This document shows, piece after piece, positions 1-40,904 of a stretch of DNA of 40,904 nucleotides. Made by a program: the position numbers and the translations under genes. The notes beneath the pieces are model-generated. The model worked only from the letters and a program-made list of their open reading frames with translations. It was not told where the DNA came from and searched no databases. This DNA is from Pseudomonadota bacterium (GTDB lineage Bacteria; Desulfobacterota; Desulfarculia; Adiutricales; JAGVGV01): contig JAHJTB010000411.1 of NCBI GenBank assembly GCA_018830135.1, forward strand, positions 1-40,904, written 5' to 3'. Each line of letters opens with the position of its first letter. The stretch's first letter is position 1.

Positions 1-1
1 G

Positions 2-523
2 GCCATGGTTTACGGAATCGTCAAGCAGAACAATGGGTTCATAAACATTTACAGCGAGCCCGGCCAGGGGACGACCTTTAAAATCTACCTGCCCCGGCAC
101 GAAGGCAGAGCCATCGACAAAGAGACCGCGAAACTGGACGGCGCTCTGAAGGGCAGAGGGGAGATCATCCTGCTGGTCGAGGACGAGTTGACCATTTTGC
201 GGATGGGCAAGATCATGCTGGAAAGCCTGGGCTACTCCGTGATGACCGCGGGCAAGCCGGGCGAGGCCGTGCTCATGGCCGGGGAACACCCTGACGAGAT
301 TCAGTTGCTTTTGACCGATGTGGTCATGCCGGAAATGAACGGCCGGGAGTTGGCCGAACGGATCACTGAGATGAAACCGGGCGTGAAATGCCTGTTCATG
401 TCCGGGTACACGGCCAACGCCATCGCTCACCACGGCGTCCTGGAGGCGGGCGTTAATTTCATTCAGAAGCCGTTTTCCATGGCGGACCTGGCCGCCAAGG
501 TCCGGGCGGCCTTGGACGGATGA
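2..523 (+). CDS. Hybrid histidine kinase, C-terminal part (5' end outside window)
   Basis: The frame is open at the left edge, so this is the end of a longer gene; the ATG at 5 is internal. The first ~33 residues match the end of a HATPase_c domain (AMVYGIVKQ followed by [14 protein letters not shown], the terminal G-box region). After a short linker comes a receiver domain (~residues 55-172). It has the acidic pocket (VEDE), a phospho-acceptor Asp in LLLTDVVMPEMNG, a conserved Ser in FMSGY and a Lys in QKPFS. This kinase-receiver order is typical of soluble hybrid kinases of Desulfobacterota and resembles the kinase at 36412-38739, which ends its HATPase domain with nearly the same sequence. 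The sensor part and signal cannot be judged from here. Confidence 0.9.
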   Translation, partial: AMVYGIVKQNNGFINIYSEPGQGTTFKIYLPRHEGRAIDKETAKLDGALKGRGEIILLVEDELTILRMGKIMLESLGYSVMTAGKPGEAVLMAGEHPDEIQLLLTDVVMPEMNGRELAERITEMKPGVKCLFMSGYTANAIAHHGVLEAGVNFIQKPFSMADLAAKVRAALDG

Positions 524-589
524 ACGATCGAGGCCTGTTCATCCGGACCCCCATGCCCGGCCCGCCGGGAATGATGGTCCAGCTGAAAG

Positions 590-664
590 GAAAACCAGGG
601 ACAGTCGCCTGTTTCCCCGGTTCCCAAGGGGAATCGGGGAAACAGGCGACTGTCCCTGGTTTTC
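590..664. repeat. 75-nt near-perfect palindrome (REP/REPIN-like)
   Basis: Arms 590-618 and 636-664 are perfect 29-bp reverse complements. The spacer extends the stem: 619 pairs with 635, 620 with 634 as G-T, and 621-625 with 629-633, leaving a 3-nt loop at 626-628. The arm core reads CAGGGACAGTCGCCTGTTTC. It lies between the kinase and helicase genes and has no U-tract of its own, so it looks like a mobile REP-type hairpin rather than a simple terminator. It could still stop or stabilise the upstream transcript. Confidence 0.8.
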
Positions 665-760
665 AGTTTTCCCTATAGGCGACCTTCACAGACGGGCTTT
701 CGTGTTGTATTATCACCGGCCAGACCGGGACCCGGTGAGAATGAAGGAACACGAATCATC

Positions 761-3715
761 TTGGATCAATTGAAAAAACCCCCGGAAATCGTGAAGTCCG
801 CCCTGGACCTGCCCGGGTTTGACCGTTTGGAGTTCCACCGTCATGGGCTGGCCCTGGCCCCCGATCCGAAGGACCGGAAGCCCGGGACCGTGTTCATGCT
901 GCTTGGCGGCCGGAACCAGGAGGAAATCAGGGCGTGCAGTTGCCGGAACTCCAGGCGTCAGACCTGCCCCCATATTCTGGAACTGACCGAATTATATAAA
1001 AATTATCTGGCGATATATAAGGGGCGCGGGCCGGACGAGGTGTTCCGCGGCAGCCGTTGGTACAAACTGGCCTCGATTATCGGCCGTGACAGCCGCGACG
1101 GCTGGGAAGCGGCCCGCCTGGAGACCGTCCGTCGAAACGGCCGACCGATCATCAAGGTCCGGACCGGCGCGGGCCGGGAGGCGGCCCGGTATTATTCATC
1201 CGGCGGCGATGCGGCGATCCTGGCCGATCGTTTCACCCGTTTACCCGAGGATTCGGCCCCCAACCGGTATATGCTCCTGGATCGACTCTTTGACCTGACC
1301 CGGACCGACCAGGAAAAAACCATGTTGAGCAAGGGCTTCCCCACCTTCCGCCTTCTCCTCGAACAGAGCGTCTGGTATCGCCTGGCCTATCACGGTTTTC
1401 ATTCCCTAGGCCGCGAGCGGCTCGTTCTGTCGCCCGGCATCGACGAGGAATCGGGCGACTTCACCCTAGCCGCCGGCCGATCCGACACCGAAACCTTGAT
1501 CCGGTTTATCGTCCCCCGGGAGAAGGTGCACGCGGTCCTGAATGAATTCAAACACGAGTTGACCAGTGCGGAGGGCTTGAGCCTGCACCCCGTTCCCCTG
1601 AAATCCATATTCAAGATCAGCCAGAACACTGAACTGGACCTGGAAATCCGGCCCATGATCCAGCTGCTTCAAGCGGATGGGGAAGAGAGGTTTTTCCAGG
1701 CCGAGAACTTTGAAAAGTTTCGCTACGGGAATCTGGTTTACGTCAAGGAACTGGGCCTGATGGCCGAACTCGAGAAAGATTCCGGCCGGGAACGGCGGTT
1801 CCAGACACCGGTCAAGATGGTGCTCAAAAAATCCCAGGTCCCCAGTTTTTTGGAAGAGTTCGGTTCGGAGATCAGCGGTCCGGAATTCATCATGGACTCC
1901 CGCGTTCAAGGCATCCGGATATTAAAAGACTTCGATCGTTTCCAAATAAACCCCACGGCCATTGACCGGAACTGGTACTGGCTGGACATTCGCTATGGTT
2001 TCGGCAACGCTTCGCTGACCTTGTCCGAGGTTTTGCAGGCCCGGGAGGAAGGGCAGCGCTATCTGGCCACGGAAGCGGGCTGGGTGGACTGCCAGGCCGA
2101 GGCCTTCGAGAGTTTGAGCTCGATATCCGCGGCCGAGGTGGACTCCTCGGCCCGGGTCAGGTTATCCCGGCTGGACCTGTTCAAATTGCGGGCACTGAGC
2201 GGCCGGCAGTTCGAAATCACCGGCTCCGGCCAGCGGTCCGATCTGCTCAGGAAACTCTGGGACCTCAAGCCAACCAACCCGACCAGCCAGCCGGACGGTC
2301 TCCGGTCCGAGTTGAGGGCCTACCAGACGCTGGGGTTCAACTGGCTCCAGTTTCTGGCCGAAAACCGGCTGGGCGGACTGCTGTGCGACGAGATGGGACT
2401 GGGCAAGACCCACCAGGCCATGGCCTTGATGGTCGGCCTGAAAGAGCGGAACGAAGCGAACGGCCCCGCCCTGATTGTCTGTCCGACTACGGTTCTGAGC
2501 CACTGGCAGGACAAGGTCGACCGCTTTGCCCCGGCTTTGCAAGCCGGCACCCATTACGGGCCTCAGCGAAAACTGGAACAGACCTTGAAACAGTATGACA
2601 CGATCATCACGTCCTACGGCGTTCTGCTGCAAGACATCGAATCATTGAGCCGAACCGAATGGTCCCTGGCGGTTTTCGATGAAATCCAGAATATCAAGAA
2701 TGCCCAGACCCAGACCTACCAGGCGGCCATTCGCCTCACGGCTGATGTCAAGCTGGGTCTGACCGGCACGCCCGTGGAAAATCGGCTCGAAGAACTCAAG
2801 GCTCTTTTCGACCTGGTCCTGCCCGGCTATCTCGGGACGGATCGGGAATTCGGCCGGCGATACGTCGCGCCGGTCATCGGCGATCCCGACTATTTTCGTC
2901 ACCGCGAGTTAAGCCGTCTGATATCGCCCTTTGTGCTCCGTCGCCTCAAGGAAACCGTATTAAGCGAACTGCCCGATAAGATCGAACACCTGAGGACCTG
3001 TGCTCTGAGCGATGATCAGGTCAAGCTATACCGGGACGCCGTTGAAGCCAGGGGCCGAAGCCTGATCGACCTGATCAGCCGGAAAGACGGACCGGTCCCC
3101 TATATTCACATTTTCGCCCTGCTCAATCTGCTCAAACGCATCTGCGACCACCCGGCCCTGGCCCTGAAGGACTGGTCATCCTACGAACAGTACGAGTCAG
3201 GAAAGTGGGACCTTTTCCAGGGAATTCTTCAGGAGTGCCTGGACAATGGGGACAAGGTCGTCGTTTACAGCCAATATATCGACATGATTAAAATCATTGA
3301 AGCCTTGCTGCAAAAGCTGAAGCTGAACTATGTCACCTTGACCGGTCAGAGCCGGAACCGGGGCGAGATCGTCAGACGTTTTGACCAGGACCCGGAATGC
3401 CGGGTCTTTTTAGGCAGCCTCAAGGCCGGGGGCGTCGGCATCGACCTGATCGCGGCCTCGGCCGTGATTCATTATGACCGCTGGTGGAACGCCGCCCGGG
3501 AAGACCAGGCCACGGACCGGGTCCACCGCATCGGGCAGCGAAAAGGCGTCCAGGTGTTCAAGATGATCACTCAAGGGACCCTTGAAGAAAAGATCGCGGC
3601 CATCATCGAAAAAAAGAAGAAGCTTATGGAAAGCGTGATCCGGGAGGATGATCCCGGTGTTTTGAAATCATTTCTCAAGGAAGAACTCATCGAACTGCTG
3701 TCGTTTTCGGGCTAG
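761..3715 (+). CDS. SWIM zinc-finger SNF2-family helicase (Swi2/Snf2 ATPase)
   Basis: This 984-residue protein has an N-terminal SWIM zinc finger (C59-x-C61, then C69-x-H71) and a long uncharacterised middle region. The two-lobe SNF2 ATPase occupies the C-terminal half. Visible motifs are Walker A DEMGLGKT near residue 545, a DEIQ Walker B box near 640, LTGTPVENRLEEL, the helicase C-lobe VVYSQYIDM and the arginine-finger motif HRIGQRKGV near 920. SNF2 proteins translocate on duplex DNA and remodel protein-DNA complexes; the bacterial SWIM type is poorly characterised. The only start giving full length is TTG 761, with AAGGAA at 744-749 upstream; the ATG at 741 is out of frame. The gene stands alone, with no methylase or nuclease next to it that would suggest a defence island. 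Confidence 0.93.
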   Translation: MDQLKKPPEIVKSALDLPGFDRLEFHRHGLALAPDPKDRKPGTVFMLLGGRNQEEIRACSCRNSRRQTCPHILELTELYKNYLAIYKGRGPDEVFRGSRWYKLASIIGRDSRDGWEAARLETVRRNGRPIIKVRTGAGREAARYYSSGGDAAILADRFTRLPEDSAPNRYMLLDRLFDLTRTDQEKTMLSKGFPTFRLLLEQSVWYRLAYHGFHSLGRERLVLSPGIDEESGDFTLAAGRSDTETLIRFIVPREKVHAVLNEFKHELTSAEGLSLHPVPLKSIFKISQNTELDLEIRPMIQLLQADGEERFFQAENFEKFRYGNLVYVKELGLMAELEKDSGRERRFQTPVKMVLKKSQVPSFLEEFGSEISGPEFIMDSRVQGIRILKDFDRFQINPTAIDRNWYWLDIRYGFGNASLTLSEVLQAREEGQRYLATEAGWVDCQAEAFESLSSISAAEVDSSARVRLSRLDLFKLRALSGRQFEITGSGQRSDLLRKLWDLKPTNPTSQPDGLRSELRAYQTLGFNWLQFLAENRLGGLLCDEMGLGKTHQAMALMVGLKERNEANGPALIVCPTTVLSHWQDKVDRFAPALQAGTHYGPQRKLEQTLKQYDTIITSYGVLLQDIESLSRTEWSLAVFDEIQNIKNAQTQTYQAAIRLTADVKLGLTGTPVENRLEELKALFDLVLPGYLGTDREFGRRYVAPVIGDPDYFRHRELSRLISPFVLRRLKETVLSELPDKIEHLRTCALSDDQVKLYRDAVEARGRSLIDLISRKDGPVPYIHIFALLNLLKRICDHPALALKDWSSYEQYESGKWDLFQGILQECLDNGDKVVVYSQYIDMIKIIEALLQKLKLNYVTLTGQSRNRGEIVRRFDQDPECRVFLGSLKAGGVGIDLIAASAVIHYDRWWNAAREDQATDRVHRIGQRKGVQVFKMITQGTLEEKIAAIIEKKKKLMESVIREDDPGVLKSFLKEELIELLSFSG

Positions 3716-3764
3716 TCGCATTATTGTCATACCCGGTCCGGTCGTGTTCTTCTCCGGTTCATTT

Positions 3765-3800
3765 GCCATTCGTGTGACGAATGGCTTCGTCGTCTGACGA
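3765..3800 (+). terminator. Tandem hairpins after the SNF2 gene
   Basis: GCCATTCGT (3765-3773), a 3-nt loop and ACGAATGGC (3777-3785) form a perfect 9-bp stem 50 nt after the stop codon. A second small hairpin, TCGTC-T-GACGA (3790-3800), follows directly. There is no T-run, so factor-independent termination is uncertain. The neighbouring gene converges on this site from the right. Confidence 0.4.
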
Positions 3801-3934
3801 CCCCACACAGGAACAATTAACCGTTATCGGAAGTACCGGTCCCTTGGGAAACCTGGAGGTTATGAGATTAACGAGGTGAGTCCGTGAATAATTGGGCCGA
3901 TCTTGGCCTCACCAGACTTGCCCGCCTCTGGCGC

Positions 3935-4326
3935 ATTGCTTCGTCGCCTGCGGCTCCTCAGAAACTTAAATTCGGGCCTCGGGGCAGTTCGGGGAAAGCA
4001 CCAATTATTTAAAATAGATACGAAGCAGGAGTCGGTTGGGTTAGCGAGGCGTAACCCAAAATTCCTCTCTCCCGCAGTTCCCCGGTCTTGCCGCCTTGGC
4101 AAGCCAGTTTCCAAGCCCAATAACCTTTTGGCCCCCAAAAGGCCGGATACTCGCAAAGACGGTGCTCTTTGGATTCTTCCAGGGGAGGACCCTGTCTTGC
4201 GCCACAGTCTGGGTGGCCCCACCCGGTTTGCCACTGAAGCAATGGCATCCGTAAACGATCTTCGGTTCAATCTACCCTCGCCCCATACCCCGGCCATCTC
4301 TGCGAGGCGCGAAGCGACGAAGCAAT
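3935..4326. repeat. 392-bp element bounded by 13-bp terminal inverted repeats
   Basis: ATTGCTTCGTCGC at 3935-3947 is repeated exactly in inverted orientation at 4314-4326 (GCGACGAAGCAAT). Each terminus continues into related flanking sequence (GCGAGGCGCGAAGCGACGAAGC at the right end). Related ends occur again at 20052-20136. Inside lies a small hairpin (TTGGGTTA 4036-4043 / TAACCCAA 4052-4059). Short open frames run through the element on both strands, but none has a ribosome site or a recognisable domain. It fills almost all of the 632-bp gap between two convergent genes. It looks like a non-autonomous, MITE-like or intergenic repeat sequence; no clear target-site duplication was seen. Confidence 0.55.
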
Positions 4327-4347
4327 CCACTTTTTTTCAACCCGGGA

Positions 4348-6288
4348 TCAGGGGGTATTGAGGAAGCAGCCGCCGGTGCCTCCCCCTCCGCCGCTGCCCG
4401 CCTTCGAGGTGGAAGTCCCGGGAATCCGACTGAAGGCGATGGCCGCGACCGCGTTCACCAGGCCGGCGCCGGTGATGGTCGGCCCTCCGCCCGGTATGGC
4501 GGCGGCACCTTGTTCGAGGTATTGTTCCGCTTTGGCCTGGGTCAGGGCGCCTCGGGCGTCCTGCTGCATCAGGGCGGCCACGGCGGCCGCGTGGGGAGCG
4601 GCGGCCGACGTGCCGTAAAACCTCCAGACGCCGGCGACCTGCTGGCCGAAAAAGGTATTGGCTCCGCCGTCGGTCGCGGCCACGTCCGGTTTGATATGGG
4701 TTTCCGGCGTGGCCAGGGCGGCGGCCGGGGTGGCGCCGACGACCGGCCCATAATAAGCCGTGAAGTACCCGCGGCTGGTGAAACTTTCCGGATTGGAGGC
4801 GTCGTCGTAAGGAACGGCGGCGATGCTCAGTGCGTCGGCCGCTCCCGAATGGCCGCAAATGGAGGGACCGAAGGCGTCCGTGGAGTTGGAGGCGTTGAAC
4901 AACGTGGACAGAATACTCCGGGCCCGGAAGAATACATATTTGAGCCGAGGCGTGTTCGTGCCGGAATACCGGTTGATGATGATTCTGACCGTAAGCGGAT
5001 TGCCGGTGGTGTTTTTATAGGAAAAAGCCTCATAGGGCGTTTGAGTGCCCGAGGTCCCGGAATTCTTGTTGGCACTGTAGGCCAATATATTGAATGATGA
5101 ATCGGTGAGATAAAAATCGATATCCGAGGTCACGCCATACCAGGGTTCCGCCCATTGCATCATGCAAACGATGTAGCCCTGGTCGGCCAGTTGCATTTCC
5201 TGATAGGCCGTGGTCCCGGCGGGATTGAAGTTGTGGCAGGTGGCGCCCACGTCCGTGTAGGGCGCGCCGTTGTAAAAAAGCGCGGGAGACGGGGTGGGGC
5301 GGTAGGCCGAGGCCTCGTAGGAAGAGACATTGTGGCCGTTCCCGTCGAGGCTGTTGCTGTTGCCCGCGGACGTGAAGTAGAGCGCGCCGTCGTTGACGAC
5401 CTCGGTAATCGCCACGGCAACCGGCCCGTCCTGAAAGATCGGCTCGGAGTAATAGGAGACGTCGTCGACGATGATGTCGGCATTGGCCTGGCTGCGCAGC
5501 TTGCGGATGTTGTCCGCGAATCCGAATAGACCGGAAAAGGCCGTGGCAAAGGCCAGATTCGCGCCCGGGGCCAGGTCGTGAACGATCTGGGCCATGGCCC
5601 GGCCTTCGTCCGTGGAATCGGCCGTAATATAGTCCTCGATCACGTTGACCGGCGAGGTTCGTCCGCAGGGATTGCCGGGCCCGGGCAGGTCGCCGGTCAG
5701 GACGTCGTCGTTCGCGCTGGTGGGGGTGGTCACACCGGCATAGGAGTCGGAAAGAACGCCCACGACCGCCCCGGAACCGTCGATGCCGAATATTTCCCGG
5801 GCCTGGTCCGCTTTCAACTGGACGTCGCCCTCCGAGGTCGTGGCCCCGACGCAGCCTGCCTGATGACGCATGGGTTTGACCACGTCGTCGATACGGATGA
5901 CGCAGTTCAAGGAGGACAGGGCCTGGAGTTTTGACGCGTCCACAAAGGCGGTCACGGTGCGGTATGCTTCAGCGACGTGGATGATCGAGGCCCCGGCGGT
6001 TTGAAGGGCCTGGAGGCTGGCCTGGCTGGTCGCGGCGACCCGTATATAGACCAGTATATGGTTCCGGTCGTTGAGGACCAGGCTGCCGGACATGTTGATA
6101 GCCGCATCCAAAGTTTTAGGGGATGAAAGCAGGTCCGGCTTTTCGGACAGGGTTTCCAGCTTCAAGGACATGTTGCCCTGGGGCTTGAGGGTCTGTCCGG
6201 CCAGGGCCGCGTCGAGGCCGAACAGACAGATGGAAAGACCGATCCAAATACCGATCAGGGCCGTTCGTTTTCTGAAAGATGCGGTCAT
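4348..6288 (-). CDS. Secreted subtilisin-like (S8 family) serine peptidase
   Basis: This 646-residue preproprotein has a Sec signal peptide (residues ~1-30, ending AALA). A prodomain-like segment follows (~72-140, containing ILVYIRV and AEAYRTVTAFV). The catalytic domain shows Asp181 (VGVLSDSYAG), a TDEGRAM box at ~226-232 where HGT normally stands, Asn310 (TSAGNS) and Ser561 (YGTSAAAPH). Glu228 seems to occupy the usual His position, a known variant group in S8. A ~120-residue beta-rich insert between Asn310 and Ser561 resembles a PPC/jelly-roll domain. The C-terminus is a glycine-rich stretch ending CFLNTP, which resembles the Gly-rich CF(I/L)xT tails of other deltaproteobacterial exoproteins but stops early. 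The ATG overlaps the stop of the upstream gene (ATGA) and is preceded by AAGGAG. Confidence 0.9.
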   Translation of the reverse strand: MTASFRKRTALIGIWIGLSICLFGLDAALAGQTLKPQGNMSLKLETLSEKPDLLSSPKTLDAAINMSGSLVLNDRNHILVYIRVAATSQASLQALQTAGASIIHVAEAYRTVTAFVDASKLQALSSLNCVIRIDDVVKPMRHQAGCVGATTSEGDVQLKADQAREIFGIDGSGAVVGVLSDSYAGVTTPTSANDDVLTGDLPGPGNPCGRTSPVNVIEDYITADSTDEGRAMAQIVHDLAPGANLAFATAFSGLFGFADNIRKLRSQANADIIVDDVSYYSEPIFQDGPVAVAITEVVNDGALYFTSAGNSNSLDGNGHNVSSYEASAYRPTPSPALFYNGAPYTDVGATCHNFNPAGTTAYQEMQLADQGYIVCMMQWAEPWYGVTSDIDFYLTDSSFNILAYSANKNSGTSGTQTPYEAFSYKNTTGNPLTVRIIINRYSGTNTPRLKYVFFRARSILSTLFNASNSTDAFGPSICGHSGAADALSIAAVPYDDASNPESFTSRGYFTAYYGPVVGATPAAALATPETHIKPDVAATDGGANTFFGQQVAGVWRFYGTSAAAPHAAAVAALMQQDARGALTQAKAEQYLEQGAAAIPGGGPTITGAGLVNAVAAIAFSRIPGTSTSKAGSGGGGGTGGCFLNTP

Positions 6289-6749
6289 TCGCTTTTCTCC
6301 TTGCCAAGAGCGGGTCGATTGGTTTGGGGCTTTGTCGCTTCCTGAACGTTGAGCACGCCGGGAATGCCCCGGATGCTTTCCAGTCGGTCCGGTGAGACGA
6401 AAGCCGTTACGGTTTTGTACGCCTCGGCGATATGGGTGAGGACCGCTCCGCGAGTCATCAACTCATTGAGATTGTCAAAGGAAAGGTCCGACAGACGGAT
6501 ATAAACCATGACCTGTCCGGCCTGATTGACCATGGGGTCATGAGAGCCGCCGCCCTTGAGACCGCCGGGGGCGCCGGACTCCTGGCCCGATAAGGCCGCC
6601 TGGGTTTTGGGGGCCGGGTTATCCATTTTATTTCCCTCCATGGTGCATCCCGCCAGTCCGAATGCCGGTAAGAGCAGGACGGGGCCGAGGAGCAGCAAGG
6701 CGAAAAACGGTAAAAAGGAGTACAAAACACCGTTCATACTGTCTCGCAT
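6285..6749 (-). CDS. Lipoprotein carrying a free-standing copy of the protease prodomain
   Basis: This 154-residue protein has a hydrophobic leader and a lipobox, LAGC, with Cys35 as the lipidation site. A Gly/Pro-rich linker follows. Residues ~75-140 align with residues ~73-140 of the protease encoded directly downstream, sharing VYIR, GA...H(I/V)AEAY(K/R)TVTAFV and KP. The fold should resemble the inhibitor-I9/prodomain type. The gene overlaps the protease start by 4 nt, so the two are probably translationally coupled. It may act as a membrane-anchored intramolecular-chaperone substitute, inhibitor or tether for the protease. The RBS GGAGGCC at 6754-6760 supports the start. The function is inferred; homology to the protease prodomain is read directly from the sequences. 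Confidence 0.8.
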   Translation of the reverse strand: MRDSMNGVLYSFLPFFALLLLGPVLLLPAFGLAGCTMEGNKMDNPAPKTQAALSGQESGAPGGLKGGGSHDPMVNQAGQVMVYIRLSDLSFDNLNELMTRGAVLTHIAEAYKTVTAFVSPDRLESIRGIPGVLNVQEATKPQTNRPALGKEKSE

Positions 6750-7353
6750 GGGTGGGCCTCCGTTGGGTTGATTGGTTCGTGGTCAATAGGAGAAAGGCGC
6801 TCACCGGTCAGGCCCGGGCCGCATTGTTCATGTAGCCCGGGCCGGGGGCAAGCTACGTGGAAGTCGCCTTCGGGCGACCGGGTTGGCCAAGGCGGTCGTG
6901 GGCGACTCAATAACGGTTGATTTGATACGGAAGTGATTCATTCAAACGTCCGCGTTTCATATCATCGCCTGATGGGCGGAGGGCTGAACCCGCGTTCCTG
7001 GACGATGTCGTTATGAGTGCCGAGCTACGGCCCCATGACCCGGAAAATTGCAGATATTGTAGCAAACGATTTGGAACAAATAAACGGGTTTTTCCCCGTG
7101 CGTATTCTGGAGCGATCCGGCCGTCGGCCCGCCGCCCACAGGCTGGACAATCACGAGATTCGAAACGGCCGGATTTTCATGAGTACTGCATCATCAGGAA
7201 GACCGGCGCTTCGGTAACATGAAATGATCGGTTTTTACGAAGCAGGGTGAAGGGGCCACGGGTTTCAGCCCGCAGCCCCGTATGGTCAGGGAACGCGGGT
7301 GGCATGCATCCGGGATGCATTCGATCCCCATCTGGCCGGGGCGAGGCCGGCCG
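6750..7353. other. 604-bp intergenic region with hairpins, no convincing gene
   Basis: This lies upstream of the lipoprotein-protease operon and downstream of the methyltransferase operon. It holds a UUCG-tetraloop hairpin (GTCGCC 6863-6868 / GGCGAC 6873-6878) and an odd-centred palindrome (ATGCATCC 7304-7311 / GGATGCAT 7313-7320) just beyond the methyltransferase stop. The latter may be a weak terminator or binding site. Two overlapping short frames at 7013-7222 lack a ribosome site and family signature. No clear -35/-10 pair was found for the leftward operon. Confidence 0.4.
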
Positions 7354-8493
7354 TCAATGGGGGTAGTAGTTTTTCGCCGTGTCGACCAGGGCCCGGAAGT
7401 TTTCCATCCTGCACTCGACGGGGCAGGTGCATCCCGTGCTGAGGATGAAGCCGCCGCCCTGGCCGACCACGTCGATCAGTTTTTTGCAGTAGGCTTCCAC
7501 TTCCCCGGGCGTGCCCAGGGAGGTCAGGGCGGCGGGAACGTCGCCGGCGATGCACATGTGGCCCTTGAGGACCTCCTTGGCCTTGAAAATGTCGGTCATG
7601 CTGTCCAGTTCGGCCACGACCATCCTGGGGGGCAGGTCGAGGAAGTAGGGCAGGTTTTGGGTATAGTCCTGGTCGAGGTGCATGACCGTGATGAGTCCTT
7701 CGGCGGCAAAGGCTTCGACCATTTTTTTCATGTGTGGGTATTCGAAGCGCTCGTATATCTTGAGGGGATAGTAGAAACAGCCGCCCCGCTCCATGACCAG
7801 CATCACGCCGGGCTCGCCGCTCAATTTGGCCGAATCCACGGCCTCCCGGATCAGGTCGTCGAGCATGGCTTCCATGACCGCTTCCAGCTTATCAGGAATA
7901 CGGTAGATGTCCTTGGTGATCTCCATCAAGGTCCGGGAGGTGGACAGAAACATCAGGGGGGACTGGGTGATGGTCCCGCACAGGCTGCGCACCCCCTTGT
8001 CCCGCCAGGTCTGGATTTCGTGGCGGTATTTTTCCATCTGCCGCTTGTTCCAGTGCAGAATCTTGTCCTCGGGCAGGGGGTTGAAGCGGTCCTTGTATTT
8101 GAGGCGGAAGCCGTTCCAGCCCAGGTTGATGATGTCGTCGTAATCGTCGCGGGTGATGGCCTCTCTTTCCTCGAACTGGACCGTCGTTTCACCGTTGTAG
8201 TTCATGCCGGGGACGAGGTTCTTGCCCACGCCGATGCCCGCGTAGACATTGGGCGTGGGGGCCAGGCTGTACCCGGGCAGGATCATCCCGTCCCATCCGC
8301 CGACTTCCTCGAAGACGTCGAGGATGGAGGAAAAGCCGGTCTTCCAGTCGCTGATGGCCCGGCCCATGGAGTATCCCTTGTACTTGGCCGGAAAATAGAC
8401 GTCCATCAACGGGGCGCAGGGGATGCGGTCGAGGGGCTCGAGCTTGACCGCGGCCTCCATTCGTTCCATTGGGGTCATGGTTTCTTCAGGCAT
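7354..8493 (-). CDS. Uroporphyrinogen-decarboxylase-family corrinoid methyltransferase
   Basis: This 379-residue TIM-barrel protein belongs to the URO-D/MtaA superfamily. Members of this kind move methyl groups to or from a corrinoid protein rather than acting in haem synthesis. Supporting features are the N-terminal RMEAAVKLEPLDRIPCAP, a candidate zinc-ligand His in VMHLDQD, and STGCTCPVEC near the C-terminus, placed where MtaA-type enzymes carry the HxC...C zinc site. It follows the corrinoid protein gene by 31 nt, with AAGGAGA before the ATG. It could be the substrate:corrinoid methyltransferase (as in MtvB-type O-demethylases) or the corrinoid:acceptor enzyme. No second methyltransferase is present here to decide. 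The substrate is unknown. Confidence 0.85.
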   Translation of the reverse strand: MPEETMTPMERMEAAVKLEPLDRIPCAPLMDVYFPAKYKGYSMGRAISDWKTGFSSILDVFEEVGGWDGMILPGYSLAPTPNVYAGIGVGKNLVPGMNYNGETTVQFEEREAITRDDYDDIINLGWNGFRLKYKDRFNPLPEDKILHWNKRQMEKYRHEIQTWRDKGVRSLCGTITQSPLMFLSTSRTLMEITKDIYRIPDKLEAVMEAMLDDLIREAVDSAKLSGEPGVMLVMERGGCFYYPLKIYERFEYPHMKKMVEAFAAEGLITVMHLDQDYTQNLPYFLDLPPRMVVAELDSMTDIFKAKEVLKGHMCIAGDVPAALTSLGTPGEVEAYCKKLIDVVGQGGGFILSTGCTCPVECRMENFRALVDTAKNYYPH

Positions 8494-8524
8494 GCCTGGT
8501 TCTCCTTGACATTACGGGTTGCGG

Positions 8525-9151
8525 TTACCGGCCCAGGAAACGTTTGCACTGGCCCAGGCCGTCCATGGCGTCCTTGGTGAAGCCGTCGGCGCCGATGAAG
8601 GTTTTGACCGATTCATTGACCACACCGCCGCCGACGATGATCTTGAGGCCTTGGCGTCGGCCGTTGGCCTGGACGTCTTCGACCACCTTTTTCATGGGCT
8701 GAAAGGCCGTGGTCAGCAGGGCGCTGAAGGCCAGGATGTCGGGTTTGAGCTCTTCGACCGCGGCTACGAAGCGGTCCGGAGGCACGTCGACCCCCAGGTC
8801 GTGGACCTCGAAGCCGGCCCCCTTGGCCACGGTGCAGAAGATGTTCTTGCCGATGTCATGGATGTCGCCCTTGGGCGTGCCGATGACGATCCGGCCGATA
8901 TACTCGGTCGAGGCGGCCTCCATCTTCGGCTCCAGCAGGGCCATGGCCCGGGTGAACAGGTCGGCGGACATCATCAGCTCGCTGAGATAAAACTCGCCGC
9001 TTTCGAACTTGGACCCGACGATGGCCATGCCGGCCTGCAGTTCGCGGACGATCTCGATGGGCGGCACGCCGTCCTCGAGGCGTTTGTCGACCTCCCCCAT
9101 CACCTGGTCTTCTTCAAAGGCCGCCAGGGCCTCGGACAGATTCCTGGACAT
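8525..9151 (-). CDS. Corrinoid (B12-binding) methyltransferase carrier protein
   Basis: This 208-residue protein has the two-domain layout of MtaC/MtbC/MetH-type carriers. A helical cap domain (~1-85) precedes a Rossmann-like B12-binding domain (~86-208). The latter holds the lower-ligand motif GDIHDIGK (D96-x-H98-x-x-G101), SALLTT and the GGG loop, which bind cobalamin base-off/His-on. It shuttles a methyl group between two methyltransferases. GGAGG sits 8 nt before the ATG. The gene lies between the STAS-like gene (41-nt gap) and the URO-D-family methyltransferase (31-nt gap) in one leftward operon. Confidence 0.93.
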   Translation of the reverse strand: MSRNLSEALAAFEEDQVMGEVDKRLEDGVPPIEIVRELQAGMAIVGSKFESGEFYLSELMMSADLFTRAMALLEPKMEAASTEYIGRIVIGTPKGDIHDIGKNIFCTVAKGAGFEVHDLGVDVPPDRFVAAVEELKPDILAFSALLTTAFQPMKKVVEDVQANGRRQGLKIIVGGGVVNESVKTFIGADGFTKDAMDGLGQCKRFLGR

Positions 9152-9192
9152 GTTCCAACCTCCAGCGCTTGGCGTTCAGAATTCAGATCGAT

Positions 9193-9471
9193 TTATCCCT
9201 CCGGGGCGCCTCGGTCCCCGTTCATGATTTCGGCCTCGATGTATTCGGGCAGATCGACCAGGACGATCCGGGTCTGCATCTCCCTCAAGAACCGCTTGCC
9301 TTCCCAGCCGACATGGCTCAGATGGGTCAGATTGACGAAGACGCGCTTGTTCAAGGCCAGGTATTTGGCCAGAATGTCCTGAACCGGCCCCACGTCCCGG
9401 TCGCTCAAGCGGCCGTCGAGCCAGATGTAGATCGTGTCCGGGTCCAAATAGGATTCTCTGATTCGGAACAT
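9193..9471 (-). CDS. STAS-like domain protein
   Basis: About 92 residues if the ATG at 9471 is used. AGAGG lies upstream, and the protein then begins directly with the first strand (MFRIRES). An in-frame ATG at 9510 would add 13 residues but has no good ribosome site. The pattern IYIWLDGRLSD, then RVFVNLTHLSHVGWEGKRFLREM, matches the strand-helix plan of STAS/anti-anti-sigma folds. The usual phosphorylatable Ser of the D-S-[ST]-G loop is absent (HVGWEG). It is the first gene of the leftward corrinoid operon and lies opposite the sigma-54 activator, so a regulatory or scaffolding role with that activator is plausible but unproven. Confidence 0.65.
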   Translation of the reverse strand: MFRIRESYLDPDTIYIWLDGRLSDRDVGPVQDILAKYLALNKRVFVNLTHLSHVGWEGKRFLREMQTRIVLVDLPEYIEAEIMNGDRGAPEG

Positions 9472-9535
9472 GGCATCGTTCGCCTCTGGCTTGAGGGGAG
9501 CAAGTTTCATACCACAGGGGGGACTTCTGAGAATT

Positions 9536-9633
9536 ACCAATAAAAACGGAATAATATATGATTGGTTGCCTGGGATTTCCTCCAAGGGGGTTGAGAATGT
9601 AAAAATAATTTGTGACATTTCAACAATTTGGTT
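9536..9633. promoter_or_regulatory. AT-rich divergent control region with TTGGTT half-sites
   Basis: Between the STAS-like gene and the activator gene are ACCAAT (9536-9541), ATTGGTT (9561-9567) and AATTTGGTT (9625-9633). The 9-mer AATTTGGTT recurs exactly at 13032-13040, in the dyad upstream of the Liv promoter. The region also contains TATA-rich sequence (9551-9560). No consensus sigma-54 -24/-12 element was found here. The half-sites are candidates for autoregulation by the activator. Confidence 0.4.
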
Positions 9634-9700
9634 GACCGGGAAAGGAGGGCGGGCGTATGCTCCTGATTAAAAAAATGGCCTTTTGCAGCGGAGGGACCGG

Positions 9701-12700
9701 ATGCCGCGAACCGTCAAGACCTCGCTTCCGGAGGACTCGGACGAACGATTGCTGGCTCTGGCCGCCTTGTTCGAAGGGGAGTTTTGCATCGACTGGGTTC
9801 AGGCCTTGTCCGAGGCCCGGGCGTCCCGGATACTCAAGGCCTTCGATCGTTTCAGCCGGGAGGGGGTTCTGCGCAGGCATGACATCGGGATGTATTCCCT
9901 GGCCGATCCCAAAAGCCGGGGCCGGTTGCGGGCGGGACTTCCGTCCGACCGCTTGGAAGGGTATCATCGCCGGATCGCGGCCTTGTTCATGGACGAGTCC
10001 CCGGGCGACGAGGGCCTGTTTCGGGCGGCCCGGCAACTGCTGCGGATCGACAACGATCTGGAGGGCTGCCGGGTCCTGGGCCAGGCCGGGGACCAGTACC
10101 GGCGTAGCGGGCGGTCGGACGAGGCCCTGGCCTGCTATAACAAGGCCATAGAGGATCTCAGGAAATTAAAAGGCATCGAGGCGGATACGCTGTTCATCGA
10201 GACGGTGATCGGGTATTCAAAGGATCACCAGGCCATCCACTATTTAAAGCGGCTCATTTCGTATCTTCACGAGGCCCTGGAGCGGGCCGAGCGGTGGAAG
10301 AATCAAAGGCTTCAGGCTCTGGTCCTGATGCATCTGGCCTCGAACATCTACATCGGGCAAAACGCCGAGGCCGCCCAGGCCTACCTGGACCGGGGCTTTG
10401 CCCTGGCCCGGGACATCAACGACCCCAACGTGGAGCGGACGGTCATCACCGGGACGATCGTCAGCCATTTTTACTCCGGCCGGTACAAGGCCGCGGTCAA
10501 GATCTACGAAACCTTTGAGCCCCTGTTTGCCGAAAAATACCCGCTGCACCAGCTGTCCCTCCGCATGGGGGTCCTGATGGGTGTCTCCTACGCCTGCCTG
10601 GGCCAGATTTCCCAGGGCATGGGCCTCCTCGACGGGCTCCGGGTACACGCCTTGAAAATCCAGGACCACCATACTGCGGCCACGGCCGCGGCCGACATGG
10701 GCCTGGTACTCATGCTGACCAGCAGTTTCGACGAGGCCATCGAGCTGGTGAAGAAGGTTCTGGCCGAGTCGCCGGACAGCAACGAATTCGCCAAGTGTTT
10801 TTGTTCTTATTACCTGGCCTACTGCTTTTTCAGGAAAGGCGAACTTGAAACGTCCCGGCGTTACTTGGCCCGGGCCCTGAAAAAGAGCGATCAATACGAT
10901 TACGGGATCAAGTATCTGCCGTATTACATCGAGATCTGCCTGGCCGCCCAGCGGGGAGAATACCCAGCCCTGCCCGGCATGTCCCCGGAGGGTGACCTCC
11001 GGCAGATGACAACCGGAACCAATGTGGTCGCCGGAGGCGTGGCCCACCGTTGCCTGGCCATCCTGGCGGGTCGGGATCCGGCCGGCGAAGTCCGCTTCAA
11101 ACATCTGACCCGGTCTTTGGCCTTGCTCGAAGAGTCGGGACATGTCACGGAAATCGCCAAGACCCAACTGGAACTGGGGCGTCATTATCTGCTTTCGGGG
11201 GATACGGGCCGGGCCAGGGAACTGGTGGCTGCGGCAGTCAAGCCCCTCTATCCTATCGACCGGGGCCTGGTGCCCGAGGATTTGGAACACTTGGTCCGGG
11301 ACCTGCGCGTCGAGGACAACCTGCTGGAAGAGATCCTCAACCTCGGCCAGGAAGTCGTGGCCCTGCGGGACACCCAGGAAGTGGTCCAGCATATTTTTTC
11401 CACGGTCAACCGGATCACGGGCGCGGAACGGGGGGCCATTTTTCTGAAAACCGACGATCCGGGCTCAGTCCCCATCAAGTTGTGGGCGGCCAAAAATCTG
11501 ACCGCCGATGATGCGGCCCATCCTGAATTTTCGCCTTCGATCGAGATGATTGGGCGATCGGTCGATACGGGGCAAGCCGATATTCAAAATGTATCTCCGC
11601 CGCCCAATGGGGCCTCATTCTATAACGATACGATCAAATCGCGCATCTGCGTGCCCTTATCGCTGAGAGGCCGGACCATCGGGGTCCTGTACCACGACAA
11701 CCGGTTTTTCAAAAGCACGTTCAAGGAGCAGGACGTCAAGATACTGTCCTACTTCGCTTCCCTGGCCGCCATTGCCCTGGACAACGCCCAGGCCTACGAA
11801 GAAATCCGGCGCCTGAACCAGAGGCTCCAGGAAGAAAAGCAGTACCTGGAAGAACAGCAGCTCGAAAGCCTCCATCTCGACGATTTCGTCGCCGCCAGCC
11901 CGGCCATCAAGCATGTCCTGTCCATGGTCCAGCGGGTGGCCGAGACCGATTCCACGGTCCTGATCCTGGGCGAGACCGGGGCGGGCAAGGAAATGGTGGC
12001 CCGGGCCATCCACCAGCACAGCCCGCGCCGGGACAAGCCCTTCATCCGGGTCCATTGCAGCGCCTTCCCGGAAAGTCTGATTCCCAGCGAGTTGTTCGGA
12101 CACGAGCGGGGGGCGTTCACCGGTGCGGTGGAACGGCGGATCGGCCGCTTCGAACTGGCCGACGGAGGCACCATCTTTCTCGACGAAATCGGAGACATCC
12201 CCATGGGGGTCCAGGTCCGCCTGCTGCGAGTGCTCCAGACCAAGGAGTTCGAACGGGTCGGCGGCCGGGAAACCCTGCGCTCGGATTTCCGCCTCCTGGC
12301 GGCCACCAATCGAAACCTGGAAGAGGAGGTCGAGGCGGGCCGGTTCCGCTCCGACCTGTATTATCGTCTGAACGTATTTCCCATCCAGGTTCCTCCGCTC
12401 CGGGAACGACGGGAGGACATCGCCCCCCTGGCCGGCTATTTCCTGCGGGTCTATGCGGAAAAAACCGGCAAGTCCTTCAAGGGCATCCCGGAAAAGGAGA
12501 TGGCCCGGCTCCTGGCCTATCACTGGCCCGGCAACGTGCGCGAACTGGAAAACGTGATCGAACGGGGCGTCATCCTCAATGCCGGCGGCCTCTTTCTCAT
12601 TCCGGAACTGACTGCCGGGCCGTCCGACGCCCCGGCGGCCGGACTCGTCTCCCTCAAGGAAATGGAACGCCGCTTCATCATCGAGGCCCTCCAAAAGACG

Positions 12701-12832
12701 AACTGGAAGATCTACGGCCCGGGCGGCGCCGCGGAACTCCTGGACATCAACTACAGCACCCTGTACTCGAGGATGAAGAAACTGGGCATCCGCAAGCCCC
12801 GGAAGTCCACCGGGGATCGCTCCCGATCCTGA
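9701..12832 (+). CDS. Sigma-54-dependent activator with TPR, GAF, AAA+ and Fis-type HTH domains
   Basis: The product is 1043 residues from ATG 9701, which has GGAGGG at 9690-9695; the in-frame TTG at 9683 lacks one. A long helical TPR-like region spans ~110-520. A GAF sensor domain spans ~555-695 (RGAIFLK ... ICVPLSLRGRTIGVLYHDN). A coiled linker follows, then the AAA+ sigma-54 activation domain at ~730-955 with Walker A GETGAGKE (~756), GAFTGA (~804) and the Walker B region GGTIFLDEIGDIP. The C-terminal Fis-type helix-turn-helix is at ~985-1035. It has no receiver domain, so control is probably by ligand binding to GAF or by protein contact through the TPRs. Its position between the corrinoid operon and a sigma-54-promoted transporter operon suggests it serves one or both. 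Confidence 0.93.
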   Translation: MPRTVKTSLPEDSDERLLALAALFEGEFCIDWVQALSEARASRILKAFDRFSREGVLRRHDIGMYSLADPKSRGRLRAGLPSDRLEGYHRRIAALFMDESPGDEGLFRAARQLLRIDNDLEGCRVLGQAGDQYRRSGRSDEALACYNKAIEDLRKLKGIEADTLFIETVIGYSKDHQAIHYLKRLISYLHEALERAERWKNQRLQALVLMHLASNIYIGQNAEAAQAYLDRGFALARDINDPNVERTVITGTIVSHFYSGRYKAAVKIYETFEPLFAEKYPLHQLSLRMGVLMGVSYACLGQISQGMGLLDGLRVHALKIQDHHTAATAAADMGLVLMLTSSFDEAIELVKKVLAESPDSNEFAKCFCSYYLAYCFFRKGELETSRRYLARALKKSDQYDYGIKYLPYYIEICLAAQRGEYPALPGMSPEGDLRQMTTGTNVVAGGVAHRCLAILAGRDPAGEVRFKHLTRSLALLEESGHVTEIAKTQLELGRHYLLSGDTGRARELVAAAVKPLYPIDRGLVPEDLEHLVRDLRVEDNLLEEILNLGQEVVALRDTQEVVQHIFSTVNRITGAERGAIFLKTDDPGSVPIKLWAAKNLTADDAAHPEFSPSIEMIGRSVDTGQADIQNVSPPPNGASFYNDTIKSRICVPLSLRGRTIGVLYHDNRFFKSTFKEQDVKILSYFASLAAIALDNAQAYEEIRRLNQRLQEEKQYLEEQQLESLHLDDFVAASPAIKHVLSMVQRVAETDSTVLILGETGAGKEMVARAIHQHSPRRDKPFIRVHCSAFPESLIPSELFGHERGAFTGAVERRIGRFELADGGTIFLDEIGDIPMGVQVRLLRVLQTKEFERVGGRETLRSDFRLLAATNRNLEEEVEAGRFRSDLYYRLNVFPIQVPPLRERREDIAPLAGYFLRVYAEKTGKSFKGIPEKEMARLLAYHWPGNVRELENVIERGVILNAGGLFLIPELTAGPSDAPAAGLVSLKEMERRFIIEALQKTNWKIYGPGGAAELLDINYSTLYSRMKKLGIRKPRKSTGDRSRS

Positions 12833-12836
12833 GGCC

Positions 12837-12866
12837 GTGGCGGCAAGCGCTCAGGATTGCCGCCAC
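12837..12866 (+). terminator. Hairpin just after the activator gene
   Basis: GTGGCGGCAA (12837-12846) and TTGCCGCCAC (12857-12866) are perfect 10-bp arms around a 10-nt loop, starting 5 nt after the stop codon. There is no T-run. The remaining ~150 bp before the enhancer-like dyad hold no gene. They include a GC-rich stretch near 12920-12950 that looks like degenerate repeat sequence. Confidence 0.45.
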
Positions 12867-13033
12867 ACGCGCGAGCTTCCGCCTCGGGAGTCGTCAGGCT
12901 GCGTCTTTTGGCCCTCGCACTCCGGGAGGGGTTCGGGGTGAGGGCTTTTCGGGGTCCTTCGAAGACGAAGATGCCTTTCGGGCTTTTCTCAAGACCGTTC
13001 AGAGGCCTCATTGACGGTTCGTCTCGGCCCGAA

Positions 13034-13073
13034 TTTGGTTATATTTGAATAATAATATCCATATATCACCAAA
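13034..13073. promoter_or_regulatory. Dyad resembling an upstream activator sequence
   Basis: TTTGGTTATATTT (13034-13046) and ATATATCACCAAA (13061-13073) match as inverted repeats at 11 of 13 positions. The centre is about 115 bp upstream of the start site predicted from the sigma-54 promoter at 13144, the usual distance for an enhancer site. The left arm is part of the 9-mer AATTTGGTT shared with the control region of the activator gene. Confidence 0.55.
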
Positions 13074-13143
13074 CGATTGAGGGCCGCTCAAGGTCGTTTC
13101 TTGTAACAATATGATTTATCTATTCTAATCTTGCTTTCCCCTC

Positions 13144-13159
13144 TGGCACGCCCCTTGCT
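13144..13159 (+). promoter_or_regulatory. Sigma-54 (-24/-12) promoter of the Liv operon
   Basis: CTGGCACGCCCCTTGCT (13143-13159) fits the RpoN consensus TGGCACG-N4-TTGCW at every conserved position. GG is at 13145-13146 and GC at 13157-13158, the required 12-nt spacing. Transcription would begin near 13170, giving a leader of ~140 nt before the substrate-binding protein gene. A sigma-54 activator gene lies immediately upstream. Confidence 0.85.
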
Positions 13160-13309
13160 CCCCTAAAAAACGATCCAAATGACGGAAAAAACGGTTTCGG
13201 TCGGACGAATGGGAGCCGCCGGGCGTTGGGCCAGGGTTTTCGACCGGGCCGGGACCGGGTTGGAATGGACGGCCTCTGGGATCCCTTCAATACGACAAGG
13301 AGGAAATCG

Positions 13310-14611
13310 ATGAACAGACGAGGATGGATGGCCTTGATGGCCTGTCTGGCTTTGGCGGCGACCCTTTTTCTGGGCGGTCCGGCGGCGGCCGATCCGATCA
13401 GGATCGGCGTTCTGGGACCCATGACCCATGTTTCGGGCAAGCATATCATGAACGGCGTGTCCATGGCCCGGGACGAGATCAACCAGGCCGGGGGGGTGGC
13501 TGTCGGCAAAGACAAGCGCCTGATCGAACTGGTCCAGGTGGACACGAACGAGTTGCAGAGCGTGACCGACGCGGCTTCGGCCGCGGAACGGGCCATCACC
13601 GTGGACAAGGTGGATTTTTTGATGGGGAGTTGGCGGTCCGAGGCGGTTCTGGCCATGCAGGACGTGGCCATGGACTACAAGAAGGTCATGATCACCGAAG
13701 GGGCGCACATCGGCATTTCCAAGCGGGTCAAGGAGGACTACAACCGGTACAAGTACTGGTTCCGGGCCTACTACAACAGCACGGATCTGGTCAAGATTTT
13801 CTTCGCGACCCTGCCGCAGTTCCGGGACCTGGTCAAAAAGGAGTTGGGCGGGGACAAGCCCAAGGTGGCCATTGTGCTCGACAAGGCCGTCTGGATGGAC
13901 CCCCTGGTCAATGTCGCTCCAAAAATGATCGAGAAGCTGGGCTGCGAGGTGGTCGGGCTGTGGCGGCCGTCCATGGTGGCTACGGACATGAGCGCCGAAC
14001 TCCTGGCCATGAAAAGCAAGGGGGCGCAGATTATTTTTGTGATCAACTATGGCCCGTCCGGACTAATCTTGTGCAAACAGTGGGCCGAGTACAAGATTCC
14101 GGCCGTGCTCATGGGCACCATCGGCGAGGCCTCGTACTCCACTTTCTGGAAAAGCACAAACGGCACCGGCAACTACATTGGGACGTATGCGGTGATCGCC
14201 CGGGTCAAAATCACGGACAAGACCATCCCCTTTTGGGACAAGTACATCAAAACCTACGGATATTATCCCGACATTTTTGACACCTATTTCTATGACAACG
14301 TATATCGGCTCAAGACGGCCATCGAACAGGCCGGTTCTCTGGATGCCGACAAGATGGTCGCGGCCCTGGAAAAAGTAGTGTACGTGGGCGCGGCCGGCAC
14401 CTTTCTGTCCCTGGGCCTGGACACGCCCACACCGCATGACGTCCCCGTTGGGGCCAACGGTCTGCTAGGCGTGGGCTGCCAGTGGCAGGGCGGCGAGTAC
14501 AAGGTCATCTGGCCGCCGGCCGACGGGTCGTACGAGGGCATCAAGTACGAGGGCGTGGTCGATGCCCAGCTGCCGCCCTGGATGCTGGAGTACTGGAAGA
14601 ACAAGAAATAG
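13310..14611 (+). CDS. livJ: Branched-chain-type ABC transporter substrate-binding protein
   Basis: The product is 433 residues. ATG 13310 has a strong AAGGAGG (13297-13303) and starts a clean signal peptide (MALMACLALAATLFL ... AAADP). The mature part opens with IRIGVLGPMTHVSG and continues with GVSMARDEINQAGG, the Peripla_BP_6/LivJ-type fold. Such proteins capture a ligand in the periplasm and deliver it to the LivHM permease. The ligand cannot be told from sequence; relatives bind branched-chain amino acids, amides, urea or aromatic acids. The gene is first in a sigma-54-promoted operon. Confidence 0.92.
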   Translation: MNRRGWMALMACLALAATLFLGGPAAADPIRIGVLGPMTHVSGKHIMNGVSMARDEINQAGGVAVGKDKRLIELVQVDTNELQSVTDAASAAERAITVDKVDFLMGSWRSEAVLAMQDVAMDYKKVMITEGAHIGISKRVKEDYNRYKYWFRAYYNSTDLVKIFFATLPQFRDLVKKELGGDKPKVAIVLDKAVWMDPLVNVAPKMIEKLGCEVVGLWRPSMVATDMSAELLAMKSKGAQIIFVINYGPSGLILCKQWAEYKIPAVLMGTIGEASYSTFWKSTNGTGNYIGTYAVIARVKITDKTIPFWDKYIKTYGYYPDIFDTYFYDNVYRLKTAIEQAGSLDADKMVAALEKVVYVGAAGTFLSLGLDTPTPHDVPVGANGLLGVGCQWQGGEYKVIWPPADGSYEGIKYEGVVDAQLPPWMLEYWKNKK

Positions 14612-14625
14612 GGGTCATGGGACCG

Positions 14626-14688
14626 GCGCCCCCAGGCCGGGGGCGCATTCCATGAGAAATCCCGCTTGCCGGCCGGTTCCGGGCCGGC
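14626..14688 (+). promoter_or_regulatory. Two intergenic hairpins between livJ and livH
   Basis: GCGCCCCC (14626-14633) pairs with GGGGGCGC (14639-14646). GCCGGCC (14668-14674) pairs with GGCCGGC (14682-14688). Both are perfect stems in a 104-nt gap of an otherwise overlapping operon. Such hairpins commonly protect the binding-protein mRNA 3' end or partly terminate, so that more binding protein than permease is made. Confidence 0.55.
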
Positions 14689-14715
14689 AGACGGGGAGCC
14701 GTGAAGGGCGGAGGC

Positions 14716-15588
14716 ATGTTACCCATCATCTTGATCAAAGGGGCCATGATCGGGGCGGTCTACGCCTCGCTGGCCGTGGGGTTTTCCCTGGTTTTCGGGG
14801 TGGCCAAAATCATCAATCTGGCCCACACCGCCTTTTTCATGCTGGCCGCGTATGCCATGTACGTCATGGTCATGGTCTGGCACTGGCCCGTTTTGCCCGC
14901 GGTGGGACTCATGCTCCTGGGAATGTGCGTTCTGGCCATTCTGGTCTACCTCCTGCTGCTGGACCGCATCCGCGAGCATGAGGGCGCGGTGATTCTGGTC
15001 ACCGTGGCCCTGGCCGTGGCCTTCCAGGAAATCGTGCTCCTGATCTTCGAAAGCACGTTCCGCGCGGTGGGCCCGTTCCTTCACGGCATCGTGGAAATCC
15101 TCGGGGTGACGGTCCCGAGGCAGGAACTTCTGATTTTCGGCGTGACCATGGGCTGCCTGGCGGCCGTACTGCTGTTCCTGTACAAGACCCGCCTGGGCCT
15201 GGCCCTGCGGGTCACGGCCCAGGACCGCGAGACGGCCAACCTCATGGGCATCAACGTCAAGTGGGTCTGCCTGGTCAGCGTGGTCGTGGCCGTGACTCTG
15301 GCCGCCGTAGCCGGGGCCGTGGTTTCGCCGACCCTGACCATCGAGCCCTACATGTGGTCCCATCCGCTGGTCATGATGTTCGCCGCCGTGATCCTGGGCG
15401 GACTGGGCAGCGTCAAGGGCAGTTTCATCGGCGCCTTCATCCTGGGTTACACCGAGGTCCTGGTCGTCTTCCTGGTTCCGGCCGGGAGTTTCATCAAAGG
15501 GTCGGTGGCCATGGTCATCATGGTCGTCATTCTGCTGGTTCGTCCGGAGGGCCTGTACGGGGTGGTTTTCGAGGAAGAGAGATTATGA
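14716..15588 (+). CDS. livH: Branched-chain-type ABC transporter permease LivH
   Basis: The product is 290 residues from ATG 14716, with AAGGG and GGAGG upstream. An in-frame GTG at 14701 would add five residues. It is a hydrophobic multi-span permease of the BPD_transp_2 family. Visible signatures are the N-terminal ILIKGAMIGAVYASLAVGFSLVFG, the EAA-like LGLALRVTAQDRETANLMGIN and the C-terminal VRPEGLYG. It forms the inner-membrane channel with LivM. Its stop overlaps the LivM start (ATGA). Confidence 0.93.
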   Translation: MLPIILIKGAMIGAVYASLAVGFSLVFGVAKIINLAHTAFFMLAAYAMYVMVMVWHWPVLPAVGLMLLGMCVLAILVYLLLLDRIREHEGAVILVTVALAVAFQEIVLLIFESTFRAVGPFLHGIVEILGVTVPRQELLIFGVTMGCLAAVLLFLYKTRLGLALRVTAQDRETANLMGINVKWVCLVSVVVAVTLAAVAGAVVSPTLTIEPYMWSHPLVMMFAAVILGGLGSVKGSFIGAFILGYTEVLVVFLVPAGSFIKGSVAMVIMVVILLVRPEGLYGVVFEEERL

Positions 15589-16688
15589 GATTTTTCAGGC
15601 GTCAGTTCAGAAGAATCGGCCAGGAGGTCCTGGCCATTCCCGGCCGGGCCATCGCCTTCTTTTTCCTGATCGCGCTTTTCTTCGTGCCTCTGGCCACGCG
15701 CGATCCCTATTTCATGAAAATCCTTATCTTCATGAACATCTTCGCCATCTACGCCGCCAGCTGGGACGTGCTGGGCGGGTTCACCGGCCAGTTCTGCATG
15801 GGCCACGGGGCCTTTTTCGGCGTGGCCGCCTATACCTCGGGCATTCTGAACCTCAAGTTCGGACTGCCCGTCTGGGTATGCATTCCCTGCGGCGCGGTCA
15901 TGAGCGTCCTAGCCGGGCTGCTCATCGCCGTGCCTTCCCTCCGGCTTCGGGGCGTGTACTTCTCCCTGGTCAGCCTGGCCTTTCCCATTATCCTGACCGG
16001 CGTGGTCTACGCCTTTTCCGGAGTGACCGGCGGGGAGATGGGTCTTTCGGGCATTGCGGTCATCGCCCGGAACAAGGTGGCGCTCTACTACATCACCCTG
16101 GCGGTCATGATCCTGTGCGTGCTGGCCATGTGGAAGCTGACCGACGCCAGAAGCCGGGTCTTCCGTTTGGGCATCGTTCTGTTGGCCATTCACGAGGATG
16201 AAATCTCGGCCCGTTGCGTGGGCGTCAACACCATCCGGTACAAGCTCCTGGCTTTCAGCATCAGCGCCTTTTTCGCCGGCGTGGCCGGCGGGCTCTACGT
16301 CCACGTTCTGCGCATCGCCGGTCCGTCCACCCTGGACCTGATGTGGTCCTTCAACCCCATCATCTGGACCGCCTTCGGCGGCATGGGCACCATTGCCGGG
16401 TCCGTGGTCGGGGTCTTCATTCTCTATCCGGTCATGGAACTGCTGCGCTTCGTTCCGCAACTGCGGATGCTGATTTACTCCGGCATCATTATCGCCGTGA
16501 TCCTGCTCATGCCCGAAGGCATCGTCCACTGGGTCCGGGACAAGCTTGAAGAAGAATGCCCCCGGTGCAAACGGGTCAACGCGGCCTGGCGCCGGGCCTG
16601 CCGGGCCTGCGGGGCGCCGCTTCTCGGCCGGACCAAGGCGGGCATCCCTGAACACCAAGAAACCCGGGCGACTGAGGAGGCGGTCTGA
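15585..16688 (+). CDS. livM: Branched-chain-type ABC transporter permease LivM with C-terminal zinc ribbon
   Basis: The product is 367 residues. The membrane part has the LivM signatures SWDVLGGFTGQFCMGHGAFF, IHEDEISARCVGVN and the terminal LLMPEGI. After the last membrane span (~residue 310) there is an unusual cytoplasmic tail holding C325-P-R-C328 and C339-R-A-C342, a CxxC-N10-CxxC zinc-ribbon or rubredoxin-like knuckle, then ~25 polar residues. Ordinary LivM proteins end soon after the final span. The start codon overlaps livH by 4 nt and the stop overlaps the synthetase gene by 1 nt. Confidence 0.92.
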   Translation: MRFFRRQFRRIGQEVLAIPGRAIAFFFLIALFFVPLATRDPYFMKILIFMNIFAIYAASWDVLGGFTGQFCMGHGAFFGVAAYTSGILNLKFGLPVWVCIPCGAVMSVLAGLLIAVPSLRLRGVYFSLVSLAFPIILTGVVYAFSGVTGGEMGLSGIAVIARNKVALYYITLAVMILCVLAMWKLTDARSRVFRLGIVLLAIHEDEISARCVGVNTIRYKLLAFSISAFFAGVAGGLYVHVLRIAGPSTLDLMWSFNPIIWTAFGGMGTIAGSVVGVFILYPVMELLRFVPQLRMLIYSGIIIAVILLMPEGIVHWVRDKLEEECPRCKRVNAAWRRACRACGAPLLGRTKAGIPEHQETRATEEAV

Positions 16689-18379
16689 TGTCGATCTATC
16701 ATGAAAGGCCCTGGCTCAAATTCTATCCTTCCGGGGTTCCGGCCGAAGTCGAAGTCCCGATCAAGTCCCTGCCCCAGGCCTTTGACGAGGCCGCGGCCAA
16801 ATGGAAAAAAAAGACGGCCCTCGTTTTCTACGGCCGGAAGATCAGCTACACCGAACTGAAGGACCACGTGGACCGGCTGGCCCGGGCCCTGGCCGACCTG
16901 GGCATCAGGAAGGGAGACACGGTCGCCATTTTGATGCTCAATTCGCCCCAGTACTTCATCGCCTATTACGGGGCCTTGAAGGCCGGAGCCCGGCTGACCC
17001 TGGTCAGCCCCATGTACGTCTCCTCCGAGGTCAGGCATCAGCTCGAGGACAGCGAGGCCCGGCACATCATCTGCCAGAACATCCTGTACGACTTTGTGGA
17101 AAAGTCCGGGGTGCCCCTCAAGACCGTCATCCTGACCGATATCGGCGAATACCTGCCCCGCTGGAAGCGGTTTTTGGGTAAAAGCGTGCTGGGCGCGGTC
17201 TATCAGAAAATGGCCCTGCCGTCCCCCCGGATTTTCCAGCAGGAAGGCGTGTACCATCTTCAGGACCTGATCAAGAAATACCCGCCCGACCCGCCGGCCA
17301 TCGAGTGGGACCCCCGGGAGGACGTGGCCACCCTGCAGTACACGGGCGGGACCACCTCCCTGCCCAAGGCCGCGGTCCTGACCCATTACAACTACATCGC
17401 CAACGAAGCCCAGATGTTCTGCTTCATCCGCAACCGGGTAACCGAGGGGCAGGAGGTCATGGCCGCGTACATGCCTTTCTATCACGCCGCCGGACAGCTC
17501 AATATCACCCAGGGCATCATCCGCGGTTTTACCATGGTCATTTCGGCCACGACGGACCTGGAGGACCTGCTCAACGACATAGAAGATTTCAAGGTGACCA
17601 TGTTTGTCGGCGCGCCGACCATTTTCGAGTTTCTCAAGGACTATGAAAAAACGTACATCGTCGACTGGAAGCGCATGAAGTACGTGTTGGCCGGGGCCGA
17701 CGCTTTGCTGCAGGACACGGCCCAGGGGTTCGAGCGGCGGACCGGAATCAAGATTTGCGAGGGCTACGGCATGAGCGAGGCCGTGGCCGGGACCCATTCC
17801 AATCCTCTGGATCGAATCAAGCCTGGCTCCTTTGGGGTGCCTCTGCCCTCGACCATGGCCGCCATTCTCGCCCCGGAAAAAGATGAGTATCTGGGGATTG
17901 GGGAGATAGGTGAAATCGCCGTCCAGGGCCCCTCGGTCATGAAAGGCTACTGGAAGGCGGACCGGGCCAACCGGGAAAAGTTCTGCCGCATCGAAGACGA
18001 CGTCTGGATGCGGACCGGCGACCTGGGCCGGATGGACGAGGAAGGGTATTTCTTTTTTTACGACCGCCTGCGGGACATGATCAAGTACAAGGGTCATGCC
18101 GTGTTCGCCACCGAGGTCGAGGACGTGATCAAGGATCATCCCGGGGTCAAGGAGGTGGGCGTGGTCGGGGTCAGGGACCCGGTGGCCGGGGAGCTGGTCA
18201 AGGCGGTGGTTGTGCTCGAGGGCGATGCCCGGGGGAAGATATCGGAGGAAGACATCCAGGCCTACTGCCGGGACAAGCTGGCCGCTTTCAAGATTCCCAA
18301 GATCGTGGCCTTCCGGGGAGAAATCCCCAAGACCGACGTGGGCAAGGTCTCCCGGCGAGAACTGCGGGAGGACTTCTGA
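16688..18379 (+). CDS. AMP-forming acyl-CoA synthetase (long-chain/aromatic acid type)
   Basis: This 563-residue ANL-superfamily enzyme makes an acyl-adenylate and then an acyl-CoA. Motifs in order are the P-loop YTGGTTSLPK (~219-228), ICEGYGMSEA, the ATP-ribose Asp in MRTGDLGRMDEEG, the hinge DRLRDMIKYKG and the A10 catalytic Lys motif IPKTDVGKVSRREL. It sits between the permease and ATPase genes of the Liv transporter with 1-nt overlap or spacing on each side. Imported substrate is therefore likely a carboxylic acid that is trapped as its CoA ester. Exact chain type is not decidable by eye. Confidence 0.92.
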   Translation: MSIYHERPWLKFYPSGVPAEVEVPIKSLPQAFDEAAAKWKKKTALVFYGRKISYTELKDHVDRLARALADLGIRKGDTVAILMLNSPQYFIAYYGALKAGARLTLVSPMYVSSEVRHQLEDSEARHIICQNILYDFVEKSGVPLKTVILTDIGEYLPRWKRFLGKSVLGAVYQKMALPSPRIFQQEGVYHLQDLIKKYPPDPPAIEWDPREDVATLQYTGGTTSLPKAAVLTHYNYIANEAQMFCFIRNRVTEGQEVMAAYMPFYHAAGQLNITQGIIRGFTMVISATTDLEDLLNDIEDFKVTMFVGAPTIFEFLKDYEKTYIVDWKRMKYVLAGADALLQDTAQGFERRTGIKICEGYGMSEAVAGTHSNPLDRIKPGSFGVPLPSTMAAILAPEKDEYLGIGEIGEIAVQGPSVMKGYWKADRANREKFCRIEDDVWMRTGDLGRMDEEGYFFFYDRLRDMIKYKGHAVFATEVEDVIKDHPGVKEVGVVGVRDPVAGELVKAVVVLEGDARGKISEEDIQAYCRDKLAAFKIPKIVAFRGEIPKTDVGKVSRRELREDF

Positions 18380-18380
18380 C

Positions 18381-19157
18381 ATGACCGCTCCGATCCTGGA
18401 AGTCCGGGGCCTGACCAAGAAGTTCGGCGGCCTCACGGCCCTGGACGACGTGCATTTCGAGGTCTATCCCGGGGAGATCGTGGCTTTGATCGGTCCCAAC
18501 GGGGCGGGCAAGACCACGCTTTTACGGCACCTGATGGGCGTTCTCAAGCCCACGGAGGGAAAGGTCGTCTACAAGGGCCATGACATCACGGGCCGCCGTC
18601 CCTGGGACATCGTCAGTCGCGGGCTGGTGGGCACCTTTCAGGTGGTCAAGCCGTTCCGCAACCTGCCCTGCGTCATGAATGTGGTCGTCGCCTCGCTGGT
18701 CAGCCGGAAAAAACGGGGCGAATGGACCAAGCGCATGGAAATCCGGGCCCGGGACGCCTTGGAGTTCGTGGGTATAGCCGACCTGGCCCTGGAGCGGGCG
18801 GCCGTGCTCTCCCACGGCGACCTCAAGCGCCTGGAGATCGCCAAGGCCATCGCCACGGAACCCGAGCTGATGCTGCTGGACGAACCGTTCGGCGGCCTGA
18901 ATCCGGCCGAAACCGAACTGATCGCCAATTCCATCCGGAGACTGCACAAGGGCGGGCGTTTCGGCCGGCTGCATTCGGAAGAGATGTCCATGGTCATCGT
19001 CGAACACAAGCTAGCCGACCTGATGCGCATCGTCGACCGGGTCGTGGTGCTCAATTTCGGCCGGGTCCTGACGACCGGCACGCCGGAGGAGGTCGTGAAC
19101 GATCCCAGGGTGATCGAAGCGTACATCGGCAAGGAGGTCGTCTTCCATGCTTCTTGA
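18381..19157 (+). CDS. livG: Branched-chain-type ABC transporter ATPase LivG
   Basis: This 258-residue ATPase has Walker A GPNGAGKTT (~39-47), a Q-loop in GTFQVVKPF, Walker B LMLLDEPFGGLNP and the switch His in IVEHKL. The signature motif is LSHGDLKRLEIAKA, where LSYGQQRRLEIA is usual. A short insert (RLHKGGRFGRLHSEE) precedes the switch region. It begins 1 nt after the synthetase stop and overlaps livF by 11 nt. Confidence 0.92.
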   Translation: MTAPILEVRGLTKKFGGLTALDDVHFEVYPGEIVALIGPNGAGKTTLLRHLMGVLKPTEGKVVYKGHDITGRRPWDIVSRGLVGTFQVVKPFRNLPCVMNVVVASLVSRKKRGEWTKRMEIRARDALEFVGIADLALERAAVLSHGDLKRLEIAKAIATEPELMLLDEPFGGLNPAETELIANSIRRLHKGGRFGRLHSEEMSMVIVEHKLADLMRIVDRVVVLNFGRVLTTGTPEEVVNDPRVIEAYIGKEVVFHAS

Positions 19158-19899
19158 GGTCAGGAATCTGACGGTGCATTACTACACGGCCATGGTCCTG
19201 AACGAGGCCAGCTTCTCGGTCGACGAGGGAGAACTGGCGGCCGTGGTCGGACCCAACGGCGCCGGAAAGACGACCTTGCTGCGGGCCATCGCCGGGCTGA
19301 CCCGCTGGGAGCGGGACATCAATCGGGGCCGTCGCGCCATTTTCAGCAACATCGTCACCACCGGTGAGGTCTATTTCCAGGAACGGCGCATCGACAACCA
19401 GCCGGCCTATCGGATCGCCCGGGCCGGCCTGATTCTTTGTCCGGAACGGGCCAAACCCTTTACCGAACTGTCCGTGGCGGACAACCTCAGGGCCGGCGCC
19501 TTGTTCGCGGACAGAAAAGCGGTCGAAGGCAAGCTGGACATGGTTTTCAACCTGTTCCCAATTCTGGAAAAGCGGCGCAAACAGGTCTCCGGGACCCTGT
19601 CCGGCGGGGAGCGGGTCATGCTGGCCCTGGGCCGGGCCATGATGACCGATCCCAAACTCATGCTGATCGACGAACCGTCCACCGGTCTGGCGCCCAAGAC
19701 CAAGGAGGACCTGTACGCCAAGATCGAAGGCATCCGGAACATGGGCGTGAACATGGTCATCGTGGAGCAGGATATCGGGTTCGTTTTCAACATCAGCAGC
19801 CGCAACTACGTCATGTCCAAGGGCAGGATCATCGCCGAAGGCGGGGCCGAAGAACTGCTGGCCGACGAACGCATCCGGAAGATCTACCTGGGACTATAG
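19147..19899 (+). CDS. livF: Branched-chain-type ABC transporter ATPase LivF
   Basis: This 250-residue ATPase has Walker A GPNGAGKTT (~35-43), signature LSGGERVMLALGRA, Walker B LMLIDEPSTGLAP and the switch His replaced by Gln-Asp in IVEQDIGFVF, a common LivF variant. It carries an insert after Walker A (about RWERDINRGRRAIF) that makes it slightly longer than typical ~235-residue LivF proteins. It is the last gene of the operon and pairs with LivG to power the transporter. Confidence 0.92.
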   Translation: MLLEVRNLTVHYYTAMVLNEASFSVDEGELAAVVGPNGAGKTTLLRAIAGLTRWERDINRGRRAIFSNIVTTGEVYFQERRIDNQPAYRIARAGLILCPERAKPFTELSVADNLRAGALFADRKAVEGKLDMVFNLFPILEKRRKQVSGTLSGGERVMLALGRAMMTDPKLMLIDEPSTGLAPKTKEDLYAKIEGIRNMGVNMVIVEQDIGFVFNISSRNYVMSKGRIIAEGGAEELLADERIRKIYLGL

Positions 19900-19906
19900 C
19901 GTGAAA

Positions 19907-19937
19907 AGCCTCCATTCAGGGGGCTGTTGTCCTTTTC
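19907..19937 (+). terminator. Probable terminator of the Liv operon
   Basis: AGCCTCC (19907-19913), loop ATTCA and GGGGGCT (19919-19925) form a 7-bp stem with one mismatch. A pyrimidine-rich tail (GTTGTCCTTTTCC) follows directly. It begins 8 nt after the livF stop. Confidence 0.5.
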
Positions 19938-20051
19938 CATCACGCCGTTGTTTCCCGCCATGACCGTAACATCCTGGACAGGGTGTTGAAGCGGGGCTTC
20001 AAGGCCAAAGGCGTTCCCGAACCAGAGCCTGGAGACGAGCGGAAAACGTAC

Positions 20052-20136
20052 GATCCTGCTTCGTCGCTTCGCTCCTCGCCGTGACGGGGCTCGGATGCGC
20101 CGTCTTTGCGAGACGCCGCGGGCGACGAAGAAATCC
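20052..20136. repeat. Inverted pair of the GCGACGAAGCAAT repeat (85 bp)
   Basis: 20052-20086 and 20101-20136 are imperfect reverse complements. Each ends in the core (CTGCTTCGTCGC / GCGACGAAGAAAT) that also bounds the 392-bp element at 3935-4326. Here the two ends are separated by ~14 bp, giving a hairpin-like, REPIN-type arrangement. The rest of the 19900-20396 gap holds no gene. It includes a perfect small hairpin at 19986-20002 (TTGAAGC / GCTTCAA). Confidence 0.55.
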
Positions 20137-20283
20137 GGTCCTCCGGCAGCACAGCGCCAGACCCTGCCTCCTGAAATCGTTGCCTTCACCTGCCTCAGAG
20201 CCCTTATCCATTCAGTCAAAACGACATCGAATTGTAACAACCGGGTTCCGAACCTTGATGTATCATAAGACAGATCGGATTTT

Positions 20284-20309
20284 ACCCCTGGGGCCGGATC
20301 GGGGTTTTT
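20284..20309 (+). terminator. Hairpin with T-run upstream of the GMC oxidoreductase gene
   Basis: ACCCC (20284-20288) can pair with GGGGT (20301-20305), followed by T5 and TTGTTAT. It is only ~90 nt before the next start codon, so it could be a leader attenuator of that gene or a backup terminator for the upstream operon. The stem is short (5 bp) with a 12-nt loop. Confidence 0.35.
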
Positions 20310-20396
20310 GTTATGGGCAGTGCGATGACTGGAAATCAATCGACCTTTTCCGGGAAGGCGCTTCGGTAAGTCAATCCGGAGCGATAAGGCAGTTTC

Positions 20397-21671
20397 ATGG
20401 CCATATTGGAAACGGATGTGGTGGTCGCCGGAACCGGTCCCGGGGGTGCGACTTTGGCCCGGGAACTTTCCCGGCGGCAACGGTCGGTGGTCCTTTTGGA
20501 GAAGGGGCGCTGGCATGACATGTTCGTCGGCCGCTACCTGTCCGTGGGTCCCATCACCCGGATCGTGGTTCCCCGGGGGGATTTCGGGATCATGGCCCGG
20601 GGTGTTTCGGTGGGGGGCTCGACGGTGGTCTTCACCGGCAATGCGTATGATCCTCCTCCCTGGCTGAAGACCGAACTGGGCATCGATCTGTCCGAGGAGG
20701 TGGCTGAAACGCGTCGGGAGATTGACATCAAGCCTCTTCCGGACGAATTTTTCGGCCGCTGGCCCGGGACGCGGCGCCTGGTGGAAGCGGCCGGAGACCT
20801 TGGTATCGAGATGAAGCCCCAGGACAAGTACGTCGATCCGGACCGGTGCGATCCGGACTGCGACGACTGTATGCTGGGCTGCCGGCGCGGGGCCAAATGG
20901 ACGGCGCGTGAATGGGCGGCTCAAGCCCGGGCCAATGGGGTCCGGCTGTTGGACCGGACCACGGTCGATCGGGTCGTTTTCGAAAACGGCCGGGCGGTGG
21001 GACTGAAGGTCCGGGGGCCGGACGGGTTTGAAGAGGTCCGGGCGGACAAGGTGGTCCTGGCCGCCGGGGGAATGGGCACTCCGGTCATCCTGCTCAATTC
21101 GGGCGTTTCCGGGGCCGGGTCTCATTTTTTCATCGATCCGATGAACGTGGTCTGGGGCCTGAGCCGGCATGACGTGGGAATCGGCGAACAGACCTTTTCC
21201 GTGGCCTCGGAGGATTTCATGGAATCCGACGATTTCATGATCGGCAATCTGGGGCGGCTGTTTCTGTATCACTGGGCCTGGCTGGGCCGGTTGAGGGGGT
21301 ACGCCTTCGGCGGCGCGACGGGCATGTTCGCCAAGGTTGGGGATTCGCCGGGAGGCAGCATCGACGCCCGGGGCGTGATTCGCAAGACCTATACGGCCGG
21401 GGATCGGGCCAAATTCAAAAAGGGCACGGACATCTGCAAGAAAATCATGATCCGGGCCGGGGTCGTTCCCGGCACGCTGCTGGTCCTGCCGAACGTGGGC
21501 GGGCATCCCGGCGGAACGGCGGCCATCGGCAAGGTGGTGGGGCCGGACCTGCAGGTCCTGGGGGCGGAAAACCTGTTCGTCTGCGATGCCTCGGTATTTC
21601 CGCGTTCCCCCGGCCGACCTCCCTCGCTGACGATCATCGGCCTGGCCAAACGTCTGTCCAAAACCCTATGA
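20397..21671 (+). CDS. GMC-type FAD oxidoreductase with a four-cysteine cluster
   Basis: This 424-residue flavoprotein has an N-terminal dinucleotide fold (VVVAGTGPGGATLARELS, then LLEKG), a GMC-like RGVSVGGSTVVFTG loop and LAAGGMGTPVIL. The C-terminal substrate/FAD region reads GGHPGGT ... VCDASVFPRSPGRPPSLTIIGLAKRL. C151, C155, C158 and C162, in CDPDCDDCMLGCRRGAK, resemble the Cys-rich segment of bacterial GMC oxidoreductases thought to bind Fe-S. It probably oxidises or reduces an alcohol or keto group on an unknown substrate. The next gene encodes a ferredoxin-domain protein 88 nt downstream, a possible electron partner. Confidence 0.85.
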   Translation: MAILETDVVVAGTGPGGATLARELSRRQRSVVLLEKGRWHDMFVGRYLSVGPITRIVVPRGDFGIMARGVSVGGSTVVFTGNAYDPPPWLKTELGIDLSEEVAETRREIDIKPLPDEFFGRWPGTRRLVEAAGDLGIEMKPQDKYVDPDRCDPDCDDCMLGCRRGAKWTAREWAAQARANGVRLLDRTTVDRVVFENGRAVGLKVRGPDGFEEVRADKVVLAAGGMGTPVILLNSGVSGAGSHFFIDPMNVVWGLSRHDVGIGEQTFSVASEDFMESDDFMIGNLGRLFLYHWAWLGRLRGYAFGGATGMFAKVGDSPGGSIDARGVIRKTYTAGDRAKFKKGTDICKKIMIRAGVVPGTLLVLPNVGGHPGGTAAIGKVVGPDLQVLGAENLFVCDASVFPRSPGRPPSLTIIGLAKRLSKTL

Positions 21672-21759
21672 AACGAAGGTATGGACCGCGATTCCGCCTG
21701 GATGACGGCGGCTTTCGCGCCGTGGCTTCGGTTCCGGGTAGCGGCCCGAGGAGGCGATA

Positions 21760-22932
21760 ATGGACAACCGGGTCTTTGTCATTTCCTGTCCCGACTACGA
21801 CCAGTCCGGGGAAAAAACGGCCGAACTGCTGGACATGATGGGCGGCATGGAACGGTTCGCCGCCTCGGGAGAGTCGATCGCCCTGAAGGTCAATCTGCTT
21901 CTGGCCGCCCGGCCTGAAGACGCCGTGACCACGCACCCGGAAGTGGTCAAGGCCATGGCTTCCCTGGTCAAGGGCCGGGGCGCCGCCCCCCTGATCGTGG
22001 ACAGTCCGGGCGGCGGATACCGTTACAGCCCCAAGACTCTGGAAAAGACCTACCAGAAGACCGGGATGACCCGGGCGGCCGAGGAGTCCGGGGCGGAGCT
22101 CAACTGGGACTGCTCCCATCAACTGGTCTCCTTTCCCGAAGGGCGCCTGGTCAAGCGCTTCGAGGTCATCACCCCGGTCCTCGATGCGGACGGCGTCTTC
22201 AACCTGTGCAAGCTCAAGACCCACATGTTCACTTATATGACCGGCGCGGTGAAAAACCACTTCGGGGTCATCCCGGGATTGAGCAAGCCCGGGCACCACG
22301 CCAAACTTCGGGACACCGGACGATTCGCGGCCATGCTTCTGGACCTGACCGAACTGGTCGGGGCCAGGCTGTTCATCATGGACGCGGTCCTGACCATGGA
22401 GGGAGAGGGGCCCATGGCCGGCGAACCCAGGCGGGTCGGCCTGCTGCTCGGGTCCACGAACCCGGTGGCCCTGGACGCGGTCGGCGGGGAGATCATGGGC
22501 CTGGACCCGGAGAACAATCCGGTGCTGGTGGAAGCGGAAAAGCGCGGCCTCGGGCCGACCCGCCTGCGGGACGTGGACCTGGTCGGGATCGAGGCCCGGT
22601 CTTTGCGGGTCCGGGATTTCAAGGGACCCAGCACGTATTACGCCGGCCATGGTCTGGGCGCGTCGCCCTGGTACGTCAGCCTGTTTCTTCCTTTATTCAA
22701 GAACGGCATGTCCGTCCGGCCGAAAGTCGACGAAAAGAAATGCGCGGCTTGCGGAATCTGCGTCAAGGCCTGTCCCATGGGGGCGGTGGCCTTGAAGGAG
22801 AAACGGCATGCCTTTATTGACGACGACCTATGCATCCGCTGCTACTGTTGCCATGAAATGTGTCCGGAAAAGGCCATTGAACTGAGGCGAGGGCTCTTGT
22901 ACCGACTCATCAGGCCCGCGGGAGCGGTTTGA
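21760..22932 (+). CDS. DUF362 protein with C-terminal 2x[4Fe-4S] ferredoxin domain
   Basis: The product is 390 residues; GGAGGCG stands before the ATG. The DUF362 part (~1-300) contains the typical KVNLL, DADGVFNLCKLKTHMFT, TGAVKNHFGVIPGLSK and MDAVLTMEGEGP. The C-terminal part has two cluster motifs, CAACGICVKACP and CIRCYCCHEMCP. The second is slightly irregular because of an extra Cys. DUF362 proteins are common in anaerobes but their role is not settled. Electron transfer to or from the preceding flavoprotein is plausible from position only. Confidence 0.9.
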   Translation: MDNRVFVISCPDYDQSGEKTAELLDMMGGMERFAASGESIALKVNLLLAARPEDAVTTHPEVVKAMASLVKGRGAAPLIVDSPGGGYRYSPKTLEKTYQKTGMTRAAEESGAELNWDCSHQLVSFPEGRLVKRFEVITPVLDADGVFNLCKLKTHMFTYMTGAVKNHFGVIPGLSKPGHHAKLRDTGRFAAMLLDLTELVGARLFIMDAVLTMEGEGPMAGEPRRVGLLLGSTNPVALDAVGGEIMGLDPENNPVLVEAEKRGLGPTRLRDVDLVGIEARSLRVRDFKGPSTYYAGHGLGASPWYVSLFLPLFKNGMSVRPKVDEKKCAACGICVKACPMGAVALKEKRHAFIDDDLCIRCYCCHEMCPEKAIELRRGLLYRLIRPAGAV

Positions 22933-22980
22933 GGACAACGGGCCCTTCGCCCGGCCCCGAAAGAGAAAGATCGCCATCCC

Positions 22981-24024
22981 ATGCACATGTCAACCCATGA
23001 ATACAAGGACCTTCAGGCCTTCCACCATGACGCGCTCATCTTCGACATCCATTTTCACCCTCGATCGGCCCTGCCCGCGTTTTTTCGGCATATCGGACAC
23101 TTCTTTCTGCGCAAGACCATGCCGCCGCTGGAGGACCTGTCGGCCCTGGGCCCGGCCGGAGTGGACGGGTGCGCCCTGGCGGCCATCGGGGACAGCCAGA
23201 TCGGAGGGCCGTTTACCCTCAAGACGATTACCCGGTCGATCACCCGGCAACTGCAGCGATGCATCGAGGAAATCAACACCTGTGACGGCCGTATCGTGTA
23301 CGCCGCCGACGATATCCTGGCCGCGAAGCGGGAAGGGCGCCTCTCCTTTCTCCTGAGCCTGGAAGGCGGGAACATGCTTCGGGGGCCTGAAGATGTGGAA
23401 CTCCTCGACCATCTTGGCTTCCGGCTCCTGACCCTGGTCCATTTGAACGACAATTCGATCGGCCGCGTCGGCGCCAATACATGGAACTACTGGCGAAGGG
23501 GCTGCAACTCCGGGACTAAAAGCGGTCTGACCGCCCTGGGCGAGGTATGCGTCCGGAAAATGAACGCCCTGGGCATGATCATCGACGTGTCCCATTGTCA
23601 TCAGGCCACGGTCATGGATGTAGCCGGGCTGTCCAACCGGCCGATCGTGGCTTCCCATGCCGGCGCCCGGGCCGTGTCCGAGTTCCACCGGTATCTGCTC
23701 GACGATGAGATCGAGGCCATTGCCAGGACCGGCGGTCTGATCGGGCTGTGGCCCATGTACTACTGGGGCCGGGGGATGGCCGGAGCGGAGGATTTCAAGG
23801 CCCATCTGACCCACATGCTGGACCTCGTCGGCGAGGACCACCTGGCTATCGGGACGGACGTGCAAGGCATTCCCGGCCTGATGCCCGGATTCGGCGGGGT
23901 CAAGGACTACATCACCCTGACCGGTCTGTTGTTTGACGCCGGGCTGAACGAGAAACAGGCGCGCAAGGTTCTGGGCCTCAATTTCCTCCGGGTCCTGGAC
24001 GAGGCGACCGCCACGCGCCCATGA
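22981..24024 (+). CDS. M19-family (renal-dipeptidase-like) metallopeptidase
   Basis: This 347-residue TIM-barrel protein lacks a signal peptide. M19 landmarks are LSLEGGNML (bridging Glu), IIDVSHCH (His), IVASHAGARAV (His) and AIGTDVQG (Asp). The first metal motif is DIHFH (H24-x-H26), where M19 enzymes usually have HxD, so its metal site may differ. M19 enzymes cleave dipeptides, including Cys-Gly and L-D or D-containing pairs. The start at 22981 could equally be the ATG at 22987. The stop overlaps the next start (ATGA), which couples it to the PLP enzyme. Confidence 0.87.
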   Translation: MHMSTHEYKDLQAFHHDALIFDIHFHPRSALPAFFRHIGHFFLRKTMPPLEDLSALGPAGVDGCALAAIGDSQIGGPFTLKTITRSITRQLQRCIEEINTCDGRIVYAADDILAAKREGRLSFLLSLEGGNMLRGPEDVELLDHLGFRLLTLVHLNDNSIGRVGANTWNYWRRGCNSGTKSGLTALGEVCVRKMNALGMIIDVSHCHQATVMDVAGLSNRPIVASHAGARAVSEFHRYLLDDEIEAIARTGGLIGLWPMYYWGRGMAGAEDFKAHLTHMLDLVGEDHLAIGTDVQGIPGLMPGFGGVKDYITLTGLLFDAGLNEKQARKVLGLNFLRVLDEATATRP

Positions 24025-25115
24025 ACCTGCCTGACAGGCGATCGCCGCTTCTTTTCGATCGGTTCCCCGGCCTGGCCGGACGAATCCCCTGGATGCGTCT
24101 GGTCCCCTGTCCCACGCCGGTCCACAGGCTGGAAGCCGTGAGCGCCCGGTTCGGACACGAGGTCTGGATCAAGCGCGACGATTTGACCTCGCCGGAATAC
24201 GGAGGCAACAAGCCTCGCAAACTCGAGTTTCTGCTGGCCCGCGCGGCTGCTTCAGACAAGCGCGTCCTGTTGACCGGCGGAGGCATCGGCAGCAACCATG
24301 CCCTGGCCACGGCCTACTTCGGCCGTCAACAAGGCTTCCAGGTCATTCTGGACCTCTGCCGGCAGCCGGTGACCGAACACGCCTGTCTGAAACTCAGGCT
24401 GTTTCAGGCCCTGGGCGCCCGGATGCACTATGTGGGCGGCCAGTCCGGATTTGCCGTGCGTCACATTCTGGCCGGCCGCCTGCGCCATCCCGACGTGTTT
24501 TTCATTCCGCCGGGCGGGTCCGACTTTACCGGCACGCTCGGGTACGTGGAAGCGGGACTCGAAATCGCCGGGCAGATCGAGCGCAAGGAGATGCCGGTCC
24601 CCGAGACGGTCTTTATCGCCCTGGGTTCAGGAGGCTCGATGGCCGGGCTGGTTCTCGGCCTGAAGATCGGCGGCATCGGCAGCCGGGTCGTGGGGGTTCG
24701 CGTGGCCACCCCGCTGGCGGCCAACACGTGGCGGGTGACCGTCCTGGCTCGACTGACGGCCAGAGGCCTGCGGCGTATCGACTCCTTTCCGAGGCTGCCG
24801 GCCATCGTCCCCTCCGACGCCCCGGTCGTCGGCGATCAATACGGGGCGGGATACGGCCATGCCACGCCCGCCGGCCGGGAGGCGGCCGGGATGATGCTCG
24901 AACTGGAAGGCATTCGTCTGGACCCGACCTATACGGCCAAGGCGTTCGCCGCCCTTCTGGGTCACATAAGGGCCGGCGCGGCCGAGGGCCCCGTCCTGTT
25001 TCTGAACACCTACAGCGCGCAAGACCTGGCCGGCCTGGCCGAGTCCATGGATTCTGAAAACCTGCCCGCGGTCTTCCGGCGTTTCGTGGAAGTAACGCGC
25101 CGGCATCCCGATTGA
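24021..25115 (+). CDS. PLP-dependent D-cysteine desulfhydrase / ACC deaminase family enzyme
   Basis: This 364-residue fold-type II PLP enzyme has the Schiff-base Lys64 in YGGNKPRKLEFLL, matching GGNKTRKLEYL of ACC deaminase and D-cysteine desulfhydrase. Ser-Asn follow in GGGIGSNHALATA, and the phosphate-binding loop is LGSGGSMAGLVLG. Family members release ammonia from D-cysteine or related small amino acids. Sequence alone does not separate desulfhydrase from deaminase. Overlap with the dipeptidase gene suggests that an amino acid freed by the peptidase is its substrate. Confidence 0.88.
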   Translation: MNLPDRRSPLLFDRFPGLAGRIPWMRLVPCPTPVHRLEAVSARFGHEVWIKRDDLTSPEYGGNKPRKLEFLLARAAASDKRVLLTGGGIGSNHALATAYFGRQQGFQVILDLCRQPVTEHACLKLRLFQALGARMHYVGGQSGFAVRHILAGRLRHPDVFFIPPGGSDFTGTLGYVEAGLEIAGQIERKEMPVPETVFIALGSGGSMAGLVLGLKIGGIGSRVVGVRVATPLAANTWRVTVLARLTARGLRRIDSFPRLPAIVPSDAPVVGDQYGAGYGHATPAGREAAGMMLELEGIRLDPTYTAKAFAALLGHIRAGAAEGPVLFLNTYSAQDLAGLAESMDSENLPAVFRRFVEVTRRHPD

Positions 25116-25334
25116 CCGGGGCATATTTCAGAAATCAAATCGGCCGGATGCATCAATGGACACCGGACCGAAACCGTTCCGACTCGACTTCGCCGCGCTC
25201 CTGCCTGAAAGAAATCACCTCCGGGACCTCAAAAAGACACGGAAGGCCGCTATCCTTACAGCAAATTTGACCCAGGCCGGCGGACTCCGCGGCAACCGGA
25301 CCCGTCGACATACATCGGGGAGGGCCATAGGGAT

Positions 25335-27704
25335 ATGAAAGGCGTCGTTTTGCGAGGACTGCCCGGGGGCGGGCGCCCATATCCGCAAGCGATCATGGAA
25401 AGGCTGAGCGTGAAAGCGGCCGACCCGTGTTCATTGCCGTTTACAGGTGACGACACCACGGCGGGTTCGGAGAACGAGCTCCAGGCCGTGGTGCTGGGCC
25501 GGGCCTCGGACGTGGACCTGCCCATGGTGATCCGGGAGTCCAACTATTATAAAAACATCATCAAGCGGCAGCGCCGGGGGGACCTGCCCCGAAAGGCGGT
25601 CGGAGGGCTGGAAGACTGGCTGTCCCGTGATCCGGAGGTCTGGGAAAACAGTTGGGTCAGGCTGCCTCTCGAATCGCTGAGCCCGTTGGCGGCCGACGTT
25701 CTGGAAAGGGACCTGCGGGCCGCGCGAAGCGAGCCGGATTCCCCCCGCCGCGCGGACTCGGACCGGTTTCTGTTTCGCCAGAACGGCCGGGAGATGCTGC
25801 GGGTCCCGATCAGCTACCTGCTGAAGCTGGCCCTGGCCGACGCTGCCGGCCGCCGGGACCCGGGACCCGAATTTCGGGCCTTTGGCCTCAAGCTGGCCGA
25901 ACACTTTCTCTGCGACAATACCTCGCCGGAAACCTACTCGTTTCATATCGTTCGGGCCCCGGCCGGCCACGGCCCCGGCCGGGGTCTGGCCCGGGAAACG
26001 GCCCGCCGCTACCTGCTGACGCAACTCCTGACCCAATACGCCGACCATCGTTTCGGGCTGAAGGAAAGCGGCCAGTCGGTCCGGGCCTATTTCGCGCCCC
26101 ATCCGCCGATCCGTCAAAAGGAACTCAACGACTGCATCAGCGACTCCTTTTACCGGGAACTCTTCATGAACCCCTGCCTGTCCGGCTGGGAGCGGGGCGA
26201 GGAAAAGCAGCGTTACATGCACCTGTGCCACGAGGTCCTGTCCAGGGCCCAACTCAACGGCCTGGCCCGGCTGAAGGACGCGGGCATCGTCAACACCAAC
26301 CTGGTGGTCCTGCCGAGCGCGAGCAATATCAGCCTGGCCAACAACGGAGTCCATGTCAGCATCGGCAGTCGAATGCTGTCCGGGACCCTGGCCAGCGGGG
26401 ACCGGGATTTCGGGCCGGCCCAGGAAAAGTACGTGGGCGACCTGGCCATCAAGTTCGTCGAACATTTTCTGCCACTCTTCGTGAGCGCATACAGCGCCGC
26501 GCCGTACCGGCTGGACTTCGCGGATTTTCACCCCGAAAGGGTGCTCAGCTTTTTGCCCTACCAACTGGACTATACCCACCTGCGCATGATCTGGCGAAGG
26601 TGGAAAAAGAAGGCCCGGCTCAAGGCCCGGCCCTTGGGATTTCGGCTGACGCCCTTCGGTCCGCCCGTGCTGGACAATCTGTTGAGCCGGGCTCTGGGTC
26701 TGGAAGGCGATTTCCTGCCCGACTTCCGCCTGCTTGACTACCTGGTGGCCGTGATGAGCACCGACGAGTGTCCGGCCCTGGACGGTCGGCCGGGCAACCA
26801 GACCCGTCTGAAGAAGGACCTGGCCCATCTGGGGCTTTTTGATCCGGCCATGCCCGTGTATCTGCTCTACCGCCAGCGGGAGTTCGCCCAGATCGGGTTT
26901 TCCGGATTCGAAGGCCGTCATTACAGCCTGTTTGAAAGTCTCGAACGGGACATGGCCCCGGCCGTGGACATGCAGGTCCTCATCACCGCGCTGGCCTATA
27001 AACTCATGGCCCAGGGCCGCCTGGCCCACGCTATGATCCCGGATATTCCGGAGATAGAAAGCGAACGCCGCCAGATATTTTTCGGCGCGGCCATCGGGCT
27101 GCCCACCTTCTTTATCCGGGCGGATACCCGGAACGAGATTCTGGCCGATCTGGTTCGCCGGACACCCGGCGTGCGATCCAGCCACCGGTATGCCGGATAC
27201 GTCAGAGTGCGTCTGCGGCAGTATCTGCCCGCCCTGATCGCATACCTGCGGCGGGAAGCGGGAGACCTGGCCGAGGCCATGGGCATGACCCCGGTCCTGG
27301 ACGACTTGGAGGAACGCCTGGCCGACCCGGATGAGCACTCGGCCTTGAGTCGGCTCAGAACGGGCGTCCTGAATCATATGGGCCTCAAGGACCCCTTCCG
27401 GGCCGCCGCCGCCGAATTCAACCGGGCCGCCGAGGAATTTTACCGCCAGGGACTCCGACGCCGCCAGATCGCCGAGGCTTTCGGGGTCCTGGAAGACGAC
27501 CTGGCCGGTCTTTCGGGCGATCTGCTTCAAGGCCCCTCGTCGGATACCTGGGCCGGTCTGCGAAGAGCGGTATTGGAAGATCGGGCCGGGCCGGACGAGA
27601 TCGAGGACCTTATTTTTTTGCTCATCAAAATCATAGCCCTTCAGGAGGACCCGGAGTTGAAGGAAGCCCCGACGGAGGACCGGCGCCGGCCGGCATGGGC
27701 CTGA
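25335..27704 (+). CDS. Large uncharacterised protein, first gene of a lipid-related operon
   Basis: The product is 789 residues with no domain I recognise, no signal peptide and no clear membrane span. It is rich in Arg and Leu and probably mostly helical. Striking conserved-looking blocks are ESNYYKNIIKRQRRGDLP, WENSWVRLPLESLSP, FLCDNTSPETYSFHI, FAPHPPIRQKELNDCISDSFYRELF (26092-26166), NLVVLPSASNISLANNGVHVSIGSRMLSG (26299-26385) and QIFFGAAIGLPTFFIRADTRNE. The dense Asn/Ser/Gly block at 26299-26385 looks like an active-site loop. The start ATG 25335 has only weak AGGG upstream; ATG 25395 is an alternative. It overlaps the phosphatidylserine decarboxylase gene by 1-10 nt, so the two are almost certainly co-translated. 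Confidence 0.75.
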   Translation: MKGVVLRGLPGGGRPYPQAIMERLSVKAADPCSLPFTGDDTTAGSENELQAVVLGRASDVDLPMVIRESNYYKNIIKRQRRGDLPRKAVGGLEDWLSRDPEVWENSWVRLPLESLSPLAADVLERDLRAARSEPDSPRRADSDRFLFRQNGREMLRVPISYLLKLALADAAGRRDPGPEFRAFGLKLAEHFLCDNTSPETYSFHIVRAPAGHGPGRGLARETARRYLLTQLLTQYADHRFGLKESGQSVRAYFAPHPPIRQKELNDCISDSFYRELFMNPCLSGWERGEEKQRYMHLCHEVLSRAQLNGLARLKDAGIVNTNLVVLPSASNISLANNGVHVSIGSRMLSGTLASGDRDFGPAQEKYVGDLAIKFVEHFLPLFVSAYSAAPYRLDFADFHPERVLSFLPYQLDYTHLRMIWRRWKKKARLKARPLGFRLTPFGPPVLDNLLSRALGLEGDFLPDFRLLDYLVAVMSTDECPALDGRPGNQTRLKKDLAHLGLFDPAMPVYLLYRQREFAQIGFSGFEGRHYSLFESLERDMAPAVDMQVLITALAYKLMAQGRLAHAMIPDIPEIESERRQIFFGAAIGLPTFFIRADTRNEILADLVRRTPGVRSSHRYAGYVRVRLRQYLPALIAYLRREAGDLAEAMGMTPVLDDLEERLADPDEHSALSRLRTGVLNHMGLKDPFRAAAAEFNRAAEEFYRQGLRRRQIAEAFGVLEDDLAGLSGDLLQGPSSDTWAGLRRAVLEDRAGPDEIEDLIFLLIKIIALQEDPELKEAPTEDRRRPAWA

Positions 27705-28714
27705 TGGAACACCAATACGTCGAGCGAGCCACCGGCCGGGTGATGACCGAGCGGTTGACCGCGGACCGCTGGGTGAACCTGCTTTACGCCGAGGTCCGGG
27801 AGAACATACCTTTCCTTTTCCGGACCCTGACCGGCGCCCGGGCCTCGAGTCTGTTCGGGGAACTCTGGTTCGACCGCCGCCACGGTTCGTTGCGCAAGGC
27901 GGCGGCCCGTTTGATGCGGCAATGGGGCGTGGACCCGGCGGAGCTGTACGACGACCCCACCGCCCTGAACACGCCGGAAAAGCTTTTTTGCCGCCGCATC
28001 CGTTATTGGGAAACCAGACCGCTTCCGGCCGACGCCAAGGCCGTAGTCGCGGCGGCCGACAGCCGGGTGCTGGTCGGATCGCTTCGCGAGACGTCGGCCC
28101 TGTACGTCAAGAACAAATTTTTCAGCTTCGAGGAGCTTCTGGGCGCCGACAAGTCCGCCTGGCTCGATTCCTTTGCCTACGGCGATTTCGCCTTGTTCCG
28201 GCTGACTCCGGACAAGTATCACTACAATCATGTTCCGGCCTCGGGCCTGGTCCTGGACTATTACGACATCGAAGGCGCCTATCATTCCTGCAACCCGGAA
28301 GCCGTGGTCCGGCTGGTCACCCCCTATTCAAAGAACAAGCGCACGGTGACGATACTGGACACGGACCAGCCGGGGGGCACCGGCTGCGGCCTGGTGGCCA
28401 TGATCGAAGTGGCGGCCCTGATGATCGGAGACATTTACCCCTGTTACAGCGAAGAACGGTACGACCAGCCGAGACCGGTCCGGCGGGGCATGTTTCTGAA
28501 ACGGGGCCGTCCCAAAAGCCTGTTTCGACCGGGGAGCAGTACGGTCATTCTGCTTTTCGAGCCGGAGCGGGTGCGGTTCGAAGAGGACCTGGTCGCCAAC
28601 CAGCGGGTCGCCGGTGTCAAGACCCGTTTTTCCGCGGGCTTTGGCCGGCCCCTGGTCGAAACCGATCTCAGGGTCCGCTCGTCCGTGGGCCGGGCCGTTA
28701 TTAATTGCTATTGA
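27695..28714 (+). CDS. psd: Phosphatidylserine decarboxylase (pyruvoyl-dependent)
   Basis: The product is 339 residues; ATG 27704 is an alternative start overlapping the upstream TGA. The N-terminus (EHQYVERATGRVMTERL) and the catalytic core match type II PSD. Core landmarks are AADSRVLVG (candidate Asp), the signature FRLTPDKYHYNHVPASG with both His, GGTGCGLVAMIEV, and the autocleavage region FRPGSSTVILLFEP. In the last, GSS supplies the pyruvoyl serine and Pro stands where Leu is usual in LGS(S/T). The enzyme converts phosphatidylserine or a serine-headed analogue to the ethanolamine form at the inner membrane. It is flanked by the unknown 789-residue protein and an Lgt-like protein. Confidence 0.9.
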   Translation: MGLMEHQYVERATGRVMTERLTADRWVNLLYAEVRENIPFLFRTLTGARASSLFGELWFDRRHGSLRKAAARLMRQWGVDPAELYDDPTALNTPEKLFCRRIRYWETRPLPADAKAVVAAADSRVLVGSLRETSALYVKNKFFSFEELLGADKSAWLDSFAYGDFALFRLTPDKYHYNHVPASGLVLDYYDIEGAYHSCNPEAVVRLVTPYSKNKRTVTILDTDQPGGTGCGLVAMIEVAALMIGDIYPCYSEERYDQPRPVRRGMFLKRGRPKSLFRPGSSTVILLFEPERVRFEEDLVANQRVAGVKTRFSAGFGRPLVETDLRVRSSVGRAVINCY

Positions 28715-28724
28715 TGAGGAGACC

Positions 28725-29759
28725 ATGGAAGCAATCGTCTTGATCGTCGTGCTGGCCGTGTTGTACTCGGCGCTGCTGCGCTGGGCCTGCAAGACCCTGC
28801 CCGGTGAAAAGTGGCAGGTCATGGCCACGCTGCCCGTGGCTCGTAACGAGCAGGGCTGGAGCGGGATCAACATCACCTACTACGGATTTTTTCAGGCCTC
28901 GGCTTCGGCCCTGGCCCTGACCCTGGTTCTTTTCATGCTGGGGACCCTGGGGCTGGACTCCGGAAGGGCGTTTTTAACGACCGGTCCTTTGCTGGCCGCC
29001 GGTATGTGGGCCTCGAGTCATGTGGCCCGCATCGTGGAAAAGAAACCGGCCACCTTCACGGTGGCCGGTGGCGCTTTTACGGGACTGCTTCTGGCCCCGC
29101 CGGCCATCTGGGTCGGCCGGCGCTTCTTCGGCGTCGACCTGGGCCTGGTTCCTTTCCTGTCCGCCCTGGCCGTGGGTTACGCCTTTGGCGAAGGCCTGGG
29201 GCGATTGGCCTGCATCAGCTTCGGATGCTGTTACGGAAAGGCGCTGTCCGATCTTCCGGCCTGGGTCCAAAAGCTGGTCAAGGGCCGGGGATTCGTATTC
29301 AGCGGCCCGACCAAAAAAGTCTGTTATGAAGGCGGACTGGAAGGCACGCCGGTCCTGCCCATTCAGGCCCTCACCTCGGCCGTGAACGTGGGCCTGGGGC
29401 TCGCCGGCCTGTACCTCTTCCTGACCGGGCGTTTCACCGCCGCCCTGTTGCTGGTTCTGCCGGCGGTTCAGCTCTGGCGACTGTTCTCGGAAACGCTCCG
29501 GGCGGATTATCGAGGGGGGGGCAGGCTGACCGCGTATCAGATCATGGCCCTGGCCTCCATACCGATCGCCGCGGCCATCGTCCTTCTGTTTCCCGGCCGG
29601 GCCGCCATGCCGCGCCTGGCCTCCGGGCTGGACCTGCTCTGGGGTCCGGAGGTCTTGTTGGGCGTCGAGGCCGCCTGGGTGGTCGTCCTGTTGTATGTGG
29701 GCCGCAGCAAGGTCACCGGGGCCGATATCCGCTTTCACCTGATTGAAAGCCGGATATGA
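28725..29759 (+). CDS. Lgt-like (prolipoprotein diacylglyceryl transferase family) membrane protein
   Basis: The product is 344 residues from ATG 28725 with TGAGGAGA upstream, 10 nt after psd. It has about seven hydrophobic spans. The signature GEGLGRLACISFGCCYGK (~157-174) matches the Lgt-family Arg motif in its GCCYG form. A C-terminal FSETLRADYRGGGRLTAYQI corresponds to the conserved end of Lgt proteins. Canonical Lgt moves diacylglyceryl from phosphatidylglycerol to lipoproteins. This divergent form lacks the GRIGNFING asparagines and is more likely a paralogue with another acceptor. The psd coupling points to phospholipid chemistry. Confidence 0.78.
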   Translation: MEAIVLIVVLAVLYSALLRWACKTLPGEKWQVMATLPVARNEQGWSGINITYYGFFQASASALALTLVLFMLGTLGLDSGRAFLTTGPLLAAGMWASSHVARIVEKKPATFTVAGGAFTGLLLAPPAIWVGRRFFGVDLGLVPFLSALAVGYAFGEGLGRLACISFGCCYGKALSDLPAWVQKLVKGRGFVFSGPTKKVCYEGGLEGTPVLPIQALTSAVNVGLGLAGLYLFLTGRFTAALLLVLPAVQLWRLFSETLRADYRGGGRLTAYQIMALASIPIAAAIVLLFPGRAAMPRLASGLDLLWGPEVLLGVEAAWVVVLLYVGRSKVTGADIRFHLIESRI

Positions 29760-29934
29760 AGGCCTGAGGCGACGACCTCGAACCGGCGGCACTCCCGAAA
29801 ACAGAGGCCGTCACCGGATGTCAACCGGGACGAAATCATACTGACAATCCGAACCGTTATGCTGCGGCCATTCACAATGAAAGCGCATCCGAAGCGGATC
29901 GCCTCGCCAGAGGATGATTATTCGGGAGATTAAG

Positions 29935-32379
29935 ATGAAAGTCGACTTGCATCTCCATTCGAAACACAGCAAACGTCCGTCGCAATGGGTGCTGCAAAAG
30001 ATCGGATGTCCGGAGAGTTTCACCGAACCGGAGGCGCTCTATCGCTTCACCCGAAAGATGGGCATGACGGCCATGACCCTGACCGATCACAACACCATCA
30101 ACGGCTGCCTGGAAATAGCCCAGCTGCCGGCCGTTTTCATCAGCGAGGAAGTGACGACCTATTTCCCGGAAGACGGCTGCAAGGCGCATGTTCTGGTGTA
30201 TGACATCGACGAATCCGTTCACAAGGACCTGCAACGAATCCGGCCCGACATATACGAGTTGACCGCCTACCTTCAGGAACACGGAATCGTCCATTCCCTG
30301 GCCCATCCCCTGTTTTCGATCAACGATCGGCTCAGGCCCGAGCATTTTGAAAGATTTCTGCTTCTGTTCAAGGTTTTCGAACTCAACGGCGCCCGGGACG
30401 AAGTCCAGAACCGGATTCTGGCCCAGGTTCTTGGCTTGCTGACTCCGGGCAAGATCGAAGAGCTGGCGAACCGGTACGACCTGGAGCCCGGCTTTCGGGA
30501 GCCCTGGAAGAAGGGATTGACCGGCGGTTCGGACGATCATAGTTCCCTGTCCGTGGCCCGGATGCACAGCCACGTACCCGGCGCCGCGAGCGTGGCGGAA
30601 TTCCTGGAGGCCGTGGGCACGGACCGCTGCCGGCCCAAAGGGCGAGGATCGAGCCCGCGGACCCTGGCCCATCACCTGTACGGCATCGCCTATCAGTTTT
30701 ACAACCGCCGCCTCAACCTCGAACAATACTCCCGCCAGGACGTATTGATGCGGTTTCTGGACCGAAGTCTGAAACCCGAATCGTCGGCCGGCGGAGACGT
30801 GCTGATCCGATTGCGGGGGCTCTGGAACCGGAGAAGTCGCCGGTATAAGGCGAATTCCGGCAAGCTCGAGGACGTGTTGAGGCTCGAAGGCGAAAAAATG
30901 ATCTACGCCGACCCGGGGTTGTTGAAAATCGTGCGCAACCGGGGCGGGAGCGCCGAAGACAAGGATGAAAGGTGGTTCGGTTTCGTATCCCAGATCAGCA
31001 ACCAGGTCATGCTCCATTTCGGAGAGGACGTTTTCAGCCGTCTGAGCGGGGTCAACGTTTTCAGCATTTTCAACGCCATTGGTTCGGCCGGCGCCTTGTA
31101 CAGTCTGCTGGCCCCGTATTTCGTGGCCTTCAAGCTTTTTTCCCGGGATGCCCCCCTGGCCCTGGAAATCCGGAATTCCCTGGCGCCCGTCGGCAACGAT
31201 TCGTCCGGCGCGGACCGCGAACCGCGGGTGGCGCACTTCACGGATACCTTATTCGAGGTAAACGGCGTGGCTCAGACGTTGAGGCAGCAGGCCCGGATAG
31301 CTGCCGAGACCGGCAAGGCCCTGGACATCATCACCTGCGCCCGGGCGCCCCATGAGAATCTGGAACGGGTGGTCTGTTTCGAGCCGGTCTCGGTCCACGA
31401 GCTGGCCGAGTATCCCGAACAGAAATTGCTGATTCCGCCGTTTCTGGAAATGCTGAACCACGTTTACGAACGCGGCTACAACTACATCCATTCGGCCACG
31501 CCCGGGCCGATCGGCCTGGCCGCCCTGGGAATCAGCCGCATCCTGGGCCTGCCGATCAGCGGCACCTATCACACCGAGCTGCCCCAGTACGCCGCCTATC
31601 TGACCGGGGACGAAGCCGTCGAGCAACTGGTCTGGCGATATACGCTTTGGTATTACGACCAGATGGATTTCGTTTACGTGCCCAGCATGGAGACGGGACG
31701 GGAACTGGTGGAGAAAGGGCTCAAACCGGACAAGGTTCGACACTACCCGCGCGGGGTGGACCTGGAAAGATACCACCCTCGATTTCGCAACGGTTTTTAT
31801 CAGCTTCGCCACGGTTTGGGCGACGAGACGAAATTGATCTACGTGGGACGGGTCAGCAAGGAGAAGAATCTGCCCCTGCTGGCCGGCGTGTTCAAGACAC
31901 TTTCTCCCATGCTACCCGGCCTCCATTTGGTGATTGTGGGCGAGGGGCCTTACCTGGCGGAGATGCGAAAGGAACTCACCGGATACCCGGTCACGTTCAC
32001 CGGATACCTGTCCGACGGCGACCTGTCGGAAGCGTACGCCTCGGCGGACCTGTTCGTGTTCCCTTCCGCTACGGACACGTTCGGCAACGTGATTCTCGAA
32101 GCCCAGGCTTCGGGTCTGCCGGTCATCGTCACCGACACGGGCGGCCCCCGGGAGAACATGAGGGACAAGGAAACGGGCCTGATCGTCCCGGCCGGCGATC
32201 CCGATGCGCTCCGCGCGGCCGTGCTCGAACTGGCCGGCGATCCCCTGAGGCTCAAAAAGATGGGGCGGGCCGCCAGACGGTACGTCGAAAACCGGTCTTT
32301 CCAAAAGGCCTTCATGGAACACTGGAAACTGTACAGCCGGGAAACGTCCGTCGATCCGGCTCTGGCCAAGGCAAGCTGA
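29935..32379 (+). CDS. PHP-domain / GT4 glycosyltransferase fusion
   Basis: The product is 814 residues from ATG 29935 (GGGAG 6 nt upstream; ATG 29914 lacks one). An N-terminal PHP phosphoesterase domain spans ~1-260, with HLHSKHS, LTDHNTINGCLE, SLAHP and GGSDDHSS as metal-binding motifs. A ~160-residue linker follows. The C-terminal GT-B family 4 glycosyltransferase spans ~430-800, with DTLFEVNGVAQTL, GTYHTELP, PRGVDLERY, YVGRVSKEKNL and ATDTFGNVILEAQASGLPV. The GT4 half resembles enzymes that glycosylate diacylglycerol or phosphatidylinositol. The PHP half may hydrolyse a phosphate from the product or donor. A radical SAM gene follows 12 nt later. Confidence 0.9.
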   Translation: MKVDLHLHSKHSKRPSQWVLQKIGCPESFTEPEALYRFTRKMGMTAMTLTDHNTINGCLEIAQLPAVFISEEVTTYFPEDGCKAHVLVYDIDESVHKDLQRIRPDIYELTAYLQEHGIVHSLAHPLFSINDRLRPEHFERFLLLFKVFELNGARDEVQNRILAQVLGLLTPGKIEELANRYDLEPGFREPWKKGLTGGSDDHSSLSVARMHSHVPGAASVAEFLEAVGTDRCRPKGRGSSPRTLAHHLYGIAYQFYNRRLNLEQYSRQDVLMRFLDRSLKPESSAGGDVLIRLRGLWNRRSRRYKANSGKLEDVLRLEGEKMIYADPGLLKIVRNRGGSAEDKDERWFGFVSQISNQVMLHFGEDVFSRLSGVNVFSIFNAIGSAGALYSLLAPYFVAFKLFSRDAPLALEIRNSLAPVGNDSSGADREPRVAHFTDTLFEVNGVAQTLRQQARIAAETGKALDIITCARAPHENLERVVCFEPVSVHELAEYPEQKLLIPPFLEMLNHVYERGYNYIHSATPGPIGLAALGISRILGLPISGTYHTELPQYAAYLTGDEAVEQLVWRYTLWYYDQMDFVYVPSMETGRELVEKGLKPDKVRHYPRGVDLERYHPRFRNGFYQLRHGLGDETKLIYVGRVSKEKNLPLLAGVFKTLSPMLPGLHLVIVGEGPYLAEMRKELTGYPVTFTGYLSDGDLSEAYASADLFVFPSATDTFGNVILEAQASGLPVIVTDTGGPRENMRDKETGLIVPAGDPDALRAAVLELAGDPLRLKKMGRAARRYVENRSFQKAFMEHWKLYSRETSVDPALAKAS

Positions 32380-32391
32380 GGTTCTCCGACA

Positions 32392-33678
32392 GTGGAAATT
32401 CCGATCAAGAATCTGCTGCATCTCGCTACGGGGCGACCGCCCGGGCAGCTCGTGATTCAGTTCACCGACAAGTGCAATGCCCGGTGTCCCCAATGCGGCA
32501 TGCGGGTGACCAACCGATTCAAACGCTGTACCCTGGCGACCGAGGAAGTCAGGCGAATCATCGATGCCGCCGCCCGCAAGGGTTTTGCGGCGGTTTCCTT
32601 CACCGGCGGCGAGCCGTTGATCGAGCCGGAGGAACTGATTTCCCACCTCGAATACGCCGACCGGGCCGGAATACCCTACACCCGTACCGGCACCAACGGC
32701 TTCCTGTTCGCGCGAGCGGACGGCAACGGGTACATGGACAATATCAAACGCCTGGCCGACCGGCTGGCGGCCACGGCCCTGCGGAACTTCTGGATCAGCC
32801 TGGATTCCGCGGACCCGGGCGTCCACGAAACGATGCGGGGCCTGCCCGGCGTAGTCAAGGGCATGGAAAAGGCGTTGCCGATCTTTCATGAACGGGGACT
32901 GTTCCCCAGCGCGAATCTCGGACTCAACCGCAACACCGGCGGAAACCAGGCTATCCCCGACAGGCCCTCCGATCCGGACGACCGGGCCTATCTCGACGAC
33001 TTCGAAGAGGCTTTTTATCTCGCCTTGCAGGCCTTCTACGATCGGATCGTCTCCTTGGGATTCACCATGGTCAACACCTGTTATCCCATGAGCGTGGATC
33101 AAGACGAGATCGAACAGCAGGGCCTGAGCGCCGTTTACGCCGCCACATCCCCGGACGATGTGATCCGGTTCACCCGGGCCGAAAAGGCACGGCTTTTTCG
33201 AGCGCTGCTGCGGGCCGTGCCCGAATACCGCTCGCGCCTTCGCATTTTTTCTCCCCTGGTCTCCCTGTACTCCTTGGCCAGGGACTATGAACCCGGCGGG
33301 ACGCCGGCTTCGTATCCCTGTCGAGGGGGACATCAGTTCTGGTTCGTGGATGCTCGAAACGGCAATACCTACCCCTGCGGTTACCGGGGCGGGGACGGAT
33401 ACGGCAAGTTTTACAATCAAAATGGGAACGGAAGGCGGAGCAAGCCGGACTGCCGCGGTTGCGATTGGGAGTGCTTTCGGGACCCATCCGAACTGATGGG
33501 CCCCATTTCGGAGGGATTCACCTCCCCATTGGGTCTGCTGAAGAGATTACGCCGCGATCCGCAACGCTTCCGGTACTGGCTGGAAGACCTGCGCTACTTC
33601 CGGGCCTGCGGATTTTTCGATGGACGCCGCCCGCCCGATGGCCGAAAGCTGGAAGCGTTTGGCCCGGGACGATGGTAG
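32392..33678 (+). CDS. Radical SAM protein with C-terminal cysteine-rich region
   Basis: The product is 428 residues with a GTG start 12 nt after the glycosyltransferase stop. The [4Fe-4S] site is C28-N-A-R-C32-P-Q-C35, and SAM-binding features include FTGGEPLIEPEE and LRNFWISLDSADPG. The C-terminal part carries extra cysteines (YPCRGG, TYPCGYRGG, DCRGCDWECF) consistent with a SPASM-like or single auxiliary cluster. The reaction is unknown. Its place between a glycosyltransferase and a DedA gene suggests modification of a lipid or sugar precursor. Confidence 0.88.
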   Translation: MEIPIKNLLHLATGRPPGQLVIQFTDKCNARCPQCGMRVTNRFKRCTLATEEVRRIIDAAARKGFAAVSFTGGEPLIEPEELISHLEYADRAGIPYTRTGTNGFLFARADGNGYMDNIKRLADRLAATALRNFWISLDSADPGVHETMRGLPGVVKGMEKALPIFHERGLFPSANLGLNRNTGGNQAIPDRPSDPDDRAYLDDFEEAFYLALQAFYDRIVSLGFTMVNTCYPMSVDQDEIEQQGLSAVYAATSPDDVIRFTRAEKARLFRALLRAVPEYRSRLRIFSPLVSLYSLARDYEPGGTPASYPCRGGHQFWFVDARNGNTYPCGYRGGDGYGKFYNQNGNGRRSKPDCRGCDWECFRDPSELMGPISEGFTSPLGLLKRLRRDPQRFRYWLEDLRYFRACGFFDGRRPPDGRKLEAFGPGRW

Positions 33679-33853
33679 TCGGGTTCGTCCCGCGCGCCGG
33701 AACCGGTTTCCGGTTGCCGTTCCGTATCCTCCGAGTCTCTCCCCGCATCGATCCGACGTGGTTCCGGCGATCGCCATCGGCCGAGGGTAACCCAATCGTC
33801 CATCACAACATTTATTATCGGCCTTTGAGATTTTTCTTGGGAAGCCACAGAAC

Positions 33854-34435
33854 ATGGAATTGAATTATATAATTGAATTCGGGTATTTGGCAATATGGAT
33901 CGGCACGATTATCGAGGGTGAGACCTTTCTGCTCATGGCCGCCCTCGCCGCCAGCTACGGCCTCCTGGACCTGCGGACCGTCATCCTTCTGGCCTACCTG
34001 GGCTCCCTGACCGGGGACTTGATATTTTTCGGCCTGGGACGTCTCCAGGGGCGAGGCTTTCTTGACAGCCGCCCGCACTGGCGCGTTCGCGCCGACAAGG
34101 TCCTCAGGCTGGTCTCCAGACACAAGATCAAGGTCCTTGTTTTATATCGGTTCGTGTACGGCTTCAGGGGGGTGACGCCTTTCATCTTCGGCCTGACCCG
34201 GATGCCCGCCTGGCGCTTTTTTCAGGTCGTGGCCCTGACGGCCCTGGTCTGGTCCTCGATGACCGGCGGCTTGGGCTATCTGTTGGGGGACCGGCTGAAG
34301 GGATGGGGCGTGACCTTTTCTGAAATACAGTTCTGGTTTCTGGGCACGACCTTTTTGGCCCTGCTGCTTTACATTCTGGGCAACAAAATCAGGCAATCCC
34401 CCGGGAAGAAGCAAAAAGAACATAACGAAGCCTAA
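33854..34435 (+). CDS. DedA-family membrane protein (VTT domain)
   Basis: This 193-residue protein has four to five hydrophobic segments. The family landmarks are EFGYLAIWIGTIIEGETFLL, GSLTGDLIFFGLGR and the re-entrant/arginine motif YRFVYGFRGVTPFIFGLTRM, equivalent to GRFxPGxRT...AG. Some DedA proteins flip phosphatidylethanolamine or undecaprenyl phosphate across the inner membrane. It follows the radical SAM gene by 175 nt and may move the lipid made by the cluster. The 175-nt gap has no gene. Confidence 0.9.
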   Translation: MELNYIIEFGYLAIWIGTIIEGETFLLMAALAASYGLLDLRTVILLAYLGSLTGDLIFFGLGRLQGRGFLDSRPHWRVRADKVLRLVSRHKIKVLVLYRFVYGFRGVTPFIFGLTRMPAWRFFQVVALTALVWSSMTGGLGYLLGDRLKGWGVTFSEIQFWFLGTTFLALLLYILGNKIRQSPGKKQKEHNEA

Positions 34436-34492
34436 CACGGCCTAGCCGGAACCAAACAGGTTACTGCTTCACACCGCTTATCCGATATTGCT

Positions 34493-34626
34493 CGTTCCAA
34501 AGCTCCAGCTTTGGAACGCCCGTTGGACTTGAAGCTGAGGCTTCAACACCTCAATCCAAATGCTACTCCCGTGGCAAGAAACCCTGCCGTGACTCAAAAG
34601 AAGGGAAGCTGGAGCTTGGGAACCCG
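34493..34626. repeat. Hairpin repeat cluster (CGTTCCAAAGC and TTGAAGC families)
   Basis: CGTTCCAAAGC (34493-34503), a 4-nt loop and GCTTTGGAACG (34508-34518) form a perfect 11-bp hairpin. TTGAAGC (34529-34535), loop TGAG and GCTTCAA (34540-34546) form a perfect 7-bp hairpin. A third related sequence, GAAGCTGGAGCTTGGGAACCCG, is at 34605-34626. The TTGAAGC/GCTTCAA pair also occurs at 19986-20002. These look like intergenic repeat elements inserted after the lipid cluster. Confidence 0.6.
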
Positions 34627-34645
34627 TATTAATGGGGGTTTTTTA
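34621..34645 (+). terminator. Probable rho-independent terminator after the DedA gene
   Basis: AACCC (34621-34625) pairs with GGGTT (34636-34640), followed by a T-run (TTTTAT). It lies ~185 nt downstream of the DedA stop on the plus strand. The following ~150 bp are AT-rich (for example near 34650-34680 and 34730-34750) and gene-free. Confidence 0.5.
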
Positions 34646-34804
34646 TCCGAAGATAATATTTTTTGACCATTTTGCGCAAAAATTAACCCTTAAGGCCTAA
34701 CCCGGGTTTCCGGTTTACGGGGGATCAAATCAGATTATATATGTAAAAACATGATGTTGATTTAAAGTCACCGTATTGCCCCGCCTTGATGTCATGTGGC
34801 TTCG

Positions 34805-34856
34805 AAAAATCAGGCCCTCGTGTTTTTGCCTGCAAAAGACAGAAGGCCCTGATTTT
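34805..34856 (-). terminator. Terminator of the arsenate-reductase-like gene
   Basis: Imperfect arms AAAATCAGGCCC (34806-34817) and GGCCCTGATTTT (34845-34856) flank a ~27-nt loop. On the minus strand the structure starts 14 nt after the stop of the gene at 34870 and ends in TTTTT, as expected for a factor-independent terminator. Confidence 0.6.
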
Positions 34857-34869
34857 CGCCGCGGTCAAT

Positions 34870-35337
34870 TCATGCGGTTCGGCCGAATCCGCCGGCCGAG
34901 GTCCTGATCAGGAACTGTTCGTGGTCATCGATAAAGTCCCGGACCGCCTGTTTGATGGCGTCCCGGACCCATAGCGTCTGTTCCAGTTTTTCGGCCTCGG
35001 TGCCGATAAACCCGGCCGGGTCCGGAAACGGCAGGTGAAGCCGGTGGGTCAGCCCCGGAAAAATAGGGCATTTGGCGGCCACGGATTCATCGCACACGGT
35101 GATGACATAGTCGTAGAGTTTTCCGGCCTTGAAAAGTTCGAAAACGCTTTGCGTCTTCTTCAGACTCAGATCGATTCCTTCCTCTTTCATGGCCTCGATC
35201 ACCAGCGGATTGATCCGGGTGGGCTCGAAACCGGCGCTTTCGACCTGGTAGCCCCCGCCGCCGAATTTACGCAGAAACGCTTCGAACATCTGACTCCGGG
35301 CGCTGTTGTGTTCGCAAATAACCAGGACTTTTTTCAT
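34870..35337 (-). CDS. arsC: Arsenate reductase / low-molecular-weight protein tyrosine phosphatase family
   Basis: The product is 155 residues from the ATG at 35337, preceded by AAGGAGG 6 nt upstream; longer in-frame starts lack a site. The N-terminal P-loop is VICEHNSARSQM (Cx5R type), and the general-acid Asp lies in LPFPDPAGF. A second cysteine occurs in VITVCDESVAAKCP, placed as in thioredoxin-linked ArsC. The enzyme would reduce arsenate to arsenite in the cytoplasm. No arsenite pump or ArsR gene lies within the window, so phosphatase activity remains possible. Confidence 0.85.
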   Translation of the reverse strand: MKKVLVICEHNSARSQMFEAFLRKFGGGGYQVESAGFEPTRINPLVIEAMKEEGIDLSLKKTQSVFELFKAGKLYDYVITVCDESVAAKCPIFPGLTHRLHLPFPDPAGFIGTEAEKLEQTLWVRDAIKQAVRDFIDDHEQFLIRTSAGGFGRTA

Positions 35338-35486
35338 TCCCCGCCTCCTTGGATATGGGTCCATCGAACCCAATGTGTCGGAGATTAATGCAGTTTCACA
35401 TGGCAAACGGGTGTCTAATGCCCGACATGGCGGTGACCTGTTGACATGGCGTCGATATCGAGCGGCCGGGGCCGTGGAAAATTCGT

Positions 35487-35514
35487 TTGACAGGCGAAAA
35501 TTTAATGACATACT
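35487..35514 (+). promoter_or_regulatory. Candidate sigma-70 promoter in the 35338-35753 gap
   Basis: TTGACA (35487-35492), a 16-nt spacer and CATACT (35509-35514; four of six matches to TATAAT) point toward the MEDS gene ~240 nt downstream. A second TTGACA at 35441 lacks a matching -10. The leader also contains a 7-bp hairpin (AGGCGGG 35573-35579 / CCCGCCT 35588-35594). Nothing else in this 416-bp divergent gap looks like a gene. Confidence 0.4.
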
Positions 35515-35753
35515 GGAAGTATAAAGGTTTGGTTTGCCTGATTTTCAAACAGGTTGGCGGGGAACTGGTTTTAGGCGGGGAATGGAACCCGCCTGTCCGA
35601 CCCGATGCGCGTTCGATGGGGCATTGGACCGCGCCGGGGGCTGTACATAAAGAACCGCGGCCGCGGCCGTGTAATCCAGGATACGAACCACTATGCGCAA
35701 CCTTTTAATGGACGCGGGCCGCGGCGCCGCCCGATGTCCGGAACGGAAGGTGG

Positions 35754-36410
35754 ATGGTGTACATTCGGACCTCGGACCAGGACCGGTTGGACCTGGGATT
35801 TCAGGGCCACCAGTGTAATTGGGGGGCGCACTTTTGCGGCCTCTATGAAACCGAGACGGAGCGCGACGAGATCGTCATGGGGTTTTTGGCCCAGGGGGTC
35901 ATGGACGGCGACCTGGAACTCTATTGTCCGGCGGAACGCACCCCGGAGGATTTCAAGGAAAAATTCGGACCGGTCTGCCCGGCCTGTGAAAACGCCCTGA
36001 ACGACCCCGCGATTATCCAACTGCTCTCCACCAGGGACCTGTACTACTCCGAAGGCGTGTTCTCCCCCTGGACCATGGATGACAGTCTCAACGCCTTTTT
36101 TATCGAAAGCCAGGAGTCGGGCCCTCGGAACGTTCGGGCCACGGCGGAAATGGTCTGGGCCCTGGAGGCCGTGCCCGGGGTGGAACACCTGATGGCCTAC
36201 GAGTCCCGGCTGAATTACTTCATCGCCGGCAAGCCCTGGATCAGCGTCTGCCTCTACAATCTGACCAAGTTCGACGGCAAGACCATTATGGACGTCTTGC
36301 GCACCCATCCTTATACCATCAGCAAAGGCGTCATCACCGAAAACCCCTTTTTTCAGGACCCGGATGAGTGGCTGGCCGCCAATGCCCCGCAGTTCCTGAC
36401 CAGGAATTAG
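35754..36410 (+). CDS. MEDS (DcmR-type sensory) domain protein
   Basis: This 218-residue soluble protein has the methanogen/methylotroph DcmR sensory signature near its N-terminus, WGAHFCGLYETETERDE (HxCxxY motif). It continues with FLAQGVMDGDLELYCPAERTPEDF and a Walker-like alpha/beta plan related to KaiC/RecA-like folds without a P-loop. C-terminal landmarks are NYFIAGKPWISVCLYN and DVLRTHPYTISKG. It also has an internal CPACENAL motif. The ATG at 35754 has GGAAGG close by; GTG 35757 is possible. The stop is 1 nt before the histidine kinase start, so it is probably the kinase's input or partner. Confidence 0.85.
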   Translation: MVYIRTSDQDRLDLGFQGHQCNWGAHFCGLYETETERDEIVMGFLAQGVMDGDLELYCPAERTPEDFKEKFGPVCPACENALNDPAIIQLLSTRDLYYSEGVFSPWTMDDSLNAFFIESQESGPRNVRATAEMVWALEAVPGVEHLMAYESRLNYFIAGKPWISVCLYNLTKFDGKTIMDVLRTHPYTISKGVITENPFFQDPDEWLAANAPQFLTRN

Positions 36411-36411
36411 G

Positions 36412-38739
36412 GTGAAGGGAAATCCGTCTCACGATCTTTTCCTGCTCATGCTCAACCTGGCCCAAATCCGGGTCGAGGGGCTGGCCGAAAGCATTTTCTG
36501 CCAGGCCATGAGCCGGATGTGGGCCCCGCTGGAGTTCGAACTGCTACGGTTGGAACGACCGCCGGAACCCGATGGGCCGGCCGCCGTGGAATACGTCGAG
36601 ATTTCGGTTTCGGGGACCTTGTACGGTCATATCCGGGTCACGGGCGATCAAGGGGGCCTGACGGAAGAGCGGCGTGTGCTGATACGCAACGCGGTGCGCA
36701 TGCTCGGGGTCATCCTGGAAAAAAACGACCAGGAACGCCAGCTTCAGAGGCATCATAATCATCTGGAGGTCGAAGTCCTGCGGCGGACCGAGGAGCTGGA
36801 TCGCAGCAACCGCCGACTCAAGTTCATCACGGAATCGACGTCCCGGCTAGCGGGATGCCTTGATTTCCAGACCCTGGGACGAAGCCTGCTGGAAACCTTC
36901 GCCCATATTCTGAAGGCGACCGGAGGTTCTTTTTATTACAACGACGGTGAAACCCTCCGGCTGATCCATCGGATCGGCGCGGTTCGGGCGCCGGAAGTCC
37001 TGCCCCTGCCGCCTGGCGAGTGGAGCGGCGAGGCGAACGACTCCGCGTTCGTGTATCCGTTGCTCGACAACGAGGGCCGGGTCCTGGGGCTGGTTTCCCT
37101 GGATTGCCCTGACGGCGTTGAACCGACGGACCTGGACAAGGAGATGGGCGCCATCATCGGTTCGTACGCGGATGAGGCCCTGCGGGCCATCGTCTACCTG
37201 ACCCGGTTGAAGACGAGCGAGGAGCGCTACCGGAGTCTGTACGAGCAGGCCGGGGAAGGTATTATTTTAAACGACATGGATATGAATATCGTCGACGCGA
37301 ATCCCAGGGCCTTGGAAATACTGGGCTATAGCCATTCGGAACTCGTCGGGCTCCATCTCGGGGACCTCCTTCACCCCGACGACTTGAAGGCGGCGCCCGT
37401 GGAATCGATACAGCGGCGGGTCCTAGACGGGGACAACGTGTCCATCGAGCGGAGATACCGAGGTGCCTCGGGGCAGTACATTCCGGTCCAGGTCACGGTC
37501 AGCTTCATGCCCAACACCGGTCTGAACCAGGTCTTTATTCAAGACATCAGTGAGCGCAAGCGGGCCGAGGAGGAGAGGGAACGGCTTGTCGCCCAGCTTC
37601 AGCAGTCGCAAAAGATGGAGGCCATCGGCACCCTGGCCGGAGGCGTGGCTCATGATTTCAACAACCTGCTCCAGGCGATCAACGGGTACACCCAGCTCCT
37701 GCTCTTGGCAAAAGAGGCGAACAATCCGGACCGGCCGAGCCTGAAAGAGATTGAAAAGGCCTGCGCCCGGGCCGGCCAGCTCGTCAAGCAACTGCTCCTG
37801 TTCAGCCGCAAGGTGGAAGCCGAACCCAGGCCCTTGAACCTCAACGAGGAGGTCGGTCAGGCGGGCAGGATGCTGGAGCGCACCATCCCCAAAATGATCG
37901 AGATCGAGATTCACCCGGAGCGCCGCCTATGGACCGTGCAGGCCGATCCCGTACAGATCGAACAGGCGCTGTTGAACCTGGGCGGCAATGCCGCCGACGC
38001 CATGCCCGACGGCGGCAGGCTGGTTATTGAAACCCAAAACGTCGTGCTGGACGAGGAGTACGCTCGGGGGCACCCCGGCGCAAGCCCGGGGAATTACGTG
38101 CTGCTGACCGTCTCCGACACGGGTTGCGGCATGGACCAGGAGACGCTGGAGCACATCTTCGATCCGTTTTTCACGACCAAGGAGTTCGGCAGAGGGACCG
38201 GCCTCGGTCTGGCTTCCGTCTATGGCATCGTCAAGGGCCACGGCGGGTACATCATGTGCTGCAGCGAACCCGGCCAGGGGACGACCTTCAAGATATTTCT
38301 TCCCGGCCTGGAACAAAATGCGGGGGATGTCTCCGGGCGGGAACTGGAGGACGAGCCTGAAGGCGGCACGGAAACCATCCTGCTCGTGGATGACGAGGCT
38401 CCCATTCGGGACTTCGCCACCCACGTACTCGGGCATTTCGGATACCGGATCGTGACCGCCTCGAACGGTCGGGAGGCGCTTGAAATCTATGCCGACCAAA
38501 AAGACCGTATCGACCTGGTCATTCTGGACATCGGCATGCCGGTCATGGGTGGATATCAATGCCTGCAAGGATTGCGGCAGGCCAATCCGGCCGGGAAGGT
38601 CCTGATCGCCAGCGGATATTCGATCAACGGCCAGGCGAAAAAGGCCTTGGAGGCCGGGGCCCTGGGGTTTATCCCCAAGCCCTATCAGGTCAAGGACCTC
38701 CTGGCTCGGGTTCGCAGGGCTCTGGACCAGGAGGTCTGA
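36412..38739 (+). CDS. Hybrid histidine kinase (GAF-PAS-HisKA-HATPase-REC)
   Basis: The product is 775 residues with a GTG start immediately after the MEDS gene. An N-terminal uncharacterised segment (~1-95) leads to a coiled region (~100-135). Then come a GAF-like domain (~140-260) and a PAS domain (~268-385; [19 protein letters not shown] ... [10 protein letters not shown]). HisKA follows with the phospho-acceptor His in [11 protein letters not shown] (~414). HATPase has N-box [14 protein letters not shown]-boxes DTGCGM and [11 protein letters not shown]. The receiver domain has its Asp in [12 protein letters not shown] (~706). No membrane span is visible, so it is cytoplasmic and probably senses through GAF/PAS and the adjacent MEDS protein. 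Confidence 0.93.
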
Positions 38740-38811
38740 GGACCCGGGCGGGACGGGATCCATTCCGGTATTCGATCGGTGTTTTCGACGGCCAGGCTAT
38801 CCAGCATGAAC

Positions 38812-38839
38812 ATCATCCCGGGAGTCCGGGATGATAATT
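38812..38839 (+). terminator. Probable terminator after the hybrid kinase
   Basis: ATCATCCCGG (38812-38821), loop GAGT and CCGGGATGAT (38826-38835) make a perfect 10-bp stem, followed by AATTT. It lies 73 nt after the kinase stop. The rest of the 38740-39187 gap shows no gene and no clear promoter. Confidence 0.55.
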
Positions 38840-39187
38840 TCCCAACTACCGACGGAGAGCGTAATCCCGTTGGATTGGATTCGCTTATGCCGAAAACCCT
38901 TTTTCGGCGAAACGAACGGAAACATGCGCCCTACTCACGTCTTGCACATCATGGGCACCCAGTATAGAATTCCATGAATTGGGCACAGCTTGCGGTTGGA
39001 ATATCCACCCGGATTTTCCGGAATGAGCGAACATAAAAAAACCAATTGTTTCGAGCCGAACGACCGAAGTGGAGTCCGGGAACGGATTGTTTGAGCCTCC
39101 GACCGGTCCAGTCCTGAAATACTCCAATCCTGATTAATAGAGGCCTTCCGTGGCTCCAGACGGCGGGGAAGGCTGACGGGTGTTCGT

Positions 39188-40904
39188 ATGCGCATGAAAA
39201 GAACGGTCTTCATTTTATTGATTATAATCGTATTCTCGTTTTTGAACCCGGGCGCACGGGCGGAAGATGCGCTGCGGATCGTTTACAATCCCGGAGTGGC
39301 CCCGCTCAACTTTCAAGACAAGGCCGGCCGGCCGGCCGGACTATTTGTCGACATCTGGGACCTGTGGTCGAAAAAGACCGGTCGAAGCATCCGTTTGATC
39401 GAGGCCGGTTCCTTTGACCAGTCCCTGGACATGATCAAGCAGGGCCGGGCCGATCTGCACGCCGGCCTGTTCGGGACCGCGGACCGGGCGGCCTCCCTGG
39501 ACTTCTCCCAGCCTCTCCTCAAGCTAGATTATTTTATTTTCACCCATCCGTCCGTCAGGGCCATGGAATCCCTGGAGCAGGCATCGGGCATGGTCGTGGG
39601 CATCCCCAAGGGAGGATACGCCGAGGACCTGGTGCGCCGGACCGTTCCGGGGAAGATGCTCGCCTTGTACAAGGATATGGACGATCTGTTTCGGGCCGCG
39701 CTGACCGGCGAGATCAAGGTCTTTGTCGCGCCCCGGATCGGCCTTCTTTACTACCTGGACCAACACCGTCTGGCCAACGTCTTCGGCTGGAAAAAAGAGG
39801 CCCCCCTCTTTTCCCAGACTTACTTCACGGCCGTCAAAAAGGGCAACGGCGAGCTGTTGAAGACCATCGACGACGGTCTGGGCGCCATCGGGGCTGACGA
39901 GCGCGAACATCTGGAAGACCGCTGGATCGTGAGCCGGGCCCAGGAAATCCCGGCCGAGTTCGCGGTCATGCTCACCGACCAGGAACGCGGTTTTCTGGCC
40001 AGGACCGACCTCATCACCGTCCACAACGAAAGCGACTGGGCGCCGTTCAATTTCAATGTCGATGGCGTTCCCAAGGGGTTTTCCATCGACTACATCAAGC
40101 TGCTGGCCGAAAAGACCGGCCTGCAGGTCAAGTTTGTCAGCGGTTATTCCTGGGAGGAATTCCTGGAGATGATCAAGGCGGGCAGGCTGGACGTGATGCT
40201 CAATATCGCCCGGTCCCCGGAACGCGACCGGTTTCTGGCCTTCAGCCCGCCCTACGTGACCATGCTCCAGGCGCTATACACCCGCAAGGACTTCCCGCCG
40301 GTCGCCTCGATAGAGGACCTGTTCGGGAAACGGTTTGCCACACCCAAGGGGTTTTTCCTCCAGGAAGCCTTGAAGCGCTATCCGAAAATCCAAGTCGTGG
40401 AAGTCGGGAACACAACCCGGGCCGTCCAGGCGGTTTCCACGGGCAAGGCCGACGCCATGTTCGACCTGATGCCCGTGGTCGATTACATCACCCGGCAGTT
40501 GCAGATCACCAACCTGAAGGTGGGCGGCGACATCGGCATTGGCGAGGGCAAGCCGATACCCCTGCATCTGGCCGTGAGCAAGGAGCGGAAGCTGTTAGCC
40601 GGGATTCTGGCCAAGGGGATGCGCAGGATATCCGACCGGGAAATCAGAGGGCTTCAGGAACGGTGGCTGGGCGGGGGGGAATCGGCCCGGGAATCAGAAA
40701 TCGATCTGACGGCTGAGGAACGCGCGTTCCTGAAAGCACATCCGGTCATCCGGGTGCACAACGAAGAAAACTGGGCGCCCTTCAACTTCTTTGACAACGG
40801 CCGCCCCCAAGGCCTGTCCATCGACTATATGAACCTGCTGGCCAAACGGCTGGGTCTGAAAATCGACTATGTTACCGGCCCGACCTGGAACGAGTTCCTG
40901 ACCA
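39188..40904 (+). CDS. Secreted sensor with three tandem solute-binding (SBP_bac_3) modules, 3' end outside window
   Basis: The frame stays open to the right edge (572 codons). After a signal peptide (FILLIIIVFSFLNPGARA) there are three SBP family 3 modules, at ~27-255, ~262-500 and from ~513 on. Modules 2 and 3 open with the same pattern, LT..ER.FL...., then (T/R)VHNE..WAPFNF..(D/N)G.P.G.SIDY. Tandem SBP_bac_3 domains behind a signal peptide are typical of BvgS/EvgS-like histidine kinases and of some diguanylate cyclases. The output domain is therefore expected just beyond the window. The start ATG 39188 has only weak ribosome-site complementarity; ATG 39194 is an alternative. Confidence 0.88.
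   Translation, partial: MRMKRTVFILLIIIVFSFLNPGARAEDALRIVYNPGVAPLNFQDKAGRPAGLFVDIWDLWSKKTGRSIRLIEAGSFDQSLDMIKQGRADLHAGLFGTADRAASLDFSQPLLKLDYFIFTHPSVRAMESLEQASGMVVGIPKGGYAEDLVRRTVPGKMLALYKDMDDLFRAALTGEIKVFVAPRIGLLYYLDQHRLANVFGWKKEAPLFSQTYFTAVKKGNGELLKTIDDGLGAIGADEREHLEDRWIVSRAQEIPAEFAVMLTDQERGFLARTDLITVHNESDWAPFNFNVDGVPKGFSIDYIKLLAEKTGLQVKFVSGYSWEEFLEMIKAGRLDVMLNIARSPERDRFLAFSPPYVTMLQALYTRKDFPPVASIEDLFGKRFATPKGFFLQEALKRYPKIQVVEVGNTTRAVQAVSTGKADAMFDLMPVVDYITRQLQITNLKVGGDIGIGEGKPIPLHLAVSKERKLLAGILAKGMRRISDREIRGLQERWLGGGESARESEIDLTAEERAFLKAHPVIRVHNEENWAPFNFFDNGRPQGLSIDYMNLLAKRLGLKIDYVTGPTWNEFLT

Follow-up and report, generated by a model that had tools for sequence, protein, structure and literature searches.

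Three adjacent genes on the forward strand of a 40,904-nucleotide stretch of DNA (the window) form a conserved, co-inherited unit. They encode U789 (25335..27704), a soluble protein of 789 amino acids in which hydropathy analysis revealed no transmembrane segment, a phosphatidylserine decarboxylase (PSD; 27695..28714; PF02666, E 3.5e-38) and LGTL (28725..29759), a polytopic membrane protein with the Lgt fold, which represents a diverged subfamily with conserved extra N- and C-terminal segments. U789 represents a new protein family, modelled with the fold of the glutamate-cysteine ligase (GCS) superfamily, and probably functions as an ATP-dependent carboxylate-amine ligase. The trio may constitute a three-enzyme pathway to a diacylglycerol-anchored, amide-bonded amino-lipid, a proposal whose chances we regard as evenly balanced.

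The ORF coordinates confirmed the tight packing noticed in an earlier, sequence-only reading of this DNA, according to which the three genes overlap or lie at most 10 nt apart. As listed, the PSD gene starts with the ATG at 27695 and overlaps U789 by 10 nt. Since PSD homologues begin near MxHQYIER, its true start is likelier to be the ATG at 27704, within a TGATG that overlaps the end of U789. The longest mechanical start of the LGTL ORF is the GTG at 28614; the most likely start is the ATG at 28725, 10 nt past the PSD stop and preceded by a Shine-Dalgarno sequence (GAGGAG).

U789 was found in 36 of 296 genomes of the phylum, representing 32 genera, and LGTL in 37. All 36 genomes with U789 also encode LGTL, and the locus of the 37th LGTL genome is broken by a contig end. 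Nearly every one of the 80 public loci repeats the order U789-PSD-LGTL, among them loci from Brocadia, Nitrospinota and Planctomycetota MAGs. The distance matrices of the three proteins were concordant (Spearman 0.53-0.55), a value reached in none of 500 permutations. Identity among 88 homologues is 93% or higher at a quarter (25%) of the positions of U789, a conservation too strong to be accidental. The sequence-only reading had taken the neighbourhood for a conserved unit and would have given the idea up if it were confined to one genome; the 36 genomes, the 80 loci and the concordant distances show that it recurs far beyond its source. In Desulforhopalus singaporensis, U789 is present and both LGTL and the trio-type PSD are absent, indicating that U789 can act there without its partners. 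Searches of plasmids gave no match, and neither the trio nor a ligase making gamma-glutamyl lipids was described in the literature searched.

A survey of ORFs of at least 110 aa revealed no constant fourth gene beside the trio. A frequent, although optional, neighbour encodes a protein with a PHP domain and a GT4 glycosyltransferase (29914..32379, forward strand; Pfam). It accompanies the trio at about 20 of the 80 loci and is enriched in trio genomes (13/36, against 40/296 overall), but was rejected as an obligatory fourth gene because only those 13 encode it. Further downstream on the same strand are genes for a radical SAM protein (32392..33678; PF04055), an optional neighbour present at 9 of 80 loci, and for a DedA/VTT-family membrane protein (33854..34435; PF09335), also optional, which recurs next to the radical SAM gene at loci L040, L045, L060, L063 and L066. 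The upstream genes for an M19 dipeptidase, a PLP enzyme and a DUF362 protein were rejected as pathway members, since they are absent at all other loci.

Sequence and profile searches with U789 gave no Pfam, NCBIfam or PDB match, in agreement with the earlier impression of a large protein without recognisable family. A role in anti-phage defence was rejected, as a PADLOC search gave no match. The AF2 model of U789 was obtained with a pLDDT of 89.3 and a pTM of 0.92. Its best 11 PDB fold matches were all GCS, GshF, PafA or Dop: in the Foldseek search 1v4g ranked first (E 1e-3, prob 1.00), followed by 3ln6 and 3nzt and then by PafA and Dop (prob 0.72-0.94), with E-values of only about 1e-3 and TM scores of 0.4-0.5. 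Outside the GCS superfamily no listed match exceeded prob 0.11, and a viral fold library returned nothing. Sequence profiles left the link to GCS unconfirmed. PF04262, the family of GCS proper, was unmatched in 43 U789 homologues at E-values up to 5, and hhalign comparison with a single GshA and with a profile built from nine GCS sequences reached at best E 0.034 and prob 1.5%. The best aligned segments (U789 625-681 with GCS 400-458, and GSENELQ with GLERE) are consistent with the fold and individually non-significant.

Invariant residues resembling an active site were identified in four segments of U789. The codons of E46-N-E48-L-Q50 (25470..25484), within GSENELQ, specify residues that vary little or not at all across 73 homologues; we propose this segment, which profile comparison aligns locally, though weakly, with GCS GLERE, as the counterpart of the metal-ligand strand bearing GCS E27 and E29. 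N337-G-x-H340-x-S-x-G-S345 (26343..26369), with N337, H340 and S345 invariant and a model strand at 339-345, would correspond to the H150 strand, and G524-F-E526-x-R528-x-x-S-L (26904..26930), with G524, F525, E526, R528 and S531 invariant and a model strand at 523-530, to the strand of E328 and R330 (YIEVRSLD). More tentatively, D194-N-T-S-P-E199 (25914..25931), in which D194, N195, S197, P198 and E199 are invariant, is a possible counterpart of the E67 strand. On the grounds of motif and order, E46, E48, H340, E526 and R528 would correspond to the GCS residues.

In the trio PSD, D122, H176 and H179 are invariant and align with E. coli Psd. S282 (codon 28538..28540), in a GSST motif, is the predicted self-cleavage and pyruvoyl serine; it aligns with the serine of E. 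coli LGST and is 99-100% conserved. The catalytic motifs are thus intact, as had been proposed. The protein nevertheless scored below the equivalog cut-offs of NF001941 (134 vs 371 bits) and TIGR00163 (78 vs 112 bits).

LGTL matched PF01790 with 27.9 bits against a cut-off of 24.9, and this family was detected in 39 of 40 LGTL homologues (E 0.001). Its AF2 model (pLDDT 93.6) had a single confident PDB fold match, E. coli Lgt (5azb, prob 1.00). Y53, R160, R252 and E256 of LGTL are the counterparts of Y26, R143, R239 and E243 of E. coli Lgt; R160 belongs to the segment R160 to G171 (GRLACISFGCCYG; codons 29202..29237), and the last two to R252 to E256 (codons 29478..29492). The catalytic Tyr/Arg/Arg/Glu set is therefore retained, contrary to the suggestion that LGTL lacks canonical Lgt residues. 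LGTL has other residues in place of E. coli Lgt H103, N146, E151 and Y235, and so has the ileS-lspA-linked Lgt of the same genome, whereas the HPTQLY site is altered in LGTL and kept in the lspA-linked protein. As most losses are common to the genome's own lspA-linked Lgt, they do not support the new acceptor that had been deduced from them. A stronger case for one comes from the redundancy of LGTL alongside further Lgts, its constant pairing with the ligase, the change at HPTQLY and the conserved segments added at both ends.

A separate, stronger Lgt and another PSD are encoded in the source genome and in each of the ten other carriers checked, which include four single-contig genomes. LGTL and the trio PSD are therefore not the housekeeping copies, and this possibility, which the sequence-only reading had held against its own proposal, was rejected.

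In the pathway that we propose, U789 would act as a GCS-fold ligase that uses ATP and metal to phosphorylate a carboxylate, probably that of an acidic amino acid, and would then link it to an amine as an amide. The pyruvoyl enzyme of PSD type would remove the alpha-carboxylate from the amino-acid head group, making or trimming the amine, and LGTL would transfer diacylglyceryl from phosphatidylglycerol or a similar donor to the small-molecule head group. Computation established the folds, the invariant residues that resemble an active site, the co-inheritance and the distinct housekeeping genes; we infer the amide-bond chemistry, the order of steps, the substrates and the product. A precedent for the chemistry is provided by GlnA4, a glutamine-synthetase-type ligase that amidates ethanolamine to gamma-glutamylethanolamide (PMC6529630). 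The unconfirmed profile link to GCS and the unpartnered U789 of Desulforhopalus singaporensis count against the pathway. So does the lipid record of Desulfatibacillum alkenivorans, a trio carrier (L048), in which the only phospholipids reported are PE, PG and cardiolipins (PMC11150832), suggesting that whatever the trio makes is scarce, formed only under certain conditions or something other than a phospholipid. The earlier lipid hypothesis thus keeps the conserved unit, the separate housekeeping genes and, very likely in view of the GCS-superfamily fold, U789 as the missing enzyme; its argument from missing Lgt residues falls. A non-lipid family for U789 had been named as evidence against it, and an amide-forming ligase fold is indeed not a lipid family, yet it fits a head-group ligase.

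The intact active-site residues of the trio PSD would also suit the synthesis of a modified PE: PSD would form PE or a PE-like amine, U789 would amidate it with glutamate or another acid, and LGTL would add a second diacylglyceryl group or remodel the head group. DedA and GT4 families are often linked to envelope lipids, and their recurrence near the trio speaks for this route, as does the gamma-glutamylethanolamide made by GlnA4 (PMC6529630). However, a second PE-making PSD calls for explanation when a housekeeping PSD exists, and such a lipid is missing from the Desulfatibacillum alkenivorans lipidome (PMC11150832); we consider this route unlikely. Slightly more doubtful is a phosphate-free thioether lipid, for which U789 would produce a cysteine-containing gamma-glutamyl-type compound, LGTL would S-diacylglycerylate its thiol as Lgt does on lipoproteins, and PSD would decarboxylate the free amino-acid end. 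The nearest fold of U789 is indeed that of gamma-glutamylcysteine synthetase, the acceptor of Lgt is a cysteine thiol, and LGTL retains the core catalytic residues. PF04262 GCS turned up in 0 of 59 genomes of the phylum, so that U789 is not accounted for by ordinary glutathione synthesis, and a phospholipid survey could miss a lipid without phosphate (PMC11150832). This scheme nevertheless requires PSD to act on a non-phosphate head group and U789 to use cysteine, and the fold resemblance does not fix which amino acid is used.

Two further explanations appear improbable. LGTL and PSD, with their retained catalytic residues, might be spare lipoprotein and PE enzymes, and U789 an unrelated ligase merely carried along in their operon, but U789 and LGTL co-occur almost absolutely over 32 genera despite changing surroundings, and LGTL is a distinct subfamily with added conserved segments. 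The least probable reading is an Atg8-PE-like conjugation, in which a PafA-like U789 would attach a protein or peptide, through a carboxylate, to the amine of a lipid prepared by LGTL and PSD. PafA and Dop do figure among the fold matches of U789, but the GCS fold is nearer and, among ORFs of at least 110 aa, the trio has no constant fourth gene.

Returning to the proposed amino-lipid pathway, a large, highly conserved enzyme family that has no entry in databases is linked gene-for-gene with two lipid enzymes in 32 genera of one phylum, and U789 also reaches anammox, Nitrospinota and Planctomycetota MAGs. It is possible, with chances somewhat short of even, that a dedicated ligase-decarboxylase-diacylglyceryl transferase pathway makes a previously unrecognised class of bacterial lipid, an amide-bonded, possibly thioether, diacylglyceryl amino-lipid, with U789 founding a new, lipid-acting branch of the GCS superfamily and LGTL being an Lgt-type enzyme that uses a non-lipoprotein acceptor. 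If so, anaerobe membranes would contain a new lipid class, the GCS ligase fold would extend to lipid chemistry, and Lgt, a lipoprotein enzyme, would gain a second kind of acceptor. The pathway is directly testable by expression and lipidomics.

Among known systems, glutamate-cysteine ligase of the E. coli GshA type (PF04262; 1v4g, 2d32, 3nzt) shares its overall fold with the U789 model; its ExE, HxS and ExR strands have proposed, invariant U789 counterparts in the same order, and its C-terminal helical region shows a weak in-register alignment. U789 is about 270 residues longer, has no detectable sequence family match and is accompanied by PSD and Lgt-like genes instead of glutathione synthetase. 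The Pup ligase PafA and the depupylase Dop share the superfamily fold with weaker matches than GCS, but no Pup-like partner gene adjoins the trio among surveyed ORFs of at least 110 aa. GlnA4, which uses free ethanolamine in ethanolamine utilisation (PMC6529630), is a precedent by chemistry. PRK00723-type PSD (NF001941) resembles the trio PSD in its Pfam domain, Asp/His/His/Ser catalytic set and long N-terminal region, whereas the trio PSD has GSST in place of LGST and nearly always lies beside U789 and LGTL. Finally, LGTL has the fold of Lgt (5azb, PF01790) and counterparts of Y26, R143, G154, R239, E243 and R246; it differs at H103, N146, E151, Y235 and HPTQLY, carries an extra N-terminal helix and strands and a C-terminal GRSxVT...SFHV segment, and is joined in every checked carrier by another Lgt.

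Listing the ORFs of the window placed the three genes, all on the forward strand, where the sequence-only reading had put them: the 789-aa protein U789 (25335-27704), a phosphatidylserine decarboxylase-type pyruvoyl enzyme (PSD, ending at 28714) and the Lgt-like polytopic membrane protein LGTL (28725-29759). U789 terminates in TGA (27702-27704). Although PSD is listed from ATG 27695, its homologues begin at MxHQYIER, which makes ATG 27704 the likelier start; the first base of this codon is also the last of the U789 stop (TGATG), an overlap typical of coupled genes. For LGTL, the most likely start is ATG 28725, 10 nt past the PSD stop and preceded by GAGGAG. Across loci, the median distance from the U789 stop to the invariant PSD His is 3 nt, and that from the PSD stop to the inferred LGTL start is 18 nt.

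Scanning an 84,980-species genome collection yielded 80 loci, whose record titles include Desulfobacterota, Candidatus Brocadia, Nitrospinota, Nitrospirota, Planctomycetota and Victivallales MAGs. In 77 of them U789 is followed by a trio-type PSD, and about 71 contain LGTL, bearing out the trio as a conserved neighbourhood; nearly all loci missing either gene reach the end of the contig or of the available stretch. Locus L034 was rejected as an exception, U789 being intact there with its tail masked. One true exception is Desulforhopalus singaporensis, a natural instance of U789 in a different context: its diverged U789 (L068:9833-12256) adjoins molybdenum-hydroxylase-type genes, by reading of the ORFs, and neither trio-type PSD nor LGTL was detected in this genome. 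Of 296 phylum genomes at least 90% complete, 36 encode U789 and 37 a member of the LGTL subfamily, with all 36 U789 genomes carrying both; because these genomes are related, the counts do not represent independent events. The 37th LGTL genome carries PSD and LGTL at the terminus of a 12,777-nt contig. The trio is scattered over 32 of 199 genera, as would fit a unit gained and lost jointly, and the pairwise distances of the three proteins agree (Spearman 0.53-0.55; 0 of 500 permutations equally high). The trio is a real, conserved, unexplained unit and not a local accident.

No constant fourth gene was found beside the trio among ORFs of at least 110 aa in the 80 loci. Genes for a PHP-domain/GT4 glycosyltransferase (PHP-GT4, window 29914-32379; about 20/80), a radical SAM protein (32392-33678; 9/80) and a DedA-family protein (33854-34435) recur close by and may serve tailoring or transport of the product, though they are optional. 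All three (window 29914-34435) are grouped by the trio in L060 and L066, and the first two in L019 and L023; in L023 these two sit between PSD and LGTL. PHP-GT4 is encoded by 40 of the 296 genomes, so that about 5 of the 36 trio genomes would be expected to have it, and 13 do; it is also found in genomes without the trio. In one genome, a 471-aa ORF with a HAD-like DxDGT motif near its start separates PSD from LGTL (L034:13611-15026). Genes upstream on the same strand (21760-25115), for a DUF362-ferredoxin, an M19 dipeptidase and a D-cysteine desulfhydrase/D-cysteate lyase-like PLP enzyme, were not seen by the trio in other loci. A large sigma-54 activator with a NifA/FhlA-like AAA domain (9683-12832) precedes a branched-chain amino acid ABC transporter and an AMP-binding ligase; this group is probably an unrelated catabolic cluster.

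U789 had been described as lacking a recognisable family, which holds for sequence matches in Pfam, NCBIfam, PADLOC and PDB, and structure prediction, proposed at the same time, placed it. An AlphaFold2 model from 73 homologues (pLDDT 89.3, pTM 0.92) matched best to E. coli gamma-glutamylcysteine synthetase (E 1e-3, prob 1.00), then to GshF, Francisella GshA, PafA and Dop. All of the top 11 PDB matches belong to the glutamate-cysteine ligase (GCS) superfamily; among the 50 matches listed, those outside it had prob <=0.11, and a viral fold library gave nothing above prob 0.16. Of the 789 positions, 199 are conserved at >=93%. From motif and order, we infer that the E. coli GCS residues E27/E29, H150 and E328/R330, whose metal role is established, have putative counterparts in E46/E48 (GSENELQ), H340 (NNGxHxSxGS) and E526/R528 (GFEGRxYSLF); D194-E199 may, tentatively, be the counterpart of the E67 strand. 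The relation is not established by sequence profiles on their own; on the model, U789 is very likely a GCS-superfamily ligase and as such would probably form amide bonds at the expense of ATP. None of the 59 phylum genomes searched contained PF04262, which makes glutathione synthesis an unlikely context.

In the trio PSD the catalytic motifs are intact, as noted earlier, with the Asp, both His and the self-cleavage Ser retained; its equivalog scores fall under cut-off. That PSD and LGTL are simply the housekeeping copies was rejected. The genome holds separate lgt and psd genes, a search for which had been suggested: two further Lgt genes (231 and 211 bits, versus 26 for LGTL) and three further PSDs, one adjoining a PssA-type CDP-alcohol phosphatidyltransferase. 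All 10 further trio genomes tested, four of them single-contig, likewise encode one or more Lgt proteins with far higher scores (193-275 bits) as well as a further PSD (143-155 bits). One own-genome lgt (L094:1495-2274, contig C185) follows the end of IleS and an LspA-type ORF; the second, canonical one, on contig C176, may be a contaminant, given the 6% contamination of the MAG.

Best supported is a three-enzyme route of predicted chemistry, in which U789 would form an amide bond, PSD would decarboxylate and LGTL would transfer diacylglyceryl, giving an amide-bonded, diacylglycerol-anchored amino-lipid or lipidated small molecule. Of the earlier proposal of a lipid pathway with U789 as the missing enzyme, U789 is now placed by fold, and the lipid reading is plausible, unproven. 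Desulfatibacillum alkenivorans PF2803 carries the trio (L048), and only PE, PG and cardiolipin classes were reported for it on hexadecene (PMC11150832), so the product would be a minor or conditional compound, one linked to lipid and not itself a bulk lipid, or one that this analysis did not cover.

The components are variations on known enzyme types, and no report of their combination into a pathway was found in the literature searched. For U789, a precedent is GlnA4, a glutamine-synthetase-type ligase amidating ethanolamine (PMC6529630). The LGTL model (AlphaFold, pLDDT 93.6) has E. coli Lgt as its sole confident PDB fold match; counterparts of Y26, R143, G154, R239, E243 and R246 are kept, whereas H103, N146, E151 and Y235 are replaced. 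The sequence-only reading took such losses to indicate a new acceptor, which was not borne out, because the lspA-linked C185 Lgt, a GRLGCLAAGCCYG variant, replaces the same four residues and has the GCCYG motif in common with LGTL. LGTL differs from this Lgt in being altered at HPTQLY and in its added conserved N-terminal (WQ..P..W..N.TYYG) and C-terminal (GRSxVT..SFHV) segments.
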